From positions 95,108,001-95,172,000 of the forward strand of contig CM034546.1 of the NCBI GenBank assembly GCA_020055645.1: 64,000 nucleotides of DNA. The letters are read 5' to 3'. This DNA comes from Tomocerus qinae. Lineage: Eukaryota > Arthropoda > Collembola > Entomobryomorpha > Tomoceridae. Under the pieces are notes generated by a model, which was not told where the DNA came from, ran no database searches, and worked only from the letters and a program-made list of their open reading frames with translations. Positions 1-64,000 of this stretch are shown here, one piece after another. Every line of letters begins with the position of its first letter. Position 1 is the first letter of the stretch. Both the position numbers and the translations under genes were made by a program.

Positions 1-14701
<14,701 letters not shown>

Positions 14702-17700
14702 TTTGAATATTGTTTGTTTTCAAATGCTGGAACAATAAAATGGCCTTTCGACTCTTCTTACACTAATTGCGAGTCAATTGGGAGTGTTTTTTTCTTTCGA
14801 TTGGTCCAACTTTCCTTTCCACTCCACCAGATCATATAGATTATGCGTTAGGTATCCAAAATTTGTAGGTGTCCAAAGTATTTAAATAAGGCGATTTGTA
14901 ATCTGGAAGAATAAAATACAAACTTACTTTAATTGTCGTAGTTAATTTTGGGTTGGATTAGTGATTCCTACAGTTGGTTCTAATCTTACGATGTAAAATA
15001 TAATATTTCGTCGTATGTCAAAGCATCATTCACCATCTATAAACCTTTATTGTTCGTTTATTTACATTGATGTATTTGCCATGGTCATGGAGTGCAAGTC
15101 TTTTCAAGGAAATATTATAACAGTAGCAATGTACTAAAGTGCTTTATGCAAAACTACAATAGATGCAGAAATACTTCCGTCCGCGCTCTATTGGTTTTGA
15201 CTTTAATATAGTTTCACTAACTACCCAAGAATTGCGCATTGTGGAAAAATTTTAAGAAAAGCTTTTTCACTTGTTTATTTTTTCATTTCCACCATGTTTA
15301 TTGCGATTAAATGTTAACCTATCAAATTATATGCGCAATTTAGAAAGCCAAACCAAAGCAGCCAGAGCAATGACTCAGAGCTGAATTTTACTGCATGGGA
15401 ATGTGTTTCTGTGGATTAGAAGAACCATACAGAATCTACTTAGCAGTAATGAACATAAGAAGTACTACCTCCCAATAATTCCAACTAAATCTAGTGCTCC
15501 TTATATTCTCATTTAAAGTCAGATGCAACTTGTGTGACAGTACAAGCACAGTCGGTCACTGCACATGTGAAATTACTAAGATAAGTACTAACAATGTGTA
15601 AGTATATGGAAAAGGAACACACTTTCGGACAGTTAGTACTCTAAGACGATTCTACTGCATACCGAGGTATATGTATTTGCATACTATTAGAGTAATCGTG
15701 CACACCGCAAATATCAACTAGCAATTTGGAAAACATGTGCTCTATTTTCTTTACCCAAATTACTATTTGCCTCCATTACATTCTACATACAATATACCAC
15801 CTTATACACACAACTAACTAATCCCACTTTGAAGTACCTTTTTTACTCATACCTCATCTAAACTAAATCTAAGGAGACAATTTCCAAAAGAGAGTTTACT
15901 TATATGCTCAATTTTTTAATATTACAGTACACTTTCCTATGATTCATAATCGGGACACGAAGAAACTCTTGTGACTTTTAAAAATGAGTCTAATTAGTTT
16001 TCTGAATAATTAGGGCACTGAAAATTGCAGAGGTAAATTAGCATGTAAACTGGCTCAGCAGTTACTTACGCCAAGTACACAGATACAGCTATTGAGGAAA
16101 ATGTGGGTAGAATAAACTACATAACTTGAAGAGAACAGCAAACAAGAGCGAGTAAAAAATGTTAATTTGTGTAGTACTAACGTGAATTGTTTTCATAGAA
16201 GTTATTCCGCAGTAACGTATAAATATGTATCGTTTCTTCTATCTACACTTAATAAATTTACCGAAATTTATACAGATTTGTCATTTTTAGTTTCAGGTGC
16301 GGGTGTTAACAAATATTTTTTATTGAGTCTATTTGATTGTGTCCATAATAAACATACAAGGACAAACTAACAGCATAAAATGGATTCTTTCAATGGGTAG
16401 TTTAAAACTTTCGTTTTTTATTGACTTGTTGAAACTTTTCTTGTGAATAATGGAAATAGTGTTAAAAACTATATTACCATCGCATGACTACGCTTTACTA
16501 TCTAATTATCTATATCATTGTAACATTTGCAGAGGAATTGTTTGCATTTGGATTGATTGAAAGTACGCATTAGGAAGCATGTCAGTTCCCTTTTCAGAAA
16601 GCATAAGCTTAATGTTTACATTTTTTATCTTGAAGCTAATAGGTGACAATGACGAAGAAATATGTAGAAAAGCGATATTAATTTGAAGGGGGTTTGTGTG
16701 TGGGATTGACAATCAGGAATGACGTATTGACATAAATAGACTTCAATATACTTCACCACTATTAGAAGAGTAGTTAATGCATGGACATGAGGTTTTCATT
16801 GATTGCGATCGTGCCCCAGTGATTCGCGAACAATGGTCGTTATGGATTACATAAACAGACAGTGGTAATGTGAAATGTGGCGGATTAGAATGGCAAATGT
16901 CAGTGGAGAGCACATTCTACTTAGGAGGTGGCATTTATTGTAAACAAAACTTTTTTGTGTAGGTTTGAGTCAGACTGGCGAAGTGATTTTTATAGAAACA
17001 AGTCTGATAGGAAAGTCTGACAAGCCGAGACTACTAGAGAGACATGGCGAGATTACAACTCTTTGAATTGAACTACATAGAGTAATACATACAACTCAAC
17101 TCATTCACATCACAATTATTACACATCGTACATTGTAAAGTTTTATGTTCACGGAATATCACGGTATGAATATGACACTTTAATGTCAGTCAGTGTACTG
17201 TGCTTAACTTAATTTCACAAGAGAAACATCGTTTTTCTCTGTAGTATTTACTGCTTATCGTGAGAAACAATGAGAATGGGAGTGAAACTGCATTTCCAAC
17301 TCAAAACACTCCTCCCTATGTAGACTAGTACACAAATGGTCACTACATTTCTATTTTACTTTTTATTCCCTGATATATGTACATAAGTTGCTGCAAAGCG
17401 CATTTAAAATTGAAAGTATAAATATGTGTTGTATACTAATCGTAAGCTGAAAATCTCGTAAAAGAATTCCGAAACAAAATGTCTGTATTACTGATAACGA
17501 AATCATAAGTAATATCATTATACTGATAGTATTAAAATCCCGTCACAATGTCACAACCACCATTTCAGGAATTCTATTATATTATAATGAATTATGAGAA
17601 ACTATATTGAATTAACTACCTAACTATTATGTACTTCCTACTTAACAAACACCAGCCGAGATAAATGCCTTTAATAGGATTCATGACCATTTGCGTACAA

Positions 17701-20700
17701 TTCAAACTGATGTGTGGTAAGTAGTGTAAATTTTCTCGCTTGGAAATGTAGATTTATTTAGTGCTAATTGGAAACATGTGGAGTTTATGCGTTTATGTCT
17801 GGGAATTGTGTATTTGGAATTATGAAGTATACAGAGTACATGCTGTATACTATAGCATTTTTGTGCATGAATACATTACTCTTGTGATGGACATTGCATT
17901 GCATCAAAATGACTTTTGTGAAACAAAAAAACTGCAACTTAAGAAATCAGCTTGGAAAAGTTGACTTCCTCTTTTGTTAAAATACTCCTTAATGACTCAC
18001 TGATAGCTTAGGCTATGTTTTTGCATACTTTTCTGTGTTGTCAGCTACATTTAAAATACATTAAGAGTTGCACACTACTAAATTGCAACATCCGATTCAT
18101 TCATTTTTAATGCGAGAATATCCATCCTTGTTGCCGCAACACAAAAAGCGCGTGCAAAACGTAACGAAAATATTGCTGATGTGAAGACACAGCAAAAATG
18201 TTGTTTCTTGTATTTCAGTTTTACATTTTCCTTTTGTTTTCGTTACAATGGGGACTCAAGATAAGGGACGGTGGTGTAGTCATTTCATACAATGCAGATT
18301 ACACAGCCATAATAATATGTAATGCATGCAGTTCCATTAAAAAGCAGTAAGTCTTAAAAATGCATAAAATTGACAGATGTAAGTGGGACTCTAAAGTATA
18401 TTAACGCTGAAGAAACACTCATTTAAATTGTGAAGTGCATGTTGCCTTTAATGCAAAATTAACGACGTTCTTGATGTGGCGAATTAAATTATTCCTGTCA
18501 ATCCATCCTTTATACCAGTATACGCTTTTTACAGAATGCGAATGAATCTCAGATCCAATCTGAAATAAATTGCATCACTCAAATAGATTAACGAATCTGC
18601 ACTGAAAAGATTTTTTCCCTAAACTTGTGCAATGGCAAACATTATGTCTTGAATTGTAGCTGTGTGCTCTGACTTTGATGGATAGGCAGCACCACAACTA
18701 CAATTAATGTTAGTGCCTGACAGTAAATATAATTATACATCTTGTAATAATTCTAGGCTCATATTTCAGGTCATTAATATTAGTCTTCTGCTGTGATAAA
18801 TCTATCTGTTCGAAAATCTAAATATATATTTAGATTGAATAATTTGAAAAACTTGTTGGAGGTTGAGCTATGTTTAGTAGGTATCCAAAGTATATTATGG
18901 ACCTTAAATCAGAAAATTATTTTTAGAAAGGTGGTACTTAAAGTTTTAGTAGCATTGTGTTAAGTACTAACCTTAGAATTATTTATGATCTCGTTTATTG
19001 CATATTAAGTATGTGCATTGAAGAATTATCAAAAAACTATGATATGCTAATCCGAATGTAAACGAGTATCTTGTCTCCACTTTCTACTACAAAAGAGCAT
19101 TTAATGGCATTATTAAGAGCAGTTGATTCGAGAGCTATCTAAAAATGCAAATGATGACAAAAGTTAGTTTTTTTGAAATGAGATGACATCAAACGCGGAA
19201 TTAAATTTCTTCTGTTGTTGGACCAATTGAATTCATCACGCGTGAAATTGTCATTGTCAAATCCCTTTCATAGAGTAACTACACATACAGAGTATATAGC
19301 AACCTTGCATACAGAGTGAGTGAAGTGCCATGACATGGCAGTGAAGGTATTTGCAGAGAATTCACGGATAAGAAAGTCAGCTTTGGACAGGATAACAGGA
19401 GTCTGTATGTAAAGTGGAGCCAAGCTGAGGATAAGTAAGCTCTTGACAAGTAAAAGGCAACCCAAATCTGAGTCTTTCTTATAATTACATTTTCAAACAT
19501 TTCACATAAACAAACACACTGAGAAAAAGTTGTGAAGATGTTACTGTGTAGGATTTTATTGTAGTTATGTAGTTACATTCTGTGTACATGCAAGAACTTA
19601 AATGTCTTTGGACTTTCTCATTCGTAATATAAAAGAGAGACGAGAGGATGTAAGTGGATAGCACGAAAATCAAACCAGGCTAATCCTAGAAAACAAAGAG
19701 ATTTACAACAAAAAGCTACTAAATTGGAGAATGTAATTCTAAATGTCTACATAATTGTAGCACAAATGAATGTTAAGGTAAAAAACTCCGACGTAGCTTT
19801 TGTTTTATTAGATTCATTCTTCATTCGCCTTGAAATGTATGCTAATCTTTAAAGTTTGTGTAAAAAAGGAAGTATGTGTTTACATAGGAATTAAAATATA
19901 AGTGAAGCCGGGACAAATCATTAGAATGCATTTGTATATGTACATGTGCGTACAATTCTAAACTATTCTATCTATTCTGAATGACGAAAACTACAGTAAA
20001 TGGAGTCAATCGAAACGACCTTTCTTTCTACATGAATAAGATCTGTACCTAATGTGAAACAAGTGGAATAAGTAATTGTTTGTGCATTGAAAGCTGAAAT
20101 AACTAAAAAATATCAAAGAAATGCGAGGAAACGATGAATAAAATATCACTACCTATATGTAGATTATCAATAGAGCTACCAAATAAATTCTTCTCCATAG
20201 ATTATTACTACTTCTAGTTCCTTTCATAAATTAAATGATTTTCAATAATATTATTTAAAGAACTTGTTTGCAGATGCTAAACAGAGGTCTTCCTTGTCAA
20301 TTAATGGAAAATGAATACCAAAAAGGTGCCCCTAAAGTAGGGTTGCCGAACAAGCTGGTGCAATTGTATCTACTAGCATTTGTTCCTAGATTTGTACTAA
20401 ATACTAGATATACATGTTTAATAACCAATAAGATAAGTAAATTACCCCCTATAGAGTAAATATGCAAACATCAAGTCGATATCGCATTTCACAACTGAGA
20501 TAATAGCTATACGTTATAAAAATTACTATTATGCTTTGGAAAATTAGAGAATGTAATAGAGCTGAAATTTTAAGTATGTCGTTTTAGGTTTAGCATATAT
20601 TGCTCATTTGCAGGTTGTGCATTCAACGTTGTCTGCAGTGAAACATAACTTTTACAAAAGGGTTGGAAACTGAAATACATAAGGAGCTTAATGGAATAAA

Positions 20701-23700
20701 ATTGTTAGTGTATGTAAATTGGAGTAGATGTAACAATAAAATTAGTGTTTAAGAAAGAAAAACTCTACACCTGATATAGTACATGAGAAGGTCTATGCAG
20801 TATATACAAGGTGTTGATAATAATTAAATAATAGTAAATATGAAAGCTTTCTCAATTTGTTAAAAGGTAAAAATCGGTGCTCAACTTGGCATAGTGAATG
20901 ATAAGGATAATATTTATATCAGGAATCGCTTAGTTAGTGTATAGCAGATTCCGTTAAAGTTCATAGATATCCTCTGAAGCGTTTCTGGGTGGGCAAATCA
21001 GTTGACATTGACGTTGACTTGTGTAGTAAATAAGAAATAAAGTACAGTGTTCTCAGACAATTGGAAATATAAGTAAGTCATAAAACTGAACGCATTGCAT
21101 TGTAAATAGAGAAGTATATATCTTAACGACCCTTGTGCTGTAATTTTTGTTGTTAAGTTTTGTAAATAGTGAGTAGATATTTTTTGTGTTTAGCACAATA
21201 AACCAGAACAGAAAACAACAATTCATACATAGAGTGAGAAGCGAGACTGTGCACATGGATATAGAAATTGTACACAACGAAGTACATAATAAACGGTATG
21301 TATGTATTGTGCTGTGTATGTGGGTGCTAAATAGGTGCATAATATGTGTGTTTGATTATAAAGTACAGAGTAGCCATATAGATATTTGTATAATATGAAA
21401 GCGAAAGAGTTGAGTTGTGATGTGGCGTCTCGGAACTCATAATGTTGTATTAAGACTGAAGTTCTAACTGATGACGGTAGTTAGTGGATATGAGTATGAC
21501 TCAACTAACCACAGATATGATATGTGTGTGTATTATTTTACAAGTCGACTCGAAATAGTTAAGAATAAAGAAGCATCTAGAGTTGGAGGGCAAGACAAGC
21601 CAACGCCGAAGGAGCTGAAAGTTTCGGCTTGAGCGAGTTTCCGTAACGTTATTTTGTCTTCAGTTTTAGCCTAACCCATGCAAAGCCAAGTTATAACGAA
21701 GGCAAGACAGGTGAGTGTATTGTTAGGAAGGCGAATTCTACTTCTTTGGCTTCCTTCCTTCAGATTTGCTTAAACTTCAATTGAATCGCCTTATAGCCAT
21801 ATTATCATATTTGTTAACCTATAAGGATTCTTTTAATGTCTGCTCCTTCAAAATGAATCTTCCTCAAATGCTGACGATGAGTTTATTGTCTACGGACACG
21901 TTAAGTTCACCGAGTGAGTTCACATCACAAAATTATCTCCATTTACTCCAATCCTACCTCCTCGGTTCTATTTTCCTACTATCACCTCTGTAGTTTCTCA
22001 CTTCTCACCTGCCCTGGCCTGGCCTCTTGACTATTCTACATGTAATTTAGGTATTTATGGAATGCAGTGTTGGTTGACTGATAGGAACTCAGTGACTCTG
22101 CCTTCCCTAGTGTGCTGTGTCCATGGACAAGTACAACACTTTCAACATCGTACCTTTCAGAAAAACATTCCTACCTAAAAAAGAAGAAAGCTTAGCTCCC
22201 CATTATCTACATGCATTTATATGACTTTCAACCTAATTTTATGGCTAATAATATAAATCATTCCTCTGAATAATACCTTTCCTTCAATCACGTATCTACT
22301 TTTCTTTCATTCACTGCTCACAATTCTACTTTTAATGCATTTTAAGTGCACATCTTTATGAGCATAAATGGACGAGTAGAAAATCGGAATGCACTTTTGA
22401 TTTATTCAACAAGTCTCTATTTTTTCTGTCCAAATGTTTTTGCACTCATCTGCAAATATTAGTCTGCATATTGCATGTGATGGGTTTGATGTATTTAAAT
22501 AGCTTTAAGTACATGTATGCTATAAAACTATCAATTATCTTTCTCTTATGCCCATTTATCATTCTCTAAATAGATATAAAACAGTCCTAGTATAGTATTC
22601 ACTATTTCGCAAGTATAAACTGATTTATTTTTTAAAAAGATTCTACATAACTATGCATAATATAGAGTAGTATTGAAAATTGTTTAGAATCCATAAGTAC
22701 GATTTTCTCCCCTGCACTTAACATATAAATTATTTACGTAAGTCGAAAAAGTAAGAAAGGTCAATTGCCGACAGATATATTCCGATACACATAGATTGCA
22801 CATATTTTATTTGAATGAGAAAAATTGATTTCTGTATTCTGTACCACAAATATAATTTTTGAAATGAATTCGAAATATCTCCATCAGAATCTACAATTTA
22901 AATGTGAAAATGACTAAACGAAAAAGAAAACCTTAGATTGTTACATTGAATAGCAGCAAGCTTGCCAAGTTGAACTAAACAGCAGAATTTGCATTGGTAA
23001 TTAGAGGAACTGCTGTAATAGATACACATAACTTTTGGAATTTTACAAATTGCTATTGCGTCAACTGTGATAATATTGCGTGTTTAATGACGAAAAGGTA
23101 TTCTTCAATAGCAGAGACACTTGAGATGAACGGAAAACATAAAATTCAATGAATCGTGTAATTATTATGCATATATAGATATTGAATTAGCATGAATTAA
23201 ATTTCTCACCTTTGGATTTTGCGTTACATTTGCTCAAGAATAGAGTAAGGGTATAGGATGACAGCAATTAAGTAGTTGTTGAACCGGAGGTGGTAATGGA
23301 AAGTAACTCTTGGGAATAATCAATGAATTTGTATACAAATGCACATTCTTGAACTCACAACTTATAATACAAATAGCAGTGCTCCATCCATTTTGCATAT
23401 CATTTCACATCTTCTGACGTATTTCTATTTTCGTAGCGTGTGCAAATAATTACTGTTTCGCAATCCGAGTTATGTTTTGCGAATTTGAGCAAAATGGTAT
23501 TAATAGATGAGACAAAGGAAACGGAGGATTTAAAATGAGTCCTTCTAATAGGATGTAAATGGGAAATCACAAGCAACAAGTAGTTTTCGATCGCATAAAT
23601 TACCGTTCATAGGCTTCACAAGCGGAAATATATCGTGAGCTACGTGAAATTTAAAGGCTGAGTGAAAAGAGGATGGTGATCTTTCGGATTGAATTTCCTG

Positions 23701-26375
23701 TCTTCTTCACTCGATACACTTGGCAGGGAGCTGTAGACACCCAGCCACAATCACAATAAGCGATCTTCGAATTGATATTGTAAAGAAATCAATCACGTCC
23801 ACGTCAGTCAGTCAACCCGTTGCTCACACCAAAGAAGAACGTAAATATCTAACTAATATATCTAAGACACACTCCGTGTATATATACCAGAAAGAAGAAT
23901 TCAGTTCAATAGATACATGATAATATTTTATCTAGTCCATTCCAGTCCAGTCATTCTTTTACATGATACTGCTGTTACAGCATATGTGATGTGGGTGCAC
24001 ACATGATTTGTTATATCCTTGAAGAACCTATTTCTTGAAAATCATTCCGTCGCACATAGACAGAGTATCATCTTACCAAGATGCAATAATATTCTTGTTG
24101 CCACTATACTCAATTACAACATCAATGATGTTCAGTTTCTTGTTTCACCACTATTACATGATCCACCTAGATTGCAATGCTTTTCCATCTTTAGCCTTGA
24201 CATTCACATTCCCACTAGATTCAAAGCTAAGATTTAGTAATAACTTCCTGCACATCACCCACACTCCAAAAATTCAAAAGATACTTAAATTGCTGTATAT
24301 TTTCCAACAGTAGTAGTTCCTTAGGAAGAATAACTTGTAGTAGTAGATGATCAAGCCGGCATTTGTGCTCTAGTTCCAGTTTGGGATTTTAATTTCGGAA
24401 GACACTTGTACTCTTGGATTTTAGTTGTAGTAGAGGTTGTTAAATAGTTAGTTAGAGCCACACGTTGATTTAAGTAGATAATTTTTAAGGGTAGAAGAGA
24501 GACATTATAGAACTGCTTTGGTTTGAGGTAAGGTAAAGGTTTGCTGTGCTTGTCATGTCAGACAAATTCACGGATTCACTCAGTACACGTCTGTATAGGA
24601 TAGAGTTTGACGTAGAAGAGGTATGCTTGGTAATTGTAGAGACAGAAGAGTACAACAATACAAGAATATAATTTAGTTTAAAGTTTCAGCATTCCCTGTG
24701 GTGTTTGAGAGTCAGGCTGTGTGTGATGTAGGATTGTAGGATGCGGTGGAGGAAAGAACAGACAGAGCTAGCACACCAGTAAGTAAGTAATACTGCAGGG
24801 AACAGAAAAGAACAGCAATAAGAGCTCCACTCAGGTAAGTCAAAGTTATGCTCGGTCACTCACACCTGGGTATGCAATGCAACTTGTACTCAATGTAATT
24901 CAATGCAATCCTACCCTATCTGACTGACTTGAGTCGAGTCCGACGTCTGAGTGAGTGAATTCAGTCGAGGAGTAGTGAATAAGCTGGATTTCAACTCAAC
25001 TCGCTCTTTTACCCCGTCTGCGACTCTCCTTCATATTACTATCTCTATATGATGCTATACCATTATCGTTGCATAGCAGGATGTTATTTCATATATCTCT
25101 TATTATGAAATAAGTGGATGGACAATTATATATAAGTATCTCTACAGTACATTTTCCCCATTTATTTCACTCTGCAGATAATATTAGTAGCAAGTAGCAG
25201 CCCATTAGATTGTTTTTCCCTACTACTACTCCCTACTATCAAACCATAGTGTGTTTCACATAACTACCCTCATTCCACATTGTTTGTTCTTTACCTGGTG
25301 AGGAAACACTCAAACCCTAAACAATTTATACCAATTTCCCTTGAACAACTCCCACCTCAAATAAACTAACGAGTTTTCAAATTAAATTATGAACAATCCA
25401 CAACTCTTCTTAGTGCACTCTAACTTGCTATAGAATTTCAGTCGCATTTTCCCTACACTTTGTGAGGAAAGGGTTCTGTGAGTTTTTCTGGTTGGGGGAA
25501 CTTTAGTTTTGTGGATGTCGCCTAAAGCTACACACCTGTAATCTCTATAATGTACTAAATATACTACCTATATTCGTGTGTGTGTATAATAGTTGTGTAA
25601 AAAAGAGGGTTTAGCTCTAACATAATTTACATTGTAGTTGTATGTGCTGCAGTGCAATTTTACTATGAAGGTTTACAAAAGGGATGTTGTTAGCTCTGCT
25701 TGCCTTATTGCTTATCTTTAGCGTGGGGGTTGAATCGTCGTGTACACTACTATATAAAACACTGCATGGGTCGACTCAAGTACATTTCTGTTATCTAATC
25801 CTTTAGCAAAAAGGAAAGTACAGGAAAGGTCCTAAACTGCTACTACTTACTACATTTACATACACACGTCACGTCAGTGCGGATTTAGACGGATACCAGA
25901 CGATATCACTTGATAAGAATGATAAGCCATGCATATATTTACAATTTTATGTGGAGAAATTTATAACCATTTAATGGAAACAACATTAAAAAGTAAATAT
26001 TTACATACTCTGCACTCACTCTCCTCCATATCCTTCTGTATATCGGCCATACAGCACAAAGGGTCAGAAATTGGTATCAATTCCTGCTGAAGGTATTATA
26101 TTTCTAAACCAAATGCTCCCCTCTCACGCACCTGACTCCGAAACCGTACCTTATAAGAAGTTATAGAGTTACAATTTCTGTTGTTGGATCTAGTTGAGTT
26201 GACTTTAAATTCTGTGGCCGACTTCCGTCGCTTCATGCTCTCAAGTTTAATTTAGCCTTCCATTTAAATTTCCAATAAAGGACGAAGGGTAGCTATATGA
26301 AACTGTTTCATCACTATTAGTAATGTGTAACGGGCAAGGTGGGCTAAATTTCTATAGCGACGCTTGTTTTGCTTA
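14702..26375. other. Gene desert upstream of Myo7a
   Basis: No open frame here resembles a protein, and no tandem array or long inverted repeat is visible, unlike the region after 39 kb. Two plus-strand spots look like small non-coding exons. About 21,664-21,711 has acceptor-like TTTTGTCTTCAG before it and AGACAG|GTGAGT after it. About 24,799-24,834 has TACTGCAG before it and CACTCAG|GTAAGT after it. These may be by chance. The Myo7a promoter should lie near 14.7-15 kb. Confidence 0.5.
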
Positions 26376-26377
26376 TA

Positions 26378-27529
26378 CACAGGTGGGGAAAGGACCATTA
26401 TTTCGGGGGACAAACTCTGGGACAAAAATATGAATTTTTGTCCCAGCAGTCCCGTCCCCATCTTAGATTCCTTATGCGTATTTCACATATTAACAGGCGT
26501 CTACTATTGTCCATTGCTAGAATTAGCGATGGTTAAACAGTGTGTCAAGTTTTGCACAAAAAGGTATCCCTTCTGCTCGTGTTTTATTTTGGAATGCATG
26601 GTTGGATTTTGTGCTTTGTTGCGGAGTTTTTAAAGCGAACCTCGCTAATTGGTAATGGATTCGTTGACTACTTATTTAGGTGTAGCATTTATAATTTAAA
26701 AGTGCCTATTTCGGAATGAACTTCCTCAAGAAGTTCGCTGCGCTTAATCTCTGAGGTTCACATGGGGCCAGGTCAATGAGTTTGAAGGAACATGATCATG
26801 AACATTAAGCAACTTCCCATTGCCCCGGAGGAGCTGAGGCTGGAGTATGGACTCCGGTTGAAAATCTTTGTTAACCAATGACTGAAATTGGGAAATTGCC
26901 GGTTGAAATTCTGTAGATTAGTAGATTAATAGTGTCGATTTCAGAATGAAATTCCTCAGGAATTTGCTTGTGGGTTAGGTTAGGTTAGGTTAGGGTTAGG
27001 GGCCAATGAGTCAAGTTGTACTCTGGATTATAAAAATTTAGCACCTGCCCTAGTTGGAGTGAGTGGATGAATGGAGTATGGACGAGGATAAGTAGGGAAC
27101 GAGAATTTTATTATTTATTTAATTATTTTCTAAACCCATTACAGTTAAGCTCTCAGAATTTCCACCTCTATCTATTTAGGGACTTGAAATTGTCAAAAAA
27201 CGAGATTAAAGTCTCTTTTCATTGGTGGATGTATTTTGCCAACGGGATTGCATATTTCCATGATTGCAATTGTTGCGTGTTCCATTGCATAGATTGCATC
27301 GTTAGTTTAATAGTACTTTAATCTCGTTATATAGGTATTAAGTACTTCTTATTAATTTGGAAACTAAATGACTATCAATTTGTATGGTATCTCTATGATC
27401 ATTCTAATGAAAATGAGTTCCTAACATTTTCCTAACTGAATTTGGATTGGTACCACGAGCTGGGACGATCCGTCCCAGAGTTTGTCCGAATCATTTCAAT
27501 GGTAATATAGAGTCCTTTCCTCACCTGTG
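26378..27529. mobile_element. 1.15-kb non-autonomous DNA transposon with terminal inverted repeats, TA-flanked
   Basis: The left end CACAGGTGGGGAAAGGAC and the right end, read on the other strand as CACAGGTGAGGAAAGGAC, are inverted copies. After a gap both continue with GGACAAACTCTGGGAC. The outermost bases are flanked by TA on both sides (26,376-26,377 and 27,530-27,531), consistent with a TA target duplication as in Tc1/mariner-type elements. No transposase frame remains inside, so it is a deletion derivative or large MITE. It contains a short TTAGG-type run at about 26,973-27,001. Confidence 0.75.
26973..27001 (+). repeat. Short (TTAGG)n run with a TTAGGG variant
   Basis: Four TTAGG units followed by GTTAGG, inside the inverted-repeat element. 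TTAGG is the arthropod telomere unit, but five units are far too few to call telomeric DNA; GGTTA runs also occur by slippage. Confidence 0.6.
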
Positions 27530-30500
27530 TATCTACGATAAATGTATTGCTATAGAAATTAAGCCCACCTTGGTAACGGGAAATAATCATTATTCACCTT
27601 TTCTTCCCTCCACTTCCTTTACCTTCCTCATTGTCTGAGTGTTCAACTTCAACTTGCTTCTCTCTACACAATAAATTATAATACAAAGCAGGTGCATATA
27701 AATATCTCAAATATGCACTCATTCAATGGTCACTTTTATTCCCGCGAGCATTAATGTATCATAATAGACCATTCTACCGCAAACGGATCAAAAATATATT
27801 TTATTACTATTGATATGACCTATGGGAATCTAGATGCATAAAATAGTAATAATATGTTCGTTCACTTGTTTACGGCTACATATTATATGATCTTGTCTTG
27901 TCATTTTTATAATGTATATTTATGCATACACAATTCAACAATGTGTACATGTGTACTTGTATTTATCTACTTGATAATAAAAATATAATAGAAAGCAGTA
28001 GTAATTACTTAGCAATAATACGCTATTAAAGTATTTCTATGTAAAAATTAACCACACACGTACCAAAGACACTACTATACATTAAATATACACACATGTT
28101 AAATATCTACCTAGAGGTAGGTAACCTTTAACAAAGCTCCTGCAAATAGAGAACGCAATAAATAAACACGATTTTATTTAGGGTTTTTTAGTAACCAGAT
28201 ACGTAATACAAAACTTCATTTCACTACTATAGAGTAAAGGTATCATGCAATTTGTCCTTTTTGACATTTGAGATCCGTTGAAGCTATGAGATTTGTATTC
28301 AGTTCACGTGGAGCATAGCAGGCTCTCTAGCTATTCGTCGGATACCTACGGACTGATGTCGCACCCATTTATGCTCACGATTAGACGAAAATATTACATG
28401 AACTTATGGATATCTTCTTTTTCCGTACTAATTTATCTTGGTGTAATTATATTTTAGTATGTTTACCTCAGAGCAATCACAATAAATATAAACCCCATTT
28501 CGTTTTTATTGCCAGCTTGATAGATTACTTTGCTAGTCTACCTAATTAATATTCTCCTTCTGATGTCTCACCACTCGCCACACACTGTGTTTAATAGCAC
28601 AGCTCCTGCATGATGTAAGCATTAGTTGTGAGACTTATAAATGTATTTTTACACTGAGAATTTTACGAAAATGTTTGTTAATCTAAGTATCTATTGACTA
28701 ACGACAATAGGCAAATTGGCCTAAATAGAAACCATTTCATGATCTATTTATATTGATGTTCTTATCTATGAATTAGTACTTCCTATATGACATACATTTG
28801 TTTTGCTTTCATCGCACATGGGAGCTTTTCATCCCAATCTCCCTCCTTTTCGCAGAATTTCATTATCCTTACTTCATTAACTGCCTACACATGTCTTTGT
28901 TTATAAATGTAGTACATGCATTTACAATTACCATTTTATAGATACGTTCAGGTTGCAAGCATTGCAACTTAAGGCCTATATGATAAACTAGTGCATAGCA
29001 TACTGTACTTCCTCTCCAATCTCCTTTAAGACGTTATTAATAAGGATAAACATTCATTGCTGCATTAACATCCTATTATTACTAATAATCGTATGAAAAT
29101 GTTGTCTACTATACCTTTACATTTTGAGGTAAAGAAAGAGCAATGAATCTGTCGTAAATATTCGGTCCAAAATATAAGTGATTCGTGATAATTTATTCGT
29201 AGATATATTTAATCTCAAACTCTTGCCAACCTTTTACTAAATGTCACAAGTTTCAAGTAAGTACTCCAAATAGACTTTTAGATGCTTTAGACAACCACAT
29301 AGAGATATTGTAATAAAAGCAAGTAACGTATGCAAATGGCGCGTGTAAATTGCATTGAATACTCCACAGCCATACTATTAGCAAGATCTTAAGAATTATT
29401 GGCTATTGTATATCGTAATAATATGCAGATGAGAGTATAGCCACGAAATTAAAAGTGTCAGTGCATTGGGATTGGGGTATTGTCTAATGCAATTAAAGTT
29501 AGAGGAAAGTAATCCATTTAAGAAATTAATGTTTGTTAAATAGGATATTGATGGGGCTTCCAGCAAGAAAGTGCATGAGTAGAATGATTAAAAGAGACTA
29601 CGAGTTGAATTGTGAAACGTGTGGAAATGGCAATGGGAATCAGAATAAGTTTTCCTAGTTTTATGTGAATTACGTGCTGTAATCTCTAGTGAAGCTGAAC
29701 AAAATGTATTCTTTTCTATTCCACTTCCCCATAAATCCACCTCTCATAAAAATACATCAACAGTGCCTATCAACGTGTGCATTTTCCACACCTTCCTTTT
29801 GCTAGCGTCTTGAATAGCATTCATTTAGCTATGACTAATATGTATTTACGTAGTAACTAGTAACATAGTAGTTTTACGTTGCATGTGTCTATCGTAGAAA
29901 AACAATTTTCATTCATTGTGTCTTTCACATCGCTCCGTCTCAAAGGAAAGGTTGGCACGACATGAAATGAACTACCTTGCCCAATTTTCTGAGTTGATTT
30001 GCTTCCTTTTCTCTATCTTATTCCCACATAGTTTTCTATGGATATACTAACGACGGACATTACGTTATAGTTGTATTGTATATACTAGAACCAAATCAAG
30101 TCTATTCAACAGATAAATTAGCAAAAATTGTTTTAGATTCCATGGAGCATAAGGAAGATAGGGACTAAAGAGTGTACTGCTGACAGCTATTTACTCTAGG
30201 AACAAAGTAATACAAAGTAGAAGCGTTTTTTAACCTGAGTTATCTTACCTTACCCGGTTACTTAATCGCATTTTATGCCGTGTCTGCAAGAATGTACTAG
30301 TACAGGTACCGTTGAAACTAGTCATGTAAAATAATGTAGCGTAATTTAATGTAATTGAAAGTCTGCTATGCCATTTCACCATTTCTTGATTTCTTGTTCC
30401 CTATCTGTAGTACTGCAAGGAATGGCGTGTACTAAGGTGTAAGTACATAATCTGTTCTATTGTAGAGCGAGATGCTCATCTTTTCATACAAGGAAGGAGC

Positions 30501-32565
30501 AATTCTTTACATTTCTATTACTTTTTGCTCCCTCACATGATATTGTGGTGATCTGAAAGGTTTTGGCCAACGCAGAAGATGACGAGTCAGTGGAAAACAA
30601 AAACTGGTCGCTATTCTCAAGTTCAGTTCATTTCTTTTGCATTCATTCGGTCAAAGTCAAATCCAGTCAAGTAAGGTCTTCTATATTAGTGCATCATCAT
30701 CCCTCCTTCCCTGCCTTTATCCTATACTCACAAGTCACTGCATAGAACAAACATTTTACATTCACAACTTAGCCTAATGATTAGTTGTGACTTTAACTTG
30801 CCAACACAAAAGTCAATTTCAGTCGCAAGAGTGGAAACCTTATACGAATACTACATAACTGATCTTCTGATGTCAGAGTCAAATAAACGATGAACGAGTT
30901 TCGCTGGCACCGTAACAGTAACACTCACCGACAGAATAAAACAAGACAAGTTTCTGGGTTACCTGTACTTGTTCAAATATTATTACAATCGTAACATATA
31001 CCTATCTATACTATACTCATACATCAGTCAGCTTCATTAGTTTTATTCTGCGTGACCTACCAAAAGATCAATTTCTATAATTGCTTCACATTGTATACTT
31101 CAAATATTGCACACAAATAAATATTGAACTGTTCCACCTTCCACTACAACCAATCAACCAACATACATGTAAATTAATCAAATTATGAAATACTTAAACT
31201 TATAATAGTACATTGAGTTGAGACTTATTATATATTGGAGAATACCTGTGTAAATTCACAGCATCATTAATAGATTTAAATATATAAGTTGCTTGCATGT
31301 GGATTTCTTTCCGCTTCTTTTATTTCTATTATTCCCAATACGTTTGTAAGATTATCAATTGCGCACTATTGTACTGGATTTTAATTCAGTAGTTCAATCA
31401 CTGTGATTATTTTGTTGTAAATTGACATTTCGTCGAATCCTGCCCTTTTATATGATGTAAAGTAGTCGTGGACCGTCTACATTTTGATGCAAGAAATGCT
31501 TCGGGTGGGACATTCATACTGGACTGCCCAGACAAGTTACACAGCTTAAGTGCATTCAAAATGCAATGAGTTCAATCAGTAAGACAATCAGTAGTAATAA
31601 TATTAGCAAAACATCTCAACAAACTGATATTTAATTCCTGTTGAATGAGTCTAGCCAACTATTATTCTTACACCTCTGTACATGCACATGTTCTTGGAAG
31701 AAGTAAATAACTGCACCTATGCATTGCATTATTGATAGGATTATGTAGACTGAGTTTGAATATTTCATGGCAAATACCTATTAATTTATCTGATCAGACT
31801 ACTGTGTCAGTGTCACCCCCAAGGTTCACTGCTCAGGTTATGCATACCACAGTTGTTCAACATTCAGATGCTACTGTAGTAAAATGTTACGCTAAACTAT
31901 AATACCAGCCATGAGTATAAGGTGGCATTTGCAACACAACGCTTCATATTAAGTATTTATGTAAAACAGTTTGTGCGCTGTGGTCAGGTAGTTGAGGATC
32001 TAATACCACTATCTTAATAATTATGGCCTAAAGCAACTAGAGTAAAGATGACAGAGGTAGATAATCAAGGATACATGGATTTCTTCAGTGATGATAATGG
32101 TGATTCATAAACCGTAATAAATTATATAAAAATCTGAATGTACTGAAGTTAGCAAACGTAATAGTTATCTAGATTATACTAAAATAATTCCGTTCTTTAG
32201 AAATATAATTTACAAAAGGCAAATCAAATATTTATGCTTAAATAGGCACTACAGCTTAGAATATATTTCGCTAACAACTTAGAATATGTTGTATAAAATA
32301 CTCGTTTTTAACAGTGGAGCACATGGACATGTAAAAGGTAATTTTTATTCAAAAACAAATAGATTTACATTTAAATTCTGAAATGTTTAACATACCATTA
32401 CGTAATGTGACAAATTAAATTGTCTCTGAAAAGATATATTGTGCCGCTTGTTTGTTTCAGCAGTGCAAATCAGTTTTTCCTTTCCTCGAGAGTTTTAAAT
32501 TGTATGCATTTAATCAAATTCGCCTTATCTTTTAGTTAAATTGGTTATCTAAACTTCGTGGAATT
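27530..32565. other. Intergenic, no feature seen
   Basis: AT-rich, unique-looking sequence between the inverted-repeat element and SPCS2. The open frames are short and unlike proteins. The SPCS2 3' UTR must lie at its right end; on the minus strand an AATAAA lies near 32,350, about 215 bp after that stop codon. Confidence 0.5.
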
Positions 32566-33757
32566 TTATTTCTCTTTTTTTCCTGAGACTATGTTGGAAT
32601 GTAATTTTAAAACTTCAGGTTCCAACAAGTCGTACAACAGGTTTCCTTCTGTGTCAAAGAAATTGGCAACGGATTTTTCAAATGTTGCAATTTTGGGTGT
32701 TCCGTTAGGTCCTTTTACTGCAGTGATACTGAGAGTATACATGTCATCAAACCTGAAAACAGTATTTATATTCAAAAGTATTGGTAAAATTCACACAATT
32801 ATATGGTTCTTAAGGAAAGCCTGAAAAACTGCTGACTATAAAAATAAACTTGTATTCTAAATAAAATAAAGGACTATTATATTTACCGTTTCATATACGA
32901 ACTGGCTTCCCAAGAGACATCAGGGTCTATACCAGTAGAATCCTTATGAACGGCAACAGTAAAAATTCCTTTCTCCATGTATGCTGTATAAACCGTAAGT
33001 ACTCCCATCATTACAAAGTAAAGGGAAACGCACAGCAGAAGTACTGGTCTATAAAATTCAATTATAATGAAATTCAATTATAATGATATATAATTGAATA
33101 AATATTAAATGATATTAATCAATGATATTAATGAATAAATATTAAATATTAAATGATATATAATTATAATGAAATTAATACTACAAGTACAAACAATGCT
33201 TAAATGGTGAGTCTATATAGTATGTATCAAAAACAATATCACGGAATACGGACAGAACATTATTAACATGTTTTGATATACAATCAACAATGTACCTTGA
33301 TTGGGGGAATGGGTAGAGATAATCCCAAAGTAGTGCAAGCATTGCAATTCCAACAGCAATACTACAGATTCCCAACCGTCCATCGACTAAGGCAAAGTTT
33401 TCGATGTAATTCAGTTTTTTGATGAATACATCTCGAACAGCATCGTCCAGTGCGTTTTTGACAGCTGAGCCGTCCCATTTGTTTACTTTGGTTTTTTCTT
33501 CGGCCTAAAAATTATAACCAAAAAGTGGTATACTTTACCCATGACCCACGACCTTAAGCCATAAGCTTCTGAAGTGAGAGCTAAATTCAGCAGTTATAAA
33601 ATATTCATAAAACAAGAAATTGTTGAACAACCATAAAATGGGATTAAGTATGCTACTTTCTCAGGATTAAATTAATATTATCATGAAATGAAAAACTAAT
33701 AAACTCAATAAACTGCCATGTTACGCTTACCTTCTCTTCCTTCTCTTTGGGGGACAT
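32566..33757 (-). CDS. SPCS2: Signal peptidase complex subunit 2 (25-kDa subunit)
   Basis: Non-catalytic membrane subunit of the ER signal peptidase complex, which removes signal peptides co-translationally near the Sec61 channel. Four exons in consistent phase: 33731-33757 (MSPKEKEEK), 33296-33504, 32887-33048, 32566-32752. Together they encode 194 aa, close to the family's roughly 190-226. The family core is visible: [28 protein letters not shown], first membrane segment with [13 protein letters not shown], second membrane segment in [18 protein letters not shown], then [12 protein letters not shown] and a lysine-rich tail (GKKEK). The second intron (33,049-33,295) is strongly AT-rich with short tandem repeats. 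It is on the same strand as Myo7a, with 17.9 kb of desert between. I regard it as intact. Confidence 0.96.
33055..33180. repeat. AT-rich tandem repeat in SPCS2 intron
   Basis: Shuffled repeats of ATAAATATTAAATGATATTAAT and AATTCAATTATAATGA-type words fill most of the intron. This is simple-sequence expansion with no sign of an element. Confidence 0.7.
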
Positions 33758-35942
33758 ATCGATGAAAAATTAATAAACTGGGAAAAAGAAGTCAACACAA
33801 TAATTTAATTCGAAAACCCGATTTTATAAGAATTAATTGACAGCTATTCTATCTATCTGTCACGAGCCCACCTCCACCATTGACAGTCACACAGAATAAA
33901 GTAAGAGTACGTGGCCAACAGAAAATACCCATATGCCGTGTGTATTGGAAGAAAAAGATTCAAATGTACCACGTACTGACCCTTCCGTGCCAACTCACTG
34001 GTGCACCATTAAGGCACTCCGTGTAAGTAAACTACTCTGTAAACCACAGAATGGTATTAGGTATTAAGTATAAGCTAACCAACCAACCAAACACAGCACC
34101 ATGTAATGTACACTGTACACACGATTTCTATATATCTACATTCCATAGAAATATTTATTGTATCTTAAAATTCTCAGAATATTCCAGTTTTCCAATCCAT
34201 ATCCATATCAAGGAATTGGAATATTTGTCATCGCATCCGTCACGTCACACACATGTCAAACAAAGTGTTTCAGTGTTTCACGGAGATTGACACGGAGATT
34301 GAGATCACGGAGAGTAGATTCAGTGACAGCCAGTGGGTTTTATCGAGACAGAAGCCCCTGGTGGTATGTAGAACAAATAGTCATTTTTCCCAATACGGAA
34401 TCAGTTCCTGATTCCCATTACGGTGTTATGATTTATGATTCAGTTCCTGCTTGTTCAAAACTTAATGCAAAATTAGCTCAAAGCGAAATAAAGTAAGGAA
34501 TCCAAAAACAAAGGAGTGAAAAAATGGAGACCTGTGGGGTGTGATAATTTATTCTGTCTCAAGTTCTTCAGTGTATTAAATTGGCCAGTTTTTGGCTTTT
34601 TTACCATAACACTAGTATTTTTGCACATTTTGCTTGCCTATTTTGCAATTTTACCACTTGATTTTTTTGCTGGTGGTATTTTTGTATACTACGCATTTGT
34701 TCATGCATGCAATTTAATCTTTTCCTTTCAATGCAATTATAAAATAAATTAAATGTATCTTCCTCTCTTGTCTTGACACTTTGACGCAGAAAATCTTTTG
34801 TTTTGTAAATATTACTGATACAAATACACTACACCATAACATGTTCCTTTTTGCACGGTTCTGAATTCGGATTCAGAGTACAGCCGTATCCTCTATAAAG
34901 GAAGTACCTATTCTGTTTATTGTAATAAATAGTATGTCAGTATGTTCTTTATATTTCTTGGTTTAAGGCTTATGAGTTGACTAATTCAATGTACATGGCA
35001 CATGGTACATCATATCAATCGGTTTGTATGGGATATAGGAGTTTACCCCGTTTTCCTGCATGATGCTTTCTTTATCAATAGCCTTTATATGTTCTTGATT
35101 TTCGTCAACTCGCCAATTACTGATAGTCAATTTTTACGTGGCTAGACCGTGTGTATTTAAGCAACAATAATACTACGTGGTAATTCAGACAGCAGGCGAC
35201 CTTAAGCTTTTAATACTGTCATTTATCATTTTGATTGCAATCTATATACTACTTTATTTCTCTACTGATGGAGTCATTTAGTAAATGGGTTTTCTTTGTT
35301 GGCTATAATATGGCTGATACATTCAGTATGCTATTGTGCCATAGCATAACGTTAGTGACCAATAGGTATTTGAACTTTCTGTATAGTGCCTACTTTTCTG
35401 TTTTTCGTAGTTTGGTTTTCGTAGGATTTTATGAATTGCTGTACTATTATAGGAAGGGAACTCAAACATATTGTGGACAAAAGAATCGCGTCATGATACT
35501 ATTGACAAAAATACAATCGAAAAGTTGATCAAAATGGATTTTTGTAAGATAGGAAAACAGCCCGCTGTCGTCATGGATCAATGCATATTTTACTAGGGCT
35601 AGTAGGCTAGTAGAATATTATTATCAACATTTTGGCAATAAAATGCTAAACTTCAAGGAAGTACAATAGTAGTGTTGGGTTCACCGGCAATAAGTAAAAT
35701 AGAAAATTGCTATTTGCGTTTTTTACAACAGTATTTTCTTGGATCTCCAGCTATAGCGGGTACCTTCATTTTCCTCTAGAGTTATCACAATTTTACATGC
35801 ATTTGAAGTTCAAATAGGTGAATTTTTACTGTTCAAAACGGTGTAAAAAAGGTAATGCTTCAATGTTACATCTTATATTGCACAAGTATTAATTGTTACT
35901 TTTATGAATTATGACAAGCTAAGTTTTCAAATAATATTTAAG
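33758..35942. other. Intergenic between SPCS2 and the next plus-strand gene
   Basis: 2.2 kb, AT-rich. The SPCS2 promoter and 5' UTR lie at the left end. Open frames here (for example a leucine/phenylalanine-rich one at 34.5-34.75 kb) have no family signature or splice context, and I treat them as chance. No repeats seen. Confidence 0.5.
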
Positions 35943-36829
35943 ATGCTGTCGTGGGGCTGGAATTCTCAGCGCAACACTTCTAACTCAGAGTATGGGAGAT
36001 TTGACTTCGGAACTGCAAGAATGCGGTCACCGGCTAATGGGTTCGAATTGAGACAAGGAAACAATACATCCTACATTCACCAGATTCCGCATAACAACGG
36101 ATATCACACACCTGGATGCCCTCACAGTCATCAATATTTTGCTCAAGCCCAGAACCATCAGCCGGGTTGCCAGCATTGGACTCAGGGGCCAGAGCAAGGA
36201 GACTCTTCATTCACTCCGAAATTTACCGTGGAAGTTGGGAATGCTGCGGCAGCTGCGGCTCTCGGTGGAAATGTAAATCTGCAGGCTCAGTCTCAATACT
36301 ACATGCCCGAAAGTCCCAATGTTTCTGAGGGTGGAACATATAATCTTCTAAATTATCCCAACGAAAAATCTAATCAGCCAGAGAAAGCAGGATGTCAAAT
36401 TCCTATTCAAACTCAAAGTGCTTGCGTAAGACGCTACAAATATCTAGATCAGTATATATACATAACTACGCAAAATACATTAAAAATGTAAGATCAAATA
36501 CTAATCATTATATAAATTTTTAGGAACTTGGCAAAAAATCATCAATGAGGCAAGTTACAAAAAAATCTACATTGAAACAAAACATGAATTCTGTGTCAAT
36601 GACGGCAACAAACGTCCAATCTAACAGAGGTCAGAAGAAAAATATTCCGAATGCTCCGCGGTTTAAACTGTGTGGAAAATGCCCCAAGTGCAAAATTATT
36701 CAAGTGCCCGACGAAGGACCACTTGTCACTACCTTTCCAACAAACAAAGTTGGTCGCAATCAGAAGCTTCTGAATCAAAACTTCATGAACTTGGAAGGAA
36801 AAAATTTTAAGGCCACTGGGAATCTTTAA
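35943..36829 (+). CDS. Unrecognised protein, low-complexity with C-terminal CGKCPKC motif
   Basis: Two exons, 35943-36425 and 36524-36829, joined in phase 0 (TGC|GTAAGA ... TTTTTAG|GAACTT), encode about 262 aa. I chose the second ATG (MLSWGWNSQ) because the first, 39 bases upstream, runs through an acceptor-like TTTAAG directly before it. No signal peptide or membrane segment. The N-terminal two-thirds is rich in N, Q, G, P, S and H, with a PGCPHSHQ ... QPGCQHW histidine/cysteine repeat and an alanine run (GNAAAAAALGG). The C-terminal exon is basic (RQVTKKSTLKQ) and has LCGKCPKCKIIQVP, a possible small metal knuckle or disulfide site. AATAAA starts about 10 bases after the stop. I do not recognise the family. 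Confidence 0.7.
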
Positions 36830-37588
36830 GCATGGAAAATAAAAATTTCATAAACATTTGACATTCCTTCTGGATATTGGAGACTACTACTCATTAAATA
36901 ATAGGAACTTTAATCATTGCATATGTGACTGTGTGACTAATGGAAAAGTTCATTTTGAATTTACTCTGAATTTACTATTAAAATGTAAAAGTTTAAGCTG
37001 AATTCTGATACAATTTATGTCAGCATTACATACTTTTATGCAATAGAAAGCTTTATTTTTCGCAAAAACAATCATTAAATTATGAAAATAAATTGTGCAA
37101 CAAATGTACTGTATCCACTGAACACATTTCGTCAAAAGCAAAAAGGAGTTTTCTTTGCCTTCATTATTGGCCATGAAATTATTGGTTAAAGTATGATTTT
37201 CTATTTTCTGTTCGCAGTACATTAGAAGTAAAGATAAAAGAAATGCTTCTGAATAAGTATGTTGCAATTAGCTAGTGTCTAACAGTTTTAAATGTAGAAA
37301 TTATACATGGCATGGCTATTAGAAAGTGTCTTTTAAGGGATTTACGTGTACTCACGTTTAGTATATGTTCACAAATTCACAATAACAATCGTTTTATCGA
37401 TCCATTATGCAATTTCATCCAAGATTCGCAATAAGTTAATTTGTGTAAATTTTCTAATAAATAAGTTTCTATTGTTTACATTGGAGTATTGAAAATCTCT
37501 AAAACGTTATGTTGCTTTTTTGATGTTTCAGAAATGTGAATTAGTCTTTGCTGCAAAACTGTAAGACTAGCATCTATATATTTCAGCA
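36830..37588. other. Intergenic between two plus-strand genes
   Basis: Holds the 3' end of the upstream gene and, toward 37.5 kb, possible 5' UTR of the next. TTGATGTTTCAG (37,521-37,532) and TATATATTTCAG just before the ATG could be acceptors of an untranslated exon. Nothing else seen. Confidence 0.45.
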
Positions 37589-38353
37589 ATGGCATCTTAT
37601 CATATTTTCTCGGTTGGAGTTATCTTACTATTGTGTATAGCAGTAGAGCAAATAGCCACTGAACGAAATTATCAAATGGAGTTTGCCAACAAACCTTTCG
37701 AAATCAACTCGGGTCGGAAAATATTTTTCGGAGCTGACAGACTGTCCAGAATGAGAAGAGCAAAATCTCAGTATATCGATAGTCGTAGCAAACGTTCACC
37801 CGATGGAGCACCGGATGAGGACAAACATCCTCCAACACCACCACCTCAAATGGTCCTGTACAGTGAAACGAATAAAGGCTGCAGCGTCGGCTGTTCAAAC
37901 TTTCCTCAGGTGAGTGAGGCACAACTTTTTAAGTCCACAAAGTATACTTTCTCATTTAACATTAGATATTGCCTTTAATTAAAATTTCTTCGCTCCTCCT
38001 ATTCATTTAGATCTGGAGAAGATTCCGAGGAGATCCTTCCATGAGGGTGCAATTGATGGATTACGACAATGAAGTCACAATAATCGAGACTAGAATGATA
38101 CCATGTTTGTACACAGTTGAAAATTCTGTTACTAAAGACCTATACTGATAGATAGTCTACTTATAGTTAAAAAGTCATGCGAACTGTGTAACTGTATTTA
38201 TCATTTTAATACATTGCAGTTCCCGCAGAAGATATCGATGGGCAGACTGGAGGAGGAAGTGATCCCATGGCCCGTGGGCCTTGGACCGAAGATCCTGGAT
38301 GCGAAAATTGTGGTATTGATGGTGAAGGCGAAGATGGAATTGTTGTCACGTAA
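37589..38353 (+). CDS. Secreted proline-rich cysteine-pair pro-peptide, member 1 (spliced)
   Basis: Three exons: 37589-37909, 38011-38104, 38220-38353 (about 182 aa). A hydrophobic signal peptide (FSVGVILLLCIAVEQIA) is followed by basic processing sites (SRMRRAK, SRSKRS). Next come a proline stretch (HPPTPPPQ), the cysteine pair CSVGC, then FPQ, an intron, and IWRRF, with MDYDNE downstream. The last exon is acidic and glycine-rich and carries a CENC pair. Exon 3 depends on a GTTTGT donor and is less certain; without it the frame stops at 38,146-38,148. The core CSxxCSxxxQxWRRF and the acidic MDYD match members 2 and 3 below. AATAAA occurs near 38,522. This looks like a secreted precursor cleaved by furin-like enzymes; function unknown, with antimicrobial or signalling peptide as options. 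Confidence 0.72.
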
Positions 38354-39419
38354 CGTAGGCCATTGGCTCGAGACTTAAGATCATGCATGCAGAAATTATG
38401 GTTGATGTTATGATAAGTAGTGGTAAATCATTCTTAATGCTCATTTGATTAATAAGCAGTTTTTAACGACTGTGTTGCATTGCTATGCACTAGCTGCCAT
38501 TAGCAGTAAATGAGACATACAATAAAGAAACAAAGCATTAATATCATCAAGCATCAATAATCTTCCCACTGCATGCTCATTCCCTGTATTTATTTTCATA
38601 TCGTACTCGTGCAATTTTTATCGATATTTTGTCAAAGCGAAAGTAAGAACCCTACAAATAATCAAATTCAAGCTAATAAAAGCTAAAACAGTCTTATCTT
38701 GGTTTCTCAAATTAACACAATCCAGATCGGCAACGCAGATCATTGTTACTGCCCCTACACAATACTGCACATATTTCGACCACCACATTCCTCTCATCAA
38801 TATTTTTAGAAATAGTAGTAAAACCTGTAGAATATGGGACAGAGAAACACAATGCTAGTCCTTTTTCAAAAGATGGAATTCTCCTGAATAATTTGTCTTT
38901 TCGAATTTTCATTTTTGCACATTAGTACTCTTTATTATTCGGACGGAGAACTATGGATCCTTATAAAACATAGTTTTATTTTGGAAAATTTTAAATTTCG
39001 CAATTTCTGTACACTACATCAAGGGCAATATTCATCAATTTGGGAAAGTTGAGGTAGGATGTAGGATAGACAGCATAATATCTGCACTGCAACTATAATG
39101 ACACCCTATATTTTTGATATTCTAAACTAACTACTTTCAAAATGAACAATAAAAACTATTGCAATACAATGAAACAGTGAACACTAAAATCACTTGGAAT
39201 TTCTATTTGGTTGGTTTATTGCATTAAATTTGTTTAGATTTAATTTCTACACTAAATAAACCGACGTAATGCATTCACTTTGTATTATAAGGCCGCACGC
39301 ACCTCATGGGCAAAATCGCTTAGGAGTATTAAAGTCTTTTAGGAGTGATTCCCTCGTAGGAGTCGATCCATATGTAACCATAAATGTTTAGACATCCCAT
39401 CAAAAAGTAAAACATTTTT
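38354..39419. other. Intergenic before the first HINE
   Basis: 3' UTR of the preceding gene, then AT-rich DNA. The last 130 bases have a different, less AT-rich texture (AAGGCCGCACGCACC, repeated TTAGGAGT) and may be unlisted repeat debris. Confidence 0.4.
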
Positions 39420-40404
39420 AGCTCTACTGATAAGGCAGCTTATAGAATCGCACAGTCCGTCCGTCCGTCCGTTCGTCTGTTACCACGATAACTCTCGAAC
39501 GCATTGACCGATTTTAATCATTTTAATCAAACTTGCCAAAAACATTGCCTATGCCCATAGCACAAAGCCTATTGAAAATGGGCCACATTGGTCCATAGGT
39601 TGCTGAGATGACGCGCGCTCACTTTGTCTTCATTTTGATAGTCAAAATGAAAATATGGCATTAAATGGACATTGAAAGTTCAATTGTGCTTCCTATGGAT
39701 TGTTAGCGGGATAGTACAAATTATTAAATGCCGCTTCGACCAAATTTAAGATTTTATAATAAAGTAAATAAATCCGGAGAATACCTATTATAGGACGGAA
39801 ATAAATCTATTTCGCATTTATATGTAAACTGATAGTCAAATTTACATTTTTAGAATTGGTTTTCTTTATGATAGTCAATATTAACCGATTTAGATTTTCT
39901 TTTGATTTTTATATTCCATATTAATCAATTTTGATTTTTTGTTTAATTAGATTCCCAATATTAATCAATCTTGATTTTTTGTTCATTTTGATAATTAATA
40001 TTAGTCAAATTAGATGGTTTGTTTATTTTTATACTCATTATTGTTTAACTTTGATGTTTTGTTTATTTTGATACTCAATATTATTCGATTTTGAATTTTT
40101 TTTATTTTGATACTCAGTATTATTCAATTTTGAATTTTTGTTTATTTTAATACTCAGTATTATTCTATTTTGATTTTTTGTTAACTTTGATACTCAATCT
40201 TAATCTATTTTGATTTTCTGTTGATTTTCATAGTAAGTAAACATTAATCAATTTTGATTTGCTGTTGATTTTCATATTCAATATTAATCAATTTTGATTT
40301 TCTGTTGATTTTCATGGTCAACATTAATCAATTTTGATTTTCTGTTGATTTTCATAGTAAACATTAATCAATTTTGATTTGCTGTTGATTTTCATAGTCA
40401 ACAT
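39420..40404 (+). mobile_element. HINE (Helentron-like non-autonomous element) copy 1, 3' truncated
   Basis: Starts TTTTTAGCTCTACTGATAAGG (T tract before A at 39,420). It then has the conserved 5' block: GCTTATAGAATCGCACAG, a CCGTCCGTCCGTCC run, ACGATAACTCTCGAACGCAT and GACGCGCGCTCACTTTGTC. The core is about 14 units of a 40-bp repeat of the form GATTTTCTGTTGATTTTCAT plus AGTCAACATTAATC (about 39,840-40,404). The 3' hairpin end found in other copies is missing here. Confidence 0.85.
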
Positions 40405-40784
40405 TTGTCGACGAATGTCGAAAACTACGAAGTAACCAGTGATGTATGTAGAAAGAGGAAGACGAAGTATAATTTAATTAGAGCAAAGGTAATTTTAATA
40501 ATTTATTTGTCCACGACTAGATATCCAAATGTTGGTTACATAAAATTAAAAATAACATAATTTTTACAATATAATTGGAAGTAATTTTATTTTCATACTG
40601 TATACATCAATAAGCATATGACAAATGGAAAGATGTACAAGCAATAAAAAGAATTATTCAATCAACAATTCAAGAATTTTTTCGACATTTTATTACAGGT
40701 AGTAGTGACTTTTGTTTATACCGGTATCGGTATCGTCATGGGCCAATTACATCATTCATGAAATCCACATGGTGTTTGTGTCCC
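40405..40784. other. Spacer and 3' UTR of secreted peptide member 2
   Basis: No gene of its own. On the minus strand an AATAAA at about 40,694-40,689 would serve the peptide gene that ends at 40,785. Confidence 0.5.
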
Positions 40785-41144
40785 TTATTTTTTGTCATCA
40801 TCGTAGTCCATTACGTCCATGCTGTTAAATCGTCTCCAAAATTGTGAATGTCCACTGCAGTAGATGGAACAAGGAAGAGGCTTGTTTGGAGGAAGGGGTG
40901 GGAATAATGGACTCGGGAATAATGGTTTATTTGGAGGTCTGTAGGAGCCTCGATTTATTGGAGATCTTAGTTGTTGATTCGGTTGTAGGCTATCATCTCT
41001 TCTGATTCGGAAGAGTCGGTTATGAAAAATGTTTCCGAAAGAAGCTGTCTCTCCCAGTGGTTGTGGATTTTGAGTACAAGTTGGTTTGAAGGACACCAGC
41101 ACAACGACCAAAGCTGCCAACACAAAACAACTCTGAGGAAGCAT
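40785..41144 (-). CDS. Secreted proline-rich cysteine-pair pro-peptide, member 2 (intronless)
   Basis: 119 aa in one exon. I chose the start at 41,144 rather than an in-frame ATG 48 bases upstream. It gives a clean signal peptide (SCFVLAALVVVLVSFKPTCT), and its context ATCAAAGAAAATGC matches member 3 base for base over CAAAGAAAATGC. Then follow RLFRIRRDD (basic processing site), LRSPINRG, a proline-rich stretch (KPLFPSPLFPPLPPNKPLP), the pair CSIYC, SGHSQFWRRF, and an acidic tail MDYDDDKK. It is the closest relative of member 3 (RLFRTKRD, RRSPINP, NPLFPS, CVFCSGNPQFWRR, YYDDD). It lies between two HINE fragments in opposite orientations. Function unknown; the positive proline-rich part recalls arthropod antimicrobial peptides, but that is analogy only. 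Confidence 0.82.
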   Translation of the reverse strand: MLPQSCFVLAALVVVLVSFKPTCTQNPQPLGETASFGNIFHNRLFRIRRDDSLQPNQQLRSPINRGSYRPPNKPLFPSPLFPPLPPNKPLPCSIYCSGHSQFWRRFNSMDVMDYDDDKK

Positions 41145-41514
41145 TTTCTTTGATACTGAATCACAAGATGCAGGCAGTTTTATGGTATCCAATTGGTTCT
41201 GACAGCAAAAGGCAGACTGCTCTTTTGAAAGAAAGGATTTTCCATTTTATGTGATAAATTATTGACAAAATGATAGCTTAAGGTCACTTCTTTGTGCATT
41301 GTTTTCCCTTACACCGTTTCTTACTCAGTAAACCGTGGTAAACGTTACACAAAAGTAGCGGTAAAAGAATAAACAAACACATGTCGGTATAAAATATAAT
41401 TTAGAATTAATCAGCTTTCGATAATACAATCATTTCTGAATGTTGTAATGACATTCATATTTTATTCGGTCATATTGCACAAATAGGCTTAAGGTAACTA
41501 TACTAAGCGTCAAA

Positions 41515-42057
41515 AAACTCAAAATTAATTAATATTGAGTATCAAAATAAACAAAAAATCAAAATTAATTAATATTGAGTCTAAAAATCAAAAGAAAATC
41601 AAAATTGATTAATATTGGGTATAAAAATCAAAAGAAACTGAGAAACTGCCATAATAATAAGCAATTTAAAAAATGCAAATTTGACTATCAATTTGCATAT
41701 AAATGCGAAATAGATTTATTTCCGTCCTATAATAAGTATTTTCCGGTTTTATTTACTTTATTATAAAATCTTAAAATCTGTCGAAGCGGAGTTAAATATT
41801 GTATACTATGAAGCTAACAAATCATAGGAAACACAATTGAACTTTCAATGTCCATTTAATGCCATATTTTCATTTTGACTATTAAAATGAAGACAAAGTG
41901 AGCGCGCGGCATCTCAGCCATGTGTCCCATTTTCAATAGGCTTTGCCACTAGTCCATATAGCCAAGTTTAGTTGAAATCCATCAATGTCTTCAAAAGTTA
42001 TCTCGTAAACGGACGGACTGCTGCAACATCAGCAATATCTAACTTATTCAGGCGAGC
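41515..42057 (-). mobile_element. HINE copy 2, reverse orientation, 3' truncated
   Basis: Read on the minus strand from 42,057 it begins GCTCGCCTGAATAA, passes CAGTCCGTCCGTTTAC and the GCGCGCTCACTTTGTC block, and ends in two to three tandem-repeat units near 41,515. Its 5' end has a diverged stretch between GAATAA and CAGTCCG. The hairpin end is missing. With copy 1 it forms an inverted pair around peptide gene 2. Confidence 0.8.
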
Positions 42058-43066
42058 ATTCCTTAACTCCTTCCAACACAGCAATCACATGATCACTGAC
42101 AATTAAACTCAATATTTCTCGTAAAGTATTTCGTAAAGGGTGGCAAAACAATAATATATGCTAAAATAGCGATGAATTAGAATTGCAATGAGATGACAAA
42201 CAACGCAACAATTTAATTCAGATTTCTGATTTTAGTAACTGGTAAAGGTAAGAAGCAATCATTGAGTGAGATAATGATCGAAGTTGGTGATGGATAATAA
42301 TGCATGGTGCGTGATGATGCAGACAAATGTTGGAATATAGAACATATTATAGTATTTACATTACGCAAACTTGGGTTGCGTTGGTGGCAGAAACTTGATT
42401 TCAATACGCCCCACGGCCCCAGTGATATGCCAAGCTGCTTCAGGCTTCTAATGCTAGTGTCGACGACCAATAAATAAATTCATCCGAGGTCAAAGATCAT
42501 ATCAACGCCATTTTGTCATCATCTCCGCTAGAAGTTTGCCATTGTCCCATGAACACATGCTGAAAGTTTCATTGGATTATCTCAATCCATTTGAAATTTA
42601 TTGTGACCATAAATTCACCCACAGACAGACATCAAGGGTGAAATGAAAAAGCTAGCGGTTCATACCGTTGCGCTACTTATTAGGATCAAAGTTTGCGTAA
42701 TAATTTGTCACTGTCACTCGATCGTCTGGTCGTCCACTATTAGTTGGAGCAAATAGGAGCAAGTATATCTTTGCAGGGGAATAACTTATTTCAAATCTGT
42801 TTTTTGCATAATATGGTAGCACATATATTCAGGAGGTACCATTTATCATTACAATTCAAATTTGACGCATCCCCTGGTTTACAGAAGGTGAGGCAGACAG
42901 TAGAAAGTGCAACAGGTGAGGCAGGCAGCGAATAGCATAGAGGACTGTGGATTTGCTGTGCTATCCAAGAGACTACGCACCGCGCTGGTGCTAACATGCT
43001 CTGAAACTGAGGGTAGACAAATGAAATGTAAAATAGCTGGACTTTAATGCAACGATTAGTGGAATA
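42058..43066. other. Intergenic, repeat-like debris
   Basis: No gene seen. Around 42,480-42,640, read on the minus strand, a GTCTGTCTGTGGG motif precedes a conserved-looking block (AATGGATTGAGATAATCC, AAACTTTCAGCATG). Its arrangement is like the 5' block of the HINEs but the sequence differs, so it may be a related family. Confidence 0.4.
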
Positions 43067-43203
43067 AAATTTTCGTTTCATTGCATTAATGCCACTTCAT
43101 TGTAGCCCAAACGTGATAATTGTCTAAACAAATACAATTTTCGTTTCATTGCAACAATATAGTCACTCCATTGTAACCCAAACGTAATAATTGTCTAAAC
43201 AAA
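43067..43203 (+). repeat. Tandem duplication, unit about 75 bp
   Basis: The words TTTTCGTTTCATTGCA and CCATTGTAACCCAAACGT followed by ATAATTGTCTAAACAAA occur twice in a row with a few differences (ATTG-TAGCCC versus ATTGTAACCC; CGTGATAATT versus CGTAATAATT). Confidence 0.75.
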
Positions 43204-43679
43204 GAGGATCTTCGTCCATTGTCATTAGTTAAATACACTTTGCAACATTTTAACGTGAAAATTGACAATCGTTATTCATCAGAGGTGAGTGCAGTTAATT
43301 ATAATGATAACGCTCTTCCCGGCCTTTTTTGGGATACGTGCTTGGTGGTGAGTGCAGATTAATTAAGGTGTGTGTTGACAACCACCTGGTGAGGATTTGC
43401 ATTCATTATTTGGGTTACACATTTTACCGTCAAAACAGGACAGCTTAATCGGGTATATTCCTAATGGTAATGTATTTGTTTTGTAACAGCTGACATGCCG
43501 ACATTCACATGGGGAAGAATTGACGTTAATTATTTGGGATAAACATTTTATCGTGGAACTTTAAAATGCAATTTTCAAATGTCAACATGGGTGCCTCTTT
43601 TATTCGTCTTTCCACCAAAGCAAATTGTCGGTCACAAAGGAGAAAGCTATGACCCGTGTACATGAACTTTTTTGGCACT
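43204..43679. other. Intergenic, imperfect direct repeat
   Basis: Two diverged copies of a segment containing CATT(C/A)ATTATTTGGG and ACA(C)ATTTTA(C/T)CGT at about 43,390-43,435 and 43,500-43,560. No gene seen. Confidence 0.4.
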
Positions 43680-43681
43680 TG

Positions 43682-45254
43682 TTAAATAGTTTCAAATTGA
43701 TTAAAATCTTGACTGAATACTAGAAACCTACTGATAGTGCCTCGGAAAAATATCCTAAAGCTACAAGATAGCGTTGTTTTGGCCAACACAGCGGTCTGAC
43801 CAGGCAACTTATGTTCTCTCCTCTCCCGCTCGCAAAAACTCATAATTTTTAATACAAAATTGAAATATTTCACTGGCACCTCGATTTCCTTCGCGTTTGT
43901 GCCACAGACACATCGTTGTAATATCTTTGTCTCCTCGATGAATTGCTTCACTGTAGCAGAGATACTTTCTTTTGTAAGTGTTCACTATTAGTTAAATTCG
44001 AAAAGCTAATAACCTGAAAAATAATTGAAAAAATTAAAATAAATGTTTAAATTGATAGTTATAAAATCTTAATAACTTAATGGTTATACTACTAACCGCT
44101 TGCATGTCAACAGAAATTACTATAATATTTGGATTTATTTTACTTATTCGATATCTCGATGATCTTCTCGAATAGCTGCGAAACCATTTTTTGATTTCAG
44201 ATGATGGTCCACGGAAGTAAGCCACAGTACATTTAGCTGTTCTTCATCATCTAGATTTTGCTCATTGAGATTAGCAATTGACGTAAAAATCTCATCGCAA
44301 GTATCACACGTATCACTCCTAGGTTGGCGAAACAAAAAATTGAGTTCCTTTATGGTGTCGTAGTAAACTTTTTCATGCGAAAACACTTCTTCCCCTAATG
44401 CGTCGCAATATAGGCTCAACATTCTGGCAACATTCAATTGTTTTCTTAAATCCTCTCTTAGAGGATTCCCGGCCTAAGAACAAAATCCTGATTTTTATAT
44501 TATACTGATTCATTAAAGCACATCGTTATTAGGGTTAGTTTACATTTCTGGAGTAATGGCTTATTTCGGTCGGAAACGATCTAATGTGGGAAACAATGTT
44601 TGCCTTGATACTAGCGTCGTGCCTGTGTGGTCTGCTTAAGTGCATGCCTCGTTGGTCAATAGCTGCCAAATTTCCTTTACCCATTTTGTTCTGTACGGTC
44701 CTAAGTCTCCAATCCGTAATTCCGAATACTGTAAGAAATGTCTTTCGACATACTTGTAATTTTACGTTATTCTCGTCAGTTATCCAAAAGTAATAAGTTG
44801 CATTTAGTCTATGTAATTCTCCATTGGTTGTACGATGTGCGATCTCTTTTTTCGTGACTAATTGCATAATTGACGTTGACTGTAAGTTCCAGTTTCCTAG
44901 TCCCCAAAATTCTTGAAATATTGCCAATTTCCTCTGATGAGAAATTATGCACCTGGTTTCTGGCAACCAGACTCGCAAAAGTATTCCTTTTAAAATTTCA
45001 ATCCATTTTTAGTTAGACTAATTTTTAGTTTAATTTTCTATCAAAGGAAGACGCAGAAAGCTATTATTACTCACTTCACAAGGAGGCGAAGGCGGCTCAT
45101 TTTCTTGTCGGTTTCTGCCCGAATATGGGTTTTTTGAATTCCTCATTAGCTTAGCCTGAGTATCAGACCAATTTAAAACGCTAATCTTTCTTCGTCTTCC
45201 AACATTTTGATGCAGCAATAGCTTTTGAGAGAGATTTATGTTACATAGTTCCAT
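43682..45254 (-). pseudogene. Decayed copy of a repeat-encoded (transposon-type) protein family
   Basis: Pieces in order on the minus strand: RRRKISVLNWSDTQAKLMRN and a PPSPPC end (45,254-45,060); RKLAIFQEFWGLGNW, KTFLTVFGITDWRLRT, SHYSRN (44,978-44,544); a 70-bp intron 44,474-44,543 with GTAAAC/TTAG; then RKQLNVARMLSLYC, RQPRSDTCDTCDEI, HHLKSKNGFAAIREDHR (to 44,144); NPNIIVISVDMQAV (about 44,130); CLWHKREGNRGASEI (about 43,900). I know this order of motifs from a multi-copy protein family in arthropod and other invertebrate genomes, of unproven function and probably transposon-derived. The frame breaks near 44,950 and 44,150 and again before the last piece, so I call it broken. Family name unknown to me. 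Confidence 0.65.
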
Positions 45255-46245
45255 CTTTGCAAAATTTCAACACTCAACATGCCCGATGATAAAATGGCTC
45301 GGCAATGACTTAGAAACATGGAATACATCTAACTACAGTTTTGTAAATTCAAAATTCACGGAGACGGGGGTTAAAATTTGTCGATTATTTTATTTTGAGT
45401 ACTTAGTTACGGAATTAATTCTTTTTAGCAACCCAGATCAGTCATTTTTCCGCTCAGCAACTCATATAAAGTTAATAAAATTTTATTGATTGTAATGTTT
45501 CCATGCAAGCACGTGGTTTACTGATATTTAGATATCAACTGCCCGGTGGATATCAAATTTGCATTCTAATGATAACTACTGATTGTGGCTGAATACATGT
45601 GCTACCATTTGCAAAAAGCAGATTTGAAACAAGTTATGTCGTTCCAAAAATATGCGAGCATATTATTATCGAAGGACAACCAGAACACCAGAAAACTTTT
45701 TTTAATCTCCCACTTCGATCCTGCGTATACGCCTGTTTGCCACCAGTTTATTAATTTGTTTTCCATCAACCAGCTAATGTTCGCATTAAAGGTTTATAAT
45801 GTTATTGCTGCAAATGTCGTTCGATTTCTCTTCTCAAATACTTTTATACATCCATTGAAACTATTCGACTTAATCTAAATTTTCTAGATATGACCTTATA
45901 TCCATCTAAATAAATTTAGACATTCATTGCAGATATTTATATTATTACATAACCAAATTAGTTTCAATGTCATTTTATGATTTTCATTTCTCATTTTTAT
46001 CAGCTCCTGTAAGTAAAAGCATTGACATAATGACACGGACTCTCGAAATATTCTGGCAGAAGCATAGTCTACTATTTACAATGCGCTGCTTTACTATAAT
46101 ATATTATAACTGATTACCATATTGATGTTAGTCAAAAATGACATCGGGGCAAGCGCCCCCCCCCCTCGCTGCGGCCTTGTCTGCCTCATGGAAATGTATA
46201 GGAAATGTCGCCGTGTGACGTCACAAATCGGTTACATTACAAAAA
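45255..46245. other. Intergenic
   Basis: No gene supported. A 97-codon open frame at 45,585-45,878 has no recognisable motif or splice context. The last 120 bases (GC-richer, with a C8 run at 46,158-46,165) border a HINE end. Confidence 0.45.
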
Positions 46246-48033
46246 CCTACAGCAAGCCGTAACAGAAGCTCGCCTGAGTAAAGGGGACCGTGTGCACATT
46301 TTTGGTAAATCAATTGTAGAAAAAATTATGATTTTGATTATTAAAGTAAAAATTAATTCAAATTCAAATTATTCATAATCCAAAAAATAACTATCAAAAT
46401 CAACAGAAAATCAAAATAGATTAACGTTGACTATGATAATAAAAAGAAAATCAAAATAGATTAATGTCGACTATCAAAATCGACAGAAAATCAAAATAGA
46501 TTAATGTTGACTCTATCAAAATCAACAGAAAATCGAAATAAAATTAATGTTGACTATAATAGGCAATAGAAAATCGAAATAAAATTAATGTTGACTATAA
46601 TAGGCAATAGAAAATCAAAATTGATTAATATTGTGTATCAAAATCAACAGAAAATCAAAATCGGTTAATATTTTTAAAATAAACAGGAATTCGAAAAATG
46701 TAAATTTGGCTATCAATTTGAATATAAATGCGAAATAGATTTATTTCTGTCCTATAATGAATTTTCTCGGTTTTAGCTCGCCTGATAAGGCAGCTTATAG
46801 AATCGCACAGTCCGTCCGTCCGTCCGTTCGTCTGTTACCACGATAACTTTCGAACGCATTGACCGATTTTGATCAAACTTGCCAAAAACATTGTCTATGC
46901 CCATAGGACAAAGCCTATTGAAAATGGACCACATTGGTCCATAGGTTGCTGAGATGACGCGCGCTCACTTTGTCTTCATTTTGATAGTCAAAATGAAAAT
47001 GTGGCATTAAATGGACATTAAAAGTTCAATTGTGCTTCCTATGGATTGTTAGCGGGATAGTACAAAATATTAAATGCCGCTTCGACCTAATTTAAGATTT
47101 TATAATAAAGTAAATAAATCCGGTAAATACCTATTAAAGGAAAGAAATAAATCTATTTTGCATTTATATGCAAACTGATAGTTAAATTTACATTTTTAGA
47201 ATTGGTTTTCTTTATGATAGTCAATATTAACCGATTTTGATTTTCTTTTGATTTTTATATTCCATATTAATCAATTTTGATTTTTTGTTTAATTAGATTC
47301 CCAATATTAATCAATTTTGATTTTTTGTTCATTTTGATATTTAATATAGTCAATTTTGTTTATTTTGATACCAATTATTGTTTAACTTTGATGTTTTGTT
47401 TATTTTGATACTCAGTATTATTCAATTTTGAATTTTTGTTTATTTTAATACTCAGTATTATTCTATTTTGATTTTTTGTTAATTTTGATACTCAATCATA
47501 ATCAATTTTGATGTTCTGTTGATTTTCATAGTCAACAGTTATCTATTTTGATTTTCTGCTGATTTTCATAGTCAACAATTATCTAATTCGACTTTTTGTT
47601 GATTTTCATAGTCAACAATTATCTATTTTGATTTTCTGTTGATTTAAATAGTCAATAATAATCTATTTTGATTTGCTGTTGAATTTCATAGCCAAAAATA
47701 ATTTATTTTGATTTTCTGTTGATTTTAATAGTCAATATTAATCTATTTTGATTTTCTGTTAATGTTGAAGATTTTTCCAATAATTATAAATATTGATCTA
47801 GTTTGAATTACATTGTACTAATCAAAATAAATTTATTATTCCTCCAAAAATGTGTACATGATCCCCTTCACTCAGGCGAGCTTCTGTTACGGCTTGCCGT
47901 AGGTTTTATTTACGTTATTATAAAATCTTAAATTTGGTAGAAGCGGAGTTAAATATTTTATACTATTCATTTATAACAATTTATAGGAAACACAATTGAA
48001 ATTTTTATGGCCCATTTTCTACTTTGACTATCA
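46246..48033 (-). mobile_element. HINE copy 3 (reverse), split by a nested HINE
   Basis: Two parts, 46,246-46,774 and 47,904-48,033, both on the minus strand. The first begins at the 3' hairpin end: read on the minus strand it is ACTCAGGCGAGCTTCTGTTA then CGGCTTGCTGTAGG. It contains the 40-bp array (about 46,380-46,680) and the block GAAATAGATTTATTTCTGTC. The second resumes exactly where the first stops (ATTTACGTTATTATAAAATC ... CTACTTTGACTATCAAA). The 5' end is lost near 48,033. Confidence 0.85.
46775..47903 (+). mobile_element. HINE copy 4, complete, nested in copy 3
   Basis: Complete 1,129-bp element. The 5' end is AGCTCGCCTGATAAGGCAGC; then come the CCGTCC run, the conserved block, a 40-bp repeat array (about 47,220-47,770), and the 3' end CACTCAGGCGAGCTTCTGTT followed by hairpin ACGGCTTGCCGT and AGG. 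TTTT stands on both sides (46,771-46,774 and 47,904-47,907). The same site in copy 2 has a single TTTT (CGGTTTTATTTAC), so the ends are fixed by an empty-site comparison. Subterminal AGCTCGCCTGA and TCAGGCGAGCT are inverted copies. 5' subterminal inverted repeat, tandem core, 3' hairpin and T-tract target are the known layout of Helentron-associated elements. Confidence 0.88.
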
Positions 48034-48846
48034 AATAAAAACGAACTTATCCCAACCTTGAACAACATGCTGTGCTAATCTAAATAATTCAAACTACCAC
48101 ATAGTAGGAGTTGCAAGTTGCAAATAATTGTCAGATTGTACAATTTTAAAATGATTCAAAAACCATTTCAACCGGAAGAATAAATAAATGGCATAAATAA
48201 ATTTTTAAATAAATAAATGTTTTTAAATGGCATAAATGTTTTTTTTAAATTGCGTCATATTCTGATTATCCAGAAATTTAATTTTTATCATGTTTTCTTT
48301 GCGTCTCCCGATGAGTCCGATCTTTTAAGGTTTTTACCTTTAATATATCTCTATTTCTCCATTATTATAATACCTTTAATACATTGCAGGGCCGCAACCA
48401 GAAAAAAATTTCGGGGAAGGGGGCCGACAAATTATAAGTAAAAATATATACTATTTTTGGTTTTCGAAGCAAAAATTCCTTTCTTTCCTTGGATTTCGCC
48501 TTGGCTGCGGCACTGATACATTGTTATGCAAATGTTATGGAACAGTGTGAGGTATTCGTAGAATAATGAAGACATTTTTTAAGGAAAATGGTTGGGGAAT
48601 AGAAAATGACTTTTATCTATAGAATTTATAAATGGAAAATATGTCCATGGAATAAAGGAAAGAATACTTTGGTGGAATAGATCCTTTATTGCAAATGAAT
48701 ATATTATCGGATATATATAGAGATATACAAATTAATTGGAGATACATTGTAAAGGTGTTCTTTCGCTTCTATTCAAAATTCCAGCATCAACGTCCAAACC
48801 ATTCTAATATTGTTCAGTTCGGTGGCCCTGGTGTTGGCTTTGGCCT
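48034..48846. other. Intergenic and 3' UTR of peptide member 3
   Basis: No gene seen. On the minus strand AATAAA at about 48,689-48,684 lies 158 bases after the member 3 stop. A GC-richer patch at 48,388-48,430 (GGGCCGCAACC, GGGGAAGGGGGCC) is unlike its surroundings and may be repeat debris. Confidence 0.45.
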
Positions 48847-49224
48847 CTATTTCAAAGAGTACCAATCAACGAATACATCAGGCCTATCGTCGTCGTAGTA
48901 CGCAGGCATCATTCTTCGTCTCCAAAATTGGGGGTTTCCACTGCAGAAGACACAAGGACGGTTGGGTCTGGGTGGTGGCGGTGGTCGACTCGGGAAAAGT
49001 GGATTATTTGAAGGTCTCTGGATTGGATTGATTGGAGATCTTCGTTGTCGATTTTGATAGCTCTGTGGTAGGGTATCTCTTTTTGTTCTGAAAAGTCGAC
49101 TTTGGATAACGTTTTCGATGTTCGATGAACCCTGGTATCCAGGCGGTTGTGTATCCTGGTGCGTTGTCTGGAAGGTCAGTAGAGCAAGTAAAGTTACCAA
49201 CACGAAAATACCGAGAGGAGGCAT
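48847..49224 (-). CDS. Secreted proline-rich cysteine-pair pro-peptide, member 3 (intronless)
   Basis: 125 aa, one exon. Signal peptide GIFVLVTLLALLTFQTTHQ; processing sites RLFRTKRD and NRQRRSPINP; a proline/arginine-rich stretch (SRPPPPPRPNRP); the pair CVFC; then SGNPQFWRRR, an acidic patch (YYDDDRPD) and a longer tail ending DWYSLK. The ATG context CAAAGAAAATGC equals that of member 2. A TATAAATA box lies at 49,301-49,294, about 70 bases upstream of the ATG, so this looks like a functional promoter and not a dead copy. Cysteine spacing is C-x2-C here against C-x3-C in members 1 and 2. The gene ends 145 bases before a 25-base HINE end fragment and sits just left of the Helitron. Function unknown. 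Confidence 0.83.
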   Translation of the reverse strand: MPPLGIFVLVTLLALLTFQTTHQDTQPPGYQGSSNIENVIQSRLFRTKRDTLPQSYQNRQRRSPINPIQRPSNNPLFPSRPPPPPRPNRPCVFCSGNPQFWRRRMMPAYYDDDRPDVFVDWYSLK

Positions 49225-49293
49225 TTTCTTTGATTTGCAGTAATTAGTCTAAATCAAAATAACTGACTGACTGAAATGACTGAAAGGATTGAC

Positions 49294-49301
49294 TATTTAT
49301 A
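49294..49301 (-). promoter_or_regulatory. TATA box of peptide member 3
   Basis: TATAAATA on the minus strand, within TTTTAGTATAAATAGTC, 70 bases upstream of the start codon. The position suits a leader of about 40 bases. Confidence 0.6.
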
Positions 49302-49368
49302 CTAAAATGAATTGTCATTGTCATTAGCAAAAATGTAATAAACCATCTTTACTGCATAAATAAACTGC

Positions 49369-49393
49369 CTTATTCAGGCGAACTAAAAAGTAG
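49369..49393 (-). mobile_element. HINE 5' end fragment, reverse
   Basis: On the minus strand TTTTTAGTTCGCCTGAATAA then GGCAG matches the 5' end of the HINE family. Homology stops after about 25 bases. Confidence 0.6.
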
Positions 49394-49483
49394 CGACTTA
49401 GGAGTTGTAGTTGAATCTATCTATACTACATTATAATTTCCGGGAGTTTGTATTTATGCCTGTGTGTGTGTCCACCCCCAGTT

Positions 49484-49965
49484 TCCCTATGTTGACACTT
49501 CCAGAAGCAGTAAATCCATATGTTGACGTTGACACTTCGGCAAGTAGTAAATCCATGTTGACACTTCCAGAAGTAGTAAAACCATATGTTTTCACTTCTA
49601 GAAGCAGTAAAACCCTATGTTGACACTTCTAGAAGCAGTAAAATCCTATGTTGACACTTCTAGAAGCAGTAAAACCCTATGTTGACACTTCTAGAAGCAG
49701 TTAAACCCTATGTTGACACTTTTGGAAGCAGTTAAACCCTATGTTGACACTTCTAGAAGCAGTAAAACCATATGTTGACACTTTTGGAAGCAGTAAAACC
49801 CTATGTTGACACTTCTAGAAGCAGTGAAACCCTATGTTGACACTTTTAATAGCAATAAATACCGATGTTGATACTTCTAGAAGCAGTGAAACCCTTTGTT
49901 GACACTTCTACTATATGTTGACACTTTCAGAAGTGGTAAAACTATATTTTGTCACTTTTAGAAAC
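49484..49965 (+). repeat. 31-bp minisatellite in the Helitron
   Basis: About 15 units of TATGTTGACACTTCTAGAAG then CAGTAAAACCC, with variants (TTTGGAAGC, GTGAAACCC). Head-to-tail, degenerating at both ends. Confidence 0.9.
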
Positions 49966-50037
49966 AGAAAAAAGTAAAAACCCTGTGTTATGTTATGTTA
50001 ATTGGGATGGAGGGTTGAGGTTGAGACTATATCTCGA

Positions 50038-50152
50038 TGAAACAATTATGTTATTTCGGAAGGGGCGGGCAGGTGGAGGTTACATGTCGGTAAAAAAGTT
50101 GTTATTTGGGAGGGGGCTGGGAGGTAGAAACTTCATTTCGGTGAAACAATTG
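50038..50152 (+). repeat. G-rich minisatellite, left segment
   Basis: Two units of the form GTTATTTGGGAGGGG..GGAGGT, then CATGTCGGTGAAAAAGTT. The array continues at 53,026 after the inverted-repeat element inserted at CAATTG, and again at 57,438. Confidence 0.75.
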
Positions 50153-50318
50153 AGTTCTTCCGAGCAAAAAGGGCGGTTGGATTTTCTCAAAACAAACATC
50201 CTTAGCAACCTAAATAGTATTGTCACGGGTGTGTGCAAAAATTACGTATGCACGTAAATTACGTAGTTAGATTAAAATTTCGAAATCTGATTTCGTAATG
50301 TTATCGCCAATCAGAGTC

Positions 50319-50864
50319 GCACTCTTAAAAATAAACGTCAAATTACGCTAACGTTATCTTCATCACGTCATTTGTAACATTAACAAATGTAAAAATGACA
50401 TTAAAATATTGTTAAACGATTTTAAAATGACAACTTTATCGATGTCAAAATATTGACAAAATTGACTGTTAAAATAACAAGAAATAATAATGTAGTCATT
50501 TTAGAAGCTATGAACAGAATATGTATCGTCAAAAGTCTACCCTCATTAAATAAAGCATTGGTAGCAGGGTGGCATTATACGGGTTTAAAATGGATGGATA
50601 CACAAGTGAACGTATGTGGTTCAAACCTCTGTCACGGTACAATTTTTTGCTTTGATGACATTTTGTCCCGTTATTTTTTCACATGAGTTCATGTTATGGA
50701 TACGTGATCAACCGTTAAAAGCTGACATTAATTAAAGTTAGAAAATTGACAGTCTTGATTCATGTCATTTTAACGGGAAAAAATGTAAGTCCAAAAAAAC
50801 AGGATAAATAACTGCGAATAATGTTAAAAATGACAGGAATGACTGTTGTCATTTTTAAGAGTGC
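50319..50864. mobile_element. 546-bp MITE with GCACTCTTAAAAAT ends
   Basis: The left GCACTCTTAAAAATAAACGT and the right, read inverted, GCACTCTTAAAAATGACAAC are inverted copies of at least 14 bases. Internally it is rich in TTAAAATGACA / TGTCATTTTAA words. No coding potential. It sits inside the 2.87-kb element. Confidence 0.65.
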
Positions 50865-51602
50865 GTGGCCTGAAAAAACATAAACCAGAGAAAACGAAAT
50901 TTAATTTTAAATTTTTTGTTTTTGGAGATTCAATTTTCGATTCTGAGAGGGCATGTTGGGGCCTACTAGTTTACTGGAATACAGTATCTTAAAACCTTTT
51001 TAAAAATGAAGTTCATCTCGTACTCCCCGAAGGCCGAATTCTTGATGACGTCCAAAGCTAAAAACTATTCTGTTTAATTAGCCGAATTTCAAAATTAATT
51101 TAAAAAAATTAAACTAAACAATTTCTAGTTTAAAAGGCTTTATTCGTTTGAAATTCAAAATTTTTTAAAGTTTTAAAAAAATTACTTCAAGTTTTAAAAT
51201 TAAAATTTTTAAGTTAATATCAAAATTTAAGATTTGGAAAAAATAACGGAATTTGATAAAGTACGTATGTTTTAAGCAATATATGCTTCGCAAACAGCAT
51301 TGATAATTTGGCTCCAAGAGGTGTGCGATTAAATTTCTAAGCTTCTCCGTATTATATTGTAATAATATTTGAATTTAGTTTTAAATCAGATCGTAGGTTT
51401 TAGTTAATTTGAATCTATCATTGGGCGTCGGTCCGATAATAACTTTCTCTAAATTTATAGTTTTTAACACAATTTTTCCTTAAAACAATTTTTCACAGGT
51501 CAAATTGTGAAAAGGTTGTAATGAGCATATGAAAATAATGGTAATGGTAATGGTAACTAAAACACAAATATCATAACCATTTGTAATCGTTAGTTACGTG
51601 GG

Positions 51603-52008
51603 ACGTCCATGGGCAACCAGCAAATTATTCTGACTATCATTGCCTCTTAACTCAATTAACTACTTTTGTTGCAGAAAAGCGAATCAACTCAAAAACCAAA
51701 AGACCTACAAAAAGTTTAAAGAGGAAAAAGATGCTCCTTACAGCATTCGGCTCCGAAAAATATTTCAAACATATTAGTTCAATCTGGAGAACTAAACGTT
51801 TTCGTACGGAATTTGGCATTTAATCGCAACTAAAGAAAAAAGTTTAAGGAATATTCTTCGGATCCGATTGCTGTGGGCTATGGAGCATCTTTTTCCCCAT
51901 TTAAACTTTTTTGTAGGTCTTTTTGGTTTTTGAGTTGATTCTTTTCTGCAACAAAAGTTAATAGGCAATATGATATTCGAGAATAATTTGTCGGTTGCCC
52001 ATGGACGT
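51603..52008. mobile_element. 406-bp foldback element
   Basis: The two arms (about 51,603-51,745 and 51,870-52,008) are inverted near-copies. They share ACGTCCATGGGCAACC, CAAATTATTCT, TTTTGTTGCAGAAAAG, AATCAACTCAAAAACCAAAA and AAAAAGATGCTCC. An unmatched centre of about 120 bases separates them. Single strands could form a long hairpin. Confidence 0.75.
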
Positions 52009-52581
52009 TTCCCTTTACATGAAAGAGCTTTTAAAAATCTCAGTTATAAAACAATAGATGATAATTGCATGTCAAATATAAAACTCAAAAAGTCACATTT
52101 ACAATGTACGTCAAACAACGAAAGATTCGAGATTGTCGAGATTCTAATCACTGAGCTCTAAAACGCCAAGAATTTTAAAATTTCACTTGTGTTGCAATAT
52201 CATAACTTTGCCCTAATTTCGAAAAAAATGATCTAGGTTGGGCTTTGGGGTTTAAGCCGTCCCACAATAAATCCAAGATTTTAATAAATACGCTAAACAA
52301 TTTCGGAAATAGATATTGACTTGTTTTGGAAAATGCCAGCTTAGCGGGAATGCCCCGGTTGGAGCACCTATGAGTAAACCAATTTTTTGGCCGGTTGCAA
52401 CTCTGGTGACATTTTTGTCAATTTTTGTTTGCTTTAGGTTATGGTCATGTCATGCTCGTTTCTGTATTCAACCGTAAACATAATCAAACAATATGTGACA
52501 CAAAGAACACATTATTTAGATTTATAGTTTTAAAACGTTTTTTGTCCCTAGAGTTGCAACGTTGATACCGGTTAAAATGTA

Positions 52582-52864
52582 GTTAACCAAAGTGTTAATT
52601 TGGACTTTTGCCTTCTCAAGTGAGGAAAATCCGGAGTTTGTTCTGAAAAAGTCAATATATCCTACTGGACGTAAACCGCCTCTTCCACAGAGGGGAGTTG
52701 GGCCTCCATGTAAACTCAAGCACCTTGATAGTAGCAATCCCATATCTTGGAGGAGGTTGTTTACGTCCCGTTGGTATTGTCGATTTTTTCAGGACAACCG
52801 CCGAATTTTCCTCACTCCAGAAAGCAAAAGTCCAAATTAACAATAGTAAACACTTTGGGTTAAC
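52582..52864. mobile_element. 283-bp foldback (near-palindromic) element
   Basis: Arms share TAATTTGGACTTTTGC, AGTGAGGAAAAT, CTGAAAAA and GGACGTAAAC in inverted order around a short centre at about 52,710. As a result both strands encode nearly the same short frame (IWTFAF.SEEN, TGRK.P), a signature of a palindrome and not of a gene. Confidence 0.75.
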
Positions 52865-53031
52865 CCAAAAGACTCGAGTCTCTCATCCCCCTCGAAAGTC
52901 GGCTCCATAGATACACAAAATATATAAATTTGTGGTTACATAGCTCTTGCATCGACCCTAAAAAAATTTTCATTTTATTTATTTGTTTTCTGAAAATCCA
53001 ACCGCCATTTTTGCTCGGAAGAACTCAATTG

Positions 53032-53138
53032 TTATTTGGGAAGGGGCGGGGGGGAGGAGGCTGTATGTCGATGAAAAAGTTGTTGTTTGGGAAGGGGCTG
53101 GGAGGTAGAAACTTCATATCGGTGAAACAATTGTTATA
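53032..53138 (+). repeat. G-rich minisatellite, middle segment
   Basis: TTATTTGGGAAGGGGCGGGG ... GTCGATGAAAAAGTTGTTG and a second unit ending GGTGAAACAATTG. Interrupted at 53,139 by the 3' tail of a retrotransposon. Confidence 0.75.
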
Positions 53139-53267
53139 TATATATATTTATTACAAGATATCTTCCGCGGAAGGTCTTTAGGATATCAGGGTACATGATA
53201 GTCATACAAAATACATTACCATGTACAGAAGTTATATACAAACTTGTAATACATTGATCTAATTTTT
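53139..53267 (-). mobile_element. Non-LTR retrotransposon 3' UTR and tail (part 2 of a split copy)
   Basis: Read on the minus strand: AAATTAGATCAATGTATTAC ... TTCCGCGGAAGATATCTTGT then AATAAATATATATATATAA. It ends in an AATAAA and an AT-microsatellite tail. It continues the reverse-transcriptase fragment at 57,093-57,437; the HINE cluster sits between. Confidence 0.6.
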
Positions 53268-54552
53268 AGCTCGCCTGAAAAGGCAGCTTATAGAATCGCA
53301 CAGTCCGTCCGTCCGTGCGTCCGTCCGTGCGTCCGTTTACACGATAACTTTTGAAGACATTGATGGATTTCAACTAAACTTGGCAAAAACATTGCCTATA
53401 GACCTGTGACAAAGCCTATTGAAAATGGGCCACATTGGTCCACAGGTTGCTGAGATGACGCGCGCTCACTTTGTCTTCATTTTGATAGTCAAAATGAAAA
53501 TGTGACATTAAATGGACATTAAAAGTTCAAATGTGCTTCCTATGGATTGTTAGCGGGATAGTACAAAATATTAAATGCCGCTTCGACCAAATTTGAAATT
53601 TTATAATAAAGTAAATAAAACCGGAAAATACCTATTATAGGACGGAAATAAATCTATTTCGCATTTATATGCAAATAGATAGTTAAATTTATATTTTTCG
53701 AATTACTTTTCATTATGATAGCTAACATTAATCAATTTTGATTTTCTGTTGATTTTCATAGTCAACATTAATAAATTTTGATTTTCTGTTGCTTTTCATA
53801 GTCAACGGTAATCTGCTTTGATTTTCTGTTGCTTTTCATAGTCAACGTTAATCAATTTTGATTTACCTATTTTGATTTTCTGTTGATTTTCATAGTTGGC
53901 AATTACCTATTTTGATTTTCTGCTGACTTTCATAGTCAGCAACTACCTATTTTGATTTTCTATAGATTTTCATAGTCATCACTTATCTATTTTGATTTTC
54001 TGTTGATTTTCATAGTCAACATTAATCTATTTCAAACTTCTGTTGATTTTCATTGTCAATCTTAATCTATTTTGATTTTCTGTTGATTTTCATAGTCAAC
54101 AATTATCGATTTTGATTTTCTGTTAGTTTTCATAGTCAACAATTATCGATTTTGATTTTCTGTTGATTTTCAATGTCAATCTTAATTTATTTTGAATTTC
54201 TGTTGATTTTCAACATCAATCTTAATCTATTTTGATTTTCTGTTGATTTTGATTGTCAAAATTCATCTATTTTGATTTTCTGCTGATTTTGGAAGTCAAC
54301 ATTAATCTATATTGATTTTCTATTGCTTTTGATGGTCAAAATGAATCTGATTTTATTTTCTGTTATTTTTCATAGTCAATGTTAATCTGCTTTGGTTTTC
54401 TGTTGACTTTGATGGTCAACATTCATACATTTTGATTTTGATACTCAATATTAACCAATAGATATGAAAATAAATCTATTTCTATTATTCTACTAAAACT
54501 GTGTACACGGTTCCCTTCACTTAGGCGAGCTTCTGTTACGGCTTGCCGTAGG
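53268..54552 (+). mobile_element. HINE copy 5, complete
   Basis: 1,285 bp from AGCTCGCCTGAAAAGGCAGC to ACGGCTTGCCGTAGG, preceded and followed by T tracts. It has the CCGTCC run with CCGTGCGTCC variants, the conserved block, and the longest 40-bp array of the window (about 53,700-54,450; roughly 19 units). Confidence 0.87.
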
Positions 54553-54558
54553 TTTATT

Positions 54559-55195
54559 AGCTCGCCTGAATAAGGCAGCTTATAGAACCGCACAGTCCGT
54601 CCGTCCGTCCGTCCGTCCGTCCGTTAGTGAACGCGATAACTTTCGAACGCATTAATAGATTTTGACCAAACTTGGCGAAAACAATGCCTATGGACCACTG
54701 ACAACCCCTATTGAAAATAGGCCACATTGGTCCACTGGTTACCAAGATACCACGCGCTCACTTTGTCTTCATTTTGATAGCCAAAGTAGAAAATGGGCAT
54801 TAAAAATTTCAATTGCGTTTCCCATTAATTGTTAGCATATAGTATAAAACATTTCATACCGCTTCTAACGGACTTTAAACTTCATAGTAAAGCAACTACA
54901 ACCGGAATGTACCGCTTAAAGGATATATTTTATATTTCTTTTGATTTTTGGAGTCAGTATTAATCGATTTTGATTTCCTTTTAATTTTGAAAGTCAAGGT
55001 AAATCTATTTTGACTTTCTGTTGATTTTAATAATCAACATTAATCTATTCTGATTTTGTGTTGATTTTGGTAGCCAACATTAATCTATTTTGATTTTCTG
55101 TTGATTCTGATAGGCAACATTAATCTATTTTGATTTTCTGTTGATTTTCTTTGTCAACAATAATCAAATTTGATTTTCTATAGATTTTAAATATA
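54559..55195 (+). mobile_element. HINE copy 6, 3' truncated
   Basis: Starts AGCTCGCCTGAATAAGGCAG only six bases after copy 5 ends. The CCGTCC run is uninterrupted (seven units). About six core units; stops near 55,195 without the hairpin end. Confidence 0.82.
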
Positions 55196-55219
55196 AGTTA
55201 CTTCAAACTGTTTAGTTTT

Positions 55220-55648
55220 AGCTCGCCTGAATAAGGCAGCTTATAGAACCGCACAGTCTGTCCGTACTTCCGTACGTCCGTCCGTACTTCCGTCCGTCCG
55301 TCCCCATGATAACTTTCGAACACAAACACGGAAGTTGACCAAACTTGGCAATAACAATACATATGGACTACTGACGATCCCTATTGATTTTGGTCGAAAT
55401 CGGTCCATTAGTTGCTGAGATACCGCGCGCTCACTTTGTCTTCATTTTGATAGTCAAAGTGGGAAATGGGCAATAAAAAAGTTCAATTGCGTTTCCTATA
55501 AATTGTTGGCCAAATAGTATAAAATATTTTACTCCGCTTCCTATCTACCAAATTTAAAATTTTATAATAAAGCAAATAAAACCGGAAAATAACTATTAGA
55601 CGATGGAAATAAATCTGTTTTGGATTTATATGCAAATTGATAGTTAAA
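55220..55648 (+). mobile_element. HINE copy 7, 5' part
   Basis: AGCTCGCCTGAATAAGGCAG, then a CCGTACTTCCGTACGTCC variant run and the conserved block. It stops at GCAAATTGATAGTTAAAG, where unrelated DNA begins. Confidence 0.8.
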
Positions 55649-56270
55649 GGATCCTTTGGGACGGTGGCCTTAGTTTGGCCTAAAAATTTTCAATGACCAC
55701 ATGAGACATAGGGGTTGTAATTTTAACCACAGATAGTTTCACTCATTAGCTACTCTTACAGCCAAAATTGCGATGGAGCTCTCTTCCGTTACCGAGATAT
55801 CGGGGTTCTACCAAAGCATGTCTCCCATTTAAATATCATTGAAATGTACATTTTTAAGCTTTCGATGCATAAAAATTGCGACCACATGACATTTTAGTAA
55901 AAAAATATTTTTTTTTGTGGTAGAAGAACATGTCACCTACGTTTTAAAAAAAAATTACGAAAGAGCTCTCTCTACTTTTCAAGAAATTAATTTTTAATGA
56001 CAAGAACTTCATTTTGACCTTTAAAATGTAAAGCGTATACAAAATAATACACTGCCACTGCCTATAATGCAAAAATACAAAGTGTTCTATATTATTGAGG
56101 CATAGGTCAAGATGAGTACACATGGCTATGACATGACTATGACGGTTGTCATAGTCATGTGTACTCATATTGGGCATAGATACATAAATGGAGAAATGAA
56201 AAGGTGAAAAATGGATCGAGTGGACGGTGACGGGGAATGATGATTTACCGTTAAGGGCCTGGTTCCTAAG
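55649..56270. other. Unrelated insert between two HINE segments, with a hairpin
   Basis: About 620 bases with no match to the HINE body. Contains ACATGACTATGAC-GGTT-GTCATAGTCATGT (56,131-56,160), a perfect 13-bp stem, extended by ATGAGTACACATG / CATGTGTACTCAT. No gene seen. The flanking HINE segments overlap in content, so this is not a clean insertion into one element. Confidence 0.5.
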
Positions 56271-57089
56271 GGCGGGATAGTATAAAATATTTCACTCCGC
56301 TTCTACCAAATTTAAGATTTTAGAGTAAAGCAAATAAAACCGGAAAGTAACTATAAGAGGACGGAAATAAATCTATTTCGCATTTATATTCAATTTTATA
56401 TTCAAACTTGCATTATTCCAATTTCTATTGATTTTCATTATTAATATTCACCGATTTTTATTCTCTTTAGATTTTCATAGTCAACATTATTCAATTTTGA
56501 TTTTATGTTGATTTTCATAGTCAACATTATTCAATTTTGATTTTATGTTGATTTTCATAGTCAAAATTATTCAATTTTGAATTTATGTTGATTTTTATAG
56601 TCAACATTCATCAATATTGAATTTATGTTGATTTGTATATCCAACATTCATCAATTTTGAATTTATGTTGATTTTTATAGTCAACATTCATCAATTTTGA
56701 CTTTATGTTGATTTTCATAGTCATCATTCATCAATTTTGATTTTATGTTGATTTTCATTGTCAACATTATTCAATTTTGAATTTATGTTGATTTTCATAG
56801 TCAACATTAATTAATTTTTATTTTCGGTTGATTTTTCAAATAATACAACTTCGCTTTGGTTGCGTTATAATTGTATTAGTTAAAGATGACGTCAGTTTTG
56901 ATATATCCTTATAATATCAATGTCTGGATTTTTAATATGTCGTAGCTACATATATAAACACTCAATTCTGAAAGTTTGATCAAAATCTGTACGCTCGGTT
57001 TTGTGTTACAACGGGATTACTATTCGTCTACCAAAATGTGTACATGGTAACCTTTACTCAGGCGAGCTTCTGTTACGGCTTGCTGTAGG
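56271..57089 (+). mobile_element. HINE copy 8, 5' truncated, with 3' end
   Basis: Begins inside the conserved block (GGGATAGTATAAAATATTTC), carries a homogenised core (units of AATTTATGTTGATTTTTATA-type, about 56,400-56,840) and ends TCAGGCGAGCTTCTGTTACG then GCTTGCTGTAGG. Confidence 0.82.
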
Positions 57090-57092
57090 TTT

Positions 57093-57437
57093 AATTGTAT
57101 ATACTAGTTTCAGTAATTCAAATTTGTACAGGTAATTAGGAAATAGCCACTTTAGTTCGTGGGTTATTTGAAGTTTCACAGAATCATATTTACGTTTAGA
57201 CAATACAAATCTACCTGCTGTTCTTACAACACGATCTACACAGTCTATATGTATTTTGTCTGCCGTACCCCATACAACTACCATATACCTGACTATTGAC
57301 AATACATACATACTCATTATAAGAATCCTATTCATAACATTAAACATATATTGATAGGGAAAAAGAGAGAAAATAATACCATAACACTTTATTGTCATCT
57401 TATTTATATGTTCATCCATTTTTAACTCAGAGTCAAT
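57093..57437 (-). pseudogene. Non-LTR retrotransposon reverse transcriptase, C-terminal fragment
   Basis: A 115-codon frame starts IDSELKMDEHINKM, the boundary motif between palm and thumb of non-LTR reverse transcriptases, and continues YMVVVWGTADKIHIDCVDRV (the usual Y..ΦWG...K...D..QNRA-like region) to KFELLKLVYTI. It stops where the HINE cluster begins. If the cluster is ignored, the frame would run on for about two codons to a stop in the 53,139-53,267 segment. A 5'-truncated, dead copy, inserted in the G-rich minisatellite. Confidence 0.7.
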
Positions 57438-57700
57438 CCGTTATTTGGGATGGGGCGAGGAGGTCGAGGTTACGTGTCGGTGAAAAAGTTGTTATTTGAG
57501 AGGGGGAGGTTGAGGTTACACGTCGGTGAAACAATTGTTATTTGGGAAGCGGCGGGGTAGTGGATTTTACATGTCGGTGAAAAAGTTGCTATTTGGATGG
57601 GGGAGATGGAGGTTACATGTCGGTGAAACAATTGGTTTTTGGGAAGGGGTGGTGGAGGTTACATGTCGGTGAAAAAGTTGTTATTTGGGAGGGGATACTT
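57438..57700 (+). repeat. G-rich minisatellite, right segment
   Basis: Five or so units of about 45-60 bases of the form GTTATTTGGGAAGGGGCGGG .. GGTTACATGTCGGTGAAAA. One unit holds the intact CAATTG site (about 57,530) used to prove the target duplication of the 2.87-kb element. Confidence 0.82.
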
Positions 57701-57948
57701 CATGTACTTACTACTTCTGGATACTTCATGGGGATACTTCTGGATACTTCATGTCGATTGGAACAATCATGGTTTTTGGGAAGGGGCGGGGAGGTGATAA
57801 TACTGAATGGGTACGGATTGGCCGAGTTTTTATAGGAAACTGTGGTATGAAATAACGGGACACTTGAGCTAGGGAATAGTCATATTTGAATTTTTAATTT
57901 TGCTTAATGTGAAACAGAGCCCTGTCGTAGGACGGGCTAACCAGCTAG

Positions 57949-58125
57949 TTTATTATAATATCCATAGATATTTTGGCCGCCTCCCCTCATTTCCGCATCG
58001 GCCATCAACTAATTTGTAATGAATATCATTACAAAACTGCTGCATTTTTTAAAGCGAAACTCTCTACTATAAAAGGGTATAGGTTCGAGACAACCAAAAT
58101 CTGAGTAGGCAAGAAATGCATTTTT
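57949..58125. other. Short spacer between Helitron and HINE copy 9
   Basis: AT-rich unique DNA; nothing seen. Confidence 0.5.
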
Positions 58126-58926
58126 AGCTCGCCTGACGAGCTATATAGAATCGCACAGTCTGTCCGTCCGCGCGATGAAACTACCCCAAGTTTGTCCCCA
58201 CGATAACTCCCGAAGGAATTGACAGAATTTGACCAAACTTGTCAAAAACGTCGTCTATGGGCTTGTGACGGTCCCTATTGATTGTTGACAAAATATGTCT
58301 AACGGTTCGCAAATAAAAGCCGAAAAAATATGTTATTTAATCTTCGGTGTTACTGTTGATTGGCATAATGTCGCTTTTATTGAAAACTTGTTGAAATATT
58401 TGTAATGGTTGTAAAACACAGACCAACTTAAATCTTTATGCTTGTCCAACATAAATTTCTGTTTTTAAATAACAAGCATTAATAGAGTAATCATTGTCAA
58501 ATTATTGGTTAACATATTCTACCTACAAATTATCCATTTTATTCTGCTTGCTTTTAATAGGTAATTTTATAGTTGCAATCAATTTTGATTATCTGTTGAT
58601 ATTGATATTCAATATTGATCAATTTTGATTATCTGTTGATTTTAATACTCAATATTAATCAATTTTGATTTTCTATTGATTTTGATAGTCATTATCAATC
58701 TATTTTGATTTGCTGTATTAAAATTTGTTTTTTGATTTGCTGTTGGTTTTGATAGTTAATATTTGTTTATTTTGATTTGCTGTTGGTTTTTATGAATTAT
58801 ATTAATCTTGTTTGAATTAGCGCTTACTTTAATAATCAAAATAAATTTATTTCTGTTATTATTACAACCAAAATGTGTACACGGTCCCCTTTACTCAGGC
58901 GAGCTTCTGTTACGGCTTGCTGTAGG
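58126..58926 (+). mobile_element. HINE copy 9, complete but diverged, abutting the copine stop codon
   Basis: AGCTCGCCTGACGAGCTATA at the 5' end, a reduced CTGTCCGTCCG run, a short core (about 58,570-58,800) and the 3' end ACTCAGGCGAGCTTCTGTTA then CGGCTTGCTGTAGG. Ends 13 bases before the copine stop codon, which is on the opposite strand. Confidence 0.83.
58846..58851 (-). terminator. Candidate copine poly(A) signal inside a HINE
   Basis: AATAAA on the minus strand, about 90 bases downstream of the copine stop and inside HINE copy 9. It is the first such hexamer I see after the stop. Confidence 0.45.
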
Positions 58927-58939
58927 TTTAGTTAGTACT

Positions 58940-61363
58940 TTAAATATCCTTTTTGAATAATTTCATATAAGCCACAGATTGATCTCTAATTGTGGACATA
59001 ATTTCCTTCTGTAGTATTTCAAAGGGACTGGATATAAAATTGGCAAATTGAACGGCAGAGGTCCATTCAATTAAACTCCGGAAATGTATAACGCAGGCAA
59101 TATTTCTGCACGGATATTTTCCTTTCTGAGTGATCGTCCATGCCCTTTCTAATTCCAGGAGATTACGAAAATCTCCAGCTCCGATTCCCACAAATATGAG
59201 AGAGATAGGAAGTGTGGACAAGTACGCCATCGTCTGGAAGAGACAAATAATTCACGCCGTGGCCGTGACTAGCAAACACTCTATAATTTCGACTTTGCCA
59301 ATTGTGCAAAAGACAAAAACATACTAAGCAAAAATACCTGCATAACTTCTTGTACATCGTAAATTTCTCCGTCGGTGAATATGAATACGGTGCTGTACTC
59401 AAATTTGTCTGTGCGGATGGATAATAGTGTAGCAATTTCTTTTAGAACCGGATCCACAAACGTTTTCTTGCTGGAGGACATTGGTTTACAATTAACAGGA
59501 AGGCAAGATGAACCGGCTGCTAACACTAGTTCACTAATGCTTACGCCCATATCCACCATTCTTGATTGACACAAAGCCTCTCTGTGGGATTAATTAAAAT
59601 TAATTTTCTATAGGTTTATTTTGGAATAAAATTGAAAATTGTGCACAATGAATCACCTGTAATGTGACAACAGCGAGTCGACATGACCAGCCTGAGGGAA
59701 ACTTGCCACATGTTGATCCATACCAGAATTTCCAAAACTATAAAAAAGAGAGTCCCCATCATCCGTGTTCAGCATGGCTTCAGCCACAATTTGTAAGGCT
59801 CCTTCGTATGTTGTTTGATCTCCGACATTATCATGGAGAACTCTTTTGTGAAGTTGGACTCGGGAATTAGATGCTATTTAAATGTATTCAAAAGAAATTC
59901 ATTTAAAATGTATCACAGTTAATTCTGAGAATAAATGCAAGTAATCTGTTTGTTTAAAAACACCCACGGGAATAATCAACGGCATAAATCCTTCGGAGAT
60001 TTAATCCTTTGCCTATGTAGTATTCAAATGTACGTAAGTGTATTTCTTGTGCAACTCTGATCACCAATTGGTAGTTTTTATTAATCTATAAAACCAGAAA
60101 AAAAGAAAAGCCATATTGGTCACTTGAAATTCTTTCTAAATGTGGGTATGCGAATTAGAAAAAATGGAAGAACGTACACTGCCATCACATTTGTTCACTG
60201 GAATAACAATTCTCTTGTTCTCCACAATATCCTTTAAAGTAGTCAAAGCAAAGCTCGAAGGTTTCTTGATAGCTTCCAAATCATTTTTATTTTTATGAAC
60301 CTCTACCTTGAGTACACGCTCATAGTCACCATTACATAACCGTGAAGTCATAAGAAAAATTGGTTGCAAGTAATACGTTTGTGGATCTGTTTTAGACTCT
60401 TTAATAGATTTCGCAAGATCGCTTCTTGTCACAAGAGTGTACGGATAAGCCAACTCAAACAAATGTTGATCGTTCAACTTGTGCAGTTCCAAGTAGCACT
60501 TGGAAATATTTAACATCATGCTTGTCTTTAAAAAACCAAATTGTAGGATAATCTGCAATCATCAGAGTTTTTCTTAAATTATTCTTGAAATTGTCTATGT
60601 GGACATTATTTTTGATATATTGTAGTATGAAGTATGAAACTACCCCTCTATTGAGAGGTTGCATGATTTCACCCCGGAGAAATAAACGACCAGGAACAAC
60701 TTTAGCACAGGCAGCATCTGGATATTCGTCACTTGGTTCTAAGAAGTCTAAATGCAACGGGAGATCTACACCCTTGGCACCAGCAGCAATTATTTCCTGC
60801 AGCGAAACACGTATGGAATTCCAGTAACTCACTTCAAAGGTTAGGAAAATGGCAGCACAGTCGTTTTTTGCAAACTCCAAGTAAGTCTACAAACATCAAA
60901 TTTTATTACAGCGTAATCATTAAAGCTTACTGTTTTCCAGGGACTCATGATATTGGAGTGCATTAGATGCTGAACATAAAGAAAACAAAGAAAATCGATT
61001 GACTTTCAGATACTTTAGTTGCAAACTTAGGGTTCTTGTTTCCATACAATACTTCTGTTCTGCTGAGTTCGATTTTCTTGAGAGCACCAGGTGGTTCCCA
61101 GTATACCACAACAAAACGATCTTTTTCCGTCAAGCTCGGAATGAGCTTGTGATCGGCGTCTAAAAAATAATTATAGTCCACATCCCTGAACAAAACAAAA
61201 GAAATTCAGATTGGCCTACTGCAATATTATGAATAGAAATGAAGGAATAAATTGAATGATATCGTTGAATAAAAAGATAAGAGTATTACCTCAGAGCAAC
61301 GAAGATTTCCACTGTAGTATCGTAGAAAAGTGTTTTATGCAAAACTCCTTTGCAGTCAGTCAT
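58940..61363 (-). CDS. Copine (C2A-C2B-vWA), complete
   Basis: Copines are cytosolic phospholipid-binding proteins that move to membranes with calcium and bind partners through a vWA domain. Eight exons in consistent phase: 61290-61363, 61014-61185, 60644-60886, 60178-60552, 59968-60085, 59657-59873, 59338-59581, 58940-59233; about 578 aa against a usual 530-560. C2A: KDRFVVVYWEPPG, SRTEVLYGNKNPKF. C2B: CYLELHKLNDQHLFELAY, RVLKVEVHKNKND. Copine domain: INKNYQLVIRVAQE, VDYSPSNS (a DxSxS MIDAS site), HYREALCQSRMVDMG, STVFIFTDGEIYDVQEV, LPISLIFVGIGAGDF; tail SVAYMKLF. The calcium-site SDP of C2B reads SKC here. A 36-base stretch in exon 3 (GTGAGT...CTGCAG) could be an intron or 12 extra residues. 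The 3' UTR runs into HINE copy 9. Confidence 0.88.
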
Positions 61364-62483
61364 GATTCTCTATTGTTTTTCTATGACCACTACACTTTAT
61401 CAAAAAGCCAATATCAAGTTTCGTAGTTTAAGAGTATTTGAGGAGTGTTTTCTTTTTGAAAATAAAAATTTTACGCTATTTGTACATTGTAGAATACTCT
61501 TTGCTCGGCTCTTGTTTTTCTGCTCAACTGTTCCATAAACAGATCTTGTTTTCCTGGAAGAACTGCGCCGAGGCCGTGGATGGTTCACGGTTCTCAACAG
61601 TATCCGATCATCGCATCTATACGACAAGGAAATATTATGCGGACGAAATGCCTATACTAAGACTGCTACACCCTCCTAACACAATGTCAGCTTTACTCGG
61701 GTAGTCAACTTTGCCTGCGATAACAGTGAAAGTGGAACTTATCGATTTTCCAGATTTATGCGTATCTCATTTCGGCTGCTTTCACTACACTACTCAAGAG
61801 ATGTGAGACAGCAACGTCAATATGCGCTTTACCACTTACTTTTCCTTTTTGCTAGAATTACCCCCAAAAAATTATGATAATAAATCTTCTGGGATGCACA
61901 AGGCTTAATTTGTGGCATGGAAAATTGTACATTACCAACGTTATGCCATTTTCTTACCGAGTCGAGATCATGAAAATAAATCTCGATCAGATAAGCCAAG
62001 CCGCCTCCAAAATGACATTTTGTGAGCAACCATTCGTAAATAAGCCTCTACTACTAAGTACTAGAATAATAATAATAATATAATATTTTTATATCATACT
62101 CCTTCCAGTCCTTCCTGTGTATGGGATAGGTAGACACATTTTTTATCATAATATAAGCATTCAACTCTGAAATCACAAATACTTTATTGCCTACTACAAT
62201 GTATATAGCGGCCTGCATGTTTCTTAATCAGGTATTGAATCTCTTTGTTCATTTTATCTCCTTTCGTATCAACATAAACTTGAGATAGTAAACGTCAGAC
62301 TGACGTATAAAGATACTTATTTCTCAGTCATCTGTTTATTCAAGGGGACGAGCTTTTTTATTTCATGCATAGTATGTTGAAGAATATCCTGAAAAATTGA
62401 AAATAATTTTAACTTTCCCGGTTAAGTTTTCTATAATAGTAGATTTAAGCAGTGGTTTTCCAGTGAAAATAAACAGAAATCTA
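61364..62483. other. Divergent promoter region between copine and the next gene
   Basis: 1.1 kb between two divergently transcribed genes; both promoters must lie here. Open frames on both strands at 61.4-61.7 kb overlap each other and have no motif. An (ATA)n run lies at about 62,066-62,083. Confidence 0.5.
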
Positions 62484-64000
62484 ATGGCGAATTCGGAAAA
62501 TTATTGCAGTTATTTGGGGATTTTTCCAAGTCAATGGGACACTACTGCCACATTAAACAGTCCCACTCCCACTGGTCCTTCTCAGTACTTATACAGTTAT
62601 CGTCCATGGACATCTCAACTTCCAGTTCAACAACAAGTACCAGAATTTTACACAAATTCAATTACCAATCAACGAAGGTTGGAAAATTTGCGTTCGAGCA
62701 CGGGCCCAAATTCATCAGAACACTATAATGTATTTCTGCCTTCTTCGCAAGTTCCTCCGCAACATATTACTTTGTATTCTCAGCAGAAACGGCAAAATCG
62801 TGTTACGAATCCTATTCTACGTGCAAAGCTTTTTATACAGCAACAACACTATGAAGCTTATCAATATATCCGCGGACTTTATCCATGGATTCATCCGAAT
62901 GATCAAATACTGCTTACTCAGAACTTTGTCAGAGAATATCCTCAGAAAGCTTCATTAGATGGTGAGTTCTCATTCTACCCATTTCTAATTATGCTAAAAT
63001 ACTGACATTGAAACTGAATACATAGTGACATAGTTATATAACACTAAGAAAATATATATGGTACTAGGCTCCCAGTATTTGTCTAAATTTAGAAAGGTAA
63101 GCATCCAGCAGATATTAGCTGAATTTAAAAATTATTACAAAAATTCCACCACCTGCCACAAAACACTTTTCACCGTAGTTGAAATTGATGATAATTAAGG
63201 TGACCCATTTTGAAACGACTCATTCCGGTGGTTTAGAGGAATTGGGCATGCTCATTTTGCAATTTTGCTTTTAAGGAACTAGCATATATAACGTGTGCAA
63301 AGAGAAGGTACCCAAAAGTGTTACAGTCAGAACTTGCGTTACACATGAGGGAGGGGGTTTTACGTTACGTAATATATGCAGGTTCCATAGGCTCTCCTAC
63401 CAGACATAGATAGATATATAGATAGATAGGTAGGTAAATTTATGCTTTATCTCAGTCTGTGATTATATATTAGAATTCTTTATTGATCATCTTAATCTTT
63501 GCCTATGTCAACTTAATTGCTTTTATCTCTCTACAAACAATGCTGCAAATGATGTCGCTGATGATAGTGTTTGAACAATAATTAATTGAATATTGCAGCG
63601 GCTATTCAAAAACGTGCAAGATACAATGCAAGGCGAAAGCAGATTGACAGTTCCATTGTCTACCAAAAACGCCAACTGTTACGACACAAAGCGAATGCTA
63701 TTCATCGCAAGAATTTGAAACGACTACAAAGAGAACCCCTCAAAAGACTCAGATACAATCTGTGGCATGATGTCAAAGAAGAACGGGATGAATTAAAACG
63801 TGGACGGAAAATTATCCGAAATAGACGTAGAGCAAATATCAGCTCCCCAGAGGAATGCAGTTTATGGAATTGTCCAAAAAAGCTGCGAAGAAAAGGCCGT
63901 TTAAATCGACGCTATCCTAAATCTCCAGAATCCATCTCTTCTTTGGACAGAGGATCACGTAGCCGAAGTCGTACTCCAATAATGCGCTTACGTGATACTC
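62484..64000 (+). CDS. Unrecognised arginine-rich protein, 5' part; runs off right edge
   Basis: Exon 1 62484-62961 (start MANSENYCSYLG), a 637-bp intron (GAT G|GTGAGT ... TATTGCAG), exon 2 63599 to beyond 64000; 293 codons in the window. The N-terminal half is rich in P, Q, S, Y and T (SPTPTGPSQYLYSY, SQVPPQH) with a more ordered segment, AKLFIQQQHYEAYQYIRGLY. The second exon is extremely basic (KRARYNARRKQ, RKIIRNRRRAN, KKLRRKGRLNRRY) and reaches an RS-like GSRSRSRTP, suggesting a nuclear or nucleic-acid-binding protein. No signal peptide or membrane segment. Family not recognised. Confidence 0.72.
62962..63598 (+). other. Intron of the arginine-rich gene
   Basis: 637 bases, GTGAGT donor and TATTGCAG acceptor. 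It has a short GATA-type run (ATAGATAGATATATAGATAG, near 63,408-63,430). Nothing else seen. Confidence 0.65.

Follow-up and report, generated by a model that had tools for sequence, protein, structure and literature searches.

Three Genes for Small Secreted-Type Precursors

The window analysed here, a stretch of 64,000 nucleotides from the springtail Tomocerus qinae, carries three related genes, m1, m2 and m3, whose reading frames begin at ATG 37589 (+), ATG 41144 (-) and ATG 49224 (-), respectively (Table 1). A preliminary description had pointed to a likeness among the three, and this is borne out: each has an N-terminus resembling a signal peptide, furin-type sites and a stretch rich in proline, then C-x2/3-C, Q[F/I]WRR and a Tyr tail of acidic character. 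The R-x-[KR]-R sites are RMRR and RSKR in m1, RIRR in m2, and RTKR and RQRR in m3; a second m2 processing site proposed earlier (LRSPIN) does not fit this motif. N-termini are hydrophobic, with best 12-residue Kyte-Doolittle means of 2.9-3.4 in five members, a measure of hydropathy, and together with the furin-type sites they support by motif the earlier view that the products would be secreted and processed.

The reading of m1 requires its first intron, and homology to m2 and m3 restarts right at the acceptor (IWRR, from 38011). A second intron in the model leads to a 182-aa protein; exon 3 is inferred because its donor, GTTTGT, is weak, and the alternative ending lies within exon 2, with a stop after 38145.

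Table 1. Features of m1, m2 and m3 (window coordinates)
Feature	Position	Strand	Basis or remark
m1 whole gene	37589-38353	+	three-exon model
m1 exon 1: signal-like N-terminus, Pro-rich stretch, CSVGCSNFPQ	37589..37909	+	opens with ATG 37589
m1 RMRR site	37748-37759	+	exon 1
m1 RSKR site	37784-37795	+	exon 1
m1 intron 1	37910-38010	+	GT..AG; GTGAGT..TTTAG
m1 exon 2, carries IWRRFRGDPSMRVQLMDYDNEVTIIETRMIP	38011..38104	+	homology to m2/m3 from acceptor on
m1 intron 2	38105-38219	+	model; weak donor GTTTGT
m1 exon 3: acidic tail with CENC	38220..38353	+	model, inferred
m1 stop TAA	38351-38353	+	exon 3 model
m1 AATAAA poly(A) signal	38521..38526	+	
m2 CDS: one reading frame, 119 aa, Pro-rich cationic cargo	40785..41144	-	
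m2 RIRR site	41009-40998	-	
m2 CSIYCSGHSQFWRR segment	40830..40871	-	
m2 TATA-like element CATAAAAT	41244..41251	-	~100 nt upstream of ATG; CAGTC downstream
m2 AATAAA	40689..40694	-	
m3 CDS: one reading frame, 125 aa, Pro/Arg-rich cargo, one PRP	48847..49224	-	
m3 CVFCSGNPQFWRR segment	48916..48954	-	
m3 TATAAA box	49296..49301	-	TCAGTC repeats begin 18 and 27 nt downstream
m3 AATAAA	48685..48690	-	

Spliced m1 scores 28.7 bits against a full-length m2/m3 HMM, a value matched by none of 20,000 m1 shuffles; 18,660 of these gave a reported score, 12.2 bits at best. Among 3,569 six-frame fragments from the window, two contain the pattern C.{2,3}CS[NG].[PS]Q[FI]WRR, namely m2 and m3; m1 is missing because the intron splits its copy. 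DNA similarity between m2 and m3 starts about 10 nt ahead of the ATG and extends as far as the WRR codons, with a pN/pS of 0.59 (bootstrap 0.43-0.83), and the C..WRR segment ranks with the most conserved parts (pN 0.16 vs. 0.29 overall). An AlphaFold model of m3 alone, made without an alignment, has a mean pLDDT of 57 and is confident in the N-terminal helix only.

A Family Spread Through the Genome

A search of the animal's own genome, as the preliminary description had suggested, placed m1-m3 in a larger family of at least 18 loci (13 open with an ATG, one open without, and four broken), giving 12 distinct open precursors with an ATG, since two of the 13 are identical. A single chromosome carries 17 of the 18 loci (binomial P about 4e-6 assuming independence, which clustered copies do not have). 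Nine own-genome protein searches yielded one connected set, the final three adding no new convincing locus, and some members are linked only at E 0.01-1; query L032 matched itself plus, at E 2, the broken 44.51-Mb copy. Left out of the count were three weak candidates with stops (L030, L067 and L069), two unrelated tandem repeats (L036 and L037), and also L039-L044 and the weak places C1:85.58, C2:27.83 and C3:37.87 Mb.

Open members, with precursors of 78-196 aa, are built on a common chassis: a predicted signal peptide and a short propiece lead to a furin-type site, and the cargo that follows is separated by basic residues from a Tyr-rich tail. Most of the genes have a single coding exon preceded by a TATA core promoter. 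R-x-[KR]-R sites, one or two per precursor, are present in 12 of 14 rows, the 42-Mb pair having RxxR. The Cys pair and WRR, previously taken as the family core, mark only a four-gene group, m1-m4. In most relatives WRR aligns with basic pre-tail residues (RRF, RRL, RRI, RRM), and the aligned members retain the Tyr tail; such tails include YYY and DDYYF.

The Cys-bearing and the Cys-less (linear) groups were compared by profile HMMs and block shuffles. The score of the linear profile on m2, m4 and 45.32 was reached by none of about 4,000 shuffles each, and the same holds for the Cys profile on 8.644, 74.15, 76.34 and 45.32. Weaker links are those of the linear profile to m3 (3/4,000) and of the Cys profile to 8.739, 133.5 and 6.575 (3, 3 and 8 shuffles), while the linear profile does not see m1 (761/3,533) or 8.157 (1,883/3,987), nor the Cys profile 42.17 (2,598/4,000). 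Judged from these sequence comparisons, m1 is tied to the linear group through intermediates only.

Family promoters were the source of the word WATCGTATAAAAGGGAAACT, of which the genome contains six exact copies, each upstream of a family gene; at two mismatches it is no commoner than its reversed control (14 vs. 20). Immune control through kappaB is unsupported: upstream sites occur in one of 14 genes, a level reached in 23 of 200 Markov controls. AT-rich inverted repeats lie on either side of m2, but the idea that a transposon carried it was provisionally rejected, since promoter and poly(A) signals are included in the block duplicated between m2 and m4 (833 aligned bp, 84.6%).

Cargo, Tail, and Evolutionary Rate

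Cargo was tabulated in 13 rows, that is, the 14 open members minus the identical 42.19-Mb copy, excluding the four broken loci, with ends assumed at furin-type (QQLR in m2) and basic sites. With ends so assumed, proline makes up 19-32% of the cargo in all 13 rows, within the 14-49% range of proline-rich AMPs (PrAMPs). Net charge is +3 to +7 in 12 rows, the exception being m1 (-1, without PRP), and the tail is net negative in 12, the exception being 8.644 (+1). A PRP motif is found in nine rows, and seven distinct members carry a linear Pro/Arg cargo whose PRP motifs resemble those of insect PrAMPs. The cargos of m2-m4 contain two Cys; the Cys pair is absent from the cargo in nine of the 13 rows, where the cargo is linear and rich in Pro and Arg or else, in 8.157, repeated in tandem (five GYIHTSPFPIPPEY units with no R-x-[KR]-R site between them).

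The preliminary description had also proposed rapid evolution, and this holds for one part: cargo length and sequence are what changes fast. Across six linear members mean identity is 0.67 in the signal, 0.61 from PRPKP to the end, 0.45 in the propiece and 0.32, the lowest, in the N part of the cargo. Against rapid evolution of the whole stand NG86 dN/dS values of 0.25-0.53 in five linear pairs and 0.45 in m2/m3. The recent pair m2/m4 gives 1.37, which is not clearly above 1 because the pN/pS bootstrap runs from 0.69 to 3.24.

Comparison With Known Families

The earlier impression of an unfamiliar family agrees with the libraries. No member passed a curated Pfam cut-off (sub-cut-off hits at E 0.094 and 0.38 are to unrelated families), none of the four proteins given to NCBIfam did so (sub-cut-off E 0.19, an unrelated family), and no PrAMP model of either library matched, again with four proteins in NCBIfam. 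A PDB sequence search returned weak, unrelated matches, none convincing. No homologue was confirmed in IMG/VR or in GTDB genomes, which is expected of an animal family. A nematode source, considered at first on account of compact introns and a divergent myosin VIIa, was given up in view of the mitochondrial gene order and of TTAGG arrays.

Comparisons with described peptides draw in part on the literature (PMC3890508, PMC10432511, PMC12693562, PMC11311677, PMC7824276, PMC11678341, PMC10051947). A review gives 14-49% proline as a PrAMP trait, with PRP motifs in some. Compared by traits and without direct alignment, the insect linear PrAMPs (apidaecin, oncocin/pyrrhocoricin, drosocin, lebocin) resemble the present family in having a secreted precursor (here a predicted one), a propiece and, for most of the present members, a cationic Pro/Arg cargo with PRP; they differ in that the family here has a conserved Tyr-rich, mostly acidic tail after the cargo and no Pfam match. 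Multi-copy precursors known for apidaecin and riptocin recall the tandem-repeat member 8.157, although its repeats lack R-x-[KR]-R between them. Crustacean arasins and penaeidins, compared by description rather than alignment, share with m2-m4 a layout in which the N-terminal cargo is Pro-rich and the part towards the C-terminus bears Cys. However, m2-m4 have one Cys pair (C-x2/3-C), whereas arasins are described with two disulfides (four Cys) and penaeidins with a six-Cys, three-disulfide C-terminal domain, so that m2-m4 fit neither definition, and the Tyr tail is a further difference. In springtails, a homology-based survey of 2023 covered five species, Tomocerus not among them, and reported only five AMP families (diapausin, Alo, diptericin, defensin and cecropin), suspecting unseen ones; these are likewise small secreted candidate defence peptides, but none is described there as proline-rich.

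Interpretation and Rival Explanations

It seems fairly probable that m1-m3 are members of a multigene secreted-precursor family in a pancrustacean genome working like PrAMPs. On sequence grounds the family is best read as an apparently undescribed PrAMP-like host-defence family, of putative antibacterial function. Several points weigh against this reading: kappaB sites are not enriched, the m1 cargo is net negative, the linear profile misses m1 and 8.157 and the Cys profile misses 42.17, no PrAMP model was matched (Pfam, and four proteins in NCBIfam), the tail of 8.644 is net positive, the promoter word loses its specificity at two mismatches, and PRP-rich segments occur in non-antimicrobial secreted proteins too. 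Of the two roles suggested earlier, defence or signalling, defence is the best supported, and signalling becomes a lower-rated rival. Signalling precursors, neuropeptide or cytokine-like, would bind a receptor through the Cys loop with QFWRR (m1-m4) or through the acidic Tyr tail, which may be a sulfotyrosine motif, the Pro-rich part being a spacer. Dibasic and furin sites, the well-kept m2/m3 C..WRR segment (pN 0.16 vs. 0.29 overall), the conserved Tyr tail of aligned members and the retained layout of m1 despite its non-cationic cargo all suit this idea, yet by our reading there is no amidation Gly ahead of the basic sites and a repeated identical short peptide only in 8.157, the Cys/WRR segment is absent from nine of 13 rows, near-duplicate genes carry variable cargo, and the protein libraries gave nothing over cut-off, so that we regard it as unlikely. 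Slightly less likely again are structural or lubricating secreted proteins of saliva, cuticle or egg coat, cross-linked through the acidic Tyr tail. The high proline, the Tyr-rich tail (YYY, DDYYF) and the five GYIHTSPFPIPPEY units of 8.157 would fit. Against this, the precursors are short (78-196 aa), their cargo, cationic in most cases, is bounded by furin-type sites and by an acidic piece, such propieces would be unexpected in structural proteins of that size, and PRP motifs are present.

Rapidly evolving reproductive or venom-like effectors are improbable: duplication, the concentration of 17 of 18 loci on one chromosome (P about 4e-6, with the same proviso that clustered copies are not independent) and the m2/m4 dN/dS of 1.37 speak for them, but there is neither a Cys framework nor a library match, and five linear pairs (0.25-0.53) and m2/m3 (0.45) are constrained. 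That chance reading frames were mistaken for a family, as short, low-complexity stretches and links at only E 0.01-1 might suggest, is highly improbable and already contradicted by the m2/m3 pN/pS below 1, by DNA similarity confined to the coding sequence, by the shuffle tests and by the six exact copies of WATCGTATAAAAGGGAAACT, all at family genes.

Under the PrAMP-like reading, a furin-like protease would free the cargo, which the acidic tail may hold inactive until then and which would be released into haemolymph or gut to act on bacteria; the tail itself may be trimmed at the RR/WRR boundary. Insect members of the PrAMP class inhibit the bacterial ribosome, and the PRP-rich members here would, by analogy with oncocin or apidaecin, probably work by uptake and ribosome inhibition. 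Since m1-m4 have the Cys pair, the cargo of m2-m4 (and m1) may form a Pro-rich arm with a small putative disulfide loop, arranged as in arasins and penaeidins. With its introns and non-cationic cargo, m1 may have lost or changed activity. More tentatively, and on balance doubtfully, this could be a hexapod host-defence family that keeps one chassis (core promoter, signal peptide, furin site, acidic Tyr tail) and exchanges the cargo, which would be a linear PRP peptide in some members, a tandem repeat of five units in one and a Pro-rich peptide with a disulfide loop in others, m1 having lost its charge and perhaps moved from killing to signalling.

The family supplies 12 distinct open precursors that probably belong to a class with ribosome-inhibiting insect members, and it forms a natural series, linear, repeated and Cys-bearing, on one chassis, and therefore the contribution of each cargo type is directly testable. 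Springtails share the soil with microbes, and, provided that the lineage is correct, they would have here a first AMP-like family of the proline-rich kind.

Three coding genes in the window

The window, whose GC content runs from 31 to 38% in 4-kb steps, is animal DNA with exons of myosin VIIa, SPC25 and copine. The reading frames of three genes for small, predicted secreted peptides (m1, m2 and m3) reported in the preliminary description were confirmed in place, and AATAAA lies downstream of all three; in m1, homology restarts exactly at IWRR past the first intron. The m2 and m3 proteins are 50% identical, and since their DNA likeness is confined to the coding sequence and about 10 nt upstream, with pN/pS of 0.59 (0.43-0.83), both are judged coding and constrained. 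The proposed kinship of m1 with them also held, as a profile of m2 and m3 gives m1 28.7 bits and 0 of 20,000 shuffles scored as high.

Coordinates of the peptide genes and their neighbours in the window
Feature	Position (nt)	Strand	Remark
m1	start 37589	plus	intron 37910-38010 needed
m1 second intron (model)	38105-38219	plus	weak donor
m1 third exon (model)	end 38353	plus	rests on weak-donor intron
m2	41144-40785	minus	single frame, 119 aa
m3	49224-48847	minus	single frame, 125 aa
His/Cys-rich gene	35943-36829	plus	probable two-exon gene; CGKCPKC stretches
ORFs	43682-45008	minus
AT-rich repeat elements	39433-40478, 41491-41925, 46383-47966, 53280-56835		internal 40-bp tandem units

The AT-rich repeats occur in direct and inverted orientation, flanking m2 on both sides and lying between m2 and m3. 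The ORFs, which we take to resemble a transposon-derived arthropod protein, gave no Pfam match above the cut-off, and the His/Cys-rich gene gave no Pfam match.

Members across the genome

Searching the assembly (334,443,149 bases, 115 contigs) with m3 and m2 recovered m4, located at 3.66 Mb on contig C5 and 78% identical to m2, together with more distant members; the m1 query returned only m1 itself in the genome protein search up to E = 1. Queries were chained through the proteins at 8.157, 45.32, 8.739, 76.34 and 42.17 Mb of C1, the contig on which the window occupies 95108001-95172000 (members are named by these positions), and then m3 at a loose threshold. The resulting 18 loci are a lower bound, because the tool scores the best candidates alone and ignores introns. 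Seventeen lie on C1 (42% of the assembly), but copies in clusters do not count as independent. Thirteen loci have an open frame that begins with ATG (m1-m4, 8.157, 8.644, 8.739, 42.17, 42.19, 45.32, 74.15, 76.34 and 133.5), 6.575 is open with ATC replacing ATG, and four are broken, 44.51 and 9.802 by frame and 64.97 and 5.815 by stops. The 42.17 and 42.19 genes encode identical proteins; these copies (L062 and L063, C1:42.166 and 42.192 Mb), about 26 kb apart, are either a recent duplication or an assembly artefact.

A shared chassis with variable cargo

An alignment of 14 proteins shows a common hydrophobic N-terminus, propiece, Pro-rich cargo, basic residues and Tyr-rich tail (MDYDDD, AYYDDD, MMYDDDYYY, EMYEDDYYF or DLYDGEFYY), beyond which m1 has further sequence. 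R-x-[KR]-R occurs in 12 of the 14, the 42-Mb pair having RVAR; m1, m3, 45.32 and 8.157 carry two such sites, whereas m2 retains only the first and m4 only the second. Over 13 rows (6.575 included, the identical 42.19 copy and the four broken loci excluded), the cargo is 19-32% Pro, with net charge +3 to +7 in 12 (m1, -1) and at least one PRP motif in nine; the tail is net negative in 12 (8.644, +1). Examples are QLGTGIGGFPIYARPISIPRPRPPPRPKPRR in 76.34, GNNWASILPPGLVYSPHRPRPPPRPKSRR in 42.17 and five GYIHTSPFPIPPEY units in 8.157.

Only m1-m4 have a Cys pair in the cargo. A maximum-likelihood tree of the 13 rows separates them from the rest by a branch whose support is 86/87, below the tool's star level, the m1 branch being long and unsure. 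Their WRR, previously regarded as a core, reads instead as the basic residues that border the tail, because it aligns with RRF, RRL, RRI or RRM in the linear members, the relatives whose linear cargo has no Cys pair.

Against block shuffles (4,000 per protein), a profile of seven linear members gives m2 22.8, m4 23.4 and 45.32 45.5 bits, all above every shuffle, and m3 9.9 bits, a score that three shuffles reach; it does not detect 8.157 or m1. Reciprocally, the m2-m4 profile gives 45.32 34.0, m1 28.7, 74.15 27.5, 8.157 26.7, 8.644 22.2 and 76.34 17.5 bits, which none of the shuffles equalled; the scores of 8.739, 133.5 and 6.575 were matched or exceeded by 3, 3 and 8 shuffles, and 42.17 was not detected. 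The protein 45.32 forms a bridge between the Cys and linear groups.

The promoter offers a second line linking the two groups. Of the 14 upstream regions scanned (42.19, 5.815, 9.802 and 64.97 left out), 11 have TATAAA 77-113 nt ahead of the start, the exceptions being m1, m2 and m4; m2 and m4 have CATAAAAT upstream. The word WATCGTATAAAAGGGAAACT, derived from the family promoters themselves, has six exact genome copies, all upstream of linear members. Allowing two mismatches adds eight places, three of them upstream of members (8.644, 9.802, 76.34); because the reversed word, as a control, matches at 20 places with ≤2 mismatches, weight is placed on exact matches only. TCAAAGAAAATG also occurs upstream of m2, m3, m4 and the 44.51 copy. 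The last 62 nt before the ATG of m2 (41145-41206, 5′ UTR) are identical to those of m4 (L003), and their proteins differ by 22%.

Other observations on the assembly

TTAGG arrays gave 400 overlapping matches and the reversed control 0. A mitochondrial stretch within chromosome C1 (L022, C1:36666000-36675900) holds a full-length COX1 frame and adjoins a gag-like frame (by reading); it is either a nuclear insert or a mis-join. With COX1 named by Pfam, other proteins by reading and tRNAs by ARAGORN, its order is I, -Q, M, ND2, W, -C, -Y, COX1, L(UUR), COX2, K, D, ATP6, COX3, G, ND3, A, which is that of the Pancrustacea model, reported to be the commonest mitochondrial order in springtails too. 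Beyond A the calls depart from the model: trnE falls on the opposite strand, and a tRNA whose anticodon is tct has no assigned type; an extra Leu call within ND2 is probably spurious. The COX1 residues may point to a springtail, perhaps Tomocerus qinae.

Relation to known peptides and evolution

Precursor layout, composition, family and promoter are read directly. The precursor would be secreted and cleaved at a furin-type site, the acidic tail may mask the cargo, and the cargo, once released, would be antibacterial with the ribosome as putative target. Among known classes, the proline-rich antimicrobial peptides (PrAMPs) come closest. m2-m4 resemble arasins and penaeidins in combining a Pro-rich arm with a Cys part, but do not have their Cys numbers. 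In one open library, no paper contained QFWRR; among papers retrieved for proline-rich antimicrobial peptides in Collembola, the single one whose title fits the topic treats five other families, and a word search for springtail or Collembola in a review of invertebrate PrAMPs gave no match.

NG86 dN/dS is 0.45 for m2/m3, 0.62 for m3/m4, 1.37 for m2/m4 (pN/pS bootstrap 0.69-3.24) and 0.25-0.53 in five linear pairs. Across six linear members, mean pairwise identity is lowest in the N-terminal part of the cargo (0.32), compared with 0.45 in the propiece, 0.61 from PRPKP to the end and 0.67 in the signal. The picture suggested by these comparisons is of a family whose frame is kept while its cargo changes.
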